Shown here piece after piece: positions 1 to 64,000 of a stretch of 64,000 nucleotides of DNA. Position numbers and translations under genes: made by a program. This DNA is from Bacteroidota bacterium (lineage in GTDB: Bacteria > Bacteroidota > Bacteroidia > B-17B0 > Aurantibacillaceae). Within the stretch, counting starts at the first letter, position 1. Every line of letters begins with the position of its first letter. The notes under the pieces are model-generated. The model did no database searches. It worked only from the letters and a program-made list of their open reading frames with translations, and was not told where the DNA came from. The stretch lies in assembly GCA_018267825.1 (NCBI GenBank), contig JAFDXR010000001.1, forward strand, positions 296,286 to 360,285. Reading direction: 5' to 3'.

Positions 1-1679
1 TTCTCAAGGGCTTTCCGTTCTGTGAAATCAAACACGGTTGTTCTGCTACGGATATAGTTTCCGGTTTCATCATAAACAGCAGTACCGCTTAATAATACAG
101 GGAACTCTGATCCATCGCTCCGCCGCATTTTTAATTCCAGATCATGAATAGTCCCTTCTCTTTTAAACTGTTCAAATGAATTAATGAAACGCTCCAGGTC
201 GGGTCTGGAAACGATATTTGAGACATTCATTTTCCCGATAACTTCAGCCCGGGTATACCCCAGCCAACGGAGTTCCGTATCATTCATATCGACAATAATT
301 CCGTTTGCATCCAGGGAATGGTAGCCGCAAGGAGCATTATTGTAAAGATCAAAAATCTCACGGGCAGACTCTTTCAAACGGCTATCCTTTTTCTTCTTTT
401 CTGTAATATCTTCCGAAATTCCGACAATATAAAGCGGTACACCGTTGGTATCAAAAACCGGTATTTTCTTTGTGTGAAGAACCCGCTCACCCCGAGTTGT
501 ATGAATAATTTCCTCATCTACCGTAACAGCACCTTTTTTTGAAAAGGCTTCCAGGTCTTTTTTCCGGAATTGCATAGATTGTTCGGCGGAAAAGAAATCA
601 GCATCATTCTTTCCGATGAGATTTTGCCGTTTAAGTCCCAACAGATCCTCTCCGGCCTTATTAATCCTTACAAAGCGAAGTTGATCTGCCTCTTTCACAA
701 AGATCATATTCGGAATATTGTCCAGTACCGTTTCGAGAAATCTATTGCTGGATTCCAGGCTCTCCTGAACTTTTTTACGTTCTGCAATTTCCAAAGCCAG
801 GGCATGACTCGTCTTGTTTACATAAACGATAGACCGCCAGATCAGGTAAACAAAAACAACAATAATAATAGTAGCATATAAAGCAGTGCCGAATTCTGTC
901 TGGTAATACCCCATACGTTCGCCATAGAGTCTGAAAAAACCAAGAACAACAGGTATGAGAATAGCCAGCGGCAAAAGTACACGGGCGAGTTTCCCCCCTC
1001 CATAAGGACTGAATACTTCTGACATAAAGCCCTCTTTTCCATCGAACAGCAGGATAGACACAGAAAGCATGAGAAAGCAGATAGCCGTGTGTACAGCCAT
1101 GGGAAAATAACTCAAAATACCATAAAACTGCACAACACCATAAGTGTAGCCAATGATTGAAAGCAGGGAGATAAAAACGCCAAAAAGCGTCAGCAATTGA
1201 GCCCAGAAATATTTTTTGTTCCAGACAAAAAGCAGGGATGCTCCCGTAAGCATAAAGCAAATTGCTGTATTGGTAGCCATCACATTGGGCCTGCCACCAA
1301 CTATATTTGCGTTCATTTTACTTTGAAAAAGCAATTTATCAACCCCAACGTCAAACCCTCCGAAATCAACCATAACACGAAAAAAACCGACGAAAACAAT
1401 CAAAATGGAGAGTAATTGCGGGAAATACGTATTTGTAGATTTCCTTCGTTCATACAAAATCAAAAGAAATGCCGTGCCCGCCATCATAAAACAAACAGCC
1501 GACATGGGGTTCATGGCCACGAGACCGGGGAATGGCTGGCGGAGCACTTCAATATCAAAACGCCAACCTAAAAGGACCAATAAAGCCATAAGAATCACCA
1601 GACTGTTGACCCAAACAATCCAGTGCTGTATGCGCACATGAATTCCCTGATTTTTGGGGGCTATAGGATTATCATTCAT
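1..1679 (-). CDS. Membrane PAS sensor, probably a histidine kinase (3' end beyond window)
   Basis: The reverse strand reads openly from an ATG at 1679 to the window edge (about 559 codons), so the C-terminal part is missing. The first ~300 residues form a multi-spanning membrane domain that repeats a motif three times (MNPMSAVCF, MATNTAICF, MAVHTAICF). Two PAS/PAC modules follow: the first ends near GISEDITEKK, the second near TVFDFTERK at the edge. A stop codon sits three codons before the ATG, which fixes the start. It lies 15 bp downstream of a receiver-domain gene on the same strand. A kinase or other output domain is expected beyond base 1 but cannot be seen; a cyclase or other output remains possible. 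Confidence 0.85.
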   Translation of the reverse strand, partial: MNDNPIAPKNQGIHVRIQHWIVWVNSLVILMALLVLLGWRFDIEVLRQPFPGLVAMNPMSAVCFMMAGTAFLLILYERRKSTNTYFPQLLSILIVFVGFFRVMVDFGGFDVGVDKLLFQSKMNANIVGGRPNVMATNTAICFMLTGASLLFVWNKKYFWAQLLTLFGVFISLLSIIGYTYGVVQFYGILSYFPMAVHTAICFLMLSVSILLFDGKEGFMSEVFSPYGGGKLARVLLPLAILIPVVLGFFRLYGERMGYYQTEFGTALYATIIIVVFVYLIWRSIVYVNKTSHALALEIAERKKVQESLESSNRFLETVLDNIPNMIFVKEADQLRFVRINKAGEDLLGLKRQNLIGKNDADFFSAEQSMQFRKKDLEAFSKKGAVTVDEEIIHTTRGERVLHTKKIPVFDTNGVPLYIVGISEDITEKKKKDSRLKESAREIFDLYNNAPCGYHSLDANGIIVDMNDTELRWLGYTRAEVIGKMNVSNIVSRPDLERFINSFEQFKREGTIHDLELKMRRSDGSEFPVLLSGTAVYDETGNYIRSRTTVFDFTERKALE

Positions 1680-1694
1680 GATTATTTAGCTAAA

Positions 1695-2117
1695 TTATAG
1701 CTGGCTAAGCATCATTTCATTCAGGGGTTTATTCAGGAAAACAATTTCCTTATCAAGCTCTTCTGCTTTACGTCGATCCTCATCGTTAATAGACGATGTC
1801 AGTATTACAAAACGGCTTTTCAGAGGGGCTTTTTCCGTATTTTTCAGGTAATTGATGAATTGAAACCCATCCATCATCGGCATATTCAGATCCACAAAAA
1901 TAATCTCCGGGTAAAGATCCGTCATACCATTTTCAGGGATTCTGATATTACTGAGAAATTCCAACGCGCTCTTTCCACTTGTATTCTTATATATTTTTTC
2001 AGAAAAATGACTTGCCTGTATAATTTTCTCATTGATGTAATTATCCAGTTCATTGTCATCGAGTAACATCACTCTTTTATACTTGAACTTAGGCATTTTA
2101 ATTTTCATAGGATACAA
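1695..2117 (-). CDS. Single-domain response regulator
   Basis: This 140-residue protein is almost entirely a CheY-like receiver domain. The acidic pair is in MLLDDNE, the phospho-acceptor Asp in IIFVDLNMP, the conserved Thr/Ser in VILTSS and the conserved Lys in FLNKPL. There is no DNA-binding output domain. An alternative start three codons further in (MKIKMPKF) is equally plausible. It lies 25 bp after the unknown 2143-3561 gene and 15 bp before the PAS sensor, all leftward, so the three are probably co-transcribed. The likely role is phosphorelay with the neighbouring sensor; the partner is inferred from position only. Confidence 0.85.
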   Translation of the reverse strand: MYPMKIKMPKFKYKRVMLLDDNELDNYINEKIIQASHFSEKIYKNTSGKSALEFLSNIRIPENGMTDLYPEIIFVDLNMPMMDGFQFINYLKNTEKAPLKSRFVILTSSINDEDRRKAEELDKEIVFLNKPLNEMMLSQL

Positions 2118-2142
2118 ATTAAATATTAGACAGAGTTACAGA

Positions 2143-3561
2143 TTATTTTAAATAACGTTTGTTCAATTCAAGCTGTAAGTGCTTCAAAAGCTCATATTCA
2201 CCATTGTTTCTTGCCATAAACAGTGTGAACAGATCTCGTTGTTTCGCCTGTGAGCGCTTATCATCACTTTCGCTCAGATCAGCGGTGAATACTTTTATCA
2301 GGTCAAGCGCATTTACATACTGATCCAATTTATCAGATTTGATTTTACGGTAAATACTCTTCAGGATATTATCTGCCATTTCATATTCTTTCACTTTTAT
2401 ATAAAAGAAAGCCAGCGTCAACTTCACATCTGCACTGATATGAAAAAAATCCTTGAAGCTGTATAAATTGATCACATCGTTCAGTTTATTAATGGCTTCT
2501 TTATATTTCCCTGCATAGTAACTGGTCATTGCCTGGTAAAGGGCCAGATGCACTTTGGAATGCATATCATCAGAATCGATCAATAAAACCTGGAGACAAT
2601 GCTCAACCATATCATTGGTTCTTTCGAGTTCCTGCAGGTATTTTATTTTGGAAACAAGAAACCCGGAGGTAATACATATGTGACTCTGTAGAAGCAGGCA
2701 TTCCAGATTAGCAACTATTTTATCATAATAAAGTGCAGCGTTTTTCGAATGCTCTATTTTTCTGAAATATTCAAAAAAGAGATAATCCAGGGAGATCTGC
2801 CATTTTTTCAACGGGGACGAGTCCGGAAGTTCATCCAGCAAAAACTGTGTTCTTTCCAATGCTTCCTTCGCGTCATATTCTTTAGGCATGGCATTGGTAA
2901 AGAGAAGTCTTAACTGTAACTCAATCATATTTTTAATAATCTCTATCTGACGGGAGTTATTCAGGGCAAAGTGATCCAGAATCTCCTTACGCAAAAACAA
3001 CAATTCGTTTAATAGAGCTGTAGACCTCGAAAAATCGTATTGAGCCAGAATCCTGTTGAAATTTCCCAGAATTTCTTCTGATTTTTCAATGGAAAGACTG
3101 AAGGCAATATGTTTATTATACAACTGAGAAAAGTGGAAATACTTATCTGAATACAGGTGTATTTTTTTATACGCAGCATACACCATCAGGAGTTCATTAT
3201 GCATATCGAATAAACGCAGATCCTTCTCCAGTTTCTGAAGAAAAGCTACAGCTATTTCACGGGGAGTATTGAAGCATATATCGGGGATTTGTTGCAACTG
3301 ACGTAATATATCTGCCTGGTTAACCTGGATATCCCCGGCCAGGTTATTCTGAACCTTATCATACAGACGTGATTTTAAAACATAGAAAGAATTGGGATTC
3401 AGATTCAGTTTTGTTTTAATATCATCATCGCTTATATCGCCATGGCGATATGATTCAAACAGAAAAAGAAAATTTTCCGCATTATTCTTCACCAGAGCAT
3501 CACGAATGCTACTGTATGTTGTATCATTCAATTGACTGATTACTTTTTTCAATTTAATCAT
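2143..3561 (-). CDS. Unknown helical (TPR-like) protein of signalling operon
   Basis: I do not recognise a named family. The protein is about 472 residues when started at MIKLKK; an in-frame ATG seven codons upstream is possible. It has no signal peptide or membrane segment. An N-terminal block of ~90 residues (containing FLFLFESYRHGD and NPNSFYVLKSRLYDK) looks like a small helical domain. The rest is a chain of helix pairs with tetratricopeptide-like spacing (for example MTSYYAGKYKEAINKL and LAFFYIKVKEYEMADNIL). It is first in an operon with a receiver protein and a PAS sensor, suggesting a cytoplasmic scaffold or regulator for that pathway. That role is inference. Confidence 0.75.
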   Translation of the reverse strand: MIKLKKVISQLNDTTYSSIRDALVKNNAENFLFLFESYRHGDISDDDIKTKLNLNPNSFYVLKSRLYDKVQNNLAGDIQVNQADILRQLQQIPDICFNTPREIAVAFLQKLEKDLRLFDMHNELLMVYAAYKKIHLYSDKYFHFSQLYNKHIAFSLSIEKSEEILGNFNRILAQYDFSRSTALLNELLFLRKEILDHFALNNSRQIEIIKNMIELQLRLLFTNAMPKEYDAKEALERTQFLLDELPDSSPLKKWQISLDYLFFEYFRKIEHSKNAALYYDKIVANLECLLLQSHICITSGFLVSKIKYLQELERTNDMVEHCLQVLLIDSDDMHSKVHLALYQAMTSYYAGKYKEAINKLNDVINLYSFKDFFHISADVKLTLAFFYIKVKEYEMADNILKSIYRKIKSDKLDQYVNALDLIKVFTADLSESDDKRSQAKQRDLFTLFMARNNGEYELLKHLQLELNKRYLK

Positions 3562-3701
3562 AAGCCTGTATTCTAAAAACACCGCATCTGCTGCGGGATT
3601 TATTTAAATCGTAAAGCACGAAAAACAAGTGGGAGGGCTGAAATACAAAAACCAAACTTGTATTTAACACTTCTTTTTCATACCGGGAGTAAGTATTAAA
3701 G

Positions 3702-3709
3702 CAAAACTA
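3702..3709 (-). promoter_or_regulatory. Bacteroidota -7 box for the leftward signalling operon
   Basis: The reverse strand reads TAGTTTTG, an exact TAnnTTTG match. Transcription would begin near 3696, giving a leader of about 135 nt to the MIKLKK start. No clear -33 TTTG at normal spacing was seen. The rest of the 3583-3983 intergenic region is AT-rich and holds only the palindrome and the opposite promoter listed here. Confidence 0.45.
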
Positions 3710-3731
3710 GAAAAATAAAACCAAACAGTGG

Positions 3732-3747
3732 TAGGTATAAATACCTA
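3732..3747. promoter_or_regulatory. 16-bp perfect palindrome, candidate operator
   Basis: TAGGTATAAATACCTA is a perfect palindrome. It lies about 36-51 bp upstream of the predicted start of the leftward signalling operon, where an activator would bind, and about 215 bp upstream of the divergent adhesin operon. No regulator is assigned. Confidence 0.4.
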
Positions 3748-3960
3748 TTTCTTTCATGTCATTTTTCTTATCAAAATACAATCGAAAAAAGGCAGTCACC
3801 ACATCTACCCTACCTACACCCCTTATAAAACAAGGAACACAGCCATTTAAAATAATTTAAGGCTATCCTACGGAAATCCGCATATTTTTCTTTTTCACCA
3901 TAAATCTTACATCCGTAATAAGGCTTCCGTAACGGGATTTAATACCCGCGGGAACCGCCG

Positions 3961-3968
3961 TTACTTTG
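3961..3968 (+). promoter_or_regulatory. Near-consensus -7 box for the adhesin/receiver operon
   Basis: TTACTTTG differs from TAnnTTTG at one position. It ends 15 nt before the preferred ATG at 3984. An upstream in-frame start at 3966 would overlap this box, which supports the later ATG. Confidence 0.35.
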
Positions 3969-3983
3969 TATCAAAATAATACT

Positions 3984-6572
3984 ATGAAAGTCATTACAAC
4001 AATAATTCTCTTAATCTGCACCGCGTTTGCAGGATACTCCCAAAGTGTCATTGCCTCTGTTCAGTCAGGGAACTGGAATAGCCCTGGCACCTGGAACAGT
4101 GGCACCATTCCGGGTGCAAACGACCATGTTATTATAAGCAGCGGCCATTCACTCAATATAAACTCTCCTGGCTATTGCCACCATTTATTTATTGATACCA
4201 ACGCCTCCCTGACAATTGATTCCGGTGCCGTATTAACACTAAACGGAAACTGGGATAACAGCGGCACCTTTAACGGTTCAGGTTCAACCATTCAATTCAA
4301 CGGTGGGATCAACCAGACCATCAACGGTACATCTCTTACAACTTTCGAAAACATACTCGTTATAAACAACAGTTCTGTTGCTCTTAATACCAACTCGAAC
4401 CTCAGAGGCACATTAAGCCTCCAGCAGGGAACTTTCACAACAACCGGCCATATTTTCACACTTCTTTCGGACAGCAATAAAACAGCAAATATTGGCTCAA
4501 TTGCAAATGGAAGTAATTTTATTGGTCCTATCACCATGCAAAGGTATATTGCCAGTCAGGTGCCAGGCTGGAGATTTCTGGCATCTCCGGTATACGGAGC
4601 CACACTTCAGGATTGGACCGACGATTTCATGACCTGCGGATTTCCGGGATCAACCAACCCTGGATTTTCATTCTGCTCTATTAACATGTACGATGAAACG
4701 GTTGCCGGGCCAAGTGATTCGGGATATGTAAATCCCGGATCTGTAACCGATAGCATCCAGGTTGGAAAAGGCTACTGGTGCTGGATCAACAATGCCCCGC
4801 TTACAGTAGATGTAACCGGGATCCCTGCACGTTTTACACAAAATTTTTCCTTAACCCTGACTCCTTCTGCCGGTAAAGGTCAGGATGGATGGAATATGAT
4901 TTCGAATCCATATCCGTCTTCTATCGATTGGGACTCACCGATGTGGTCCAAAACAGGAATCAATGACGCCATCTATATCTGGGATCCTATCACCAATCAG
5001 TATTCTGCTTATGTAAACGGCGTTGGCGTTAACGGAGGTTCCAATATCATTGCTTCATCGCAGGCTTTCTGGGTGGAAGCAGCGCAGTCCGATGCCTTTA
5101 TCAGCTGTGATGAAAGAGTAAAATCAAATGCTGATACCAGAGTACAACGCACCAACAACAGCGTTTCCGGTAAAAGTTACATTAAACTGGGAATCAACGG
5201 GAATAACATTACCGATGAAGCCGCCATTTGTTTCGCTGCCAATGCATCTGCTTCTTACGACGCCGGCGAAGACGCTCTTAAAATACCGTCAACCAATAAC
5301 CTTGCTCCGCAGATATATACAGAGAACAATAATACTCAGTTTGCCATAAACAGCCTGGCTTTAAATTATTCAGACACCGTTATCCCTGTTTATATACATG
5401 TTGGCTTAAGCGGTAACTATACTCTCACCCACATACAACTTGTGGCCATACCTGAAGGTTCATGTATTTATCTGGAAGACCTCCTGACCGGAAGCTTCCT
5501 GGATCTGAAGACTACAACAGCATATTCGTTTAACATCAGCGACACAACAAAAGCTGCACGCTTCCTGCTTCACATTGGCAGTTCACCTGTTGTATCACAG
5601 ATTTCGACACGCTGCAACTATAGCCAGGATGGCATGGCCATAGCGCAGGGAAAAGGAAACGGCCCATGGGTTTATACCTGGAAAGACGCTATTGGCAACA
5701 CCCTTACTGTGCATAACCGCACAACTGCAGACACCCTGCGTAACCTTGCTGAAGGTGATTACACCCTTGAGATCAGCGGAAATTCAGGTTTTTGCACTAC
5801 CACGGAAAACACCATTCATGTGAACCGCGCAGAGCTCCTCCAGGTGAGTACTCAAATCAATAATGTGAACTGTCCGCATACACAAACCGGATCAATAGAT
5901 ATTAATCAGGTTACCGGTGGTGAAGCTCCATATACATTCCAATGGTCAAACGGTTCCCAGAACTCAGGCATTCAGCAACTGAACAGCGGAGTATACATAC
6001 TGGTTGTAACCGACCATAAAGGTTGTACAGACACCAGTTTTCAGGTGGTTGCTCAGGCTTCAGCCCTTCATGCTGCCTTCACTGTCGATCATGATAGCGC
6101 CACCCTGATTGCAGGTGCAGCGAGCATCGATGTAACCGATCATTCGACCGGAAAAACCGGTTCGTGGTGGGATTTCGGTGATGGCTCGTCATTATCCAAT
6201 ACAACCCACACAACTCATGCCTATAGTATGACTGGCACATACACTATCACATTGATTGCTCAATCAGGCAATTGCAGTGATACAGCCAGAAAAACCATTT
6301 ATATAAATACGGTAAACGGAATAAACACGCCTGACAGAAACCAAAGCATCAATATATACAATGATGCAAGCACCGCTTCCGTTGCTTTTGATCTTTCGGA
6401 ACCAAAAAATGCGGAAATCAGTCTGTATAACGTTGGTGGGCAATTACTTTACGAAACAACTACAATCGCTTCAAAAAATACCGAACGGATTTCCCTGCCT
6501 GAAACCAGTGGCATCTATCTGCTTACTGTTAACATGAATGGAAAAATCACTCAAAAAAAACTGATTAAATAA
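3984..6572 (+). CDS. T9SS-secreted adhesin with SprB-like and PKD domains, type A sorting tail
   Basis: An 862-residue secreted protein. MKVITTIILLICTAFAGYSQ is a signal peptide. The N-terminal part resembles the beta-helix-like start of many Bacteroidota surface proteins (GNWNSPGTWNSGTIPGANDHV). Near residues 630-690 is a SprB-type repeat (VNCPHTQTGSIDI, PYTFQWSNGSQNSGI). A PKD domain follows (SWWDFGDGSSLSN with HAYSMTGTYTITL). The last ~75 residues are a type A T9SS C-terminal sorting domain ending GIYLLTVNMNGKITQKKLIK. It would cross the outer membrane by T9SS and be attached or released there. A single-domain receiver begins 18 bp after its stop, an unusual partner for an adhesin. The ligand is unknown. 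Confidence 0.85.
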   Translation: MKVITTIILLICTAFAGYSQSVIASVQSGNWNSPGTWNSGTIPGANDHVIISSGHSLNINSPGYCHHLFIDTNASLTIDSGAVLTLNGNWDNSGTFNGSGSTIQFNGGINQTINGTSLTTFENILVINNSSVALNTNSNLRGTLSLQQGTFTTTGHIFTLLSDSNKTANIGSIANGSNFIGPITMQRYIASQVPGWRFLASPVYGATLQDWTDDFMTCGFPGSTNPGFSFCSINMYDETVAGPSDSGYVNPGSVTDSIQVGKGYWCWINNAPLTVDVTGIPARFTQNFSLTLTPSAGKGQDGWNMISNPYPSSIDWDSPMWSKTGINDAIYIWDPITNQYSAYVNGVGVNGGSNIIASSQAFWVEAAQSDAFISCDERVKSNADTRVQRTNNSVSGKSYIKLGINGNNITDEAAICFAANASASYDAGEDALKIPSTNNLAPQIYTENNNTQFAINSLALNYSDTVIPVYIHVGLSGNYTLTHIQLVAIPEGSCIYLEDLLTGSFLDLKTTTAYSFNISDTTKAARFLLHIGSSPVVSQISTRCNYSQDGMAIAQGKGNGPWVYTWKDAIGNTLTVHNRTTADTLRNLAEGDYTLEISGNSGFCTTTENTIHVNRAELLQVSTQINNVNCPHTQTGSIDINQVTGGEAPYTFQWSNGSQNSGIQQLNSGVYILVVTDHKGCTDTSFQVVAQASALHAAFTVDHDSATLIAGAASIDVTDHSTGKTGSWWDFGDGSSLSNTTHTTHAYSMTGTYTITLIAQSGNCSDTARKTIYINTVNGINTPDRNQSINIYNDASTASVAFDLSEPKNAEISLYNVGGQLLYETTTIASKNTERISLPETSGIYLLTVNMNGKITQKKLIK

Positions 6573-6590
6573 CATCTAATAAAAGAACTC

Positions 6591-7037
6591 ATGCAAAATT
6601 ATCCTTACATCCTGGGCAACATTCTCATTGTAGAAGACAATGAATGGGACAGACTAGTCGCAGAAACACTATTAAAAAAAGAATTCAATGTGGATAGTGT
6701 CACCAATGCCACCGAAGCTTTAGAGGCCATTGAAGAATGCCATTACGATATCATTCTGATGGACATCAACCTTGGATCTCAGTCCATGGACGGGATTGAA
6801 CTGATGCAGCTCATCAGGAGCAAACCGGAATTCGCACACATCAAAATATTTGCTGTAACTGCTTATGCTGATAACAAGGAGCGGTTTATAGAACTCGGCT
6901 TCGATGAGTTGTATCTGAAGCCGGTCATAAAAGAGGAAATGAGCGAAGCTATATTCAAAGCATTGAAATATCCTTCACATAAATCTCATTTACGCAGCCA
7001 TCACAGATCTGCTAAAAAATCATACAGCTACGTATAA
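6591..7037 (+). CDS. Single-domain response regulator
   Basis: This 148-residue protein has a complete receiver domain: acidic residues in ILIVEDNEWD, phospho-acceptor Asp in IILMDINLG, conserved Thr in AVTAYAD and Lys in LYLKPV. A basic, His/Ser-rich tail (about 20 residues, SHKSHLRSHHRSAKKS) replaces any output domain. It starts 18 bp after the T9SS adhesin and is probably on the same transcript. A hybrid kinase with its own receiver and HPt follows 156 bp later, so this protein may be the terminal acceptor of that relay. Partner assignment is from position. Confidence 0.85.
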   Translation: MQNYPYILGNILIVEDNEWDRLVAETLLKKEFNVDSVTNATEALEAIEECHYDIILMDINLGSQSMDGIELMQLIRSKPEFAHIKIFAVTAYADNKERFIELGFDELYLKPVIKEEMSEAIFKALKYPSHKSHLRSHHRSAKKSYSYV

Positions 7038-7050
7038 ATCTGAAGATCCG

Positions 7051-7088
7051 GAAGAGTATCTAAAAAAATTTAGTCATTCATACTCTTC
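7051..7088. repeat. Inverted repeat / nested hairpin between receiver and hybrid kinase
   Basis: GAAGAGTAT (7051-7059) and ATACTCTTC (7080-7088) are exact complements, and the loop holds a second stem, CTAAA-N4-TTTAG (7060-7073). There is no T-run after it, so it may be an RNA structure or weak terminator for the upstream operon rather than a standard terminator. Confidence 0.4.
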
Positions 7089-7149
7089 AAATATGGGGGT
7101 TTTCACGGTAAGTATCACAAAAATTGAAACCTATGTCATTTCATTGTAG

Positions 7150-7157
7150 TAAATTTA
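7150..7157 (+). promoter_or_regulatory. -7-like box for hybrid histidine kinase
   Basis: TAAATTTA fits TAnnTTT(G/A) and ends 36 nt before the ATG at 7194. It would give a leader of about 30 nt. Confidence 0.3.
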
Positions 7158-7193
7158 GCTGTTCCAAAAAACAGGTTTACAATAGGCTGACAA

Positions 7194-10064
7194 ATGCGGT
7201 TTACAATTGTTATAGTTCTGCTATTCTCTATTGGCGTAAAAGCTCAAAGTTTTGCTATTATCGATTCCCTGAGCAAGTCTCTGAGTACAATAAAAGACCC
7301 TATTCTCAAATCTGAATGCCTGAGTAAACTCGCCCACGAGTATATAAACATCGACAGGCGAAAAGCCGAAAGATATGCCTTGCAGGCTGCTAAACTGGCC
7401 CAGGATTGCAAAAACAAAAACGCTGAAATTGATGCGCTTTATGAATTAGCGGCACTCGACAGAAATGAAGGGAAATTTTCCAAAGCACTTATCAAACTCA
7501 AAAACGCCCTTCATATTGCTGAATCAGGGCATGATATCAGCAATGAGGCTAAATGTTACCTGGGTATCGGTGACGTATATTCCGTCTTGCAGCATTACGA
7601 CAAAGCAATTCCAAACTATGAAAAATCATTTCAGCTCAGCTGGCAGATCCATAATTTCGAAAATGCCATTGTAAGCCTGAACCGCCAGGGCAACCGGAAT
7701 ATGGATAAAGGAGGGGCACTCAATGACTCTGCCTACTTCCTGAAAGCCATCTCAATATACCAGCGTTCTCAACACATTTCCGACTCTATAAAAAACATAC
7801 AGCTCTATATAAACTCCTGCGAAAGCCTGGCCGATGCCTACATGATTTTTGGCAAACAGGCAAAAAACAACAACCACCTGTACAAGTCGATGGATTATGG
7901 GCAACTGGCCCTGAAGCTGGCTACAAAAAACAAACACCCGAACTACATAGGTTTGAGCTACCTGAATCTGGGCGAGGCATGCCTTGCACTCAATAATATC
8001 TCCAGGGCCATCGGTTATTTCGAAAGCGCAGAGAAAGAATACAATGCAATCGGAGATAAATCATGGATCCTGAATACACATGCCCTTTTGGGAAAAACAT
8101 ATTATGCCGCAGGCGATTACACCCATGCTGCTGAACATATAAAGGCCGCTATTGAACTCTCCAGGGAACAAAAACTGACGCAATATCTGTCCAACAACTA
8201 TAAGCTGCTGGCTGACATATACAGCAATGAAAAAAAATATGAAGAAGCATATGCTTATCATAAGCTATACAGCCAGTTCAGAGACAGTATGATCAATGAA
8301 AACTCTGCCATGTATATTTCACGCCTGCAAACGGAGCTGGACATGGAGCGCAAGGATAAGGAAATTGAACTGCTTACAAAAAACACAGAGATTCAGAACC
8401 AGAAACTCACCAATCAGACCATTCAGCGGAACATCCTCATGATTGCTATTGCCGCGATGCTTTGTATCCTTGCTTTTATCTATTACCGTTATCAGGAGAA
8501 ACAACGCCTTAATAAAGAGATTCTGAAGGCAAAAGAGCTCGCAGAACAATCGAAAGAAGCACAGGAGCAGTTTCTGGCCAATACAAGCCACGAAATACGC
8601 ACGCCCATGAATGGGATTATCGGTATGACCAGCCACCTGATGGATACCAATCTCGACAGCCGGCAACGGGAGTATGTCAATGCAATTAAGGAATCTTCCA
8701 ACAACCTGCTCACCCTGATCAATGAACTGCTCGATATGTCAAAAATCATTGCCAGGAAAATTGTTTTTGACAAGAAACCATTCAATCTGCGCGACATTAT
8801 CCGCCATATGGTCCAGTTGCTTGATTTCAAAGCGCGTGAAAAAAATATAATTCTGGAATACACCATCGATCCTGCAATTCCCAAAACACTTGTGGGTGAT
8901 GCCATCCGGCTTAACCAGATTCTCCTCAACCTGTCCGAGAATGCAGTTAAATTTACCAATAAGGGTTCTGTACGCATTGATGTTACCTTGCTGAGTGAAA
9001 CAGAACACCTGGTAAACCTGGAATTTAAAGTAACCGATAGTGGTATTGGAATTCCAAAAAATAAACTGGACGCTGTGTTTGATCACTTCACGCAGGTAAA
9101 TGCCAAAACAACCCGAAAATATGGTGGTACAGGCCTTGGGCTTTCCATTTGTAAGCAGCTGGTTGAACAACAGGGCGGACATATTTCTGTAAACAGTGAG
9201 TTAAATGTCGGTTCTGTATTTACAGTTAACCTCGGTTTCAAAAAACCGCAACCGAAAAAAGAAAGTGATCCCGAGCCTAAAGTGCATGTGAGCAATGTGG
9301 TGAAAGGAGATCTTAAACAAGCACGCATCCTGGTGGTCGACGATAATAAAATTAACCAACAGGTTGCGCTGTTAACACTTCAGAAGTGGAATGCATCTGT
9401 TGAACTGGCCGACAGTGCCATGCAGGCATACAACCTGCTGAAAGCGCAACCATTCGACCTGATCCTGATGGATGTTACCATGCCCGAGATAGACGGATTT
9501 GAAGCTACTCAGTATATCAGGCAGTTTATGCCTGAACCGCTTTGCCATATTCCTATCATTGCCAACACTGCCGCCGCCTTTATAGGTGACCGTGAAAAAT
9601 GCCTGGCCGCGGGCATGAACGATTATATCTCCAAACCATTTGATCCAAAAGACCTTCTTAAAAAAATTGAAACCCTCCTGGGAGAGCCCAGACCTGTGGC
9701 AATGAAAAAACGCCTCAGTAACCTGAACATGCTGCGGGAACGTGCTGATGGCGACATCCAGTTTCTGAAAGAAATGCTGGAATGCTACATTGTGGAAATG
9801 CCCGTTTATCTCGAAGAAATGAATGCATTTTTTGAAAGTAAAAACTGGATGGAAGTGAGCAAGCAGGCGCATAAAATGAAAAGCCCTATAGCCCTTATGG
9901 GTGCTGAAAGCGTGAGAGCCCTGTATGCCGAAATAGAATTGACTGCCAAAACAAATCCCGAAGAAGAAACACTCCATAAAATGATCCGGCATGCCCAGGA
10001 CCACTGTATGCGAACTGTGGTAGAACTGGATGAGGAATTGAAAAAGCTGCTGCACAACTCATAA
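7194..10064 (+). CDS. TPR hybrid sensor histidine kinase with receiver and HPt domains
   Basis: A 956-residue phosphorelay protein. A signal peptide (residues 1-18, ending VKAQS) leads into about 370 residues of periplasmic tetratricopeptide repeats. A membrane segment at about 413-431 is followed by a short coiled coil. The HisKA dimerisation helix carries the phospho-acceptor His466 in [12 protein letters not shown]. The HATPase domain shows [15 protein letters not shown] and [15 protein letters not shown] receiver domain has its phospho-acceptor at Asp760 ([16 protein letters not shown]). A C-terminal HPt domain carries His893 in [13 protein letters not shown]. All three phosphotransfer residues are present, so the relay looks intact. 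A separate receiver protein just upstream is a plausible final acceptor. The signal sensed is unknown. Confidence 0.93.
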
Positions 10065-10115
10065 ATGCTTATACAGGCAGCTTCTTAAAATTCGGACAAA
10101 CGGTCTTCTATTCAG

Positions 10116-10146
10116 AAAAGCTTCCCGTTTTAATCAGGAAGCTTTT
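10116..10146. terminator. Bidirectional terminator between hybrid kinase and dabB
   Basis: A perfect 10-bp stem (AAAAGCTTCC / GGAAGCTTTT) with an 11-nt loop lies between two convergent genes. The terminal A and T runs make it usable from both sides. Confidence 0.75.
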
Positions 10147-10163
10147 AACCAAAACGGGTTTTA

Positions 10164-12035
10164 TCAGGACGATTTATAAGCCGACTCGTGATATGTTTTA
10201 ACGTGCGGGCCGAGGAATATCCGTGCATAAATCCGGATTACCGAAATACCATCAATAATAAAACTGGAGGCTGTAAAAAACGCAAGCGCCGCCTGATCTT
10301 CCCGGATATGACTGAAAATAAGGTCTTCACCGATAAACGTCGGCGTAATCGGAAAACCCGTTAAACCCAGGCAGGCCAGCAGAAACATAAAAGCAATTTT
10401 AGGATGCTCATAGGCATGACCGTGAAACTGATTCAGATCCACATCCTTCTCAAACGATTTAAGGCGACTCAGACACAGGAATCCAACAATGCCCGCCAGT
10501 ATAATACCGCTTAGATACAACAGCGTTTGGTCATATTTAAAATGCTCATTGAAAGAAATAGCCAGTGTTACCCAGAAATGGTTCATTAAAATAAGCGCCC
10601 AGGCCAGGTAAACATTTTTCCGCTCGGTATACGATTTCAGAACCATAATAAACCCGACCAGCGAAAACAATGTCGGGAGATACGGATGAATCTGGGACGG
10701 GATTTTATCTTCATTGAACAGGCAGATAACACCAATGGCATAAGTTATCACAAAGAATACCATCGCATTTTTTAGCGTCATGAAATTCATCTGGCGGCCT
10801 GTTTTTTTCAAAGGTCTCCAGAGCTTATAAATAAACGATTCGAGGTTCCATTCCTTCAGCGAAAGCATGTAGAATGTATACTGTATTTTACGCGGAATAG
10901 AATCTTCGATCGTATGCTGGCGCGGCACAAAGTTGTAGAACTGTTCGCGTATCAGGTAACTCACCACCGATGGTGATACCAGCAACTGGTAAGTACGCAA
11001 AAAGGCATTGCCAGCAAAGTGAATCAGGGCAAGCTTTTCAAAGCCTGCAGCAACTTCAATAAAAATCAAACCTATTTGCGAAATAGAAGAATAGGCAATC
11101 TGGCTTTTTACCGACGACTGCACCCGTGCAATACCGGTAGCGACAAAGGCCGTGAGCAAACCGAGCACACCTATCAGAATACGAACCGATAGCTGATTTT
11201 CCCAGAAAGGAAATGTTCGGAGCAATAAAAACACGCCAAGGTGTACTGAAAGAGACCCATAAAAAATAGCACTGGAAGGTGTTGGCCCTTCCATGGCCCG
11301 CGGCAGCCATGAGGAAAACGGCAACTGGGCTGATTTTGCTGCTGCCGTCACCAGGATCATCAGCGAAATAAAAACCCCGATAAATGTATGACTTTGCAAA
11401 TGCTCATGCACAAGTTCCGCTGTATTGAGCTGCTGAAATGTAATGTTGGAGTGCCACAGGTGGTGCATCATCCACATAGCCAGGATCAGACCTACATCAC
11501 CGATCCGGTAAATCGAAAATACCTTAAACGCATTTTTCACCGGCAGATAACGATCGCGGTAAAAGGCAATCAGCAGAAATGAAGAAATACCAAGGATTTC
11601 CCAACCAATGAAAAGGGTTTCGAGGTTTCCTGAAAAAATAGTGATATTATACCCCATATAAAAAAACAGGATCGTATTAAAAAATCGCTTATACCCTCTT
11701 TCGCGATGCAAATAATAACGGCTGTAAACCGTCACCATCAGCGTCAGAAAAGCACCAACGAACATATACACCGCTGTGATCTTATCGAAATAAAAATCGA
11801 TATAAAACTCATACCCCGTCGATTGAAATAAAACGATGTCTTTGAAATTCAAAGGCACATGCCCCTCTATAAGCCACCAGATCGCATAGGCAATAAATGC
11901 CAGGAAATTGATCCCGACAGCAGAAAAAGTCACCCGCGAAAGCAGGGTTTCCTGTTTTCCGGGGATCAGTACACTGATAATAAAACCGGCCAGCGGTACA
12001 AGAATAAAAAACTGAAGAAACGATATCATAAACAC
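10164..12035 (-). CDS. dabB: DabB: proton-conducting NuoL-like subunit of inorganic-carbon transporter
   Basis: A 623-residue polytopic membrane protein of the proton-conducting antiporter family that includes NuoL and Mrp subunits. The hallmark stretch is present (AAAKSAQLPFSSWLPRAMEG followed by PTPSSA), with YSSISQIGLI in a later helix. No other NADH-dehydrogenase genes are nearby; instead the gene begins 6 bp after dabA. In characterised DAB systems this subunit couples the cation gradient to the DabA carbonic-anhydrase-like subunit. The dabA-then-dabB pairing makes this assignment much stronger than a stray nuoL. Its last gene position is followed by a strong terminator. Confidence 0.9.
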   Translation of the reverse strand: MFMISFLQFFILVPLAGFIISVLIPGKQETLLSRVTFSAVGINFLAFIAYAIWWLIEGHVPLNFKDIVLFQSTGYEFYIDFYFDKITAVYMFVGAFLTLMVTVYSRYYLHRERGYKRFFNTILFFYMGYNITIFSGNLETLFIGWEILGISSFLLIAFYRDRYLPVKNAFKVFSIYRIGDVGLILAMWMMHHLWHSNITFQQLNTAELVHEHLQSHTFIGVFISLMILVTAAAKSAQLPFSSWLPRAMEGPTPSSAIFYGSLSVHLGVFLLLRTFPFWENQLSVRILIGVLGLLTAFVATGIARVQSSVKSQIAYSSISQIGLIFIEVAAGFEKLALIHFAGNAFLRTYQLLVSPSVVSYLIREQFYNFVPRQHTIEDSIPRKIQYTFYMLSLKEWNLESFIYKLWRPLKKTGRQMNFMTLKNAMVFFVITYAIGVICLFNEDKIPSQIHPYLPTLFSLVGFIMVLKSYTERKNVYLAWALILMNHFWVTLAISFNEHFKYDQTLLYLSGIILAGIVGFLCLSRLKSFEKDVDLNQFHGHAYEHPKIAFMFLLACLGLTGFPITPTFIGEDLIFSHIREDQAALAFFTASSFIIDGISVIRIYARIFLGPHVKTYHESAYKSS

Positions 12036-12041
12036 TAACTA

Positions 12042-14537
12042 TTATTTGATTAAATAAACCGGTAAATTATCCATGTGCTTTTCGAGAACAGGAACAACAT
12101 CTGCAACCTCCTCTACCCGCTCCTGCTGTGGCTTATACGGTGTAAAAGCGCCATCCCTGAAATAAAACAGCTCATGCGTTTCAGGATTCATCGCCACAAG
12201 GTGTACCCATTCATTGATGAACCATTCATACATTGCATCTACCGACTGAATGGTTTTCAGAACCACTTCCGGAAAATGTTCAACAATGATTAATAAACGT
12301 ACCGGGTCATGTACCTCTATCATCTGGCTCGGTAAGCCCGGACGAAGATCACCGTCTATGCCATTGGCCACACCAAATAATCCCATCACATTATGCGGCA
12401 GTTTGGTGCCGGCTCCGAGCTTCTGATTATCCACCCGCGAAAAGAAATATTCCAGGTTAATACCACCGCATACAGGCCCAAGCGGTTTCATAATGTTGAC
12501 AAGCAGGCCGCCATCCGGATCAATTTTATAATCGTAGGAGTTCATAAACGAACGGCGATCGAGGAACAGGTGTTTCGTAAGCTCACGACTACCCACTATA
12601 CATAAGGCATTGGTGGCGTGGTTGAGTTCCGGGCGCGGCTCAAACAAAGACACCGACCGTCTCAGGATCTTCTCATGAATCCTGGCAGGCGATTGATCTG
12701 TACGGATAGACTCAAAGCGACGGGAACGTTCTTTGGCATTATAATCAAGTGCTTTTCTGAAAACTTCCTCATGGCGCTTATGGTTTTGTTTATTCGCCGG
12801 CGATAATTCATCCTCATCATAAAAAGCAATTTCATCGCGTGTGGTATCATGAAGTCCGCCCAGAAACTGGGTTGTTTCAGGAATGGCGATGCCGCGTTTT
12901 CCGAGCTCTGCCCTTACATCTTTATGATTGGCCATGAAGCAGGCTACACGGGCATTTACAGAACCCGGGCGTCCTGAACAGGCTCCGCAATCGTAAGCCG
13001 AGTAATGCGGGTTATTCACACTGCTTGATCCATGCCCAACAATATATACGAGCGGAGCAAAATCCTTTACCAGGCCGATACTTTTCAGTAAGGCTTCCAC
13101 ACGGTTAGTCATTTCCTCTACAGTAAAGCCGATCTGCAGATCATTTTCACGATCGCCGGTGTTTTTATTTTCAATGGTTAACTTCGAAAAACGATCCATG
13201 TGCTTAAATGACGAAGCCGTTGCCGGTGTCATGGATGGACTGAAAATATTGACAAAAAGCCGGAAGGCCGACCAGAAACCAAGCGTCTGGGAAACCAGCC
13301 AGCCGCGGAACAAAGAGTGTGAGTGTTTGGAAAGGTGCGCATCTTTTTTCCGCTTCTCCATCGCCCCCTCTTCTTTAATCAGGTATTTGGGAGTTACGGG
13401 TGCCGGACAAAGTTTGGTGTAAAATTTTCCCTGCTCGGGTTTATAATAAAACTCTACCCCGAAAAAACCCGGTGTACCAAAGGTTTCACAGGTTGGATCT
13501 GTTTTTTCAAGATAGCGTCGAATCGAACATTCACGATCATCGATGCAGAACATGGCCTGAAAGCTTTTGGTTTCAGCTTTTTTGCCGGACAGCTTTTGCA
13601 TTTTAATCCCTGCCAGCACTTCATCGTAATAGCTCCATTCAAAAGCATCCTGCCAGATGGTCATTACTTCATCAAGCTCTGTTTCGGGTACCGGCGCAAA
13701 TAAATCGACAGGACGTTGTTCCAGTTTCGTGCCCAGAGGCGACCAGTTTTCACCAAACTTATAATTAAGTGCATCTATCTCCAGCAACAACTCCAGAATG
13801 ATCAGTTCTTTTAAGGAGATACTTTTGGTATCGAGCAGCGTCTGTGGCTGATCTTCAATGGCAGAAACCATACCCGACCAACCCTGGTGGGCAAACTGCT
13901 GATCGTAAAGATACTGCGCATACAAACTTTCATCGCCCACCAGTGTTTTCAGGAGAGACTCCAGTTCTATATGATTATTAAGAAAAAGCGTGCGTATCTT
14001 TTCCGTTCTGAAAAAACTGGTAAAGCTGTTTCGCTCCAGTTCACGCAATGAGGACAGAAACCCCGATGTATGTACCGGGAAATTCCATATAGATATTCCC
14101 TGATCGAGGTAACTACATAGAATTCTGAAAAGAATGGGGTGTACGAGCGAATCCAGGTTCACATGATACTGCACTTTCCAGTAAGATCGCAACTGGCCGA
14201 TGCGGGGAGATGCAGATGTATCGTAAGGCTTTGTCAAAAGCTTTTCCATCCAGCTGCCCAGTTGTTCCTTTCCTTTTTTGCGGATAATAATATCCGTGAG
14301 AATATTCTCCCGGATGCGTTTGCTCTTATATAAATTTCTGTATTCGGCAAGCGACAGGGATACCTTATATCCGAACATTTCAGAGGCACAACGGATGGCT
14401 TCTGTGAATTTTCTGTTTTGAAATGCGTGCAGGGTATTGTGATGAATAAAGTCTTTAAGCGGAGCCTGTGCCGGCAGGTAATGCTTCAATTCATGTATAA
14501 CTTCATGTTCATCGAAAGAAGAATGTTGTGATTTCAT
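12042..14537 (-). CDS. dabA: DabA: zinc-binding subunit of inorganic-carbon transporter (DUF2309)
   Basis: An 831-residue member of the DUF2309/DabA family, which works at the cytoplasmic membrane with DabB and is thought to hydrate CO2 vectorially, trapping bicarbonate inside. The beta-carbonic-anhydrase-like zinc site is complete: Cys331 and Asp333 in MFCIDDREC, His502 in IVGHGSSS and Cys517 in YDCGACSGRPG. The His-Cys spacing of 15 matches the characterised Halothiobacillus protein. FIHHNTLHAF near the N-terminus is another family signature. It overlaps nothing and is 6 bp from dabB. A small membrane protein gene lies 98 bp upstream on the same strand. Confidence 0.93.
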   Translation of the reverse strand: MKSQHSSFDEHEVIHELKHYLPAQAPLKDFIHHNTLHAFQNRKFTEAIRCASEMFGYKVSLSLAEYRNLYKSKRIRENILTDIIIRKKGKEQLGSWMEKLLTKPYDTSASPRIGQLRSYWKVQYHVNLDSLVHPILFRILCSYLDQGISIWNFPVHTSGFLSSLRELERNSFTSFFRTEKIRTLFLNNHIELESLLKTLVGDESLYAQYLYDQQFAHQGWSGMVSAIEDQPQTLLDTKSISLKELIILELLLEIDALNYKFGENWSPLGTKLEQRPVDLFAPVPETELDEVMTIWQDAFEWSYYDEVLAGIKMQKLSGKKAETKSFQAMFCIDDRECSIRRYLEKTDPTCETFGTPGFFGVEFYYKPEQGKFYTKLCPAPVTPKYLIKEEGAMEKRKKDAHLSKHSHSLFRGWLVSQTLGFWSAFRLFVNIFSPSMTPATASSFKHMDRFSKLTIENKNTGDRENDLQIGFTVEEMTNRVEALLKSIGLVKDFAPLVYIVGHGSSSVNNPHYSAYDCGACSGRPGSVNARVACFMANHKDVRAELGKRGIAIPETTQFLGGLHDTTRDEIAFYDEDELSPANKQNHKRHEEVFRKALDYNAKERSRRFESIRTDQSPARIHEKILRRSVSLFEPRPELNHATNALCIVGSRELTKHLFLDRRSFMNSYDYKIDPDGGLLVNIMKPLGPVCGGINLEYFFSRVDNQKLGAGTKLPHNVMGLFGVANGIDGDLRPGLPSQMIEVHDPVRLLIIVEHFPEVVLKTIQSVDAMYEWFINEWVHLVAMNPETHELFYFRDGAFTPYKPQQERVEEVADVVPVLEKHMDNLPVYLIK

Positions 14538-14558
14538 ATATTAATGATGAAAAATTGC

Positions 14559-14574
14559 CTGAATTTTAATTCAG
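14559..14574. promoter_or_regulatory. 16-bp perfect palindrome in dabA leader
   Basis: CTGAATTTTAATTCAG lies 22 bp upstream of the dabA start, between the small membrane protein gene and dabA. It could be an operator or an RNA hairpin controlling dabAB separately from the first gene. No T-run follows on the reverse strand. Confidence 0.35.
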
Positions 14575-14635
14575 ATGAATACTAACAGTAAAAGGAACCG
14601 GGGAGTACATGGACGGGAAGTCCCTGGAAAGCAGA

Positions 14636-14995
14636 TCAGATACGTAGCAAATGTATTTGAATATAGAGTGGATGTGCCCTGGATTGTATAGAAAGTATAT
14701 GGGCAAAAGAAGACACGACCTGGTTCAGATGATCTGAAATCAGGTAATGATGAAGGAAAGACTCCATAAAATAAGTGGAAGGTGTCTCTGTTTCGGTATT
14801 CTCATCTTCGTCAACAATACCGGCTTCACTCAGGTATGTTCGCCCCCCATCAGAAGCCTGTTTGGAATACATATGCTTCGAGGTCGACTGCCCGTAGGAA
14901 GATGGGTTATTGAAAAAATAGAATTGCATATTTAAAGCCATCACCAAGACAATCATTGCAGTAATGAAAATATTCTTTGTGAAGGTAAATGCCAT
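14636..14995 (-). CDS. Small membrane-anchored protein upstream of dabAB, unknown
   Basis: A 119-residue protein of no family known to me. An N-terminal hydrophobic segment (FITAMIVLVMALNMQFYFF) is followed by a polar linker with an acidic stretch (EAGIVDEDENTETETPSTYF) and a His-rich, hydrophobic tail (FLHHYLISDHLNQ). It is first in the leftward dabA-dabB transcript and follows an exact TAnnTTTG box. A protein of the same design (N-terminal membrane anchor, acidic linker, about 110 residues) heads the SulP operon at 59943-60266, hinting at a shared role in carbon uptake. That link is inference from layout. Confidence 0.7.
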   Translation of the reverse strand: MAFTFTKNIFITAMIVLVMALNMQFYFFNNPSSYGQSTSKHMYSKQASDGGRTYLSEAGIVDEDENTETETPSTYFMESFLHHYLISDHLNQVVSSFAHILSIQSRAHPLYIQIHLLRI

Positions 14996-15044
14996 ACGGT
15001 GTAGTTTCAGAGAATTGAACTGCGGTACGCAGAAGAATCGAAGC

Positions 15045-15052
15045 CAAATTTA
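15045..15052 (-). promoter_or_regulatory. -7 box for the small-protein/dabA/dabB operon
   Basis: The reverse strand reads TAAATTTG, an exact TAnnTTTG match, ending 49 nt before the start of the first gene. Confidence 0.5.
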
Positions 15053-15150
15053 ACAAAAAACGCCACTTTTCGACCTGCATTTAATCATTTCTATCGTTTT
15101 TTTATTCTTTTTTGGCATTTCAGCACAGTTTTCACCAAATCTTTAATACT

Positions 15151-15158
15151 TACCTTTG
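15151..15158 (+). promoter_or_regulatory. -7 box for the DsbA-family gene
   Basis: TACCTTTG is an exact TAnnTTTG match 24 nt before the ATG at 15183. A TTG at 15156 in the same frame overlaps this box and is therefore not the start. Confidence 0.55.
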
Positions 15159-15182
15159 AGCCAGTCACAACTCCTTTTCCTC

Positions 15183-15827
15183 ATGAAAATAGAAATATGG
15201 TCTGATATGATGTGCCCTTTCTGCTACATCGGCAAACGACGTTTTGAAGCCGCATTGGCTCAGTTTGAGCATAAAGACTGCATTGAGATCAGCTGGAAAA
15301 GCTTCCAGTTAAATCCCGATATGGTAACCCAACCCGATAAAAATATACACCAGTACCTGGCCGACATAAAAGGCTGGTCGCTCGAACAGTCCCGCAGCAT
15401 GAATGCCCAGGTAACCGATATGGCTATGGACGCCGGCCTTCATTACGATTTTGAAAAAGCAATTGTAGCCAATACATTCCAGGCGCATCGCCTGCTTCAG
15501 TTCGCTAAATCAAAAAATCTCGGTGATGCCGCAGAAGAACGTATGTTTAAGGCTTATTTCACCGACGGGTTAAACCTCGATGATACCGATACCTTACTGA
15601 AACTTGGGAAAGAGATAGGCCTTAACGCCTCTGAAACAGAGCAGATACTGAAAACAAATGCATTTGCCGGAGACGTAAAAAACGATATTCAGGAAGCGAT
15701 GAATATTGGCGTGCGCGGTGTACCCTTTTTTGTAATTGACCGTAAATACGCTGTTTCCGGAGCTCAGCAACCCGAAACATTTTTAGGGGCGCTGGAACGT
15801 GCCTGGAACGAGCGGACACAGGCCTGA
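15183..15827 (+). CDS. DsbA-family (FrnE-like) oxidoreductase
   Basis: A 214-residue cytoplasmic thioredoxin-fold protein of the FrnE-type DsbA branch. It begins directly with the first beta strand, MKIEIWSDMMCPFCYIG, so Cys11 and Cys14 form the CPFC active site. The central all-helical insertion and the cis-Pro loop (GVRGVPFFVIDRKYAVSGAQ) are both present, with the usual AQQPETF ending. It has no signal peptide. FrnE-like proteins act on disulfides and isomerisation, often under oxidative stress, which suits its position next to the peroxide cluster. It ends 2 bp from the oxyR stop (convergent). Confidence 0.88.
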   Translation: MKIEIWSDMMCPFCYIGKRRFEAALAQFEHKDCIEISWKSFQLNPDMVTQPDKNIHQYLADIKGWSLEQSRSMNAQVTDMAMDAGLHYDFEKAIVANTFQAHRLLQFAKSKNLGDAAEERMFKAYFTDGLNLDDTDTLLKLGKEIGLNASETEQILKTNAFAGDVKNDIQEAMNIGVRGVPFFVIDRKYAVSGAQQPETFLGALERAWNERTQA

Positions 15828-15829
15828 GG

Positions 15830-16759
15830 CTAGCGGATGGGTGCTACTTGAACCTGTTCAGGTTCTTTCATGCCATGTGGTATAGCTGCCATGATTTCCT
15901 CTTTGAGGCAACTTAAAAGTTTCTCCCTCGGAAAATACGTGGTAACCACAAGACTGATTTCCCGCACCGGTTTTGGCGTTGCAAACTCACGGATATGCTC
16001 CCGTTGCTGGGGCCGCATGTGATATTCTGCCAGTTTAGGGATGATCGTTATACCGCCGGCTTTATCTACCAGGTTGATCAGGGTTTCTATACTTCCTGCT
16101 TCATAACTCAGGGATGTCTCCCGTTTTTTAAGTTCACACAGGTTATATACCTGGTTGCGCAGGCAATGCCCTTCCTGCAATAACCAAAGATGTTGAATAT
16201 CGATCTCCCGTGGAAGTATGTATTTTTTCTTTGGCAGTTTCTCGGTTCTTGAAGCATAGGCCACAAACTCTTCATAAAATAAATGATGCTCACGGAAATG
16301 GCTGCGTCCTGCAGGCGTTGCCATAATGGCCACATCCAACTCACTACACTCGAGCTTTGCCAACAGCTCATCCGTTACCATTTCGCGTACCTGCAATTTC
16401 AGCTGACTATATTTGCGGTGAAAACCCTCGAGGAATAAGGGCAGCAGGTAAGGCGCCAGTGTAGGTATAATTCCAACGCGCAACTCACCCCGGATTTCAT
16501 GCTTTGTTTCATTCACATATTCCTTCAGCGAATTCACCTGGCCCACAATAGCCCTGGCACGTTTCAAAATCTCAATGCCTTCGCGTGTAGGTTCAACCGG
16601 GTGCCTCGACCTGTCGAATATAAGCACACCAAGTTCATCCTCCAGCTTTTTCACCATCATGCTCAGTGTAGGCTGGGTCACAAAACTCCTGTCGGCGGCG
16701 GTTGCAAAATGCCTGTGCTGATCGACCGCTATAATATATTCCAGTTGCTGCAAATTCAT
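15830..16759 (-). CDS. oxyR: OxyR, hydrogen-peroxide-sensing LysR-type activator
   Basis: A 309-residue LysR-type regulator. The helix-turn-helix at residues 1-60 is typical (LEYIIAVDQHRHFATAADRS). The redox loop contains EGHCLRNQVYNLCELKK, placing the two cysteines at Cys199 and Cys208, the same numbers as the peroxide-sensing pair in E. coli OxyR. Peroxide should form the disulfide and switch on target genes. It diverges from dps-katA-osmC, its expected regulon, across a 90-bp gap holding an OxyR-type operator. Confidence 0.93.
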   Translation of the reverse strand: MNLQQLEYIIAVDQHRHFATAADRSFVTQPTLSMMVKKLEDELGVLIFDRSRHPVEPTREGIEILKRARAIVGQVNSLKEYVNETKHEIRGELRVGIIPTLAPYLLPLFLEGFHRKYSQLKLQVREMVTDELLAKLECSELDVAIMATPAGRSHFREHHLFYEEFVAYASRTEKLPKKKYILPREIDIQHLWLLQEGHCLRNQVYNLCELKKRETSLSYEAGSIETLINLVDKAGGITIIPKLAEYHMRPQQREHIREFATPKPVREISLVVTTYFPREKLLSCLKEEIMAAIPHGMKEPEQVQVAPIR

Positions 16760-16763
16760 AAAT

Positions 16764-16788
16764 ATAGATTTTGTCTATACAAATATAG
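16764..16788. promoter_or_regulatory. OxyR-type operator between oxyR and dps
   Basis: ATAGATTTTGTCTAT (16764-16778) is an ATAG-N7-CTAT element, and a further ATAG half-site begins at 16785. OxyR tetramers are known to bind such tandem ATAG/CTAT elements. It lies 4 bp upstream of the oxyR start, overlaps the oxyR -7 box, and is about 35 bp before the dps -7-like box, fitting oxyR autorepression and dps activation. Confidence 0.65.
16780..16787 (-). promoter_or_regulatory. -7 box for oxyR
   Basis: The reverse strand reads TATATTTG, an exact TAnnTTTG match ending 20 nt before the oxyR ATG and overlapping the predicted OxyR site. Confidence 0.5.
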
Positions 16789-16822
16789 AAATTATCAGTT
16801 TGTTCAATAACCTAAACAGCAG

Positions 16823-16830
16823 GATATTTG
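16823..16830 (+). promoter_or_regulatory. -7-like box for dps-katA
   Basis: GATATTTG matches TAnnTTTG at five of six fixed positions and ends 20 nt before the dps ATG at 16851. An imperfect -7 box would suit an activator-dependent promoter. Confidence 0.35.
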
Positions 16831-16850
16831 TTGTAGTAAATAAAACAATC

Positions 16851-17333
16851 ATGGCAAAACACAATTTAATAGGCATTGATGCAAAAAAAGCGGAGATCCT
16901 GTCGGAAAAACTCAATAAACTCCTGGCCGATTACCAGGTATTCTATATGAATGTGAGAGGCCTTCACTGGAATATCCGCGGCGAAAAATTCTTTGAAATG
17001 CACCTCAAATTCGAAGAACTATACAACAACCTCCTGCTTAAGGTGGATGAAGTGGCTGAACGCATCCTGACGCTTGGTTCCGTACCTCTTCACACCTACA
17101 CGGATTATCTCAAAAAAAGCGAGCTGAAAGAAGCCCGGAATATCCATAAATCGCACGAAGCCGTACAGCTGATTGTCGACGCCCTTCAAAAGATCATACG
17201 TCGCGAACGCGATCTGCTGCAATTGTCGGCCGACGCCAGCGATGAGGGAACAAATGCACTGATGAGCGATTATATCCGCGAACAGGAAAAAATGATCTGG
17301 ATGTACTCAGCCTATCTCAATACCCACGCCTAA
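16851..17333 (+). CDS. dps: Dps-family DNA-binding ferritin-like protein
   Basis: A 160-residue four-helix-bundle miniferritin. The ferroxidase signature is present in MNVRGLHWNIRGEKFFEMHLKFEE in two parts: the His of GLHWN and the Asp/Glu positions of HLKFEELYN. Dps dodecamers oxidise ferrous iron with hydrogen peroxide and can shield DNA. The start at MAKHNLIG is preferred; an in-frame TTG 51 nt upstream overlaps the promoter region. It stands first in dps-katA-osmC, 10 bp before catalase, and faces oxyR. Confidence 0.92.
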   Translation: MAKHNLIGIDAKKAEILSEKLNKLLADYQVFYMNVRGLHWNIRGEKFFEMHLKFEELYNNLLLKVDEVAERILTLGSVPLHTYTDYLKKSELKEARNIHKSHEAVQLIVDALQKIIRRERDLLQLSADASDEGTNALMSDYIREQEKMIWMYSAYLNTHA

Positions 17334-17343
17334 AAACCATACA

Positions 17344-18852
17344 ATGAAAAACGAAAAAAACAAAAACCGTAAACTGACTACAGCATCCGGGAAACCCTAT
17401 GTTGAAAACGAAAACACGCTGAGCGCCGGAGCAAGAGGCCCATTGTTATTGCAGGATTTTATTCTGCACGAAAAAATGGCTCACTTCAACCGCGAACGCA
17501 TCCCGGAAAGGGTTGTACATGCCAAGGGTAGCGGAGCATTCGGAACTTTTACCGTAACGCACGACATCAGCCAGTATACCAAAGCCAAACTATTTAATCA
17601 AATCGGTAAACAAACAAACGTGTTTCTACGTTTCAGTACCGTAGGTGGCGAAAAAGGCAGTGCCGATACAGAGCGCGATCCCCGTGGTTTTGCCCTGAAG
17701 TTCTATACCGAAGACGGAAACTGGGACCTGGTGGGCAATAACACACCTGTGTTTTTCATCAAGGATCCGAAAAAATTCAGCGACTTCATTCATACCCAGA
17801 AACGTGATCCGCGCACCAACTGCAAAAACCCAACCATGATGTGGGATTTCTGGAGCCTGAATCCCGAAAGCCTCCACCAGGTTATGATCCTCATGAGCGA
17901 CCGTGGTACACCATATAGCTATAGGCACATGAATGGCTATGGAAGTCACACTTTCTCCATGATCAACGCTGAAAATGAAATGGTGTGGGTTAAATTTCAT
18001 TTTAAAACCCTGCAGGGGATCAAAAATTTTACCGGGGATGCAGCCACCGACATGAAAGGCCAGGATCCTGATTTTGCACAGCGTGATCTCGTAGAAGCCA
18101 TTGACCGTAAGGAGTTCCCGAAATGGGCTCTCAAAATTCAGGTCATGACACAGGAACAGGCAAAAGCGTTTCCCTTCAATCCTTTTGACCTCACAAAAGT
18201 ATGGCCACACGGCGATTTCCCGTTGATCGATGTCGGCATTCTCGAACTCAATAAAATTCCCAAAAACTATTTTGCGGATGTGGAACAGGCAGCATTTGCT
18301 CCGGCACATGTGGTTGATGGCATTGGGTACTCTCCTGATAAAATGCTGCAGGGCCGGCTCCTCTCCTACCCCGATGCTCACCGCTACCGGTTGGGCGCCA
18401 ACTACGAACAGATCCCGGTAAATAAATGTCCGTTTATGGTCAACAATTATGAACGCGATGGAGCCATGGCTGTAAATGGCAATGGAGAAGACAGCCCGAA
18501 TTATTTCCCGAACAGTTTTGACGATATCTATACCGACGAAAGTTACAAAGAACCCCCGGTTCAACTGGATTCGCTGGTAGCCGACTGGTACGACCGCAAT
18601 GGCCCGGGCGATAATGATCATTATACGCAACCCGGTCTTTTATTCAACAAAGCCATGAATGATTATGACAGGCACAACCTGGTTGAAAACATTGTAAATG
18701 CCATGAAAGGTATCAGCGGCGAAAAGAAAGACATGATCATCATGCGCCAGTTATGCCATTTCTTCAGAGCCGACATGAAGCTGGGCATGGCTGTAGCTAC
18801 AGGTCTTGAGGTAGATATGAAAACTGTAACGGATAAGTTAAAGCATTCATAA
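17344..18852 (+). CDS. katA: Monofunctional haem catalase (small-subunit clade)
   Basis: A 502-residue catalase, the usual length for small-subunit clade 3 enzymes. Distal His59 is in RVVHAKGSGAFG, Asn132 in DLVGNNTPVFF and the proximal haem ligand Tyr342 in LLSYPDAHRYR. It breaks down hydrogen peroxide to water and oxygen in the cytoplasm. It begins 10 bp after dps and shares its operator. A long open frame on the opposite strand within this gene is a codon-bias shadow. Confidence 0.96.
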   Translation: MKNEKNKNRKLTTASGKPYVENENTLSAGARGPLLLQDFILHEKMAHFNRERIPERVVHAKGSGAFGTFTVTHDISQYTKAKLFNQIGKQTNVFLRFSTVGGEKGSADTERDPRGFALKFYTEDGNWDLVGNNTPVFFIKDPKKFSDFIHTQKRDPRTNCKNPTMMWDFWSLNPESLHQVMILMSDRGTPYSYRHMNGYGSHTFSMINAENEMVWVKFHFKTLQGIKNFTGDAATDMKGQDPDFAQRDLVEAIDRKEFPKWALKIQVMTQEQAKAFPFNPFDLTKVWPHGDFPLIDVGILELNKIPKNYFADVEQAAFAPAHVVDGIGYSPDKMLQGRLLSYPDAHRYRLGANYEQIPVNKCPFMVNNYERDGAMAVNGNGEDSPNYFPNSFDDIYTDESYKEPPVQLDSLVADWYDRNGPGDNDHYTQPGLLFNKAMNDYDRHNLVENIVNAMKGISGEKKDMIIMRQLCHFFRADMKLGMAVATGLEVDMKTVTDKLKHS

Positions 18853-18904
18853 CAATATAAACCGTAAATAGTAATACATTTAACACAACCATATAAATCA
18901 AACC

Positions 18905-19321
18905 ATGAAAAGATTTGCAACAGCCAACTGGCAAGGAAGCGGGAAAGAAGGTAAAGGCCTGCTGACATCGCAAAGTACTGTCCTCAACAATACCCAATAT
19001 TCTTTTAATACACGCTTTGCCGACGGCATTGGCACAAATCCCGAAGAGCTTATCGCTGCTGCACATGCCGGATGCTTTACCATGAAACTGAGCTTTAATC
19101 TGACCGGTGCGGGCTTTGTTCCTGAGAACATTGACACCCGTTGCGAAATTACGCTCGACATTGAAAAGAGCGCCATTACACTGTCGCACCTGGTTGTAAA
19201 AGCAAAAGTACCGGGTATCAGCAAAGAAAAATTTGACGAACTGGTAGCAGATGCCAAAGCCAATTGCCCGGTGTCTAAGCTATACAATGCTACCATTACA
19301 TACGAAGCCAGTCTTGTATAA
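18905..19321 (+). CDS. osmC: OsmC-family peroxiredoxin
   Basis: A 138-residue OsmC/Ohr-fold protein. The resolving pair is visible: one Cys in AAHAGCFTMKLS and one in DAKANCPVSKLY. GIGTNPEELIAAAHAGCF is the subfamily signature and points to OsmC rather than Ohr. It reduces organic hydroperoxides. It lies 52 bp after katA in the same direction and is probably read from the dps promoter. Confidence 0.93.
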   Translation: MKRFATANWQGSGKEGKGLLTSQSTVLNNTQYSFNTRFADGIGTNPEELIAAAHAGCFTMKLSFNLTGAGFVPENIDTRCEITLDIEKSAITLSHLVVKAKVPGISKEKFDELVADAKANCPVSKLYNATITYEASLV

Positions 19322-19338
19322 GACACGCATCATTTCTG

Positions 19339-19372
19339 AAAGCCCTGTAGCCAGACATGGCGCGGGGCTTTT
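19339..19372 (+). terminator. Probable terminator after osmC
   Basis: AAAGCCC (19339-19345) pairs with GGGCTTT (19365-19371) around a 19-nt loop that holds an inner GCC/GGC stem. The T-run is short, so efficiency is uncertain. A further small hairpin (ATGATT-GTA-AATCAT) lies at 19452-19466. Confidence 0.45.
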
Positions 19373-19506
19373 ACATGTACATCCCGGTCTGTTGCATCCC
19401 GGCCCCGGTTCATCACCAAGAGTCAAAACAAGTACCTAACAAACCCCAATGAATGATTGTAAATCATAAATAACCACTTTTTTTAGCCTGAATGCCAATT
19501 GCTGCC

Positions 19507-19514
19507 TACCTTTG
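19507..19514 (+). promoter_or_regulatory. -7 box for the DUF6526 gene
   Basis: TACCTTTG is an exact TAnnTTTG match 17 nt before the ATG at 19532. An in-frame TTG at 19499 precedes it and is rejected as the start. Confidence 0.55.
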
Positions 19515-19531
19515 ACTGGAATAAAAACACT

Positions 19532-19966
19532 ATGAGCAAACAATCCTATACCAATCACATCCGCTACTACCTCCCGCATCATGTTTATTTCTACTCCTGC
19601 ATCATAGCCGGAACGGCCTTCAGTGGCGCCATGATCTATTTTCACCATGGTTCCGTAGGCTGGATCATTGCCTGCATTTTATTTGTACTGGTAGGCTGGC
19701 TGTCATTTATGCTGCGCCAGCATTATGCACTCATGCTTCAAAACCGGATCGTACGTCTGGAAATGCGCTTCCGGTATTTTGCACTTTGCGGAAAACGCTT
19801 TGAGCCCCTGGAAGCAAAATTATCATTCGGTCAGATCGCAGCCCTGCGTTTTGCTTCCGACGAGGAACTGGAAGCCCTGGTGGCAAAAGCCGTGGATGAA
19901 CACCTCGCAGCCGATGCCATTAAACGTTCCATCAAAAACTGGCAGGCCGACGATATGCGGGTTTAA
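19532..19966 (+). CDS. DUF6526 small membrane protein
   Basis: A 144-residue protein with two adjacent membrane spans (YFYSCIIAGTAFSGAMIYF and GWIIACILFVLVGWLSFML), then a cytoplasmic helical tail with a conserved arginine-rich turn (NRIVRLEMRFRYF) and DDMRV at the end. It matches the DUF6526 family, widespread in Bacteroidota and of unknown function. It has its own promoter and is followed 40 bp later by a DEAD-box helicase with a separate -7-like box. Confidence 0.75.
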   Translation: MSKQSYTNHIRYYLPHHVYFYSCIIAGTAFSGAMIYFHHGSVGWIIACILFVLVGWLSFMLRQHYALMLQNRIVRLEMRFRYFALCGKRFEPLEAKLSFGQIAALRFASDEELEALVAKAVDEHLAADAIKRSIKNWQADDMRV

Positions 19967-19980
19967 TCCATAATTTAAGC

Positions 19981-19988
19981 TATCTTTA
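19981..19988 (+). promoter_or_regulatory. -7-like box for DEAD-box helicase
   Basis: TATCTTTA differs from TAnnTTTG only at the last base and ends 18 nt before the TTG start at 20007. Confidence 0.35.
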
Positions 19989-20006
19989 CGGTCTAATTAC
20001 AACAAT

Positions 20007-21260
20007 TTGACTTTCAACGATTTTAATTTCGAAGCTGATTTATTGGAGGGCCTTCAGTATATGGGGTTCAACAATGCAACACCTATACAGGAACAGGCCA
20101 TTCCCATTATTATGGCCGACCGCGATCTCATTGCCTGTGCCCAGACCGGTACCGGTAAAACAGCGGCTTACCTCTTACCAACCATTAACAAACTCACCAA
20201 AAGCCACGGCACTTACGTCGATACGCTCATTATAGTTCCGACACGTGAGCTGGCCATACAGATCAATGAATCCTTACAGGGCTTTTCGTATTTCACACCG
20301 GTGAGTTCCATTGCCATCTATGGTGGCAGCAATGGCTCTGCCTTTGAACAGGAGAAAAGAGCATTGACCGAAGGTACCAATATTATTATTGCAACCCCGG
20401 GCCGTCTTATCGCTCACCTCAACATGGGCTATGTAAAGATGGATAAACTGAAACACCTTATCCTGGACGAAGCCGATCGCATGCTCGACATGGGATTCAG
20501 CGACGACCTCAACAAAATTATCACCTACCTGCCTAAAAACAGGCAAACCCTGATGTTTTCGGCTACCATGCCATCCAAAATACGGACGCTGGCAAAACTG
20601 ATTTTAAACGACCCGGCCGAGATCAATATTGCATTATCCAAACCTGCCGAAGGTGTTACGCAGGGCGCCTATGTACTCTACGATGGCCAGAAACTCACTC
20701 TGCTGAAAAGTATTCTCAGTGAAAAGGAAATTTCGAGTGTGATTATTTTCTCTTCGAAAAAAGAGCGGGTGAAAAATCTGGAGAAAGAACTGGCGAGGGC
20801 CAAATTCAACGTGGCGTCTATTCACTCCGACCTGGAACAGGATCAGCGGAATGAGGTGCTTCGTAATTTCAAAAATAAAAAATTACAGATCCTTGTGGCA
20901 ACAGACGTTTTATCAAGGGGCATTGACATTGACTCTATTGGACTTGTGGTGAATTACGATGTTCCTGATGATGCCGAAGACTATATTCACCGTGTAGGGC
21001 GTACAGCCCGGGCAGCTACAACAGGCATTGCACTCACCTTCATTAACGAGGCTGATCAGCACAAGTTTAAACGCATTGAGGATCTTATCGGTGCAGATAT
21101 CGACAAACGTGAGATCCCGGAAATACTGGGTAAAGGCCCTGAATACAAACCGGAAGAGAAGAGGTCGAAACCTTCATTCAAGCGTCGTCCCCAGGGAAAT
21201 CGCAATGGGAACAGGCGCAGACCACATTCTTCGAAACCAAATCAACCACCTAAAAAATAA
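20007..21260 (+). CDS. DEAD-box RNA helicase (RhlE-like)
   Basis: A 417-residue ATP-dependent RNA helicase. All core motifs are visible in order: Q motif (TPIQEQ), motif I (AQTGTGKT), Ia (PTRELA), Ib (TPGR), II (DEAD), III (SAT) and VI (HRVGRTAR). The last ~45 residues are a basic Arg/Lys/Asn/Pro tail typical of the RhlE group, likely an RNA-binding extension. The start is TTG: the next ATG would remove the aromatic residue upstream of the Q motif. It ends at a strong terminator shared with htpG. The role is probably in ribosome assembly or RNA turnover; the exact paralogue is not determined. Confidence 0.92.
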   Translation: MTFNDFNFEADLLEGLQYMGFNNATPIQEQAIPIIMADRDLIACAQTGTGKTAAYLLPTINKLTKSHGTYVDTLIIVPTRELAIQINESLQGFSYFTPVSSIAIYGGSNGSAFEQEKRALTEGTNIIIATPGRLIAHLNMGYVKMDKLKHLILDEADRMLDMGFSDDLNKIITYLPKNRQTLMFSATMPSKIRTLAKLILNDPAEINIALSKPAEGVTQGAYVLYDGQKLTLLKSILSEKEISSVIIFSSKKERVKNLEKELARAKFNVASIHSDLEQDQRNEVLRNFKNKKLQILVATDVLSRGIDIDSIGLVVNYDVPDDAEDYIHRVGRTARAATTGIALTFINEADQHKFKRIEDLIGADIDKREIPEILGKGPEYKPEEKRSKPSFKRRPQGNRNGNRRRPHSSKPNQPPKK

Positions 21261-21261
21261 A

Positions 21262-21289
21262 AAAAGCATCCTTCGGGATGCTTTTCTTT
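21262..21289. terminator. Bidirectional terminator between helicase and htpG
   Basis: A perfect 10-bp stem, AAAAGCATCC / GGATGCTTTT, with a stable TTCG tetraloop lies between convergent genes. Confidence 0.85.
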
Positions 21290-21307
21290 TATCGTTGTTT
21301 TTTGAAA

Positions 21308-23194
21308 TCAATTGGATGAATTGATCATATCCACGCTTCGTTTAATGAAGCCTGTGAGATCTTCTCCTTTTAACAGCCCCTGCGACAATAAGGCCAGGTC
21401 GGTCGTTTGTTTGGCCAGTTGTTTTTGCTTGTCGGCATTGGTTTCTGCAAGGATTTTTGAAATAATCGGATGGTTGCTGTTTACCACCAGGTTATACATA
21501 TCAGGCATGCTGCCATAAAAATTCATCCCGCCACCCATCGCGCTCATGTCTTTCATCCGGCGCATAAATTCAGGGCGTGTGATGAGCATTGGTGCATCTG
21601 TTTCGCTCAGGCTCTCGAAAACAACCGTGAATTTCTCTTTCGGTACAACCCCCTCAATAACCGGCTGCACCTGCTTTTGCTGTTCATCGGTAAGCTTGCT
21701 TGGCATACCATCGTCTTTTTTGATGAGTTTCTCAACAGTATCGCTGTCAACTCTCACAAACGAGGTGTCTTTCAGTTTGCTTTCCAGGTGATTAATAAAG
21801 TGTGAATCCAACGGAGAATCCATCAGAAGCACATCGTAGCCACGATTCCTGGCTGCATCAATATAAGCATGCTGCTCATCGGTACTGGTGGCGTAAAGAT
21901 ATACAAGGCGTTTATCTTTATCGGTTTGATTGCCTTTTACATGATTTTCATACTCTTCAAATGTAAATGACTTCCCGTCGGTATTCTGCAACAGTGCGAA
22001 CTTAACGGCTTTCTCATAGAACTTCTCGTCGCTGATCATACCGTACTCGACAAATATTTTAATATCGTTCCATTTTTTCTCGAAATCTGCTCGGTCTTTC
22101 TTAAAAATTTCTTCCAGTTTATCGGCCACTTTCTTGGTGATATGCGATGATATTTTTTTCACGTTTCCGTCGGCCTGTAAATAGCTGCGACTCACGTTGA
22201 GCGGAATATCCGGACTATCGATCACACCACGGAGCAGGGTCAGAAAATCAGGAACAATGTTTTCTACATTATCTGTTACAAACACCTGGTTGCAGTATAG
22301 TTGAATGCGGTCTTTCGGTGCCTCAAACTTATTGGTGAGTTTCGGAAAATACAGAATCCCGGTGAGGTTAAACGGGTAATCGACATTGAGGTGAATATGA
22401 AATAAAGGCTCCTCAAACTGCATCGGATACAACTCGCGGTAGAAGGCTTTGTAGTCTTCATCTTTGAGATCTGCGGGTTTGCGTGTCCAGGCCGGATTCG
22501 GGTTATTGATGATATTATCAACCTCCACTTCCGTTTCCTTTTCTTCGCCATCTTTCTTAACGTGATCTTTTTTGGTGCCGAATTTTATTTCTACCGGTAA
22601 AAATTTACAGTACTTGGTCAGAAGTCCCTGTATCTTATAGTTATCAAGGTATTCTTCACTATCGTCGGCAATGTGAAGTACAATATCGGTACCCCGTGTT
22701 GTTTTTGTGTTTATATCTTCCAGGGTATATTCCGGACTGCCGTCGCACTCCCAGCGAACAGCCCTGGATCCTTCTTTAAACGACAATGAAAAAATTTCCA
22801 CTTTTTTGGCCACCATAAAGGCCGAGTAGAATCCCAGGCCGAAATGCCCGATCACCACATTTTTATCGACCTTGTCTTTGTATTTCTGAACAAACTCTTC
22901 GGCACCACTGAAAGCAATCTGTGTGATGTATTTTTCAATCTCCTCTCCGGTCATACCAATCCCTTTATCACGGATCGTAATGGTTTTTGCCACTTTATCG
23001 ACCTCTACTTCCACTTTCAGATCACCCAGGTCGCCCTTGGCTTCACCCATGGATGAGAGGGCTTTCAGTTTCTGAGTCGCATCAACTGCATTACTCACCA
23101 ATTCGCGTAAAAAAATCTCATTATCACTGTATAAGAATTTCTTGATAATGGGGAAGATGTTTTCCGTTTGAACATTAATTTTTCCTGTACTCAT
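21308..23194 (-). CDS. htpG: HtpG, Hsp90-family chaperone
   Basis: A 628-residue bacterial Hsp90. The N-terminal GHKL ATPase shows the Bergerat motifs FLRELVSNAVDA, IRDKGIGMTGEE and GHFGLGFYSAFMV. The middle domain includes the catalytic-loop Arg in NVSRSYLQ. The C-terminal dimerisation domain ends VDMINSSN. An acidic/basic linker (KKDGEEKETEVEVDN) separates the first two domains. The length matches the family. It is a cytoplasmic ATP-dependent chaperone and appears monocistronic. Confidence 0.97.
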   Translation of the reverse strand: MSTGKINVQTENIFPIIKKFLYSDNEIFLRELVSNAVDATQKLKALSSMGEAKGDLGDLKVEVEVDKVAKTITIRDKGIGMTGEEIEKYITQIAFSGAEEFVQKYKDKVDKNVVIGHFGLGFYSAFMVAKKVEIFSLSFKEGSRAVRWECDGSPEYTLEDINTKTTRGTDIVLHIADDSEEYLDNYKIQGLLTKYCKFLPVEIKFGTKKDHVKKDGEEKETEVEVDNIINNPNPAWTRKPADLKDEDYKAFYRELYPMQFEEPLFHIHLNVDYPFNLTGILYFPKLTNKFEAPKDRIQLYCNQVFVTDNVENIVPDFLTLLRGVIDSPDIPLNVSRSYLQADGNVKKISSHITKKVADKLEEIFKKDRADFEKKWNDIKIFVEYGMISDEKFYEKAVKFALLQNTDGKSFTFEEYENHVKGNQTDKDKRLVYLYATSTDEQHAYIDAARNRGYDVLLMDSPLDSHFINHLESKLKDTSFVRVDSDTVEKLIKKDDGMPSKLTDEQQKQVQPVIEGVVPKEKFTVVFESLSETDAPMLITRPEFMRRMKDMSAMGGGMNFYGSMPDMYNLVVNSNHPIISKILAETNADKQKQLAKQTTDLALLSQGLLKGEDLTGFIKRSVDMINSSN

Positions 23195-23270
23195 AATCGT
23201 TTAAACTGTTTTAAAATTTTTCCTGAAAAATAATGCCATACCGCAAAAAAGTGACAAATTGACAAGCCGG

Positions 23271-24215
23271 TCAGGGCTTAGCCAGCCATTTTTCTATTTC
23301 AGTCTGGTCGAGCTCCATATAATTGACATAATTTTCCACAGTCGAATTATTGACCATATAAATCATAGGGAGTTCTACCCCGGCGAGGTATACAAAGGCA
23401 CGGCCGTTCAGCTGGCAGTATGGGATACTTTCAGAATGTGTATCGTCGTAGAATGGTTTGAATTTTTCCTTATCCCCGTTCAGTACAAAGTATATGGAGA
23501 TATTCGGGTTATGGTCGTGAATCAGTTTCATTTTTTTGGCTGCAATCCGGCAATGCGGGCAGGTCAGGCTCATAAAGGCAATAATATGTTTGCCTGTTCT
23601 CAGAGACTGGGGCGGGGTATTTATTTTGGCATTTTTGTATAAACTGTCGAGTTCCAGTTTAAACTGATCTTCCGGCTTGTTGAGATAGGCTTCTGAATAA
23701 TCCAGATCTACGTAATTTAAAATATGCGGCAGTGCGAAGGCAGCTATAGCCGTAAGTCCCATAAGCCACCTGCCTATCCTTCCGAAGTTAAACCCATCGT
23801 AAAACCTATAGATCACAAAACAAAGGGCAAGCATCACGATGTTTTTAATAAGTGCCTGCAGCGGGGTCATGGCCAGGGCATTTCCGAAGCAACCGCAATT
23901 TCCGTTATTACCGCTGTGAATCAGGATGACAGCTAGGTATACCGAAAAAACGACCAGTGTAGCAATCGTCAACCTGATCGTAAACCGTTTTATATAAAGT
24001 CCGAAAATGAGAAGAAATCCGATAAAAAATTCGAGGCCGATCATAAACCGGGCAATGAACGGTGCGGTTTTCCAGCCGGCAACACCCAGGTCTATAAATG
24101 TATATTCGAAGGGTTCTATGGGATCGAGTTTCGTCCAGCCGGAATATAAGAATACGAGGCCAAAAAAAGAGCTTAATAAAAACAGCAACGTTTTTATGAT
24201 ATTTTTTTTATCCAC
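23271..24215 (-). CDS. MauE/DoxX-like membrane protein fused to a thioredoxin domain
   Basis: A 314-residue two-part protein. The N-terminal ~165 residues form four or five membrane helices of the MauE/DoxX type, with the paired-Cys loop GNNGNCGCFGNAL. The C-terminal ~140 residues form a thioredoxin-like domain with the active-site motif CPHC in MSLTCPHCRIAAKK and a cis-Pro loop at VELPMIYM. The layout suggests electron transfer across the inner membrane to a thiol domain, a Bacteroidota design whose substrates are mostly unknown. It stands alone with its own TAnnTTTG promoter, next to small Cys-rich lipoproteins that could be substrates. That pairing is speculation. Confidence 0.82.
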   Translation of the reverse strand: MDKKNIIKTLLFLLSSFFGLVFLYSGWTKLDPIEPFEYTFIDLGVAGWKTAPFIARFMIGLEFFIGFLLIFGLYIKRFTIRLTIATLVVFSVYLAVILIHSGNNGNCGCFGNALAMTPLQALIKNIVMLALCFVIYRFYDGFNFGRIGRWLMGLTAIAAFALPHILNYVDLDYSEAYLNKPEDQFKLELDSLYKNAKINTPPQSLRTGKHIIAFMSLTCPHCRIAAKKMKLIHDHNPNISIYFVLNGDKEKFKPFYDDTHSESIPYCQLNGRAFVYLAGVELPMIYMVNNSTVENYVNYMELDQTEIEKWLAKP

Positions 24216-24243
24216 AGCTTATTTTTGTCATTTGAGGCAGGTA

Positions 24244-24251
24244 CAAAAATA
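24244..24251 (-). promoter_or_regulatory. -7 box for MauE-thioredoxin gene
   Basis: The reverse strand reads TATTTTTG, an exact TAnnTTTG match ending 28 nt before the ATG at 24215. Confidence 0.45.
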
Positions 24252-24299
24252 CAAAAAGCTACCGTAACGATAGCTTTTTGACAAAACCGAGAACTAATT

Positions 24300-24527
24300 T
24301 TAGTTCAGTTTGCAATCACGTGTAGAAGTAACACCATTTGTTGTTTCTTTAGTTGAAGCACAATTGGCTTTAGCTACAGCTTTTGAAGACTTTGTGATTG
24401 TGTAAACATCCTGAGTTGTCGCTGATGTTAAACTGTTAGAGTTTGTACAAGTACATGTTCTGTCTTTTTTACATGCTGCAAAGCCTAAAGCTGAAACAGC
24501 AACTGCAAGAATAATTGTTTTTTTCAT
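24300..24527 (-). CDS. Small Cys-rich lipoprotein (family copy 1)
   Basis: A 75-residue precursor with a lipoprotein signal peptide: the lipobox is GFAAC, giving lipid-modified Cys19 followed by KKDR. The mature part has four more cysteines in the order CTC, then one after KSSKAVAKANC, then one in TRDCKLN. Two neighbours at 24718 and 25005 share the pattern C-K/R-K-(x)-C-x-C-T ... A-(x)-C ... C, so the three form a small paralogous set. The function is unknown; paired cysteines suggest disulfides or metal binding. It has its own promoter. Confidence 0.8.
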   Translation of the reverse strand: MKKTIILAVAVSALGFAACKKDRTCTCTNSNSLTSATTQDVYTITKSSKAVAKANCASTKETTNGVTSTRDCKLN

Positions 24528-24548
24528 GAGATTATTTTAATGTTTGCC

Positions 24549-24556
24549 CAAAAGTA
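24549..24556 (-). promoter_or_regulatory. -7 box for lipoprotein copy 1
   Basis: The reverse strand reads TACTTTTG, an exact TAnnTTTG match ending 21 nt before the ATG at 24527. Apart from this, the 190 bp between copies 1 and 2 show nothing recognisable. Confidence 0.5.
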
Positions 24557-24717
24557 AAAGATTTTTCATGAATAACAACTACGTATTAATGGGTATTTTT
24601 TGCCGTTCTGTCAGTTTTTGACACTTTTTTAAGCAATTAGTAAAAATATCACCTTTTGATAAGAAAAAATACCATTATTACGAAAGCATTTAGTGGCTAT
24701 CATGCCGGTTCAGAAAT

Positions 24718-24924
24718 TTATTGCAAAAAACAGTCTACCCCTGAGCCATATGATTTGAAATTCGCTTCATAATCGTCGCAGGTTTTGCGGGCGTTCTTCT
24801 TAGTACCTTTTACCACCACAGAGCCACCGGTTATTGAATTCCCGTCGACTGTACAGGTGCATGTATAGCTTTTTCTACAGGAAGCCAGGAGAATAAACGG
24901 CAGGATAAGCCATAAATATTTCAT
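24718..24924 (-). CDS. Small Cys-rich lipoprotein (family copy 2)
   Basis: A 68-residue precursor starting MKYLWLILPFILLASC, with lipobox LASC. The mature protein shares with its neighbours the RK..TCTCT start, a KKNARKTC segment and a last cysteine near the C-terminus (GVDCFLQ). An ATG two codons upstream is an alternative start. It lacks an obvious -7 box. A small hairpin (CGGCTT-CAA-AAGCCG, 24960-24974) lies upstream, between copies 2 and 3. Confidence 0.75.
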   Translation of the reverse strand: MKYLWLILPFILLASCRKSYTCTCTVDGNSITGGSVVVKGTKKNARKTCDDYEANFKSYGSGVDCFLQ

Positions 24925-25004
24925 TGTCATAAAATATCAATATGAACGCTTTGAAACCCCGGCTTCAAAAGCCGCTGGGTTGCGGAAAACACCTTTAAAG
25001 GCAA

Positions 25005-25193
25005 TTATTTAACCGTGCAGGTAATTCCCGATTGACTTGTTGTGCAGGAATTTCTGGCCTCTTTTTTAGTAACATGCGTAAACGTCGTCTGGCTGGCAAT
25101 ACTGCCATCAGGATATGTACACTCACATACGCGATCCTTCTTACAGGCAGTAAAAACGATGGCAAACAAGGCTGGGATCAAAATCTTTTTCAT
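25005..25193 (-). CDS. Small Cys-rich lipoprotein (family copy 3)
   Basis: A 62-residue precursor starting MKKILIPALFAIVFTACKKDR with lipobox FTAC. The mature part repeats the family pattern: VCECT, then KKEARNSC, then GITCTVK. It is closest to copy 1 at the N-terminus and to copy 2 in the middle. It lies 42 bp after miaE on the same strand and may be read from the miaE transcript. Confidence 0.75.
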   Translation of the reverse strand: MKKILIPALFAIVFTACKKDRVCECTYPDGSIASQTTFTHVTKKEARNSCTTSQSGITCTVK

Positions 25194-25235
25194 ATTTCTG
25201 AAGTTATAATGTATAAAAATACAAAATTTTAAAAG

Positions 25236-25820
25236 CTAACCATGAATTGTTTCTTTTTTACTATAGTTCCGGATCACAGAGGCCTCATAATCCAGCCACT
25301 GGGCCCACCGCACATTCACATCTTCATAAGCCGCTCCATACTGACGGGCAAAGCCCAGAAATGTCGTATAATGATTCGCTTCACTGATCATAAGCTCCCT
25401 GTAAAATTCTTTCAGATCGTGGTCGCTGATCTCTTCCGACAATAACTTGAACCGCTCACAGCTCCTGGCCTCAATCAGGGCCGAAAATAACAGGCGATCG
25501 ATCAGGGCAATTTCACGTTTATGTCCTTTACGCATAAACACGTACAGTTCGTTCACATATTCATCGCGCCGCTCACGGCCAAGCACCAGGCCTCTTTCCT
25601 TGATCTTCTGATGAACCATTTCGAAATGCGTGAGCTCTTCTTTGGCCAGTGCCAGCATGGCATCTACCATTTCGGTATGCTCCGGGTAATTCACCACCAG
25701 GTATATGGCATTGCTGGCTGCTTTCTGCTCACAATAGGCATGATCAGTCAGAATTTCGTCTATATTCTTTTCCACAATATTGACCCATCTCGGGTCGGTT
25801 TCCAGTTTTAAACCCAGCAT
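25236..25820 (-). CDS. miaE: MiaE, tRNA-(ms2io6A)-hydroxylase
   Basis: A 194-residue ferritin-like diiron protein. The metal-ligand motifs are visible as the Glu of EQKAAS, LAKEELTHFEMVH, ALIEARSCERF and SEANHYTTF. MiaE hydroxylates the isopentenyl group of modified A37 in tRNAs reading UNN codons, using oxygen, which agrees with an aerobic host. It starts 19 bp downstream of namZ on the same strand. The length fits the family. Confidence 0.9.
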   Translation of the reverse strand: MLGLKLETDPRWVNIVEKNIDEILTDHAYCEQKAASNAIYLVVNYPEHTEMVDAMLALAKEELTHFEMVHQKIKERGLVLGRERRDEYVNELYVFMRKGHKREIALIDRLLFSALIEARSCERFKLLSEEISDHDLKEFYRELMISEANHYTTFLGFARQYGAAYEDVNVRWAQWLDYEASVIRNYSKKETIHG

Positions 25821-25838
25821 ATAAAATGATATTTTGAT

Positions 25839-27023
25839 TTAGTTATATAACAAATACTTCTGTCGGATCGCCCGAAAGGCATCAATCTCTTTTTTCCAGG
25901 AAGCCCTTATATCTTCTTCGCTCACATGATCTATGATTTGTTGTTTCAGAATGTTATTGCCCACATGGTAATTGAAATTCTTATCAAAAAATTCATCCTG
26001 CTTTTTAGAACTGTGTTCATAGAAATATTTCAGCCACTGCAAATTGATGGCATGCGACCGGAGGGTAATTGTAAACTGCGGCTTTAGGTTAATTCCATAA
26101 CAGGCGGTATCCATATACTTCGGCTTTTTGGAAACCGCATTGGCTTTTGGGGTAAATGCAAACGAAAGCCCCGGATCTGTATAGGGGCTGCCAATATATT
26201 GAAACGGGCAATCGGTGCCACGCCCCAGGCTCACAATGGTACCTTCGAACAAGCCAAGACTCGGATACAGCAATATAGCCGTGTCGTTTGGCAGATTGGG
26301 CGATGGCTTGACCGGCAAGCCGGATACAAAACTATTCCGATCATAATTGAGCAGGGTGATCACACTTAACTGGCATTGAACGCCATTTTTAAGCCAGCCT
26401 TCGCCGTTTACCATCCTGGCATATTCGCCACAGGTCATACCATACACAATGGGCACGGGATGCATGCCCAGAAACGATTTGTAATCCGGTGTCATCACCG
26501 GGCCATCAATATAATAGCCATTGGGGTTCGGGCGGTCCAGGATGAGCATTTCCACATGATTTTCGGCACAAGCCTCCATCACGTAACTCATGGTGGAGAT
26601 ATACGTGTAAAACCGCACGCCTACATCTTGTATATCATAAAGTACGATATCCACTCCCTTCAGATCTTCCTTTGTGGGCTTTTTATGGTTTCCATAAAGT
26701 GATACCACAGGCAAGCCTGTTTTGGAATCCTTACTGCTGTTTACCTTCACACCTGCATCGCTCCCACCACGGAATCCATGTTCGGGACCGAATATCTTCA
26801 CAATTTTAACGTGTTGTTTCAGCAATGTATCAACCAGGTGCCTGTTGCCAACCACGCCGGAAGCATTGGTTACTATGGCCACTCTTTTATTTTTCAGTTT
26901 GGGCAGATATTGGTCCATGCGCTGCGCACCACAGGTAATATCAGTATATAATTGCACCTGGGCCCTGAGAGATGCTGCGGATATAAAAACGCTGAATAAA
27001 ATGGATATGTATATTTTTGTCAT
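25839..27023 (-). CDS. namZ: NamZ-type exo-beta-N-acetylmuramidase (DUF1343)
   Basis: A 394-residue secreted protein with a signal peptide ending SLRAQ. The DUF1343/NamZ core is clear: VAIVTNASGVVGNRHLVD, FGPEHGFRGGSDAG, YDIQDVGVRFYTYISTM and LDRPNPNGYYIDGP. Characterised NamZ enzymes remove MurNAc from the non-reducing end of peptidoglycan fragments, so this is probably a periplasmic recycling enzyme. It diverges from the LolE-like permease; the start-side gap is only 26 bp. Confidence 0.88.
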   Translation of the reverse strand: MTKIYISILFSVFISAASLRAQVQLYTDITCGAQRMDQYLPKLKNKRVAIVTNASGVVGNRHLVDTLLKQHVKIVKIFGPEHGFRGGSDAGVKVNSSKDSKTGLPVVSLYGNHKKPTKEDLKGVDIVLYDIQDVGVRFYTYISTMSYVMEACAENHVEMLILDRPNPNGYYIDGPVMTPDYKSFLGMHPVPIVYGMTCGEYARMVNGEGWLKNGVQCQLSVITLLNYDRNSFVSGLPVKPSPNLPNDTAILLYPSLGLFEGTIVSLGRGTDCPFQYIGSPYTDPGLSFAFTPKANAVSKKPKYMDTACYGINLKPQFTITLRSHAINLQWLKYFYEHSSKKQDEFFDKNFNYHVGNNILKQQIIDHVSEEDIRASWKKEIDAFRAIRQKYLLYN

Positions 27024-27031
27024 TAGCTTTA
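27024..27031 (+). promoter_or_regulatory. -7-like box for LolE-like permease
   Basis: TAGCTTTA differs from TAnnTTTG only at its last base and ends 18 nt before the proposed TTG start at 27050. It directly abuts the namZ start codon. Confidence 0.3.
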
Positions 27032-27049
27032 CAAAGAGATAATCTTTTT

Positions 27050-28321
27050 TTGAATTTTCAGCATCAAATAGCCAAACGCATTCTCGATCAAAGATCGTAC
27101 AAAAATAAGGTCTCTAAACCTATTGTAAAAATCGGGATTATCGGAATTTCGCTTGGCGTAGCCGTTATGATCCTCACCATGGCTATTGTGACCGGGTTTC
27201 AGAAAGAAATCATCCGGAAAATCACCACATTCAGTCCGCACCTGCTCATCAATGATTATGACCTCAACAATTCGCTGGAAGCAAATCCTATAGAGCTGGA
27301 AACACCGGTTCTGAACCAGTTGCGCGCATTGCCCGGTGTGAAGCATGTACAGCCATTTGCCACCAAAAACGGCATCCTGAAAACAGAAACCGAAAACGAG
27401 GGTATTGTACTCAAGGGCATCAGTGCCGATTTCGATTGGTCGTTGTTAAAGCCCTACATTACCCGGGGAGAACCTTTAAAACTGAATGATACCGCCACCA
27501 GCAACAATATACTTGTATCGAAAACACTGGCGGATAAGCTTCACCTGAAAATGGGACAAAAGCTCCTGGTGTATTTCATGACCCGGAAAAAACAAACCGA
27601 TACTACCGAATACGGCGACAGTTACCAGGGTTATGAGCCCCGTGAACGTTCTTTTAAAATTACCGGCATCTACAATACAGGCTTTGCCGATTTTGATAAA
27701 AACCTGGTGTTTGTTGACCTGAACCAGGTCCGTAAGCTCAACTACTGGGGCCCGAAACAGGTGGCCGGTTATGAAATTTACCTTAATGATTTTAAGACCA
27801 TCGACGCCGAAACCGAAGTCGTGAACGACCTGGTAGGTTATAACTATACCGTGAGTTCCGTGAAAAACACACAGGCCAACATTTTCTCGTGGCTGAGTAT
27901 GGTTGATGTCAATGCCATCATCATTATTGCCCTCATGGCACTTGTGGCGGCTATCAATATGATCTCGGCCCTGCTGATTCTTATCCTGGAACGCACCAAT
28001 ATGGTGGGGATTCTCAAGGCCCTTGGCATGAACAACCAGGCCCTGCGGGGTGTTTTTCTGAATGTTTCATTCAATATGCTGTTGCGGGGCCTTATCTATG
28101 GAAATATAGCCGGCATTGGCCTCTGCTTCCTGCAGCTTTACCTGAAACCGTTTACGCTGAACCCCGAAACGTATTACCTCGATTATGTACCTATCAATTT
28201 CAGCCTGCTGCATGTTATCCTGATCAATGCAGGTACTATTCTCTTCTGCCTGCTCATGATGTTTTTACCGACAATTATTCTCACACGGATCACACCGATC
28301 AAAGCTATTCGCTTTAGCTGA
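27050..28321 (+). CDS. LolE/MacB-like ABC transporter permease (FtsX domain)
   Basis: A 423-residue inner-membrane permease of the LolCE type: first membrane helix at IGIIGISLGVAVMILTMAIV, a periplasmic MacB-like domain of ~230 residues, then three C-terminal helices with the FtsX motif (MVGILKALGMNNQALRGVFL). Such proteins extract lipoproteins towards the outer membrane with a LolD ATPase, not encoded nearby. The start is set at TTG (LNFQHQIAKRIL), matching the usual family N-terminus. An upstream TTG at 27017 would overlap namZ and the -7-like box. Confidence 0.85.
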   Translation: MNFQHQIAKRILDQRSYKNKVSKPIVKIGIIGISLGVAVMILTMAIVTGFQKEIIRKITTFSPHLLINDYDLNNSLEANPIELETPVLNQLRALPGVKHVQPFATKNGILKTETENEGIVLKGISADFDWSLLKPYITRGEPLKLNDTATSNNILVSKTLADKLHLKMGQKLLVYFMTRKKQTDTTEYGDSYQGYEPRERSFKITGIYNTGFADFDKNLVFVDLNQVRKLNYWGPKQVAGYEIYLNDFKTIDAETEVVNDLVGYNYTVSSVKNTQANIFSWLSMVDVNAIIIIALMALVAAINMISALLILILERTNMVGILKALGMNNQALRGVFLNVSFNMLLRGLIYGNIAGIGLCFLQLYLKPFTLNPETYYLDYVPINFSLLHVILINAGTILFCLLMMFLPTIILTRITPIKAIRFS

Positions 28322-28390
28322 AACCGCTGCATCACGCATAAAATTTTGTTAATTCAGTTTAACCGGACCGGCATTCATCCCTAATAATCG

Positions 28391-28398
28391 TATCTTTG
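28391..28398 (+). promoter_or_regulatory. -7 box for the 28404 envelope protein
   Basis: TATCTTTG is an exact TAnnTTTG match only 5 nt before the ATG at 28404, so the transcript would start at or next to the start codon. Confidence 0.5.
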
Positions 28399-28403
28399 TT
28401 TTG

Positions 28404-28955
28404 ATGCGTAAGCTCTCTTTTTTAATTGCCTTTGTATTGTGCGGACTCATGGGGTTCAGCCAGTACAATCTTGCTCCATTCCGCCCCGATACAAGCAATG
28501 CATTCCCCCGCTTTATAGATCGCGTGTACTATGGCGGCAATATTGGATTATGGGTCGGTAACCCTACCTATATCAATGCCTCTCCCATGATTGGGATAAA
28601 GGTTTCACGAAATTTTTCGATGGGTGGTACATTTACCTATAATTATTACCAGCAGAAATATGCCGGGGTCAAATACAGTAATTACATCTATGGCATGGGG
28701 CCTTTTGTGCGTTACAGAGTCATGGAAAATCTCTTTGTACAGGCACAATGGGATCATTTGAGTGTGCTTAATCCCAATTCTATTTTACCCAACGACAGAG
28801 CCTGGGTCGATAATCTCCTGATTGGTGGTGGTTACCGGCAACCCTTTAATGATTACGGCAGTTTTGTTATCATGGGATTCTGGAACCTGAATCAGACACC
28901 GCTTTCGCCGTATCCCAATCCGATTATCCAGATGGGTTTCAACATGCGTTTCTGA
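28404..28955 (+). CDS. Predicted outer-membrane beta-barrel protein, unknown
   Basis: A 183-residue protein with a signal peptide (MRKLSFLIAFVLCGLMGFSQ) and about eight alternating amphipathic strands, for example FSMGGTFTYNYYQQ, MGPFVRYRVME and LFVQAQWDHLSV. It ends in aromatic MGFNMRF, a C-terminal Phe typical of outer-membrane barrels. No known family recognised. It has its own promoter with almost no leader. The convergent PyrR-like gene ends 8 bp away. Confidence 0.7.
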   Translation: MRKLSFLIAFVLCGLMGFSQYNLAPFRPDTSNAFPRFIDRVYYGGNIGLWVGNPTYINASPMIGIKVSRNFSMGGTFTYNYYQQKYAGVKYSNYIYGMGPFVRYRVMENLFVQAQWDHLSVLNPNSILPNDRAWVDNLLIGGGYRQPFNDYGSFVIMGFWNLNQTPLSPYPNPIIQMGFNMRF

Positions 28956-28962
28956 GACCTGG

Positions 28963-29466
28963 TTAAACGAGGTAAACCGCTTCTTTTCCTTTTTTAGAAA
29001 AGTCTGTATCAATACGTTCCTGCAGGGTCGTGGATAATGAGAGCCCGACAAAATCGGCTTTTACCGCGTAGCGTGTGTGGCTGCGATCTACAAGTACCAA
29101 TGTATTCAGTCGTTTCACGGGTTTATCCAGGAAAAGTTTCACGGCATAAATGAGTGTTTTACCGCTGTTCAGTACATCATCTACCAGAACCACCGGTTTA
29201 TTATTAAAGTCTTTCTCCTCAAAATTAACACGGGGCTCGGCGGCCCATGGATTTTCTTTATCCATGGTGATTTTACCCACTTTTATATTCAGCGGCGAAA
29301 TGGTTCCCAGGATAGCGGCAATACGCTCTGCAACCTTATATCCGTTGCCATCGATACCTGCAATGAAAATGTTTTTTTCTTTGAAATTGGTCTCGTAAAT
29401 CTCATAGGCCATGCGGTTCAGTTTCTGACTGATTTGTTCCGCACTCAGTATTTTAGTGTTTGCCAT
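28963..29466 (-). CDS. PyrR-like phosphoribosyltransferase
   Basis: A 167-residue type I phosphoribosyltransferase. The PRPP-binding loop is VVLVDDVLNSGKTL, and the family-specific DRSHTRYAVKADFVGLSL stretch resembles PyrR (uracil phosphoribosyltransferase/attenuator). GIDGNGYKVAERIA is the pyrophosphate loop. PyrR proteins in Bacteroidota are rarely shown to regulate, so the role could be only base salvage. It is last in a six-gene leftward operon and overlaps the NlpC/P60 gene by 14 bp. Confidence 0.75.
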   Translation of the reverse strand: MANTKILSAEQISQKLNRMAYEIYETNFKEKNIFIAGIDGNGYKVAERIAAILGTISPLNIKVGKITMDKENPWAAEPRVNFEEKDFNNKPVVLVDDVLNSGKTLIYAVKLFLDKPVKRLNTLVLVDRSHTRYAVKADFVGLSLSTTLQERIDTDFSKKGKEAVYLV

Positions 29467-29944
29467 AACCGGGTCTTAATCTTCCACCACTAAAGTAGTA
29501 TTTTTTATAATAAGGTTCGTCGAGGTCGCTGATTATTACACCCGACTTCACACTGGCATGGGCCATTTTCTGCTTGCCCAGGTAGACACCCACATGAGAA
29601 ATACGTCCTTTTTTAATTTTAAAAAACAACAAATCTCCTTCCTGCAGACTGTCTTTGGCTACGGGTGTTACAAGGGTCCACATATCGCGCGAACCGCCGC
29701 CCATTTCGATGCAAAATGCTTCCTTATACAATACCTGCGAAAATCCGCTGCAATCTATTCCTTTTTTGCTGTTGCCTGCATAGCGGTACCGCGTTCCCAG
29801 CCAATCGCAGGTGGTGTAAAACAATACGGGATTTTGTACACTATCGATGTTGAAGCCATATTTCGCCAAACGCTCAGCACAAGTATTCTGGGCCTTTCCA
29901 GACAGCCAGAGCAGCGCGATTATGAGGCCGCAAACAATCCTCAT
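29453..29944 (-). CDS. NlpC/P60-family cell-wall peptidase (C40)
   Basis: A 163-residue secreted endopeptidase. A signal peptide (ending SGKAQ) precedes a compact NlpC/P60 domain with catalytic Cys65 (KKGIDCSGF), His117 (ISHVGVYLG) and a third polar residue, His129 (KMAHASV). It should cut the gamma-D-Glu-diamino-acid bond in stem peptides. It overlaps the TPMT-like gene by 4 bp upstream and the PyrR-like gene downstream, so translation is probably coupled. Confidence 0.88.
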   Translation of the reverse strand: MRIVCGLIIALLWLSGKAQNTCAERLAKYGFNIDSVQNPVLFYTTCDWLGTRYRYAGNSKKGIDCSGFSQVLYKEAFCIEMGGGSRDMWTLVTPVAKDSLQEGDLLFFKIKKGRISHVGVYLGKQKMAHASVKSGVIISDLDEPYYKKYYFSGGRLRPGYGKH

Positions 29945-30525
29945 GGTTTCCGTTCCAGTACCATGAACAACTCTTTGCTGTCACGGGGTTTGATGGAGTT
30001 GTAACAGGCTTCGAAATGTTTGTATGTAAAGTATGGATCAAAATAACGCTGATACTCTTCACGGTTCCCGCCGAATGGCGGATGGTCTGCATTCATGGGA
30101 TTATCGAACAGGAGGCCCGCCAGTGTTCCTCCGGGTTTCAGGAGTTCGTGCATATGGGTTGCATAGGCCTCACGCAAGGATGGATTGAGCGCACAGAAAA
30201 AGGTCTGCTCTATAATGAGGTCATACTGCCCCCGGTGTTTAAAAAAATCTTCATGGTGCAGATTCTCTTTTGGGAATGCCGGATATTTTGCAGCAAACTG
30301 TTTCAGTGGTTCTTCAGCGAAATCGAGGATATGTACACGCGTGAAGCCGTTCTCAAAAAGGTAAGCTGCCTCGTAGGCATTGCCGGCACCCGGAATCAGG
30401 ATCTCCAGGTTTTTATTATTGAGCTGGTCAAAATAGTTTTTCAGCGGTGTAGATACAGAACCTATATCCCAGCCAAAATCATCGGTGAGGTAGCGTTTGT
30501 TCCAGTATTCGGCATTCAGATTCAT
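29941..30525 (-). CDS. TPMT-family SAM-dependent methyltransferase
   Basis: A 194-residue class I methyltransferase of the thiopurine S-methyltransferase-like family. Motif I is ILIPGAGNAYEAAYL, preceded by the family's FGWDIGSVSTPLKNYF. The acidic end of strand 2 (HILDFAEEPL) should bind the ribose of SAM. The natural substrate is unknown; relatives methylate thiols, selenium compounds or halides. It starts 4 bp after the 544-residue secreted protein and overlaps the next gene. Confidence 0.82.
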   Translation of the reverse strand: MNLNAEYWNKRYLTDDFGWDIGSVSTPLKNYFDQLNNKNLEILIPGAGNAYEAAYLFENGFTRVHILDFAEEPLKQFAAKYPAFPKENLHHEDFFKHRGQYDLIIEQTFFCALNPSLREAYATHMHELLKPGGTLAGLLFDNPMNADHPPFGGNREEYQRYFDPYFTYKHFEACYNSIKPRDSKELFMVLERKP

Positions 30526-30529
30526 TTGT

Positions 30530-32164
30530 TTATTTTTTTTCTTTTATAAGCGCAAATTTCACATGTCCCCTGCCATCAAGCTCGGTCAGGAAACCTGGAA
30601 AAACACCCGAAATTCCTAACGAAGGTTCTATGCAAACCTCATCAGGAGCATCGTTTGTAAACAAAAGTTGCCTATAAATTTGACCGGCCGGGTTTACAGT
30701 ATAGCATACTACATGAGAGCCTCTTATTTTATTTACTTCGTTCAGTTCTTTCTTCTTTTTCCCGTCGATAATAGCTGTTGTTTTTTTATCCTCCAGGAAC
30801 ATCACTCTCAACAAATCATTTATAACAAAACAGGAATAACCAATTCCGCCATTCACCGTGCATTTAGGCAAAAGAGCTCTACCTGTTAACTTCAGATCTT
30901 TATCAAATACTAAAACGACAAGTTCTCTTCTCCGATCCGTTGTTTTAGCGGTATTAGAAGCCATAGATACATTGCCATTTGGAGAAACACCATTAATACT
31001 ATAATACTCAACCAACTGCGAGATTTCTGCAACTACATATGTATAGTCCTGAATTTTCAGGATATTATTTACCTGAAATTTCACAGGAGCTATCTGTGTA
31101 TTTTTTTTCAGGTTTTGTAATGTCTCAACTGCACTGGCAAACGCAGAATCCATTCCTATAGTTCCCTCTGATTCAACCTTCAGGTTATTTGCATCAATGT
31201 TCTTCAGAAAGACATCATACTCGCCCACATCCTCTTTAACTCCGGAAATCAGTATATGTGCATCATCGCTTTGTATCGCATTCCAATTACTGATTGAATG
31301 ACTTGGAAACCGAATGTTCAGAAAATCAATATTTTCATTTTGATGACGTATACACCCCAATGTTATATTGGAATTATCTTCAAATCCCATATATGTATCA
31401 CCGGCATTGTTAACGAATATCATTTTTTGAAATACCTCACTTCCCTCAAAGCTATATCCCGCCTTCCGGGTGGTTGGTGTATATTTTGTGGCTAATTTCA
31501 GCTTTTCACCATCATAATCAGAATTCAGTGTTTTTGAATAAACCAAATTCATATTTCTCGTTTCAAAACAGCTGATCCTGTATTTATTCTCATAGAGTTT
31601 CTTATTTTCCCCTTTTATCTCAGATTCAATGGTGGTTATAATCAATTTCGTACTATCCGGCGATAGTGTCATAACATAATCCATAAAATGAGATTTATCC
31701 ATTTCCAGATTATATGTGTCCAGTACCTTCGGATTATTGATACGTCCCGTAGTCGTATTAATCTCCTGAAAACTCAGAACATTTGTCTTCTTCAACGGAT
31801 CATAATTTTGTGTAAATAAATAGAAATGATTGCTGGCTAATAACGGGTAATATATTTTACGGCTCCTTAAGTCAACTATTTTGTCGAGATCATCTTCCTG
31901 ATTCAAATCAATCTTGTACAAAAATGCCAGAGTGCTTTTATCATATTTATCGTAATACAGCATTGGCATGAAAACAGTGCCCAGATTAGTCTTCATGATC
32001 TTATATTCCAACCGTTCCACATAAAACCCATTATGATCCTGACCTATAAATTTTGTAAATTCATAATTGCTCTTATCGGCCAGATTGCCAAAAGAAATTT
32101 CAAGTTCATTCTGAGAAAAAAAAGTAAAAGGGAGTAAGGTTAAAAACAAGAACAGATTTTTCAT
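30530..32164 (-). CDS. Secreted protein of unknown function
   Basis: A 544-residue protein that I cannot assign. A signal peptide (MKNLFLFLTLLPFTFFSQ) is followed by strand-rich sequence with beta-propeller-like spacing, such as SHFMDYVMTLSPDSTKLIIT, and IQSDDAHILISGV. There is no T9SS tail, lipobox or catalytic motif. It is AT-richer in codon choice than the adjacent methyltransferase. It sits between the MFS and methyltransferase genes (1 and 4 bp gaps), so it belongs to the operon from 34633. A periplasmic or outer-membrane location is likely. Confidence 0.65.
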   Translation of the reverse strand: MKNLFLFLTLLPFTFFSQNELEISFGNLADKSNYEFTKFIGQDHNGFYVERLEYKIMKTNLGTVFMPMLYYDKYDKSTLAFLYKIDLNQEDDLDKIVDLRSRKIYYPLLASNHFYLFTQNYDPLKKTNVLSFQEINTTTGRINNPKVLDTYNLEMDKSHFMDYVMTLSPDSTKLIITTIESEIKGENKKLYENKYRISCFETRNMNLVYSKTLNSDYDGEKLKLATKYTPTTRKAGYSFEGSEVFQKMIFVNNAGDTYMGFEDNSNITLGCIRHQNENIDFLNIRFPSHSISNWNAIQSDDAHILISGVKEDVGEYDVFLKNIDANNLKVESEGTIGMDSAFASAVETLQNLKKNTQIAPVKFQVNNILKIQDYTYVVAEISQLVEYYSINGVSPNGNVSMASNTAKTTDRRRELVVLVFDKDLKLTGRALLPKCTVNGGIGYSCFVINDLLRVMFLEDKKTTAIIDGKKKKELNEVNKIRGSHVVCYTVNPAGQIYRQLLFTNDAPDEVCIEPSLGISGVFPGFLTELDGRGHVKFALIKEKK

Positions 32165-32165
32165 A

Positions 32166-33524
32166 TTATTCTGATACGTGGCGTTTTTTCAGTAACGGTA
32201 ATATCAACACAAATCCGAGAATGAAAAATACAATAAGCGACAATACAGATTGTCTCATGCCTCCCATTGCCTGGCTGATTAATCCAAAAGAAATAGTACC
32301 GATAATCATCCCTAATTTTTCAACCACATCGTAAAAGCTGAAGTAGGCTGTATGATCATCTCGTTCGGGCAGGTATTTGGAATAGGTAGAACGCGACAGT
32401 GCCTGCACACCACCCATGACAAGGCCCACAGAGGCTGCCACAATATAAAACTGGATCGGCTTGTAAACCACAAAATAAGTAAATACACATATCCCTATCC
32501 AGAACAGAATAGCAATGATGAGCCCTTTAATGTTCCCTAATTTGCGCGATAAAAAAGAAAAGAGGTATGATCCTGCAATACCCAGGAACTGGATCAGGAG
32601 GATGCTGACGATCAGTGAATTTGTTTTTGCCTTTTCAGCAGCTTCACCGGTACCCCAGTCAATTTCATTACGTGCAAATAAAACCGCCACAACCATAACT
32701 GTTTGAACACCCATATTGTAGAAGAAATACGAAGATAAAAACTGTTTCAATGATTTGCGGTGTTTCAGATCCTTTAGCACAGATCTTAACTCAATAAATC
32801 CTTTGGATAAAATATTTTTCTTCTCACCATGTGCCTTGTGTGCTGTATTAGGCAATATACGGAAGGTATACTGCGCGAAACCCAGCCACCACAAACCGGT
32901 AAGCAAAAATGAATATTTTACCCTGAAAAAGCCTGTAGTAACCAAAACGCCGTCAACTACTTTTTCTTCATATTTAAAAGCAATAATTCCAATCAGACAA
33001 ATAATAAGCAGCAGGGAGCTTCCGAAATATCCGCGTGCAAAGCCTTTGGCACTTACCTTATCCTGCATGTCTTCGGTTGCAATCTCGGGCAGATACGAAT
33101 TATAATAAACCAGGCTCCCCCAGAAACCTATTGTGGCGGTAATAAACGGGATAAAACTCAATTCCAGATTCTTTTTATCGAAGAAGTAAAGACACATACA
33201 GGACAATGAACCGAGGTAACAGAAAAACTGGAGAAATCGTTTTTTATTTCCAAGGTAATCGGCAATACCGCTGAGCACAGGCACTATCAATACAACAATG
33301 CTCAGGGCAAAGGCATACACAAACGAATAGATATTCTGATTTTCGAACTGCATGCCCAGGAAACTCACATTGTGGCTGGTGATGACTCCTGCGGCATCTT
33401 TGGTCACAGTTACCGCATCGTAAAAATTCGGAAAAATAGCCGAGGTGATTACCAGCGGAAACACTGAATTGGCCCAGTCGTAAAACGTCCAGGCATTGAT
33501 TGTTTTTTTATTATTTTTTTCCAT
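32166..33524 (-). CDS. UMF1-type MFS transporter (Atg22-like)
   Basis: A 452-residue membrane protein with about 12 helices. The start, INAWTFYDWANSVFPLVITS, is the signature of the UMF1/Atg22-like branch of the major facilitator superfamily, and the second half carries the matching GGVQALSRSTYSKYLPE motif. Eukaryotic Atg22 exports amino acids from vacuoles; bacterial substrates are unknown. It lies 17 bp after the OmpA-like gene. Confidence 0.87.
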   Translation of the reverse strand: MEKNNKKTINAWTFYDWANSVFPLVITSAIFPNFYDAVTVTKDAAGVITSHNVSFLGMQFENQNIYSFVYAFALSIVVLIVPVLSGIADYLGNKKRFLQFFCYLGSLSCMCLYFFDKKNLELSFIPFITATIGFWGSLVYYNSYLPEIATEDMQDKVSAKGFARGYFGSSLLLIICLIGIIAFKYEEKVVDGVLVTTGFFRVKYSFLLTGLWWLGFAQYTFRILPNTAHKAHGEKKNILSKGFIELRSVLKDLKHRKSLKQFLSSYFFYNMGVQTVMVVAVLFARNEIDWGTGEAAEKAKTNSLIVSILLIQFLGIAGSYLFSFLSRKLGNIKGLIIAILFWIGICVFTYFVVYKPIQFYIVAASVGLVMGGVQALSRSTYSKYLPERDDHTAYFSFYDVVEKLGMIIGTISFGLISQAMGGMRQSVLSLIVFFILGFVLILPLLKKRHVSE

Positions 33525-33541
33525 GAAATGGTAGTGGTTAA

Positions 33542-34633
33542 TTAGTTTTTGATGATCTCAAACTCTACGCGGCGGTTCCTGGCTTTACCGTCTTCAGTAT
33601 CATTGCTGGCCACCGGGAAATTACTGCCGAAACCTTTAAAGTACATTTTATTCTGTGCTCCTTTTTTAATGAGGTATTCAAACACCTCGCGGGCCCGGAG
33701 TTCCGAAAGTTTCTGGTTCTTGGCTTTGGAGCCACTGTTATCGGAGTGGCCGTTGATCCGGATCTCCATCTGCGGGTGATGGATCAGGTACTGTGCCAGT
33801 TTATTGAGCTCAGCATACGATTCGGGCAACAGGTAATAACGGCCGTTTTCAAAGAAAATATTTTTGAGCTGTACCTTCTCCCCTACTTTTATATCGGTTT
33901 TCACTTCGAGTACAGAGTCTTCATCGGCCACAAAGGAACCCACAATTTCCACTTTAACCTTTTGCTCAGGCTCCCTGGCTTTCATCAGTGAAATATCATC
34001 CACAAAATAATAAGCCTCTTTAAAGCCTAGTTTGAAAACGTTGATGCGGGTCATGTCTTTCCCCACACGTGGCATAAAATTACCAATGGTGATATATTTT
34101 TCTCCGCCATCGGCCTGGTAACGCCCCCGGATTTTAAACCACTGGTAGCCATTAATGAAACTGCCTTTTTTACAAACGGAGTCTATAATGCAGGTTTTTA
34201 TGGCATCACCCTGGCTTTTGTAGCCCGCTTTGCTGAAAAGCACACCAAATGACTTGAGGCTGGCATTGCTCCAGAAAGCCAGTCGTACATACATTTCGAA
34301 CTCATATACAGTGCCCCTGTGCAGGGCATCGGCAAGCTTTACCTGGAGAAACTCCTTGTATTTTTTCTGAAAACGAAGCCCGGCGTAACAATTGCCGCTG
34401 TGAGCGCCTTTATCGCGGGTGGTATCGTTGCTGATAGGCTCCTGGTAATAATCCACGCTGGCTATTTGCTGCCATGGGATAGCCTGGCGGATACTGGCCG
34501 ATTTTTTACGATAGTTCTCAAAACTACCGTTCGGGACGAGGTTTTTCCGCACATCATCGGTGCCGGTGGTCTGGCCTGACACCAAAACAGGCAGAAAAAA
34601 GAGCAGATATATAGAGATTTTAGCTAAATTCAT
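33542..34633 (-). CDS. OmpA-family outer-membrane/periplasmic protein
   Basis: A 363-residue protein with a signal peptide (MNLAKISIYLLFFLPVLVSG). The N-terminal half resembles a carbohydrate-binding-like beta sandwich (LVPNGSFENYR, FKEAYYFVDDISLMK). The last ~120 residues are an OmpA C-terminal domain that binds peptidoglycan: IFFENGRYYLLPESYAEL, then INGHSDNSGSKAKNQ with RARE, and RRVEFEIIKN. The upstream ATG at 34648 overlaps the -7 box, so the internal ATG is chosen. It leads a six-gene operon. Confidence 0.85.
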   Translation of the reverse strand: MNLAKISIYLLFFLPVLVSGQTTGTDDVRKNLVPNGSFENYRKKSASIRQAIPWQQIASVDYYQEPISNDTTRDKGAHSGNCYAGLRFQKKYKEFLQVKLADALHRGTVYEFEMYVRLAFWSNASLKSFGVLFSKAGYKSQGDAIKTCIIDSVCKKGSFINGYQWFKIRGRYQADGGEKYITIGNFMPRVGKDMTRINVFKLGFKEAYYFVDDISLMKAREPEQKVKVEIVGSFVADEDSVLEVKTDIKVGEKVQLKNIFFENGRYYLLPESYAELNKLAQYLIHHPQMEIRINGHSDNSGSKAKNQKLSELRAREVFEYLIKKGAQNKMYFKGFGSNFPVASNDTEDGKARNRRVEFEIIKN

Positions 34634-34645
34634 CAGTAATTGTGG

Positions 34646-34653
34646 CAAAAATA
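34646..34653 (-). promoter_or_regulatory. -7 box for six-gene operon 34633-28963
   Basis: The reverse strand reads TATTTTTG, an exact TAnnTTTG match 12 nt before the ATG at 34633. Confidence 0.5.
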
Positions 34654-34691
34654 GGGTTTAGAAGGAATTAGCTAAATATTTATTATGAACA

Positions 34692-34721
34692 TTTGTAAAT
34701 AATAAAAAAGTTGTATATTTG
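34692..34721 (+). promoter_or_regulatory. rpsT promoter with -33 and -7 boxes
   Basis: TTTG (34692-34695), an 18-nt spacer and TATATTTG (34714-34721) make the most complete Bacteroidota promoter in the window. It is 36 nt before the rpsT ATG. Confidence 0.75.
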
Positions 34722-34757
34722 CAGTCCAATTTTGAAAACGACTAATTATTAAAGATA

Positions 34758-35015
34758 ATGGCAAATCACAAGTCAGCAATTAAAAGAATCAGAGCTAATA
34801 ACGCTAAGCGTTTACATAACCGCTATTATGCCAAAACAGCAAGAACAGCTGTAAAGAAATTACGTGGCACAACGGATAAAAAAGAAGCTACCACTATGTT
34901 ACCTAAAATTGTAGCTATGCTTGATAAATTAGCTAAGAAAAATGTGATTCACAAAAACAAAGCGTCTAACCTGAAGTCAAAACTGACTAAACGGGTGAAT
35001 GCTTTGGCAAAATAA
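34758..35015 (+). CDS. rpsT: Ribosomal protein S20
   Basis: An 85-residue, strongly basic protein. [21 protein letters not shown] is the S20 N-terminus (given here as its first 21 residues minus none needed beyond [11 protein letters not shown]), and [19 protein letters not shown] is the conserved C-terminal helix. It binds 16S rRNA early in 30S assembly. Codons are of the highly expressed type (TTA Leu, GCT Ala). It has a full promoter and its own terminator. Confidence 0.97.
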
Positions 35016-35042
35016 TTACCGGGCAACCCCGATAGGCAAAAA

Positions 35043-35071
35043 AAAAATCCTGCAGGCTGCGGGATTTTTTT
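35043..35071 (+). terminator. rpsT terminator
   Basis: A stem of AATCCTGCA and TGCGGGATT around a GGC loop, with flanking A and T runs; one G-T wobble. The T-run covers 35065-35071. Confidence 0.75.
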
Positions 35072-35168
35072 CATTTATACCCGTCGTGGTTATCATTTGC
35101 AGATAAATGCAAAACCTCAATAAATTTGCTATAATTTAAGCATACAGGATATATTTATAATATTTTTA

Positions 35169-35176
35169 TATATTTG
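35169..35176 (+). promoter_or_regulatory. -7 box for the 35209 lipoprotein
   Basis: TATATTTG is an exact TAnnTTTG match, 32 nt before the ATG. No -33 TTTG is present at the usual spacing. Confidence 0.55.
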
Positions 35177-35208
35177 TCGGAAATTGTAAACATCATCCCA
35201 ATTAAAAT

Positions 35209-36948
35209 ATGAATACTAAAACCCTTAAAACTTTAAGTCTGGCCGTAGGAACAGCTGTGTTTTTAACTGGCTGTAACGGGCTTGGCAAAATGGTTAAAAA
35301 GCAAAACCTGATCACTTACGATGTGAAGCCTAATCCTGTGGAAATGCACGGTGATAGCATTACCTTCAGTGTAACCGGAAAATACCCTGCTAAATTATTT
35401 GCTAAAAAAGCGGTGGTAACTGTAACACCTGTTTATAAATACAATGGTGGTGAAAAATCCCTGAAACCAGTGGTGCTGGTTGGTGAAAAAGCTACCGGAA
35501 GCGGCCAGAAAATTGGTTACGAAAAAGGTGGTACATTCAGCTACACATCAGAAAAATTTGCTTATGAGTCTGCTATGAAAGTAGCAAAAGTGGAAATACG
35601 CGCTCAGGGTGCAGTAAAAAAGAAAACAAAAGATTTCAAAGCTGTTGAACTGGCTGATGGAACTGTTGTAACCCCATTACTGGTTCGTAACGACGAAAAA
35701 AGCATTTATGCAAAAGATGCTTTCGTTAAAACAACTCCTGCCAATCAAACTGCAAGCATTTACTACCTGATCAATAAATCAGATGTTCGTGCTTCTGAAC
35801 TGAAAAGCGAAGAAGTAAAAAGCTTACTTTCTTTCATCGATCAGAATATCAATAACCAGTGGTATGAGTTCAAAGACATCAGCGTGTCTGCTTATGCTTC
35901 ACCAGACGGTGAATTAAGCCTAAACGAAAACCTGGCAAAAGACCGTGCTAAATCAGGATCAAAAGCTTTACAAAACGAATTCAAAAAGAACAAAAATAAA
36001 GAGCAGACTTTTGGTAAAGAAGAAGGTACTTACAAAGTACAAACAACAGCTGAAGACTGGGATGGCTTCAAAAAACTGATGGAAACTTCTTCAATTGCCG
36101 ATAAAGACCTGATCTTACGTGTTTTAACCATGTATTCTGATGGTGATCAACGCGAAAAAGAAATCAAAAATTTATCGAAAACCTATACAGAAGTTGCTGA
36201 GAAAATTTTACCAAAATTACGTCGCTCTGTATTAACTGTAAACGTTGACAAAAAATCACGTACAGATGAGATGATTACTAAATTAATGACTTCTTACCCT
36301 GACAGTTTATCTGTTGAAGAGTTATTATACGGTGCTACTTTAACTACCGACTTAAATACCAAAGCTCAGGTTTATGCTGCAGCTGAGAAAAAATACGGTA
36401 GCGACTGGAGAACTTCAAACAACTTAGGTGCTACATTATTAATGCAGAACAAAGTTTCTGAAGCCGGTGATGCTTTTGCACGTGCTGAGAAAACAGCAAA
36501 CGGTAACCCAATCGTGATGAACAACCTGGGTATCATTGCTGCTAAAAACGGCGATCGTCGTAAAGCAATGGAATACTACGACAAAGCAAACGGTGCAGGT
36601 ACTGAAGTGAACTACAACAAAGGTATCGTAAATGTACGCGATGGTAAATACGCTGATGCTGTTGGTAACTTTGGTTCTTACAAAGGTTTCAACAAAGCTT
36701 TAGCTGAATTATTGAATGGTAACGCCGGTTCAGTTGGTGCTACAATCGATGCCAGCAATGAAAAAGATATGGCTTTATCATATTACCTGAAAGCTGTAGC
36801 TGCTGCCCGCAACGGTAACAATACCGAAGTGATCAACAACTTAAAAACAGCTATCGAAAAAGACGGTTCTTTAAAAGCAATGGCGAAAGATGATGCAGAA
36901 TTTATCAAATTACGCGAAAATGCTGAATTCAAAGCTTTAGCTAACTAA
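35209..36948 (+). CDS. TPR lipoprotein with OmpA-like segment, probably highly expressed
   Basis: A 579-residue lipoprotein: lipobox LTGC gives lipid-modified Cys22. The first ~190 residues form a beta-rich domain (YDVKPNPVEMHGDSITFSV). Residues ~190-290 resemble an OmpA-type fold (IDQNINNQWYEFKDISVSAY with ASPDGELSLNENLAKDRA). The C-terminal third contains TPR pairs (RTSNNLGATLLMQNKVSEAG, NPIVMNNLGIIAAKNGDRRK). Leu is mostly TTA and Ala mostly GCT, unlike its CTG/GCC-rich neighbours but like rpsT, which suggests high expression. It has an exact -7 box and a strong terminator. It is probably a structural envelope protein anchored to peptidoglycan; the exact role is unknown. Confidence 0.82.
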   Translation: MNTKTLKTLSLAVGTAVFLTGCNGLGKMVKKQNLITYDVKPNPVEMHGDSITFSVTGKYPAKLFAKKAVVTVTPVYKYNGGEKSLKPVVLVGEKATGSGQKIGYEKGGTFSYTSEKFAYESAMKVAKVEIRAQGAVKKKTKDFKAVELADGTVVTPLLVRNDEKSIYAKDAFVKTTPANQTASIYYLINKSDVRASELKSEEVKSLLSFIDQNINNQWYEFKDISVSAYASPDGELSLNENLAKDRAKSGSKALQNEFKKNKNKEQTFGKEEGTYKVQTTAEDWDGFKKLMETSSIADKDLILRVLTMYSDGDQREKEIKNLSKTYTEVAEKILPKLRRSVLTVNVDKKSRTDEMITKLMTSYPDSLSVEELLYGATLTTDLNTKAQVYAAAEKKYGSDWRTSNNLGATLLMQNKVSEAGDAFARAEKTANGNPIVMNNLGIIAAKNGDRRKAMEYYDKANGAGTEVNYNKGIVNVRDGKYADAVGNFGSYKGFNKALAELLNGNAGSVGATIDASNEKDMALSYYLKAVAAARNGNNTEVINNLKTAIEKDGSLKAMAKDDAEFIKLRENAEFKALAN

Positions 36949-36970
36949 GCGTCAAGCTCTTGTACTAACA

Positions 36971-36997
36971 AAAACCCCGGTACTGCCGGGGTTTTTT
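36971..36997 (+). terminator. Terminator after the TPR lipoprotein
   Basis: A perfect 10-bp stem, AAAACCCCGG / CCGGGGTTTT, with a TACTG loop and a T-run. Confidence 0.9.
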
Positions 36998-37077
36998 ATT
37001 TGTTATCAATCCAGCCTGCAACAGACATTTGTTTGTAAACAAATTGTTACCAGCCCCGTTTATACTGATTAATTAGG

Positions 37078-37085
37078 TATCTTTG
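37078..37085 (+). promoter_or_regulatory. -7 box abutting the PAP2-like gene
   Basis: TATCTTTG is an exact TAnnTTTG match that ends 3 nt before the GTG at 37089. An in-frame TTG at 37083 lies inside the box and cannot be transcribed as a start. Confidence 0.5.
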
Positions 37086-37088
37086 TCT

Positions 37089-37727
37089 GTGTTTTATACC
37101 TGGAAAATAGCTTTTAGAAATCCGCATTTCCGGAATAAGTTCATTCTGAATATGATCGCCCAGGCCCTCCTGCTCTCCGGCCTGGCTTATTTACTGAATT
37201 ATATCGAAACCCGCCAGGGACATGTTTTTTACGATCCTGTGCTCAATTTCATTAAACCACGTGATGTATCCGATTCCATTTTCCTCACCACATATGGCAC
37301 GGCCATCATTGCCATTGCCTATGCCCTCGGGACTCCCTATAAATTTATTCACTTCATACAGATGTACGCGATGCTGACAGCCCTGCGGATCATCACACTT
37401 TTTTTCGTGCCGCTCGATCCACCGGTTGAGATCATTCCGCTTCACGACAAATTTCTGAGCAGCACTTTTTACCAGGGTAAGGAAAATGTGAAAGATCTGT
37501 TCTTCAGCGGGCATGCCGCTACATTGTTCATGTTCTTTTTCTTTGCCGAAAATCGTTTCCTGAAATACTTTTTCCTGGCGGCAGCCTTCCTGGTTTCGGC
37601 CTGTGTGATCATACAACACGTGCATTATTCGTATGATGTGATTGCTGCACCGTTTTTTGCCTACATCTCATACAGGCTTGTAACCCGCTATTCAAAGCAT
37701 TATCACTTAAGCAGCAGCTCGGCCTGA
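37089..37727 (+). CDS. Sphingomyelin-synthase-like PAP2 family membrane protein
   Basis: A 212-residue protein with about six membrane helices. The catalytic pattern of the PAP2/sphingomyelin-synthase branch is present: a His in LFFSGHAATLFMF, and His plus Asp in HVHYSYDVIAAP. Enzymes of this branch swap head groups between phospholipids and ceramide or diacylglycerol; many Bacteroidota make sphingolipids, so a phosphosphingolipid-forming role is reasonable but unproven. A plain lipid phosphatase is the alternative. GTG at 37089 is preferred because the TTG two codons earlier is inside the -7 box, which implies a nearly leaderless message. It overlaps the convergent acpH by 25 bp. Confidence 0.78.
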   Translation: MFYTWKIAFRNPHFRNKFILNMIAQALLLSGLAYLLNYIETRQGHVFYDPVLNFIKPRDVSDSIFLTTYGTAIIAIAYALGTPYKFIHFIQMYAMLTALRIITLFFVPLDPPVEIIPLHDKFLSSTFYQGKENVKDLFFSGHAATLFMFFFFAENRFLKYFFLAAAFLVSACVIIQHVHYSYDVIAAPFFAYISYRLVTRYSKHYHLSSSSA

Positions 37728-38296
37728 TCTCTGCTATAAGCATGCAGTTCGTCAAAAAAAGCGAAGAACTCCTTTTCAATCTGCTCCATATTTTCCCTGA
37801 ACAAAGGAACAGAATCCTGCAGGCTACAGCCATGTCTTTCCAAACGCTTACTCAAATGGGTTAATACGAGTTCAATGCCATCCAGTTTCGAATACTCAAA
37901 CAAAATATTTCTCGAAGTCATGTAATCAAAAAAACGCTGTGCGTGGTCGGGAAATATAGGATAATACTTGCGCAGTACCTCATACTGCTGCCTGGCATAC
38001 TGTTCGAGGGGGATTTCCGAAAAACGTTCAAAATACCGCGCCAGGATATGGTCATAATATATATCAACCAGGATCCCGCTGAACTTATCGAACTCGCCGC
38101 TGAACTTCCGCTTGCTTTCCCAGAAGAGGGGATGTGAATCGGTAAACGCATCGATTTTCCGGTGCAAACGAATACCATTCTGAACAGCCGGAGAAAAGCG
38201 GTTGATATTCATGCCCCGCAGTGCATCGGTAATGTAATTACCAACCATCAACTCTTCGTTTCCGAAAGACAAATAAATATGTGCCAGGTAATTCAC
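37703..38296 (-). CDS. acpH: Acyl-carrier-protein phosphodiesterase (AcpH-like)
   Basis: A 197-residue all-helical protein of the AcpH family (DUF479). The start MNYLAHIYLSFGNEELMVGN, the segment GIRLHRKIDAFTDSHP with its metal-binding His and Asp residues, and FSGILVDIYYDHILAR are all family hallmarks. The enzyme removes the phosphopantetheine arm from ACP. It diverges from rsmE across 38 bp and overlaps the end of the PAP2-like gene. Confidence 0.87.
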   Translation of the reverse strand: MNYLAHIYLSFGNEELMVGNYITDALRGMNINRFSPAVQNGIRLHRKIDAFTDSHPLFWESKRKFSGEFDKFSGILVDIYYDHILARYFERFSEIPLEQYARQQYEVLRKYYPIFPDHAQRFFDYMTSRNILFEYSKLDGIELVLTHLSKRLERHGCSLQDSVPLFRENMEQIEKEFFAFFDELHAYSRDQAELLLK

Positions 38297-38312
38297 GAAC
38301 GCTTATAAACTG

Positions 38313-38320
38313 TAAATTTA
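38313..38320. promoter_or_regulatory. Palindromic -7-like box between acpH and rsmE
   Basis: TAAATTTA reads the same on both strands and fits TAnnTTT(A) in both directions, 16 nt before acpH and 14 nt before rsmE. It could serve one or both genes. Confidence 0.3.
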
Positions 38321-38334
38321 TGAGATAAAACCGC

Positions 38335-39030
38335 ATGAACATTTTTTTTGCCAATATTTCCGGGAAAGAAGCCACCATGAGCGAAGAAGAATCGTGGCAC
38401 TGTGTGAAGGTATTGCGTAAAAAAGCCGGAGATCCTGTTACTGTAATCGACGGGAAAGGACAACGCGGAGAGGGCATTATTGCGATGGCTCATCCGAAGC
38501 AATGCACAATTACTCTCCACGAAACCCGTTTTTTTGAACCAAACCGTAATTACCGCCTGCATATTGCCATTGCGCCAACCAAAAACATAGACCGTATAGA
38601 ATGGTTTGTAGAAAAAGCCGTTGAAATAGGCATTGATGAGATCAGTTTTGTGCAATGCAAAAATTCGGAACGTACCGTCATCAAAACAGACAGGATCCAT
38701 AAAATTGCGGAAAGCGCCGTTAAACAAAGCCTGCAGTACTATATGCCTGAAGTAAATGACATGATTCCCTACGGGCAATTCATGGAGCATGCAGGTGCAG
38801 ATCTTTGTTTTATTGCACATTGCGAAGAAGATCAGAAAAGAGATTTCAAAACCTGCCCGCAAGCCGGTAAATCGCATCTGGTGCTCATCGGTCCCGAAGG
38901 CGATTTCACGCCCGTAGAAATAGAACAGGCCCTGAAAAAAAATTTTGTTCCGGTGAGCCTCGGTGAAAACCGCCTGCGCACTGAAACAGCCGGCCTTTAC
39001 GTGTGCAATACACTAGCCGTAGTGCTCTGA
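38335..39030 (+). CDS. rsmE: RsmE, 16S rRNA (uracil-1498-N3)-methyltransferase
   Basis: A 231-residue SPOUT methyltransferase. The N-terminal PUA-like domain begins MNIFFANISGKEATMSEEES with the usual HCVKVLRKKAGD. The knotted SAM site shows LIGPEGDFTPVEIE and SLGENRLRTETAGL, both highly conserved. It modifies U1498 of 16S rRNA. It runs divergently from acpH and is followed by porX with a separate -7-like box. Confidence 0.94.
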   Translation: MNIFFANISGKEATMSEEESWHCVKVLRKKAGDPVTVIDGKGQRGEGIIAMAHPKQCTITLHETRFFEPNRNYRLHIAIAPTKNIDRIEWFVEKAVEIGIDEISFVQCKNSERTVIKTDRIHKIAESAVKQSLQYYMPEVNDMIPYGQFMEHAGADLCFIAHCEEDQKRDFKTCPQAGKSHLVLIGPEGDFTPVEIEQALKKNFVPVSLGENRLRTETAGLYVCNTLAVVL

Positions 39031-39093
39031 AAAACCCTGTTACTTTTGTGATATTTTAGGAATATATAAATACACACTGAGGCAATAAATAAA

Positions 39094-39101
39094 TACATTT
39101 A
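39094..39101 (+). promoter_or_regulatory. -7-like box for porX operon
   Basis: TACATTTA differs from TAnnTTTG only at the last base and ends 25 nt before the porX ATG. Confidence 0.3.
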
Positions 39102-39126
39102 AACGTCATAGTTAAAACTGAATTTT

Positions 39127-40680
39127 ATGGATAAAACAACCATTTTGTGGGCCGATGATGAGATTGAATTGTTGAAACCACACGTACTCTTCCTGAATAG
39201 TAAAGGATATGATGTGCTAACCGCCGTGAGCGGTGATGAGGCCATTGACATTGTAAAGGAAAATAAAAATATTTCAGCTGTCCTCCTGGATGAAAATATG
39301 CCGGGCCTTACGGGCCTTGAGACACTCACACGCATTAAGCAGTTACAGAATGAACTTCCGGTGATTATGATCACCAAAAGTGAAGAAGAATACATTATGG
39401 AAGATGCTATCGGCAGCAAAATTGCCGATTACCTGATCAAGCCTGTAAATCCAAACCAGATCCTGCTTTCACTAAAAAAAAACCTGGATAACAAACGCCT
39501 CGTTTCCGAAAAAACCAATACCGAATACCGCAAGGAATTTGCACAGATCGGCATGCGCCTGAGCGATAACCTGAACTGGGAAGAATGGGCCGATGTATAT
39601 AAGAAAATTGTGTACTGGGAGCTTGAAATGGACAAAGCCCAGGATAAGAGTATGATTGAGGTACTTAAAATGCAGAAGGCCGATGCCAATACCCAGTTCT
39701 TCAAATTTATTGAGAAGCATTATATCAACTGGCTGAATGGCAAGGAAACCGCTCCAACCATGAGCCATACCCTCCTGAAAAATAAATTCATGAAGGAACT
39801 CGATAAAAACGAAAGTGTTTTCCTCATTGTGATCGATAACCTCCGTTACGATCAGTGGAAAATGATTCAACCGAGTGTGAACGATTATTTCATTACAGAA
39901 TCTGAAGAAACATTTTACAGCATTCTGCCTTCAGCCACACAGTATGCGCGCAACGCCATTTTCTCGGGATTACTGCCGAGTGAAATGGAAAAACGTCACC
40001 CCTACTGGTGGCTGAACGATGAAGATGAGGGTGGCAAGAATATGCACGAGGAGGATTTTCTGCAGGCACAACTGAAACGCCTTGGCAAGGATATTAAATT
40101 CAGCTATAATAAAATTACGAACCTTGCTGCCGGTAAAAAACTGGCAGACAATATTTCGAACCTTTTGCAAAACAAGCTGAACGTGATCGTCTACAATTTT
40201 GTGGATATGCTCAGTCATGCGCGTACCGATATGGAGGTGATCCGTGAGCTGGCCGATGACGAGCCTGCATACCGGAGCCTTACAGTGTCGTGGTTTGAGC
40301 ACTCTGCCCTGCTCGACATCATTAAACAACTCGCCAATAAAAAAGTGCGCGTAGTCATTACTACAGATCATGGTACCGTGCATGTGAAAGAACCGAGTAA
40401 AGTCGTTGGCGACCGTAATGTGAATACCAACCTGCGTTACAAACAGGGCAAGGCGCTTGATTACAATCCTAAAGAAGTATTTGAAGTCAAAAACCCTTCG
40501 GACGCTTTTCTGCCGAAACAAAATGTCAGCAGCCGCTTTATCTTTGCAAAAGAAGACAGGTTCTTTGCCTATCCGAATAATTACAACCACTATGTCAATT
40601 ATTACCGGAATACATTCCAGCATGGCGGGATCAGCCTCGAGGAAATGATCATTCCATACATTACCCTGCAGCCGAAATAG
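39127..40680 (+). CDS. porX: PorX, T9SS response regulator with PglZ phosphatase domain
   Basis: A 517-residue regulator needed for type IX secretion in characterised species. The receiver domain has phospho-acceptor Asp55 (AVLLDENMPG) and Lys105 (YLIKPV). A helical bundle links to a C-terminal alkaline-phosphatase-superfamily (PglZ) domain, whose metal and nucleophile positions are present: Asp237 (IVIDNLR), Thr271 (LPSATQYAR), Asp360/His364 (NFVDMLSHAR) and Asp414/His415 (TTDHGTVHV). In other species PorX responds to the kinase PorY and hydrolyses oligonucleotides. It is first in an operon with tsaE and an envelope protein. T9SS cargo genes lie at 3984, 42726 and 55754. Confidence 0.95.
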   Translation: MDKTTILWADDEIELLKPHVLFLNSKGYDVLTAVSGDEAIDIVKENKNISAVLLDENMPGLTGLETLTRIKQLQNELPVIMITKSEEEYIMEDAIGSKIADYLIKPVNPNQILLSLKKNLDNKRLVSEKTNTEYRKEFAQIGMRLSDNLNWEEWADVYKKIVYWELEMDKAQDKSMIEVLKMQKADANTQFFKFIEKHYINWLNGKETAPTMSHTLLKNKFMKELDKNESVFLIVIDNLRYDQWKMIQPSVNDYFITESEETFYSILPSATQYARNAIFSGLLPSEMEKRHPYWWLNDEDEGGKNMHEEDFLQAQLKRLGKDIKFSYNKITNLAAGKKLADNISNLLQNKLNVIVYNFVDMLSHARTDMEVIRELADDEPAYRSLTVSWFEHSALLDIIKQLANKKVRVVITTDHGTVHVKEPSKVVGDRNVNTNLRYKQGKALDYNPKEVFEVKNPSDAFLPKQNVSSRFIFAKEDRFFAYPNNYNHYVNYYRNTFQHGGISLEEMIIPYITLQPK

Positions 40681-40687
40681 GCCTGAT

Positions 40688-41116
40688 ATGCTTACGCTCG
40701 ATATTTCAGATATTAACCAACTGGATCATGCAGCTTCAGAATTGATCAGATTTGCCGGCCCCGACCGGGTCTGGTTATTTGATGCTCCTATGGGCTCAGG
40801 TAAAACCACCTTTATTAAGGCCGTTTGTACAAAATTAGGGGTGAAAAACGGCCTCAGCAGCCCCACCTACTCTATTGTGAATGAGTATGAGTCTGAAAAC
40901 GGGCAGAAAATCTATCATTTTGACCTTTACAGGCTCCGGGATGCTTCGGAACTATACGATCTGGGCTTTGAGGAATACCTTTCGGGAAACGCTTATGTAT
41001 TTATAGAATGGCCGGAACTATCCATGGGTTTCGTCGACCAATTTCTGAGAATTATCATAAAAACGGATAACCAAAAACGTTATCTTTACGCCGAAAAAAT
41101 AACGGCGCATGCGTAA
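40688..41116 (+). CDS. tsaE: TsaE, tRNA t6A biosynthesis ATPase
   Basis: A 142-residue P-loop protein. Walker A is APMGSGKTTFIKAVC, and the family motifs SSPTYSIVNEY and YHFDLYRL follow, with EWPEL near the end. TsaE works with TsaB and TsaD to form threonylcarbamoyl-adenosine at A37 of tRNA. It begins 7 bp after porX and overlaps the next gene by 8 bp. The porX-tsaE link is often seen in Bacteroidota, to my recollection. Confidence 0.94.
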   Translation: MLTLDISDINQLDHAASELIRFAGPDRVWLFDAPMGSGKTTFIKAVCTKLGVKNGLSSPTYSIVNEYESENGQKIYHFDLYRLRDASELYDLGFEEYLSGNAYVFIEWPELSMGFVDQFLRIIIKTDNQKRYLYAEKITAHA

Positions 41117-41936
41117 CATTACTCTCTTTCTGCTCTTACTTTGCACAAGTATATCCATTGCACAAACAGACACCCTGAAATTAAAAAAAACACATAAAGG
41201 AAATTTTTACGGAAGCTGGGGATACACCCGTGCATGGTACAGCAAAAGCACGATTCATTTTGTAGACCGTTCGGGTAAATACCACGAAACATCGCACACA
41301 TACAACAATTACGATTTCACTATTTATAACGCCACAGCTCACGACCGTCCTGATTTTGATAAAATCAAAGATGTTATCAATATTACCATACCCCAGTTTG
41401 TGTTCCGGATCGGTTACTATTTCAACAACAAACAGGACTTTGGTATTGAACTGAACTACGACCACGCCAAGTATGTGGTAGATGATTATCAGCGTGTACA
41501 TATCAAAGGCGATATCAACGGAAAATACGTTGATCAGGATACGATTCTGGATCCTCAGCACCTGGTGCATTTTGAGCACACCGATGGAGCCAATTTCTGG
41601 ATGTTCAACTTTGTGAAACGCTGGAAATTTATTCAGCCATCCAAAAACTTCAATGTGGGCTGGGTGGTGAAAGCCGGTCCGGGCTTTGTATATCCGCGTA
41701 CCGACGTTACCATGTTCGGTGAGCGCCTGAACAACAACTGGCATATCTCAGGCTGGATCGTTGGCGCTGAAACCGGTTTGCGTACCGAGTTCCTGAAACA
41801 CGGTGTATTTGAATTTACAGCCAAAGGTTCTTATGCCGATTATATGAAATGCCTCGTTCTCGGTAAAGGCAATGGCAAAGCCAATCACACGTTCTGGGTG
41901 GCACAGGCTACAGCTACGATCGGCTTTATGTTTTAA
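41109..41936 (+). CDS. Predicted outer-membrane beta-barrel protein, unknown
   Basis: A 275-residue secreted protein with signal peptide MRNITLFLLLLCTSISIAQ. The mature part is strand-rich and aromatic, e.g. GNFYGSWGYTRAWYSKSTIHF, split here as GNFYGSWGYTRAW and YSKSTIHF, with IPQFVFRIGYYFNNKQDFGI and a final Phe (ATIGFMF) typical of barrels. I do not recognise a named family. It overlaps tsaE by 8 bp and so is translationally coupled to it and to porX; a role in secretion is possible but not shown by sequence. Confidence 0.7.
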   Translation: MRNITLFLLLLCTSISIAQTDTLKLKKTHKGNFYGSWGYTRAWYSKSTIHFVDRSGKYHETSHTYNNYDFTIYNATAHDRPDFDKIKDVINITIPQFVFRIGYYFNNKQDFGIELNYDHAKYVVDDYQRVHIKGDINGKYVDQDTILDPQHLVHFEHTDGANFWMFNFVKRWKFIQPSKNFNVGWVVKAGPGFVYPRTDVTMFGERLNNNWHISGWIVGAETGLRTEFLKHGVFEFTAKGSYADYMKCLVLGKGNGKANHTFWVAQATATIGFMF

Positions 41937-41949
41937 CAGCATTTTTTTG

Positions 41950-41957
41950 TATCTTTA
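41950..41957 (+). promoter_or_regulatory. -7-like box upstream of the 42110 gene
   Basis: TATCTTTA differs from TAnnTTTG only at the last base. It fits a transcript containing either candidate start (42008 or 42110). Confidence 0.3.
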
Positions 41958-42109
41958 ATAGACAGCCATGTTTGCACCCATGCAAATGTGGCTGCTCAAT
42001 TATAAACATGCTCACTAAACGGGATATTTACAAAACACTTTCGCGTTTTCCACTGTTTTGCCGACACTATTTCCGAATTATACCTGATCTGTTTTTTTTT
42101 CTTTCCGGG

Positions 42110-42721
42110 ATGTATCGTCGACTAAACATAATCACGTGTTTACTTCTGATCGCAGCCTGTGGTACCTATGCGCAGACTGACAGCATCCATATTATCAAAG
42201 TTCGTTTTCTCTATGGTTCCAAACCGAAACACATGGCAAAAAAAAGCGAACCGAAATATTTTGGTGGGCTTCACGGAGGGCATGTCACCATTGAGGTCGA
42301 CAGCATCGACTATGGCTTCGAACCGGCTAATGGTTTCCATGTGATCGCACACCGCAAAAATTTTAAAAGTGATTTTGTAGCCCGGAAGGCTCCGGTGCCG
42401 CGTTATGGCGAGGGCAGTAAAATGACGACCATCCTGATTCCGCTCACCGCACAGCAATATGCACTGATCAATGAAGTGCATGCCTGCTATTGTGCCAATA
42501 CGCCCTATGATTATGCTTTTTTCGGCATGCGTTGTGCCGCCTCGGCAGAGCATATCCTGGAGATCATAGGGCTTTCAAAACCAAAGGGAATAACATCGAC
42601 CATCCTGACCACATTTTACCCTAAAAAGCTGCGTAAACGCCTGCTGAAACTCGCGTCACGCAATCATTACCAGGTGATACGCCAGGAAGGACGCCAAACG
42701 AGGGTCTGGGAAAAAGACTGA
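42110..42721 (+). CDS. Secreted or lipid-anchored protein, unknown
   Basis: A 203-residue protein when begun at MYRRLNIITCLLLIAACGTY, which gives a good signal peptide (either lipobox IAAC or cleavage after TYA). An in-frame ATG at 42008 would add 34 residues before the signal and is less likely. The mature part has conserved-looking His and Cys residues (GGLHGGHVTIEVDS, VHACYCANTPYDYAFFGMRC) reminiscent of NlpC/P60-like folds, but a definite catalytic triad cannot be assigned. The convergent T9SS adhesin ends 4 bp after it. Confidence 0.65.
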   Translation: MYRRLNIITCLLLIAACGTYAQTDSIHIIKVRFLYGSKPKHMAKKSEPKYFGGLHGGHVTIEVDSIDYGFEPANGFHVIAHRKNFKSDFVARKAPVPRYGEGSKMTTILIPLTAQQYALINEVHACYCANTPYDYAFFGMRCAASAEHILEIIGLSKPKGITSTILTTFYPKKLRKRLLKLASRNHYQVIRQEGRQTRVWEKD

Positions 42722-42725
42722 TGCA

Positions 42726-45700
42726 TTAGTCGCGGATCAGTCGGAAAACGTGTAGTAAGGCATCCCTGGAATAAACTTCCAGCAGGTATAATCCCGAGGC
42801 ATAAGGTTCTAACTGGACCAGTACTTCATCACTCTGTGAATATGCCCTGGTTTCTTCCAGCAATACATCACCATTCATATCACGCACGATGACGTGTATG
42901 TCAGCAGGAATTCCAAAGGAATAACCGAGTCGATATGCATTCGCCGGCAACGACTTCAATACCAGCCCCTGACCCGCGCTATTATTTCCTAATCCTGTGA
43001 TCAGACTATTCAATACAACCACCTGCTGTGCCATCGTATCCTGACACATCGTTGTGCTTGTACTGATCAGTGATACGGTATATACACCAGCAGCACCGTA
43101 TGTATGCAAGGGATCAGAAAAACTGCTGTTTTGCGTATCTCCAAAGTTCCACCAATAGGTATTGCCATATAACGTGTTATTTGTGAACTGCGCACTGGCT
43201 CCGGAGCTCAGGTAAACCGTATCCTGACTCAAACTGAACTGGGCAACCGGAATTACCATCGAATCCACATGTACCAGTTGCGAAAAGGCATCGCAACTTC
43301 CCGAAGTATGAATTTCAACAGTATAATCCCCGCCATTCAGAACATGAAGTGTGTCGGCTGTGTGCTTTTGCAATGAATTCTTCACAACTGTTTGCGTGAC
43401 ACTTTTCCAGGTAAAATCCCAGGGCCCGGCATTCGATCCCACGGCGGTAATCAGGCCCTGGTGCGGATGCGCACAATCCGGCTGAAGAACGCTCAGGTTG
43501 GCCGCTAAAGTTCCCGTGCCTACGCTTAACCGGAAACGCGAGGTTTTTGTTGTATCAGAAAGTATGCATACATAAGAATCTGTCAGAAGATTTGTTGTTG
43601 TACCGGTATATGTATCATATAAGTTCAGGCATGTGTATGCAGGAAAATGCTCCGTAATTGCAGAGAATGTAAATGTATTGGCCGCAGGAGTAATTGCTGT
43701 AACCTTCGCTACGACAGGCGCACCAATATCCGGCAAGCCGCTTATACCTGTCAATACAGTATCACTCACCCCTGCCAGATAAGGTAATGTTGGATCATAA
43801 ATCAGTTTATATGCATCATAGTGTTTATCGAAACCCGGAGTAGCACCTGTTTCAAAATAAAAAACAGCGCCATCTGATGAACCGGATGGTCCTGTCATGA
43901 AAAGGCGCACGATAGGTTTTGCTTGCGTTGATAAGGCCTGTGAACTCCTCAAAAATGTGGGGTTCGCATTTACCTTTGTATTTTCACCGGCAGTGAGAGC
44001 AGTGGCAGCAGTAGCATGAATGTATACTCCCTGACACATGGGAATCGTATCATTAATTCCGCCGCCTACCTGGCTCGACACATTATTCACGTACGATACG
44101 AAACCTCCGGCGCCATTGTTCAGATCCGTATTGTATGCATAAATTGCGTTATCGACGGAGTTGTTGTTATTCAGTAAAGCAGTCCAGCTGATAGCCGACG
44201 GCAAAGGATTGGCAATCAGGTTCCAGCCATCGTCTGCAGGTGAGCCATGATCCGTATACGATACCGGAATACTCACCGGTGAAGAACAACTTAAACAACT
44301 ACTTTTAGCGATACTCCCTTTTGCATCAAACATAATTCCGGTTGTATTCGGATAACCATTACCCAGGTAAACCCAATAGCCGACACCGTTCACAATGGGA
44401 TCGGTAATAGAATTAATGGCTACATATTTTGCGGCGTCGCCGTATGCTCCTGCAGCCGTTTCGTCGTAGGTATAGATTGATGTGAAAGGTGAACCACCAA
44501 TGCTGGAGCCATCCGGACAAGAGGTACAGGTAATTGGGAAATTATCGTTCCAGCTGCTCATTGTTAATGCAGAACTGAATGGAGCACCTAACAAAGCCCA
44601 ACCTGTATAACCCGCCTGCGCATATTGCTGCACCGTTATATTGCCATTGACATCCGCAGCACTGTTGATAGGTCCAACACGGCCACTGCTGCTGGCTGTA
44701 GCCAGAAGTGTCAAATTTTTACTATTGAGATCAAGTGTTCCTGAATTCAATTGCAGAGTTCCGGAAACCGATTGATCATTATTTAAAACAGCACCCGCAG
44801 AATTTTGCAGTGTGAGGTCATAAAATGCTGTGCTCCCGCTGATGGCTTGTTGAGTTGTGCCTATAAAGTTGACATTACCCTGTGCCGGTACAATCGCCCC
44901 GTTATTGGTCCAGTTACCATATACATTCAATGTTTCAGCACTTGTAAACGATAACTGCGCCCCGGTACCCAGTGTAATATCATTAACATAAACGTCGGTT
45001 GTGAGAACCGGATTAAAGCTGGGACTTGAAACGGCAGCGATGGAAGCATTCGTAACTGTACCACATACGCAATTACTCCAGTTATCAGGTTCATTCCAGT
45101 TAGAAGATACAGCACCTAACCAATTGCTGGCAACCTGAGGTCCTTTCACGGTGATGTTAAATGTAGTTTGTGATCCGAAACATCCGTTCAATGAGCCAAT
45201 CACGGCAATATTACCAGTCTGATCGGGTGGCGATGATAATACCGGTGTGGTATATGTCGAAATATTTCCCGTTCCCAAAGCAGCAAGGCCTATCGAGGTA
45301 TTGGTATTTGTCCATAAAAATGTAGCCCCTGAGGGTGAGCTGCTGAATGTAATTGTAGAAATCGCTTTACCGCCACACACTGTTTTATCACTGATAGAAC
45401 TGACTGTCGGCAGTGGTTTCACCGTTACCACAGCACTGCTGCTCATCACTGCTGTACATGAGCTGGTGGCATTTGTTGCCAGCACTGTATAGGTACCCGC
45501 GGTAGTTTGGTTTCCGAAGCTGATGGAAGAACCTGTTCCTGCTACCGGCGATCCTACCTGAGTAGCGCCGCGATACAACTGATAATTAACGCCGGTACTG
45601 GAGTTATTCAAACCAATTGCCACACCTGTTCCACCAGAGCAATAACTTCCGCCACCGGTAACAGAAAAAACAGAAGGGATGGATGAAGCACTGGTAATAC

Positions 45701-47159
45701 TGATGTTGGTAAGATTGATCTCATCGCGCGAACTGCTTGTACCCGAAGACCAGTAATATCCCCAGCGGATCTGCACTACAGGTTGGTTTTCGCAGGATGC
45801 CGGTAAGGTAATCGGTCCGAAATTGGTATTCGCATTGATTGTACTCGTATATTCGATCTGCGACAAAGATGAATTGGGGAGATCGGTGTAACTTCCGCTT
45901 GTTCCCACTCTATACTGAGCGCGCAGCTTGTATACACGTGAGTTGAGTGTAGGCGTACCTGCTGTCCATGACACCTGAATATTATTACGACAGGTTGTAT
46001 TCACTGCCACTACAGCTTCTCCAACGTTTCCGGAAGTAGCACTGACATGACCCGGATTGGTATTGATAAATGAAAAACCGTTACTTCCCTTTGCATTGAT
46101 ACGCGATTGTGCGGTATAGTTATATCCATAAACATAGTCCTGGGTAGCATTAACCTGCGACAGTGTCGGATCCGTTTGGTTCACGTCTCCATAATGAAAG
46201 ATCATATTGGGAGGATACGTTCCGATAGCGCTGGTAGTAGGCCAGTTATTGAAACTGTAATTGCCTGAGGCCAGATTAAAAGCGGCAGGATTGCTCGCTC
46301 CACCAAGAGTAGCAGGTACAGCGTTGAAAATGCTTACATCATCCAAATATAAAGTTGCGGCATTACCGGTACTGCTGGCTCCTGTAAATGTCATACCATT
46401 GATGTTTGTATTACCCGGTAATTGCGCAGCAGCAAGATCATCTCCAATGAGAACCCCATTCATATATAGATCGAACTTATTTGTTGCCAATGATTGAGAT
46501 ACTCCATTATATGTATAAGAAACTATTCCACTACTTTGATTATTCCCAATAATTTCAAAAGCATAGTAAATTCCCTGATCAAAAGATGTTGTGGTGATTC
46601 CTGTCGTACTCCAGTTTGAACCATTTCTATTGCTTAACGCTAATGCACCGGATGAGCCATAGGTAAATCGCAATCCGGTAAACACCATACTACCAGTAAA
46701 ATCTGTATTATCCGAATACATAGTTCCGCTTCCAAGAAAAATTTTCCATTCACCATCCACTGCTGTATTTCCGCCACTTGCATCACCGAACAAGGCTTTA
46801 AACTTTGCGTAAAACACTTTCGTACCTGTAAAGCCAAGAGACGGAGAAATTTTTGTAACAGAGCTGGTTGAAGATGCTGACCCCTTAATATAAGCCCCTG
46901 TACTTCCCAATGGATTAGAGCTTGTTACAAGGTTAATGATAGGAGAACCTCCTCCCCCTGTCCGCGCATAAGTCGTTCCTGAACCGACAGGCGACGGAAT
47001 AAAAGAGGTACTACCACTGGAACACGAACAATTACTATTGGCTGTCGTTCCGAAATTCTGAACACTCACCTGGGCAATAGCCGAAGCCATTCCGAGCAGA
47101 CTCAAGCAAACAGTATGAAATGACCTTTTGATCAGTTTAGGAGAATAAAATTGAATCAT
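42726..47159 (-). CDS. Giant T9SS-secreted adhesin with PKD domain, type A sorting tail
   Basis: A 1477-residue surface protein. A signal peptide (KRSFHTVCLSLLGMASAIAQ) precedes a concanavalin/LamG-like region of ~260 residues that includes LYMNGVLIGDDLAAA and LYLDDVSIFN. A cysteine-bearing Ig-like stretch follows (VTGGGSYCSGGTGVAIGLNN). Around residues 700-900 is a domain also seen in the 868-class adhesin at 3984 (SNWNEPDNWSNC, GNVNFIGTTQQAISG). A PKD domain lies near 1340 (WWNFGDTQNSS, YGAAGVYTVSL). The tail is a type A sorting domain ending GLYLLEVYSRDALLHVFRLI. Serine/threonine/glycine-rich. Ligand unknown. A candidate 38-residue protein lies just upstream on the same transcript. Confidence 0.85.
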   Translation of the reverse strand: MIQFYSPKLIKRSFHTVCLSLLGMASAIAQVSVQNFGTTANSNCSCSSGSTSFIPSPVGSGTTYARTGGGGSPIINLVTSSNPLGSTGAYIKGSASSTSSVTKISPSLGFTGTKVFYAKFKALFGDASGGNTAVDGEWKIFLGSGTMYSDNTDFTGSMVFTGLRFTYGSSGALALSNRNGSNWSTTGITTTSFDQGIYYAFEIIGNNQSSGIVSYTYNGVSQSLATNKFDLYMNGVLIGDDLAAAQLPGNTNINGMTFTGASSTGNAATLYLDDVSIFNAVPATLGGASNPAAFNLASGNYSFNNWPTTSAIGTYPPNMIFHYGDVNQTDPTLSQVNATQDYVYGYNYTAQSRINAKGSNGFSFINTNPGHVSATSGNVGEAVVAVNTTCRNNIQVSWTAGTPTLNSRVYKLRAQYRVGTSGSYTDLPNSSLSQIEYTSTINANTNFGPITLPASCENQPVVQIRWGYYWSSGTSSSRDEINLTNISITSASSIPSVFSVTGGGSYCSGGTGVAIGLNNSSTGVNYQLYRGATQVGSPVAGTGSSISFGNQTTAGTYTVLATNATSSCTAVMSSSAVVTVKPLPTVSSISDKTVCGGKAISTITFSSSPSGATFLWTNTNTSIGLAALGTGNISTYTTPVLSSPPDQTGNIAVIGSLNGCFGSQTTFNITVKGPQVASNWLGAVSSNWNEPDNWSNCVCGTVTNASIAAVSSPSFNPVLTTDVYVNDITLGTGAQLSFTSAETLNVYGNWTNNGAIVPAQGNVNFIGTTQQAISGSTAFYDLTLQNSAGAVLNNDQSVSGTLQLNSGTLDLNSKNLTLLATASSSGRVGPINSAADVNGNITVQQYAQAGYTGWALLGAPFSSALTMSSWNDNFPITCTSCPDGSSIGGSPFTSIYTYDETAAGAYGDAAKYVAINSITDPIVNGVGYWVYLGNGYPNTTGIMFDAKGSIAKSSCLSCSSPVSIPVSYTDHGSPADDGWNLIANPLPSAISWTALLNNNNSVDNAIYAYNTDLNNGAGGFVSYVNNVSSQVGGGINDTIPMCQGVYIHATAATALTAGENTKVNANPTFLRSSQALSTQAKPIVRLFMTGPSGSSDGAVFYFETGATPGFDKHYDAYKLIYDPTLPYLAGVSDTVLTGISGLPDIGAPVVAKVTAITPAANTFTFSAITEHFPAYTCLNLYDTYTGTTTNLLTDSYVCILSDTTKTSRFRLSVGTGTLAANLSVLQPDCAHPHQGLITAVGSNAGPWDFTWKSVTQTVVKNSLQKHTADTLHVLNGGDYTVEIHTSGSCDAFSQLVHVDSMVIPVAQFSLSQDTVYLSSGASAQFTNNTLYGNTYWWNFGDTQNSSFSDPLHTYGAAGVYTVSLISTSTTMCQDTMAQQVVVLNSLITGLGNNSAGQGLVLKSLPANAYRLGYSFGIPADIHVIVRDMNGDVLLEETRAYSQSDEVLVQLEPYASGLYLLEVYSRDALLHVFRLIRD

Positions 47160-47169
47160 GTTTAAAAAA

Positions 47170-47286
47170 TTAAAAGTTATGTGGTTTAAGTACCCCCGCT
47201 AAAACAATCAACACAACGATTACGATCAACAGGCAGGTTTGCCTGATTTCATTGTTATGCCTGAGGGTCAGAATGACTTTCTTCAT
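47170..47286 (-). CDS. Candidate 38-residue single-span membrane protein
   Basis: A short open frame on the reverse strand: MKKVILTLRHNNEIRQ, then a hydrophobic helix (LLIVIVVLIVLAGVL) and a short tail KPHNF. It has a basic N-terminus and one clear membrane span. It lies 17 nt after an exact TAnnTTTG box and 10 bp before the giant adhesin start, so it would be the first coding unit of that transcript. No homologue is known to me. Being this short it could be chance, but the position and hydrophobic profile argue for translation. Confidence 0.4.
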   Translation of the reverse strand: MKKVILTLRHNNEIRQTCLLIVIVVLIVLAGVLKPHNF

Positions 47287-47303
47287 TAAAAAATCTTTTG
47301 CGG

Positions 47304-47311
47304 CAAAGTTA
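47304..47311 (-). promoter_or_regulatory. -7 box for the giant adhesin transcript
   Basis: The reverse strand reads TAACTTTG, an exact TAnnTTTG match. It is 17 nt from the small ORF start and about 145 nt from the adhesin start. Confidence 0.5.
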
Positions 47312-47493
47312 CCCGTCGGACCATGCAAAGCCGGCAGCAAAACGTTATAGTATGTTTACATTTTAAGCGTCTGTATTATGCTTCTCTTAAATATTTTACC
47401 CATAAACTTTACTTTAAAACCCTTGCCAATACTGGGCTCACGGCAAGCCGTTAAACTCATACCCCTAACCTTGTTTTTATAAGCTATAATGAC

Positions 47494-47501
47494 TACCTTT
47501 A
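47494..47501 (+). promoter_or_regulatory. -7-like box for the thiamine operon
   Basis: TACCTTTA differs from TAnnTTTG only at the last base and lies just before the riboswitch, so transcription would begin at about the first base of the aptamer. The preceding 47312-47493 region holds a CTTGCC/GGCAAG inverted repeat (47422-47446) and nothing else recognised. Confidence 0.4.
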
Positions 47502-47505
47502 TGAG

Positions 47506-47587
47506 ACTTTAGGGGTGTTCCTTTTGACATGGAACTGAGATAATACCCTTTGAACCTGATGCAGTTAGTACTGACGAAGGGAAAAGT
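47506..47587 (+). ncRNA. TPP riboswitch (THI element)
   Basis: The conserved thi-box elements occur in order: TTAGGGGTG, then CTGAGA, ATACCCTTTGAACCTGAT, GTTAGTACTGACGAAGGGAA. ACTTT and AAAGT close the P1 helix. It lies 57 nt upstream of thiS and should turn the thiamine operon off when thiamine pyrophosphate is plentiful. No intrinsic terminator is obvious between it and thiS, so control is probably at translation initiation. Confidence 0.97.
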
Positions 47588-47644
47588 AAATGGTTTCCGT
47601 CTATTGCAGCCATTCCTAAAGTTTTACAATTCATTAAAAAAGGA

Positions 47645-47851
47645 ATGGAAATCATCATTAATAATCAACCGAAGCAAATTCACTCAGCAAGTCTGACGGT
47701 TCAGCAATTGCTGGATCTTGAAATTCCCGAAAAACAAAAGGGTGTAGCTGTAGCTATTAACAATACCGTTGTTCCAAAAGCCGAATGGACACGCCATGGC
47801 ATTGTTGACAAAGACAATATCCTGATCATTAAAGCAACCCAGGGAGGATAG
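47645..47851 (+). CDS. thiS: ThiS sulfur-carrier protein
   Basis: A 68-residue ubiquitin-like protein ending in the required Gly-Gly (IKATQGG). Its C-terminus is adenylated by ThiF and thiocarboxylated to give sulfur to the thiazole ring made by ThiG. VAVAINNTVVPKAEW is the family core. A good AAGGA ribosome site precedes the ATG. First gene of the riboswitch-controlled operon. Confidence 0.95.
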   Translation: MEIIINNQPKQIHSASLTVQQLLDLEIPEKQKGVAVAINNTVVPKAEWTRHGIVDKDNILIIKATQGG

Positions 47852-47854
47852 TGG

Positions 47855-47930
47855 AAATGAGAAATGTTAAATGATAGATGTTAAATGAGAAATTTTGAAT
47901 AAAAAATATTAAATGCGATAGAGTGTCACT
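47855..47930 (+). repeat. Short AT-rich mini-repeats between thiS and thiC
   Basis: Imperfect copies of ATGTTAAATGA and GAAATGAGAAAT occur several times in this spacer. Such spacers are common between Bacteroidota genes. No function is assigned. Confidence 0.5.
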
Positions 47931-47934
47931 GTAA

Positions 47935-49800
<1,866 letters not shown>

Positions 49801-49805
49801 ATACC

Positions 49806-50411
49806 TTGAAACTGATTGTTATTACATACCCGGAACCATTGGAACATGAAGTGTCCACGATCCATGATCTTTTTGAGCATGGACTGGAATTGCTTCATAT
49901 CCGAAAACCCGGTCAGGATGCGTCATTCACGGAACAATTTCTGCGGCAGCTAAATCCGGCGTATTACAATCGTGTGGTTCTGCACCAGCATCACGAACTT
50001 GCATCAAAATTCAACATCCGCCGTTTGCACTTTAATGAACATACACGGCAATCGAAAACCGAAGATGAATTCAGACATCTGAAAGAAAGTGGTTTTACCT
50101 TATCAACCTCGGTGCATAGCGATACCCCCGCTGAAACCATATCGGCTCATTTCGATTATGCACTCTGCGGGCCTGTATTTGCAAGCATTTCAAAGCCGGG
50201 ATATGGTCATGATCATGCAGACCTTACCTGGATGCATGCCTTCCGGAATAAGCTTTCGCTAGTAGCCGTTGGCGGCATAAGCCCCGAAAAGCTTGGCCAG
50301 CTGGAAACAATGGGCTTTCGTGGTGCAGCGTTACTGGGAATCATTTGGAAAAACACATCAGAATCTGTTAAACAACTGGAAGAATGTCAGCAGCTTTTAC
50401 ATACGCATTAA
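49806..50411 (+). CDS. ThiE/TenI-like protein (first of two)
   Basis: A 201-residue TIM-barrel protein of the thiamine-phosphate synthase/TenI family, beginning at a TTG. LLHIRKPG, VVLHQHHELASKF, HFDYALCGPVFAS and LVAVGGISPEKL follow the ThiE/TenI pattern. Compared with the second copy at 51129, it lacks the tidy GADGVHIGQ-type block and the usual GGTANT phosphate loop, so it may be a TenI-like or divergent synthase rather than the main ThiE. It starts 5 bp after thiC and overlaps thiD by 28 bp. Confidence 0.8.
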   Translation: MKLIVITYPEPLEHEVSTIHDLFEHGLELLHIRKPGQDASFTEQFLRQLNPAYYNRVVLHQHHELASKFNIRRLHFNEHTRQSKTEDEFRHLKESGFTLSTSVHSDTPAETISAHFDYALCGPVFASISKPGYGHDHADLTWMHAFRNKLSLVAVGGISPEKLGQLETMGFRGAALLGIIWKNTSESVKQLEECQQLLHTH

Positions 50412-51136
50412 CCGTAGCCGGGTTTGACCCCTCGGGCGGCGCAGGTATACTGGCCGACATTAAAACTTTTGAGCAAAACAACGTTTATGGTCTCGCTGTA
50501 AACACCGGAAACACAATTCAGACAGAAGATCGGTTCTACTCCATGCGATGGAGCGACACTTCAGAGATGTTGGAAACACTTCGGGTGCTATTGGATTCAT
50601 ATCCTGTAACAGCAATGAAAACGGGCATTATGCCGTCTATGGATGTACTGTTGAATGTTGTATTATGTGCAAAATCAAAACAGCCGGGTATGAAAATCAT
50701 TGCAGACCCCATTGTACGTTCGAGTACCCATTTCGATTTTATGGCGCCCGCCGAAAAAGAAAAAATGAACGAAGTGTGGAAGCATTGCTTTCTGATAACC
50801 CCTAATGTACCGGAAGCCATAGCACTCACGGGACTTCAGGACGCCCATGCTGCTGCCGCTGAATTATCAAAGCATTGCGCGGTACTGTTGAAAGGTGGCC
50901 ACCAGAAAGACACTCCCGGTGTTGATTACCTCTATGAAGGTGATACATGTACGGTTTTGAAGCCTGGCAGTGGTCAGACATATGCCAAACACGGTTCGGG
51001 CTGTGTACTCTCATCCGCCATAACAGCCAACATTGCCAAAGGATATGACCTTATAGATGCGTGCATACATGCAAAACAGTATACCGAACATTTTTTACAA
51101 AGCCATCATTCATTATTAGGATTACATCATGTTTAG
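50384..51136 (+). CDS. thiD: ThiD, HMP/HMP-phosphate kinase
   Basis: A 250-residue ribokinase-fold enzyme. ALTVAGFDPSGGAGILADIKTF is the signature start (read here as TVAGFDPSGGAGILADIK). VTAMKTGIMPS, ITPNVPEAIALTG and the anion-hole KHGSGCVLSSAI complete the active site. It phosphorylates hydroxymethylpyrimidine to the pyrophosphate used by ThiE. It overlaps the genes on both sides (28 and 8 bp). Confidence 0.95.
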   Translation: MSAAFTYALTVAGFDPSGGAGILADIKTFEQNNVYGLAVNTGNTIQTEDRFYSMRWSDTSEMLETLRVLLDSYPVTAMKTGIMPSMDVLLNVVLCAKSKQPGMKIIADPIVRSSTHFDFMAPAEKEKMNEVWKHCFLITPNVPEAIALTGLQDAHAAAAELSKHCAVLLKGGHQKDTPGVDYLYEGDTCTVLKPGSGQTYAKHGSGCVLSSAITANIAKGYDLIDACIHAKQYTEHFLQSHHSLLGLHHV

Positions 51137-51770
51137 CCGCTTACAATACATATCGCAGGGGAATAATGCCAGTGAACAACTGTCTCATATTGCTTCGGCA
51201 CTGGACGCAGGTTGCGACTGGATTCAGTTCCGCTTTAAACAGGCCGATGAAAAAACCTTTCAGGAAACAGCCGCGAAAGCGCTGGAACTCTGCAAGCCAT
51301 ACAAAGCCACATACATCATCAATGATCATGTACACATCGCTGCGAAAATACAGGCAGACGGTGTTCATATCGGGCTTGACGATATGCCCGTAGCTGAAGC
51401 CCGCCGGATACTCGGAAATTCAAAAATTATCGGCGGTACTGCCAATACCCTTGATCATGTTTTAATGCGGGTACGCGAACAATGCGATTACATCGGCCTT
51501 GGCCCCTTTCGATTCACGAGCACCAAAGAAAAGCTAAGCCCCATCCTTGGTGCAGAAGGGTATCAGAAAATTATGCAGGCACTGCAGCTCCGGAAAATAA
51601 ATACACCTGTATATGCCATTGGCGGCATTACACCTGGTGATGTGGAAACCATTATGCACACCGGTGTATATGGCATTGCCGTTTCAGGCATCATTACCAA
51701 TGCACCAAACAAAAAAGAACTGGTTGAACAATTAAATGACTCATTACATGCAAACACTTCAAATAGCTGA
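51129..51770 (+). CDS. thiE: ThiE, thiamine-phosphate synthase
   Basis: A 213-residue TIM-barrel enzyme. The core follows ThiE closely: [34 protein letters not shown] (as [20 protein letters not shown]), [25 protein letters not shown] and [11 protein letters not shown]. It joins the thiazole and pyrimidine halves to thiamine phosphate. The second of two ThiE-family genes in the operon, and the better match. It overlaps thiD by 8 bp and thiG by 23 bp. Confidence 0.93.
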
Positions 51771-52518
51771 TAAAGCTCTGAACTCCCGCTTATTTCTTGG
51801 CACCGGGAAATTCGGGTCACCGCAACAAATGGAAAAGGCCGTACTGGCTTCGGGCTCTGAGCTTGTAACCGTTGCACTCAAGCGCGTGGATCTTGAAACA
51901 GAAACAGACTCGCTGCTATCGCATCTTCAGCATCCGCACATTCATTTATTACCAAATACTTCGGGCGTGCGAAATGCCAAAGAAGCTGTATTTGCCGCGC
52001 AACTGGCACGCGAAGCACTTGAAACAAACTGGCTGAAGCTTGAGATCCATCCCGATCCGAGATACCTGATGCCTGATCCTATAGAGACTCTTAAGGCCAC
52101 TGAAGAGCTGGCGAAGCTTGGTTTTGTTGTGCTGCCATACATTCATGCCGACCCGGTATTATGTAAACGTCTTGAAGATGCGGGTACCTCTGCGGTGATG
52201 CCACTGGGTTCACCAATCGGTTCAAACAAAGGATTGAAAACCATTGACTTCCTGGAGATCATTATTGAACAAAGTAAAGTACCAGTGATTGTGGACGCCG
52301 GAATTGGCACTCCTTCGGATGCTGCCTGGGCTATGGAAATAGGGGCCGATGCTGTATTGGTGAATACTGCAATAGCCGTTGCAGGAAATCCCGAACAAAT
52401 GGCACATGCCTTTAAACTGGCTGTGGAAGCCGGTCGTATGGCTTACGAAGCAAAACTGGCCAAACAGGTTAGTCATGCTGTGGCTTCAAGTCCGCTCACG
52501 TCTTTTTTGAATGATTAA
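51748..52518 (+). CDS. thiG: ThiG, thiazole synthase
   Basis: A 256-residue TIM-barrel enzyme that builds the thiazole ring from deoxyxylulose phosphate, dehydroglycine and ThiS thiocarboxylate. The Schiff-base Lys is in [37 protein letters not shown] and [20 protein letters not shown] are family hallmarks. The second ATG ([11 protein letters not shown]) is the preferred start. The operon is then interrupted: thiH, its partner, does not begin until 53793, after a repeat array and a GxxExxY gene. Confidence 0.96.
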
Positions 52519-52560
52519 TACTATATATAGTTTTAAAAAGAACAGTAAACCGAGATAGAA

Positions 52561-53323
52561 CAATTTCACGCAGATAGACGCTGATTAAGGACACGCAGAT
52601 GCACGCGAAAGATAAAAATACAGCTCGGCGAAAATCAGCGAATCCATCAGCGGAAATCAGCGAGAAATAATATAAAACCAATTTCACGCAGAAATACGCA
52701 GATTAAGGACACGCAGATGCACACGGAAGATAAAACACAGCTCTGCGAAAATCAGCGAGAAATAATACAAAACAATTAAACGAAGAAACACGCAGATAGA
52801 CGCAGATTAAGAACATGCAGATGCACGCGGAAGATAAAACACAGTTCGGCGAAAATCAGCGTATCCATCAGCGGAAATCAGCGAGAAATAATATAAAACC
52901 AATTTCACGCAGATAGACGCAGATTAAGGGCACGCAGATGCACACGGAAGATAAAACACAGCTCTGCGAAAATCAGCGAATCTATCAGCGAAAATCAGCG
53001 AGAAATAATATAAAACCAATTTCACGCAGAAATACGCAGATTAAGGACACGCAGATGCACGCGGAAGATAAAATACAGCTCGGCGAAAATCAGCGTATCC
53101 ATCAGCGGAAATCAGCGAGAAATAATATAAAACCAATTTCACGCAGAAATACGCAGATTAAGGACACGCAGATGCACGCGGAAGATAAAACACAGCTCGG
53201 CAAAATCAGCGAATCTATCAGCGAAAATCAGCGAGAAATAATATAAAACAATTGAAAGAAGAAATACGCAGATGAAACGCAAAGTCACGCAGAGAATAAA
53301 ATAATCAACGAGAAAATAATAAT
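52561..53323 (+). repeat. Tandem array of ~117-bp CGCAGAT/ATCAGCG repeats within the thi operon
   Basis: Units begin with CAATTTCACGCAG or a variant at 52561, 52679, 52773, 52900, 53017 and 53134, giving lengths 118, 94, 127, 117, 117 and 115 bp; a decayed seventh starts at 53249. The 94-bp unit lacks one 24-bp block. Each unit has several ACGCAGAT half-sites in its first half and AATCAGCG half-sites in its second half, which are near-complementary (7 of 8) and could fold as hairpins. Units are not separated by unique spacers, so this is not CRISPR. It ends 65 bp before a GxxExxY gene. The array plus gene splits thiG from thiH. Confidence 0.93.
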
Positions 53324-53387
53324 CACTAAATTCAAAAGGATGCTACTCCCTATCCATATTCAAAAAAACCAAAATACGATTTACCTT

Positions 53388-53765
53388 ATGGAGGAAAATA
53401 GCATATCCTACGACATCAGAGGGGCTGCATTTAAAGTTCACTCTAAACTAGGACCCGGCTTGCTTGAATCTGTCTATGAGACAGCAATGGCATATGAATT
53501 AAAGCAAATGGGATACCATATAAAAACCCAGGTTGCCGTGCCCATGATGTATGAGAATATAAAAATGGATATTGGATTCCGAATGGATATTCTGGTAAAT
53601 GAAAAAGTCATAATTGAAATAAAATCGGTGGAAGGATTAACAGCTGTACATCATAAGCAGCTACTGACATATCTCCGATTAACAGACAAAAGACTTGGTA
53701 TACTAATCAATTTTAATGCTTCAACATTAGCACATTCAATCGTTAGAATTGCAAACAACTTATAA
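53388..53765 (+). CDS. GxxExxY-family PD-(D/E)XK-like protein
   Basis: A 125-residue protein with the family-naming motif in LGPGLLESVYETAMAYEL (Gly-Leu-Leu-Glu-Ser-Val-Tyr). A nuclease-like core follows: GFRMDILVNEKVIIEIKSVE, i.e. Asp, then Glu-x-Lys, as in PD-(D/E)XK enzymes. HHKQLLTYLRLTDKRLGILINF is the conserved C-terminal part. The start at MEENSIS gives the usual family length; an in-frame ATG 48 nt upstream exists. Function is unknown for the family; nuclease activity is inferred from the motif. It directly follows the repeat array, reads in the operon direction and ends 27 bp before thiH, so it is probably mobile or once-mobile with the array. Confidence 0.88.
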   Translation: MEENSISYDIRGAAFKVHSKLGPGLLESVYETAMAYELKQMGYHIKTQVAVPMMYENIKMDIGFRMDILVNEKVIIEIKSVEGLTAVHHKQLLTYLRLTDKRLGILINFNASTLAHSIVRIANNL

Positions 53766-53792
53766 AATATTTATAAAAGGAAAAAAACGGGC

Positions 53793-54905
53793 ATGAAATC
53801 CTTCAAAGAGAGATTCGAAGAAGAAAACTGGGACAAAATTAAATTGTCTATATACTCCAAAACCACCAGGGATGTCGAGCAGGCTCTTGCTGCAGAAAAG
53901 CGGAGCCTTGAAGATTTTAAAGCGCTCATTTCTCCTGCCGCCATACCATACCTGGAACAAATGGCACAAATGAGCAATAAACTTACACAGAAGCGTTTCG
54001 GAAAAACCATCCAGATGTATGCTCCTATGTATCTCAGCAATGAATGCCAGAACATCTGTACTTATTGTGGTTTCAGTTTCGACAATAAAGTAAAACGCAA
54101 AACCCTCAGTGATGCGGAAATACTGCTCGAAGCAGAGGCCATTAAAAAACAGGGGTTCAATCATGTGCTCCTCGTTACCGGCGAAGCCAATCATACGGTA
54201 CATGTCAATTACTTCAAACATGCTGTGGAATTATTAAAGGATCAGTTCGCCAATATTTCCATTGAAGTACAGCCATTGGATACCGATGAATATAAAATAC
54301 TGCACCAATGTGGCGTATATTCGGTATTGGTATACCAGGAAACATATCATCAGGATGTTTACAAAACCTATCACCCGAAAGGAAAAAAATCGAATTTCAA
54401 TTACCGCCTCGAAACCCCCGATCGCATTGGTGAAGCCGGATTTCACAAAATAGGATTGGGCATACTTCTGGGATTGGAAGACTGGCGTACAGATTCCTTC
54501 TTCTGTGCTATGCATCTGGATTATTTGCAGAAAGCCTACTGGAAAAGTAAATTTTCCATTTCTTTCCCGCGCATGCGCCCTGCAGAAGGCATTATTGAAC
54601 CGAATGTAATTGTAACAGACAAAGAACTGGTGCAGCTCATTTGCGCATATCGTTTACTGAATGAAGAAGTGGAACTATCCATTTCGACGCGGGAATCTGA
54701 AAAATTCAGAGACAATATTATTCCCTTGGGTGTTACAAGTATGAGTGCCGGCTCTAAAACCAATCCTGGTGGATATGCCGTGGAGCCTCAATCGCTTGAA
54801 CAATTTGAAATCAGTGATGAACGCGATGCGCATCAGATTGCACAACTTATTAATCGCAGTGGTTATGAACCGGTATGGAAAGACTGGGATCATGCTTTAG
54901 CATAA
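53793..54905 (+). CDS. thiH: ThiH, tyrosine lyase (radical SAM)
   Basis: A 370-residue radical-SAM enzyme that cleaves tyrosine to give dehydroglycine for the thiazole ring. The cluster-binding CxxxCxxC is in LSNECQNICTYCGF. Family blocks VLLVTGEANHTVHVNYF, LVYQETYHQDVYKTYHPKGK and ISFPRMRPAEG are present. It needs ThiG as partner, but thiG lies 1.27 kb upstream beyond the repeat array. The use of ThiH rather than ThiO is common in Bacteroidota. Confidence 0.96.
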   Translation: MKSFKERFEEENWDKIKLSIYSKTTRDVEQALAAEKRSLEDFKALISPAAIPYLEQMAQMSNKLTQKRFGKTIQMYAPMYLSNECQNICTYCGFSFDNKVKRKTLSDAEILLEAEAIKKQGFNHVLLVTGEANHTVHVNYFKHAVELLKDQFANISIEVQPLDTDEYKILHQCGVYSVLVYQETYHQDVYKTYHPKGKKSNFNYRLETPDRIGEAGFHKIGLGILLGLEDWRTDSFFCAMHLDYLQKAYWKSKFSISFPRMRPAEGIIEPNVIVTDKELVQLICAYRLLNEEVELSISTRESEKFRDNIIPLGVTSMSAGSKTNPGGYAVEPQSLEQFEISDERDAHQIAQLINRSGYEPVWKDWDHALA

Positions 54906-54912
54906 TGGTATC

Positions 54913-55629
54913 ATGGGTATTTTTTTAAAAGAGGAATTAACACGTTACAACCGGCAGATGATGCTGCCCGAAATCAGGGCAAAAGGGCAGGAAAAATTAA
55001 AACTGGCCCGCATTCTTGTGATCGGTGCCGGAGGACTCGGTTGCCCTGTTCTTCAATACCTCAATGCAGCCGGCGTAGGCACCATTGGCATTGTGGATTT
55101 CGATAAGATAGAACTACATAACCTGCATCGCCAGATTTTATATCATACGAATGACGTAGGCAAATCAAAAGCCCACACGGCTGCCGAAAAGCTAAGATCC
55201 CAGAATCCACATAACACCATTCATGCTTTTAATGAGATGTTGAATGAAAATAATGCCGAAACACTCATAGCTGATTACGACATTGTTGTTGATGGATCTG
55301 ATAATTTTGCGACCCGTTACCTTGTGAATGATATTTGTGTAAAGCTCGGGAAAACCCTTGTTTATGGTACAATACTGACCTTCGAAGGGCAGCTGGCCGT
55401 GTTCAATTACAAGGGTGGAAAAAATCTCCGTGATATATACCCGGAAGCCCCTGATCCGGAAGATGTACCCAGCTGCGACGAAAATGGCGTGCTTGGTATT
55501 GTGCCCGGTATTATTGGCACTTACATGGCTTTGTTTACGCTGCAGATCATTCTCGGCACTTTTGAAAACACAAACCAGCTGCATCTCATAAACCTCCGTC
55601 ACCCTGGATTAATAAGCCTTGACTTCTGA
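54913..55629 (+). CDS. thiF: ThiF/MoeB-type adenylyltransferase
   Basis: A 238-residue E1-like enzyme that adenylates the C-terminus of ThiS. The nucleotide-binding loop is VIGAGGLGCPVLQYLNAAGV, the Arg-finger region is LTRYNRQMMLPEI, and DGSDNFATRYLVND holds the conserved Asp. A Cys in VPSCDENGVLGIVPG lies where ThiF/MoeB proteins carry a conserved cysteine, but no CxxC zinc pairs are visible. The genome context (7 bp after thiH, with thiS in the operon) favours ThiF over MoeB. Last gene of the thiamine operon; no clear terminator follows. Confidence 0.9.
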   Translation: MGIFLKEELTRYNRQMMLPEIRAKGQEKLKLARILVIGAGGLGCPVLQYLNAAGVGTIGIVDFDKIELHNLHRQILYHTNDVGKSKAHTAAEKLRSQNPHNTIHAFNEMLNENNAETLIADYDIVVDGSDNFATRYLVNDICVKLGKTLVYGTILTFEGQLAVFNYKGGKNLRDIYPEAPDPEDVPSCDENGVLGIVPGIIGTYMALFTLQIILGTFENTNQLHLINLRHPGLISLDF

Positions 55630-55753
55630 TCCGGGCTGTTATTTCCCGTAATCATGAATACATCATTTTGCGAACCCGGAAATTGGTTTTGCGCATTAAG
55701 TCTTGCAAAACTGTTTTTTTTCATTAAATTGGTATAACCAATCACTCCCCCCA

Positions 55754-57691
55754 TTGAAAAGAGTCTTATTTTTCATACTCCTGTTATCAGGACTATATGC
55801 AAAAGCACAGGTCTTCTGGACTGAAACTTTCGGCACAGGCTGTAATCAATTGCAAATGGCCAACGGCCTGAACCCTGGCAGTAACGGAACATGGACGGTT
55901 GTTTCAACCGGCACCAACGATGCCGATGCCAACGAGTGGTATATCAGTGCCACAGAAAACGGCAATGCCGTAGGGGCTTGCGGCAGTGGCTGCGGCACCA
56001 ACCGTACACTTCATGTGGCAAGCATTCCGAACGGTTCCGGTTTTTCTTTATGCCCAAGCGGCGATTGCGGGGCTGCCTATGATGCTGGTGGGTTCATCAC
56101 CAATACCACCACCAACAAACGTGTTGAATCTCCTGTGATCAACTGTACCGGAAAATCATCCATTACAATCTCATTTAAATATATGGAAGAGGGGCAGGGT
56201 ACCAACGACGATGCCTCCCTGCTCTATTTTGACGGATCAACCTGGACAACCATTGATCCTATAGCAAAATCAGTCAATACGAGCTGTTCCGGCCAGGGTA
56301 AATGGACGGCATTCTCACTGGCATTGCCAGCCAGTGCAAATAATAATGCCAATGTGAAAATCGGTTTCAACTGGACCAATGATAGCGACGGTTCCGGTTC
56401 TGATCCATCTTTTGCGGTAGACGATATCGCACTTTCTACAGCAACCGTAGCTGCTCCGCCGGTTGCGGATTTTGCGGCAAGCAGCACGACAATCTGTGCT
56501 GGTCAGTGCATTAACTTTACTGATAATTCTACCAACACGCCTACATCCTGGAGCTGGTCTTTTCCGGGCGCTTCCGTAACAACCGCTACGCTTCAAAACC
56601 CAACGAATATTTGCTATAATACTGCAGGCACTTACACGGTATCGTTGACAGCCACAAACACCAGCGGTTCTAATACGGCAACAAAAAGCAATTACATTAC
56701 AGTATTGCCGACCCCCACAGTAAATACCACACCACACTTCGGGGCCATCTGCGGAGGTATACCAGTTAATGTCAGTGCAACAGGCGCCGCAAATTATACG
56801 TGGACACCTGCTGCAGGACTTAGCTCTACAAACACTGCATCTGCAACCTGCGCAGCAACAGCCAATACAATATATACGGTTACCGGCACTGCAGCCAATG
56901 GATGCAGCGACACTGCCATCGTATCCATTACTGTAGGCGGCATGAATCTGCTCGCATCTGTATCTCCAACAGTGATCTGTTCCGGAGACTCAACCGCCTT
57001 ACTCGCCAGTGGAGCCTCTTCCTATACCTGGCAACCCGGTTCATCATTAAGTAATTCTTTTGTAGCCAATCCGGCTGCCGCACCTGCCAGCACCACGGTT
57101 TACACGGTAACGGGCACAAGTGGTTCATGCAGCGGTACACAAACCGTACAGGTTCTTGTAAATCCTACTCCTTCAGCTGCATTCACATACACCGTTTCGG
57201 GGAATACGCCACCGGTAACCGTAACATTCATCAACAATTCCACCGGCGCCGTTCAATACCTGTGGACATTTTCAGATGGCTCTCCGTCTTTTACATCAAC
57301 CGCTACAAACCCTGTCCAGGTTTTCAATTCAGGTACACATACCATGACGCTTGTCGCCACTTCTGCAGCAGGATGTGCAGCTTCAGCAAGCGGCATATAC
57401 ATCATAAGCGACAGTTCATACATCATTATGCCAAACGTGTTTACACCTAATGAAGACAGCATCAACGAAGTGTTCAAGCCCATGTTGTCGGGTATCAAAT
57501 CACTGATCTGTACCATTTATGATCGCTGGGGTATTAAGATCTATGAATTTACAAGACCACATGGTTTCTGGGATGGGCGAACCACATCCGGTGAAGCCTG
57601 CGTGGAAGGCGTTTATTTTTATGTATTGGAAGCCACCGGTTACGACGACAAATCCTATAAATTAAAAGGCCACCTGACGCTTATCAGGTAG
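55754..57691 (+). CDS. T9SS-secreted protein with PKD domains, type B sorting tail
   Basis: A 645-residue secreted protein. The TTG at 55754 gives a clean signal peptide (KRVLFFILLLSGLYAKAQ); no ATG fits better. An N-terminal ~200-residue beta-sandwich module (FWTETFGTGCNQLQ to NVKIGFNWTND and FAVDDIALS) precedes PKD domains with SWSWSFPGASVT and YLWTFSDGSPSF. The last ~90 residues are a gliding-motility-type (type B) sorting domain: MPNVFTPNEDSINEVF, YDRWGIKIYEF and GVYFYVLEA. Type B tails use a different T9SS attachment route from the type A tails of the other two adhesins in the window. Function unknown. Confidence 0.85.
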   Translation: MKRVLFFILLLSGLYAKAQVFWTETFGTGCNQLQMANGLNPGSNGTWTVVSTGTNDADANEWYISATENGNAVGACGSGCGTNRTLHVASIPNGSGFSLCPSGDCGAAYDAGGFITNTTTNKRVESPVINCTGKSSITISFKYMEEGQGTNDDASLLYFDGSTWTTIDPIAKSVNTSCSGQGKWTAFSLALPASANNNANVKIGFNWTNDSDGSGSDPSFAVDDIALSTATVAAPPVADFAASSTTICAGQCINFTDNSTNTPTSWSWSFPGASVTTATLQNPTNICYNTAGTYTVSLTATNTSGSNTATKSNYITVLPTPTVNTTPHFGAICGGIPVNVSATGAANYTWTPAAGLSSTNTASATCAATANTIYTVTGTAANGCSDTAIVSITVGGMNLLASVSPTVICSGDSTALLASGASSYTWQPGSSLSNSFVANPAAAPASTTVYTVTGTSGSCSGTQTVQVLVNPTPSAAFTYTVSGNTPPVTVTFINNSTGAVQYLWTFSDGSPSFTSTATNPVQVFNSGTHTMTLVATSAAGCAASASGIYIISDSSYIIMPNVFTPNEDSINEVFKPMLSGIKSLICTIYDRWGIKIYEFTRPHGFWDGRTTSGEACVEGVYFYVLEATGYDDKSYKLKGHLTLIR

Positions 57692-57702
57692 CCTTCCGTC
57701 TG

Positions 57703-58350
57703 TTACATTTCAAACCTGTATATTGGTTCTATATCTTCTTTTTCGTCGTGTATGACACTCAAATCGGTTATCAGTCCATTATTGATACCATACACCCACC
57801 CGTGAAGGTGCAATGCGCGTTCTTTCCAGGCCTTTTGCACAATCACTGTCTTGGCGAGGTTTCTTACCTGCTCCACAACGTTCAACTCCGTCAGGCGGTC
57901 GGCACGCTTATCGAGATCCTGTATAGCATCCAGCTCAGTTTCATATTTATGGTAAACGTCTTTGATGTTCCTCAGCCAGTTATCCACAAAACCATGCATG
58001 GTATTGCCCATGGCTGCACGCACACCACCACAGCCATAATGCCCGCAGACAATGACATGCTTCACTTTCAGTACATTTACAGCATACTCGAGCACACTCA
58101 ACAGGTTGGCATCTGTATGCACTACCAGGTTGGCAATATTGCGGTGCACAAAGATTTCCCCGCTTTCTGTGCTGGTCACTTCATTGGCAGGAACCCTGCT
58201 ATCGCTGCAGCCTATCCACAGGTAATCCGGTTTCTGACCCAGTGAGAGTTTTTTGAAATACTCGGGGTCTTCAAATTTTTTTGATAACGAGAAACGTCTG
58301 TTTCCGTCAATCAGTTTTTTGTATGAATCTAACATCAGTGTATTGTCCAT
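57703..58350 (-). CDS. can: Beta-class carbonic anhydrase
   Basis: A 215-residue zinc enzyme. The zinc ligands and active-site dyad are in place: Cys48, Asp50 and Arg52 in WIGCSDSRVP, His104 and Cys107 in VCGHYGCGGVR. It interconverts CO2 and bicarbonate in the cytoplasm. It begins 4 bp after a SulP transporter, a frequent pairing in which the imported bicarbonate is handled by the anhydrase. Confidence 0.96.
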   Translation of the reverse strand: MDNTLMLDSYKKLIDGNRRFSLSKKFEDPEYFKKLSLGQKPDYLWIGCSDSRVPANEVTSTESGEIFVHRNIANLVVHTDANLLSVLEYAVNVLKVKHVIVCGHYGCGGVRAAMGNTMHGFVDNWLRNIKDVYHKYETELDAIQDLDKRADRLTELNVVEQVRNLAKTVIVQKAWKERALHLHGWVYGINNGLITDLSVIHDEKEDIEPIYRFEM

Positions 58351-58353
58351 TTT

Positions 58354-59877
58354 TTATAGATTATATTTTACAATTTCAATATCTAGGTATTTTTCATCTT
58401 TTGAATTTACAAACTCTTCCAATATTTCGCGGGCATCTTTATCGGTAGTCTTATTCACCGTACCATCAATAATCACCTTGCTTCCCGGCCTGATCGAATT
58501 AAAATAACGGATCATGAAGCCCTTATTGAAAAAAGTGATGTGCTGCGGTAAACGGATAATATAGTGTACTCTGCCATCAATAAAATCATTTGCAATATCG
58601 AACGAGTTCCGGATATTGGCCCTGATAATAAAAATAACCGCCACAATCAGTCCTGCACTCACACCTTTCAGCAGGTCAGTCAACAGCATCACGACAATCG
58701 TTACCACAAATGGCAGAAACTGATCGAGTCCGCGACGATACTGTTCTTTGAATAGGGATAATTTTGTTAGCTTATACCCTGTCAATATAAGTATGGCTGC
58801 CAGTGTAGCATTCGGAATCAGCATGAGTATACCGGGCACCATTAATACACAGCCTGCCAGGAGCAGAGCATGAATCACTGCCGATATTTTTGTTTTAGCT
58901 CCGGCTTGTATATTTGCCGAACTCCGCACCACCACAGCAGTAACAGGCAGGGCGCCGCTGAGTCCGCATAAAATATTTCCGACACCCTGTGCCATCAATT
59001 CCCGGTTGGTATCCGTCTTCCTTTTTTCGGGATCCAGCTTATCGGTTGCCTCCACACTCAGCAGAGATTCGATACTGGCTACCAAAGCTATTGTCACAAC
59101 GATGATCCAAAAAGATGCATGATTCCACATGCTGAAATCGGGTGAAAGCAATATGGTTTTAAAGTCATACCAATTCCCGATCCGTGGAAACACAACCAGA
59201 TGTTCAGGCGCTATTTTCCAGAAAGCGGATGAAGAAAAAAACACATTGAGGCCTATGCCCGCAAGCACCGCCAGTAAAGGGCCTGGGAACATAGACAAAA
59301 TCCTGTTACGTTTATAAAAAGGCCTGTCGGCCAGTAACAGAATAAGCACCGAAATAAGCCCTGTAATGGCTGCTCCCGGCGTTATATAGTTCAGCATATA
59401 AACCAGGTCGGAAAAAGAATTGTGACCATCGGGCTGATCAAAATAAAAATCACCCTCAGGATCTTTATCATACCCTACCAGGTGTGGCATCTGTTTAAGA
59501 ATTAAAATAATGCCAATACCAGCGAGCATGCCTTTGATCACAGCACTTGGAATATAATTGGCAATACTCCCTGCTTTTATAATCCCCAACACGATCTGAA
59601 GTATACCAGCAAGTAAAACAGCAGCGATAAACGCCTCATAAGAACCGAGAATCGCCACTGAGCTTACAACGATAGATGTCAGACCTGCTGCCGGACCGCT
59701 CACACTCATTTGCGAACCACTGAAAAGGGCCACAACCACTCCCCCGATCACTCCGGCAAGAATACCTGAAAATAAAGGCACATTACAAGCCAGTGCAATT
59801 CCGAGGCACAGTGGCAGAGCTACAAGAAAGACTACTAATCCAGACCTGATGTCTGCATAATGAAATTTAGAATTCAT
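58354..59877 (-). CDS. SulP-family anion transporter, probable bicarbonate importer
   Basis: A 507-residue membrane transporter. The SulP signatures are clear: VFLVALPLCLGIALACNVPLF, split here as FLVALPLCLGIALACNVP, FSGSQMSVSGPAAGLTSIV, and AQGVGNILCGLSGALPVTAV. A short, poorly conserved STAS-like domain ends the protein (KVIIDGTVNKTTDKDAREIL). SulP proteins carry sulfate or bicarbonate; the adjoining carbonic anhydrase gene (4 bp away) favours bicarbonate. It is preceded by a small acidic membrane protein. Confidence 0.88.
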   Translation of the reverse strand: MNSKFHYADIRSGLVVFLVALPLCLGIALACNVPLFSGILAGVIGGVVVALFSGSQMSVSGPAAGLTSIVVSSVAILGSYEAFIAAVLLAGILQIVLGIIKAGSIANYIPSAVIKGMLAGIGIILILKQMPHLVGYDKDPEGDFYFDQPDGHNSFSDLVYMLNYITPGAAITGLISVLILLLADRPFYKRNRILSMFPGPLLAVLAGIGLNVFFSSSAFWKIAPEHLVVFPRIGNWYDFKTILLSPDFSMWNHASFWIIVVTIALVASIESLLSVEATDKLDPEKRKTDTNRELMAQGVGNILCGLSGALPVTAVVVRSSANIQAGAKTKISAVIHALLLAGCVLMVPGILMLIPNATLAAILILTGYKLTKLSLFKEQYRRGLDQFLPFVVTIVVMLLTDLLKGVSAGLIVAVIFIIRANIRNSFDIANDFIDGRVHYIIRLPQHITFFNKGFMIRYFNSIRPGSKVIIDGTVNKTTDKDAREILEEFVNSKDEKYLDIEIVKYNL

Positions 59878-59942
59878 GAAAATTTAAGATTAAAGATTAA
59901 CAATAAACGGGACAGAAATCCCGGTAGGATAGGGTGTTAATC

Positions 59943-60266
59943 TCAGATCTTTGGTGGAGGGGTGTTTATATTACCGGGTAGTGACGAATAAAAATCCGGA
60001 TTTGTACGGTATATATTTACACTGCTGACAGCAAGTGCCCAGTTGATGTTAAACCCCGATACAATTCCCTCGGATGTCATTGAATCTGCATCGGAATCCG
60101 GGGTACTGTCTTCACCTCCATCACCTTCAGAAGTATCTTTGATTTTTTTTGAGAAATCAACCTTGGCATGGGGTGCTTCTTCTTCCAGCACAGGAACATA
60201 TTGTACAACTGTGAACAACATACCCAACAGGAAGACACTTACAAATATATACAGACTCGATTTCAA
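59943..60266 (-). CDS. Small membrane-anchored acidic protein upstream of sulP, unknown
   Basis: A 107-residue protein starting at a TTG (MKSSLYIFVSVFLLGMLFTV). One N-terminal membrane span is followed by a strongly acidic linker (DTSEGDGGEDSTPDSDADS) and a tail with aromatic residues ending NTPPPKI. It heads the sulP-can operon from an exact -7 box. The design matches the small protein ahead of dabA (14636-14995): anchor, acidic stretch, hydrophobic tail; but the sequences are not clearly alignable by eye. Function unknown. Confidence 0.65.
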   Translation of the reverse strand: MKSSLYIFVSVFLLGMLFTVVQYVPVLEEEAPHAKVDFSKKIKDTSEGDGGEDSTPDSDADSMTSEGIVSGFNINWALAVSSVNIYRTNPDFYSSLPGNINTPPPKI

Positions 60267-60276
60267 GGTTTGAAAG

Positions 60277-60284
60277 CAAATCTA
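60277..60284 (-). promoter_or_regulatory. -7 box for small protein/sulP/can operon
   Basis: The reverse strand reads TAGATTTG, an exact TAnnTTTG match, 10 nt from the TTG start at 60266. Confidence 0.5.
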
Positions 60285-60336
60285 TCGATAATTTGAAACA
60301 TAAAAAATTAAAAAATGCTAATATGGTTCGTTAGCC

Positions 60337-61602
60337 TTATTTGGCCGACGAATATGTATATACTGTATATGGATACAGGAAGCCTGAGGTCACGCGGGCA
60401 ACAAGGCAGGCCAGCAGAATGGGAATAAAGAGATTGTAATTTCCGACAATTGCACAAACCAGGAATATAGCTGTGAATGGTGCGTGTATACTACCGCTTA
60501 ATACCGCTGCCATGCCAATCACAATAAAATTAACCATAATCACTTCCACATGAAAATACCTGTTCAGAATATATGCTACCAATAAGCCAAGGAAGGCTCC
60601 CAGAAAGAGGCTTGGTGCGAACACCCCACCATCGCCGCCGGCGCCAAGGGTGGCCGCAGTTATAAGCGGTTTCAACAGGAGAATAGCCACTATCGTTATA
60701 AGAAAAGCTGTTCCCGGGATCAAGGTATAACTCGCAACGTGATCAATGGCGATATACCCATCTCCGTATAATGCCGGCAGAAAAAAAACAGCCAGTGAAA
60801 TAAGCATTGAAAAAAACAAAAAACGCTGATAATTTTTTCTGAAAAGGCCGGAAAGCTTCTTAAAGAAAAGAACACTTTTCGTGAGGTAAACTGCATGGAG
60901 CCCCGATAAAAAGCCCAGCAAAATAAAATAGGGCAAAGCCCAGGAATTCCATTGGCTGACCTGAAAATGAAATAAAACCGTTTCGAAAAAATAATGGTTC
61001 ATAAAAAAAGCCGTGGTAATCGCTATTAAAATGCAAAAAAGTCCAATGCCAGAAATACGTTTCATGAAAATTTCCAGTGCAAACAAAAGGCCCGCCACCG
61101 GTGCATTAAATAATGCCGTAAGCCCGGCAGCCACACCTGCACAGACCATTTCTGTTTTATATTTCCTTAAAATACTCTGCCGGCTGCAGGAAACAGCACC
61201 CACGGAAGCCGACGCCACAACCGTAGAAACCTCAATACCGGTAGAACCTCCCGAAATAACAGTAAGAAACCCATTAAAGAAATGCATAGGGATCTTATAG
61301 GATGCAAGGCTGTGATTTTTACGGCGGATGCCATCCAGTATTTCACGTATCCCAAGGTTTGGTTTATTGCTAAAAAGATAACGCTTTAACCAGAGTATAG
61401 AGACAAAAGCCCCCAGGGGAAGAATAAAAATAACAGCTTTATTTTCTCTGACATATTCGTAAAACCGATGCTCGTAATGCTCGGTCAGAACTTTCAATGC
61501 ACCGGCAATCAGCGTTGAAAAAAGGCCTGTCATCACTGCGACTCCGGCCATTCTCCAGATCAACCTGATATTCTTTGCCTTATAGTTCAACAATCTGATC
61601 AT
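60337..61602 (-). CDS. ClC-family chloride channel or exchanger
   Basis: A 421-residue membrane protein. The ClC selectivity motifs are partly altered: the usual GREGP is GIEVS (VISGGSTGIEVSTVVAS), keeping the gating Glu but losing Arg and Pro, whereas the third motif is standard (GGDGGVFAPSLFLGAFLG). No CBS domains. ClC proteins exchange chloride for protons or conduct chloride/fluoride/bicarbonate-like anions; the neighbouring SulP and porin genes suggest anion balance. It overlaps the UbiA-like gene by 23 bp upstream. Confidence 0.88.
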   Translation of the reverse strand: MIRLLNYKAKNIRLIWRMAGVAVMTGLFSTLIAGALKVLTEHYEHRFYEYVRENKAVIFILPLGAFVSILWLKRYLFSNKPNLGIREILDGIRRKNHSLASYKIPMHFFNGFLTVISGGSTGIEVSTVVASASVGAVSCSRQSILRKYKTEMVCAGVAAGLTALFNAPVAGLLFALEIFMKRISGIGLFCILIAITTAFFMNHYFFETVLFHFQVSQWNSWALPYFILLGFLSGLHAVYLTKSVLFFKKLSGLFRKNYQRFLFFSMLISLAVFFLPALYGDGYIAIDHVASYTLIPGTAFLITIVAILLLKPLITAATLGAGGDGGVFAPSLFLGAFLGLLVAYILNRYFHVEVIMVNFIVIGMAAVLSGSIHAPFTAIFLVCAIVGNYNLFIPILLACLVARVTSGFLYPYTVYTYSSAK

Positions 61603-62395
61603 GGTACTGGCACAAAAATACGATTCCTGTCTGAAGAATGATCAAACCATCGATCAAATAATACCTTGAGTACTTATGTTTCAGCGCTTTCGAATACCTT
61701 AATACAAAACAGGTACACATGGTCATCAAAAAGTAACCCCCTTTTTGAATAGGACCGCAGGGAAGTAAAAAAGCCAGGACTAAATAAAAAACCATACCCA
61801 GGTATGAAACTAAAATTGCGCGCTTTGCGCCTATTTTCTGCGGAATTGTAGACATGGTATCGCGATGCATATCGAAAATATCGAAAGGAATACAAATCGA
61901 AATAAAAAACAAAAACTGCATCAGTATATAAATACCGGCAGACCCCGGATCAGGTTTTAATCCGGGAGCTTTCATAAAAGAGATAAGAGCCGACAACACC
62001 CACACGACAGCAATAACCACAATTTTGATATAAGGTAAAGCTCTCAGGCTTACGTTACCAACCAGGGGGAACTTATAGAACAGTGTCAATACTCCCAGGA
62101 TTCCATAAGCCAGCTGCAATGATTTTGGAAGCAGTGTAAAACAAGCTATGCTGATAACAAAGGCATATGTCGTAATAACAAAAAGCGGTGTTCTGTAGGA
62201 GCTTAAGAATTCTTTCACGCTCTGGTAATGCCTGAAAAGATTATATACAAAGAGAGTCGAAGAAAACGTAAAAATATAAACAGGTGCTTCAATGTTCTTG
62301 TGCAGCACCAGTGAAAAGTAAAAAAGAAGCGCTATGGAACAACACGAAATAAAAAAATTGTAATAAACCAGGTATCTGTGGAGTTTCAGAAGCAT
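61580..62395 (-). CDS. UbiA-like prenyltransferase-family membrane protein
   Basis: A 271-residue protein with 8-9 membrane helices in the UbiA arrangement. The second Asp-rich motif is present (IPFDIFDMHRDTMSTIPQKIG). The first motif is reduced to TLFVYNLFRHYQS, with the Asn but not the two Asp residues that bind magnesium in classical members, so ordinary prenyl transfer is doubtful. The substrate is unknown. It overlaps the ClC gene by 23 bp, which suggests a shared transcript. Confidence 0.7.
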   Translation of the reverse strand: MLLKLHRYLVYYNFFISCCSIALLFYFSLVLHKNIEAPVYIFTFSSTLFVYNLFRHYQSVKEFLSSYRTPLFVITTYAFVISIACFTLLPKSLQLAYGILGVLTLFYKFPLVGNVSLRALPYIKIVVIAVVWVLSALISFMKAPGLKPDPGSAGIYILMQFLFFISICIPFDIFDMHRDTMSTIPQKIGAKRAILVSYLGMVFYLVLAFLLPCGPIQKGGYFLMTMCTCFVLRYSKALKHKYSRYYLIDGLIILQTGIVFLCQYHDQIVEL

Positions 62396-62426
62396 GGTAG
62401 TAGTGCTTTTAAAGGTTCATAATAAT

Positions 62427-62454
62427 AAAAGTGGGAGTACACTCCCACTTTTTT
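62427..62454. terminator. Terminator after the porin gene
   Basis: A perfect 12-bp inverted repeat, AAAAGTGGGAGT / ACTCCCACTTTT, with A and T runs. It follows the leftward porin and precedes the UbiA-like gene. Confidence 0.8.
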
Positions 62455-62515
62455 GATCTGCACGCCTTTTTTCAAAAAACAGGCCTATGAATACCTGTTT
62501 TCATCATGCTTAATT

Positions 62516-63874
62516 TTAAAAGGCAACCTGGTATTGTAAAACAACCATACCTCGTCGTGCAGATTTCGTTTCACGGACATCACCATTGACATCCGTGTTA
62601 AATATGGGCCGACTCTGATAATCCAGAGAAAGTTTCGAGTTTTGTCCCGACATAATCCAGTTAATCCCCAGATCATATACCAGAACAGGATCCTTGAGTT
62701 TCTGATAATTCGCATAAATAGCCGATGCATACGGTTGAAGCGTACCCTGGCTTTTCAGGAGATCATGCCTGAATAAATAGCCTGCCTGCGCATAAACAAC
62801 CTGGCCTGTACCAATCAACGGGAATGCATTTCCGGCACCATTAAAACTGGATATACCTGCCACACCTGTAGCCGTATTCATGGCTCCGGCATTTCTCAGG
62901 TAATTTGGCCCGAAATCATAATTCAGGAAAGCAGCATAAGCAGTAACGGCATTTTGTTTTTCCTTATTCAGGTATGAATCATAAAACACATCTACAGCAA
63001 ATTGCTGAAGCGGTTTTGAAATGGTATCCCCATTCGCTGCCCTGTACCACATGGCATTTTTCTGATAGGTGAACCCAGCACCAATATTCAGAATGCGCTT
63101 CTTACCAAGATAAGAGCCGGTCATGTATGGCAATTGATTGCTTTCCTTATCCAGGAACTGCCACATGAAATAGCCATTATATTGCAGCTCCGGAGCCCTG
63201 GAAGAAAAATAAGCCGTATTTGTTGCCGTTGGAGAAGCCGGTAAGGTAGCCACAGTCGTCAGTGCATTCTGAATCGGAAAAGGGTTAGCCACCGAGAGGC
63301 GGTAATCAAAGCCCCTGATCTTACCTTTGGCATATACACCGAGTTTTCTAACAAACTGATCAGTGACATCATTCGTTGTTTCCTCAACAACAGGTAAATC
63401 AAGCCCTAAAATATTTCCCACACCCGAAGAGGAATAACGCGATGTGCCATTCCAGCCACTTAAACCTCCGCCAATGGTCAGGTAATTTTTATAGACGCTG
63501 TATTCCGCTGTGACATCGTGAAAAAACAAACCCGGTTTACGCGACGATATACTGTTAAAGCTGTTGATTCCAAGTTGTGTGTAAAAAAACACTTTCCTGG
63601 TAACCTGGCTCATAACCTGGTAGCGAACACGGCGTAAACCCACGTCGAATGTTTCTTTTTTAGGTGTACTATAAATAACAGAGCCCGGGTTATTATCGTT
63701 GTAACGAAACCAGATCTGCGCCAGTCCCGTAGCCTTAATATAACGCGTACTATCGTCGTTCAGGTAAATTTTCAGGCCATCCTTAAATCTTGCATTTAGG
63801 GATTGCGCTGTGGCTACGCTGCTCAGAGCAACCATAGCAACACATATTATAATTTTCAAAAAGTTGTTTTTCAT
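62516..63874 (-). CDS. Outer-membrane porin (OprO/OprP-like barrel)
   Basis: A 452-residue outer-membrane protein. The preferred start is MKNNFLKIIICVAMVALSSV, giving a signal peptide cleaved after ATAQ; an ATG 12 codons upstream is less likely. About 16 amphipathic strands are visible (ATGLAQIWFRYNDN, VGLRRVRYQVMSQV, KLSLDYQSRPIFN) and the protein ends in Phe (VLQYQVAF). LRRVRYQ and KNAMWYRA-type strands recall phosphate/pyrophosphate-selective porins. With SulP and ClC nearby, an anion-passing role is likely but inferred. Confidence 0.75.
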   Translation of the reverse strand: MKNNFLKIIICVAMVALSSVATAQSLNARFKDGLKIYLNDDSTRYIKATGLAQIWFRYNDNNPGSVIYSTPKKETFDVGLRRVRYQVMSQVTRKVFFYTQLGINSFNSISSRKPGLFFHDVTAEYSVYKNYLTIGGGLSGWNGTSRYSSSGVGNILGLDLPVVEETTNDVTDQFVRKLGVYAKGKIRGFDYRLSVANPFPIQNALTTVATLPASPTATNTAYFSSRAPELQYNGYFMWQFLDKESNQLPYMTGSYLGKKRILNIGAGFTYQKNAMWYRAANGDTISKPLQQFAVDVFYDSYLNKEKQNAVTAYAAFLNYDFGPNYLRNAGAMNTATGVAGISSFNGAGNAFPLIGTGQVVYAQAGYLFRHDLLKSQGTLQPYASAIYANYQKLKDPVLVYDLGINWIMSGQNSKLSLDYQSRPIFNTDVNGDVRETKSARRGMVVLQYQVAF

Positions 63875-63892
63875 TGTATCAATGTTCTGAAT

Positions 63893-63905
63893 CCGGATTA
63901 TCCGG
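63893..63905. promoter_or_regulatory. Inverted repeat in porin leader
   Basis: CCGGAT-T-ATCCGG is a perfect 6-1-6 inverted repeat between the porin ATG (63874) and its -7 box. A further ATCCGG occurs at 63965-63970. A candidate operator; no regulator assigned. Confidence 0.35.
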
Positions 63906-63945
63906 CTCATCAGAAATGCAGTCTTTTCATTACTAACTCAGGTCA

Positions 63946-63953
63946 CAAAATTA
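63946..63953 (-). promoter_or_regulatory. -7 box for porin gene
   Basis: The reverse strand reads TAATTTTG, an exact TAnnTTTG match, 71 nt from the ATG at 63874. Confidence 0.45.
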
Positions 63954-64000
63954 TTACATAGGACATCCGGTTTGTTACAATACTTATACCTGTTGTAGCA

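Follow-up and report, generated by a model that had tools for sequence, protein, structure and literature searches.

The thiamine operon of this genome raises the question of what a repeat array and a small nuclease-like gene are doing between two biosynthetic genes, and whether array and gene belong together. Within the window, by which we mean the whole 64,000-nucleotide stretch that was analysed, the operon runs in the order thiS, thiC, thiE-like, thiD, thiE-like, thiG, thiH and thiF, with 1274 bp separating the end of thiG (52518) from the start of thiH (53793). Because a TPP riboswitch at 47501-47599 heads the operon, the array and the GxxExxY gene lie inside a TPP-controlled unit. The preliminary description had called the remaining junctions downstream of thiC short, and they measure 5 bp, three overlaps and 7 bp. 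Its account of the gap itself, with six units of about 117 bp, a decayed seventh and an intact GxxExxY gene ahead of an intact thiH, was likewise borne out. All features listed below are on the plus strand.

51736..52518, plus strand: thiG, upstream neighbour (from context)
52567..52684, plus strand: repeat unit 1, a gene-less inverted-repeat (MITE-like) copy, CGCAGAT at left and ATCAGCG at right (repeat analysis)
52685..52788, plus strand: repeat unit 2, short, 104 bp (repeat analysis)
52789..52905, plus strand: repeat unit 3, 117 bp (repeat analysis)
52906..53022, plus strand: repeat unit 4, 117 bp, hairpin fold (repeat analysis, folding)
53023..53139, plus strand: repeat unit 5, 117 bp, end-to-end imperfect hairpin, DNA z -4.8/-5.3 on the two strands (repeat analysis, folding)
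53140..53249, plus strand: repeat unit 6 (repeat analysis)
about 53250..53319, plus strand: decayed seventh unit, ACGCAGATGAAACGCAAAGTCACGCAGAG ... AATCAACGAGAAA (read directly)
53340..53765, plus strand: GxxExxY gene, PD-(D/E)XK nuclease-like, 141 aa (open reading frame, profiles, fold)
53793..54905, plus strand: thiH, downstream neighbour, intact (from context)

The window also holds a 14-bp tandem repeat (AAATGAGAAATGTT, 4.4 copies) at 47855-47915, between thiS and thiC.

Structure of the array and the gene

Tandem Repeats Finder placed the array at 52567-53249, with a score of 802 for a period of 117 and of 1027 for a period of 234; the decayed seventh unit extends it to 52567-53319. The period of about 117 bp thus holds, but the units are not the plain direct repeats that they had been taken for: each is an imperfect inverted repeat, with CGCAGAT cores at its left and ATCAGCG cores at its right. 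A CRISPR-like array was rejected, as the units are alike over their whole length and there are no unique spacers.

The gene product matches TIGR04256 (E 2.9e-41, 140.5 bits, cut-off 35) and PF13366 (PDDEXK_3; E 7.5e-40, 136.4 bits, cut-off 22), in both cases over the full length. Its homologues begin at the ATG at 53388, which gives a protein of 125 residues. Repeats are found only on the upstream side of the window gene, and the right arm is absent.

GxxExxY genes typically lie between matching inverted ends

At 79 loci, which are kin of the query GxxExxY and hence a biased sample, the hexamer CGCWGA occurs at 12.3 per kb in the 200 bp upstream of the gene and at 0.43 per kb more than 2 kb away; for TCWGCG, the values are 15.3 per kb in the 200 bp downstream and 0.41 per kb more than 2 kb away. 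Both signals, CGCWGA upstream and TCWGCG downstream, are present in 69 of the 79. A motif-free test, in which the 200 bp upstream were aligned to the reverse complement of the 200 bp downstream and a score of at least 30 counted as a pass, gave pass rates of 71% for the kin loci (n = 76), 70% for further GxxExxY genes of the kin genomes (n = 30), 59% for the source's own class (n = 34), 68% for Verrucomicrobiota (n = 28) and 88% for Cyanobacteriota (n = 26). The rate was 1.2% among 343 other open reading frames of the same loci, and 17% when partners were swapped among members of one group.

The ends are mostly built of a heptamer of the form C-R-C-N-R-A-N, mostly repeated at steps of 8-12 bp. 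Core heptamers differ among hosts and include CGCAGAT, CACAGAG, CGCAAAG, CGCCAAG, CACTAAA, CACGAAT and TACGAAA, and also TACGAAT. The preliminary description had associated GxxExxY genes with CGCAGAT-rich repeats. The link to repeats stands, far beyond chance both in the 79 loci and in the motif-free test, and its absence, which would have spoken against the idea, is not what the pass rates of 59-88% against 1.2% in controls indicate; a single shared motif does not stand, as the heptamer is private to each copy. The further proposal that gene and array form one unit holds across phyla in altered form, with ends that normally lie on both sides and are inverted. Taken together, the co-occurrence of the gene and its matching ends as a unit across phyla is well supported by these comparisons. 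For the window copy, we infer the unit from its kin at the thiG-thiH junction, and the one-sided upstream array reads as an unusual, partly decayed form of the cassette.

GxxExxY genes above the profile cut-off are present, often in many copies, in 42 of 60 genomes comprising the window's own and its relatives, in 45 of 96 sampled Verrucomicrobiota and in 22 of 98 sampled Cyanobacteriota, the genomes compared being mostly drafts or MAGs. Near-absence from plasmid records (8 of 72,556) and absence from the phage collection (0 of 50,697) give no indication of spread by plasmids or phages.

Paralogues within one genome have private ends

Four genomes with 7-14 analysed paralogues each, at a median pairwise identity of about 32%, allowed ends to be compared within the same host. 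The two opposite ends of a gene match each other (score of at least 30) in 68% of 37 genes, against 3.3% of 336 pairs swapped within a genome. In the source genome, the window gene adjoins CGCAGAT units; a decayed GxxExxY copy on contig C33 is preceded by CGCAGAT and soon followed by ATCAGCG; and a third gene, on C1, has five TACGAAT upstream at exact 10-bp steps and five ATTCGTA downstream, none of them reversed. The match of own ends and the three genes of the source genome therefore point to gene and ends as one unit with changing specificity. Since the paralogues within a genome appear to be old, as their identity of about 32% suggests, movement, if any, would be rare.

Two orthologous cassettes between scoA and scoB of Hymenobacter (L145 and L290) have arms that changed in step, A to G in one arm against T to C in the facing one, which resembles concerted evolution of the ends. 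In an Ignavibacteriales genome, a whole GxxExxY cassette is tandemly duplicated (L127; G062, C8:359130-359931).

The GxxExxY protein is predicted to have a Cas4/RecB-like fold

In an alignment of 117 members, Y30, D67, K79 and Y95 are invariant and G22, G24, E27, E77 and Q91 nearly so, with E77 and Q91 conserved in at least 90%. The predicted catalytic residues are D67, E77 and K79 (numbered from 53388). A structure model (pLDDT 94.5, pTM 0.89) has as its best match among solved structures SSO0001, a Cas4 protein (PDB 4ic1; Z 9.7), followed by archaeal Holliday junction resolvases (Z about 6-7), lambda-type exonucleases and restriction enzymes, a range of Z values that supports a shared fold and nothing beyond. 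The protein is thus modelled as having a Cas4/RecB-like PD-(D/E)XK fold, in which D, E-x-K and Q-x-x-x-Y are conserved. A sequence search found no significant relative in the PDB.

In Cas4 proper, four cysteines hold an Fe-S cluster. The 125-residue window protein has no cysteines and so would lack this cluster. Neither cas1/cas2 nor a CRISPR array lies beside the window gene, whose neighbours are thiamine genes. Membership of a defence system was rejected: PADLOC returned weak matches to Cas4 and PDC-M36A (E 0.001-0.03).

Certain residues co-vary with the heptamer core. Lysine at position 90 goes with G, and alanine with A, at core position 2 (p 0.0125 against a tree-based null, about 100 columns tested), and further co-varying residues lie in helix 1 and at 111-117. 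About a dozen column/base pairs sit at the lowest attainable value, p 0.0025, against an expectation of about one under the tree-based null. Because the tree is weak, we regard this co-variation as suggestive, and part of it reflects clade structure.

Gene-less copies in the source genome

The window array matches 37 places in the source genome, which correspond to about 20 separate loci, half of the genome's repeat loci being at contig ends. Most of these loci have a left and a right arm without a gene between them, so that dispersed gene-less copies share the CGCAGAT/ATCAGCG ends of a gene-bearing unit, as in RAYT/REPIN systems. The 117-bp units of the window are elements of this gene-less, inverted-repeat kind as well. 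Such copies are not abundant everywhere, since the gene-less element of one relative (G006) has a single weak further copy in its own genome. As single-stranded DNA, one unit folds over its whole length (z -4.8 and -5.3 on the two strands), and fold energy is strong on both strands for RNA and DNA alike; folding therefore cannot decide the level at which the units act.

Many gene-less loci alternate with CGTCATTGCGAGC-type palindromes. Arrays in which CGCAGAT units alternate with CCGTCATTGCGAGCGAAGCAATCTC palindromes occur on contigs C2, C9, C11, C23, C31 and C33 of the source genome (G000; L007, L008, L012, L013, L021, L025), and many of them end contigs. The CCGTCATTGCGAGCGAAGCAATCTC palindromes resemble CGTC-tagged REPs, a class said to be without a transposase (PMC3733652).

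Cassettes occupy the same gene junctions repeatedly

A search of 60 genomes, the window's own and its relatives, found a ThiH match in 27. As had been predicted, the thiG-thiH junction is empty or nearly so (0-54 bp) in several relatives (G023, G027, G029, G035, G057 and others). A spacer common to all relatives and devoid of GxxExxY was not found; junctions are empty or carry GxxExxY, the latter in G015, G034 and G036. Other elements also sit at this junction: a gene-less inverted repeat of the CGCAGA type in G006 and G020, a similar palindrome of the ACCACAAAG type in G004, a RAYT-like Y1 transposase gene identified from its translation and adjoined by a GCAGACGTCGGAGGTCTGC hairpin in G016 (L056), and an S23-type four-helix gene in G022 (translation and TIGR02436 match). 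In the separate sample of 79 named loci, with duplicates removed, 12 genomes besides the window carry GxxExxY between thiG and thiH. These genes do not form one clade: the tree, built from few columns of a short protein, with most deep forks open and the exact number of arrivals uncertain, requires the label to change five times or more on branches with good support, and 0% of 200 bootstrap trees have a single label change. A single ancestral insertion was rejected because at least five changes are needed, though columns are few. Elements have thus arrived at this junction on more than one occasion, some with GxxExxY and some of other types.

Other junctions behave alike. In Hymenobacter, the amylase-SDR/amylase junction carries GxxExxY in 11 of 30 loci, with several end types, and the other loci are without it. 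Between scoA and scoB, which encode CoA-transferase subunits, GxxExxY is present in three species, an 18-bp gap in one, and in one species an S23-like gene bounded by TTAGGG-type ends of its own, as read from the sequence. The non-coding flanks have diverged too far between Hymenobacter species for an exact alignment of empty and filled sites. The same junctions can be seen to be occupied more than once and empty in relatives. Gene-less palindromes of other short repeats (ATGTGCTAATGTGC and TTGCCAGTTGTCAG types) occur at the same Hymenobacter junctions (L302, L274).

The left arm starts at a median of 6 bp past the upstream stop codon and the right arm ends at a median of 17 bp before the next ATG; judged by position, cassettes occupy the intergenic space almost completely. 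No target-site duplication of at least 4 bp was clearly above shuffles in 81 elements.

A proposed mechanism and its rivals

These comparisons suggest that the GxxExxY family forms the core of a probably mobile DNA cassette. The cassette would consist of one small PD-(D/E)XK gene between two terminal inverted repeats, each with about 3-5 heptamer cores roughly one helical turn apart. The nuclease would recognise its own heptamers, probably as folded single-stranded hairpins or a cruciform, and cut at its own ends, so that the cassette could be excised, copied or inserted. It may also act in trans to move gene-less copies, in the way proposed for RAYTs with REPs and REPINs, and gene junctions inside operons would be places that tolerate insertion. 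Both the cutting of its own repeats by the nuclease and the mobility of the cassette are what we infer from sequence patterns. With moderate confidence, we read the window insert as a decayed or expanded member of this widespread family, whose nuclease acts on its own ends and which lodges at gene junctions. In the window, the tandem array of gene-less copies would have arisen by multiplication of the left end, and the right end would have been lost; as a unit, this copy can therefore probably not move any more, though its protein is intact.

The strongest rival holds that gene and ends travel together but are moved by other machinery, either replication slippage or template switching at hairpins or a RAYT/HUH enzyme, and that the nuclease benefits the cassette by other means, for example in protecting the ends or removing competitors. 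It ranks as the strongest because S23p genes, which do not encode nucleases, share the architecture, and because the intervening sequence with S23p in Coxiella combines tandem heptamers with an inverted repeat. In the relatives, S23p/four-helix genes (TIGR02436), unrelated to nucleases, have private heptamer ends in 15 of 30 cases against 1.1% of swapped pairs (L358-L387, score of at least 30). S23-type genes also occupy the same junctions as GxxExxY, which means that movement need not depend on the cargo protein, and a RAYT-like gene is at hand between thiG and thiH in G016. The private ends of each paralogue and their co-variation with residues point instead to recognition by the encoded GxxExxY protein, and we consider mobilisation by other machinery unlikely, if worth taking seriously. 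Less probable still is a module acting at the level of regulation or RNA, in which the repeats fold in the transcript or serve as operators and the operon mRNA is processed or regulated by GxxExxY, much as RNase III removes intervening sequences from 23S rRNA. The arms are foldable as RNA, RNase III excises the Coxiella sequence with its heptamers and S23p gene (PMC4990558), and of 49 cassettes between co-directional genes 40 point in the operon direction against 9 reversed; the co-directional share of ordinary genes is alike, at 179 to 33, and the thiG-thiH junction works empty in many relatives. Selection for an RNA stem was rejected by a wobble test: mismatches between the arms have no excess of G-U on the sense strand (164 G-U against 269 A-C, a skew explained by the A-rich left arm), which makes action at the RNA level less likely.

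The repeated occupation of identical junctions and the conserved active site of the nuclease would also fit a homing-type selfish gene, whose nuclease cuts the empty junction so that repair copies the cassette in. A homing enzyme depends on a specific target, but the junctions in use are very unlike one another and no shared motif was seen by eye at empty sites; nor does homing require inverted terminal repeats or gene-less copies. We therefore hold homing to be improbable. That chance brought an array and an unrelated gene to one insertion-tolerant site might seem plausible from the window, where the repeats are one-sided and the junction collects other elements as well. For the GxxExxY family, chance association was rejected, given a 30- to 40-fold enrichment that is two-sided, inverted and found across phyla, against 1.2% of control open reading frames, and as an explanation of the window locus it is very improbable.

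The cassette reading can be widened to a proposal that we put forward tentatively, as possible at somewhat below even chance: GxxExxY proteins may serve as the enzymes of mobile cassettes that form a new class spanning phyla. In this class, a Cas4-like nuclease would read helically phased heptamers at its own ends by a changeable protein-DNA code (for example Lys90 with G, Ala90 with A at core position 2), movement would leave no target-site duplication, gene-less copies would be spawned, and S23p genes would be another, unrelated cargo with the same architecture. The large GxxExxY family is without an assigned function, and the matched private ends give it a testable role. These ends would also explain the heptamer repeats (CACAGAG, CACAAAG, CGCAGAT and similar) that are scattered in environmental genomes and break assemblies, and they offer a natural series of nuclease/target pairs for working out how DNA is recognised. 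As the thiG-thiH case shows, cassettes can live between genes of biosynthetic operons.

Comparison with known systems

The open-access journal literature searched yielded no published account linking GxxExxY to repeats, no relevant paper on six end sequences and no description of the cassette architecture of the relatives' S23p genes. It does include TAACTGA heptamers in intergenic arrays of Beggiatoaceae, for which the authors suggest a repeat-binding protein of unknown identity as a mobile element (PMC4679880). Unlike these direct repeats, GxxExxY ends are inverted pairs, and no gene associated with the TAACTGA repeats was found in that account.

The intervening sequence in the 23S rRNA of Coxiella has an inverted repeat and tandem heptamers (GACAGAT) before the start codon of its S23p gene, and such sequences are suspected remnants of transposition (PMC4990558). 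Both systems have a small open reading frame bounded by an inverted repeat and heptamers. The GxxExxY cassettes examined differ in lying between protein genes and not in 23S rRNA, in encoding a nuclease and in having no RNA-stem signature. With Cas4/RecB-family nucleases such as SSO0001 (4ic1), GxxExxY proteins share the predicted fold and the arrangement of G..E..Y, D, E-x-K and Q-x-x-x-Y; unlike Cas4, they have a 125-residue core without cysteines and, here, are not beside cas genes.

RAYT/REP-REPIN systems consist of a small chromosomal gene, a REP-associated tyrosine transposase, with palindromic or inverted repeats (PMC3116915, PMC3733652, PMC3686654). As in those systems, gene-less copies of the cassette are dispersed between genes, and the repeats are very diverse by host. 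The enzyme, in contrast, is a predicted Cas4/RecB-like PD-(D/E)XK protein and not an HUH/Y1 tyrosine transposase, the ends are helically phased heptamers and not GTAG-tagged hairpins, and a single genome carries many divergent paralogues whose ends are private to each. REPs are not known to make a target-site duplication, and none was seen for GxxExxY cassettes. Terminal inverted repeats, a general trait of insertion sequences and MITEs, typically flank the genes of the family, though the window copy lacks the right arm. As in these elements, a gene lies between terminal inverted repeats and gene-less derivatives share its ends; unlike insertion sequences, the cassettes have no DDE transposase and no target-site duplication, and their ends are built of 7-bp cores at steps of 8-12 bp.
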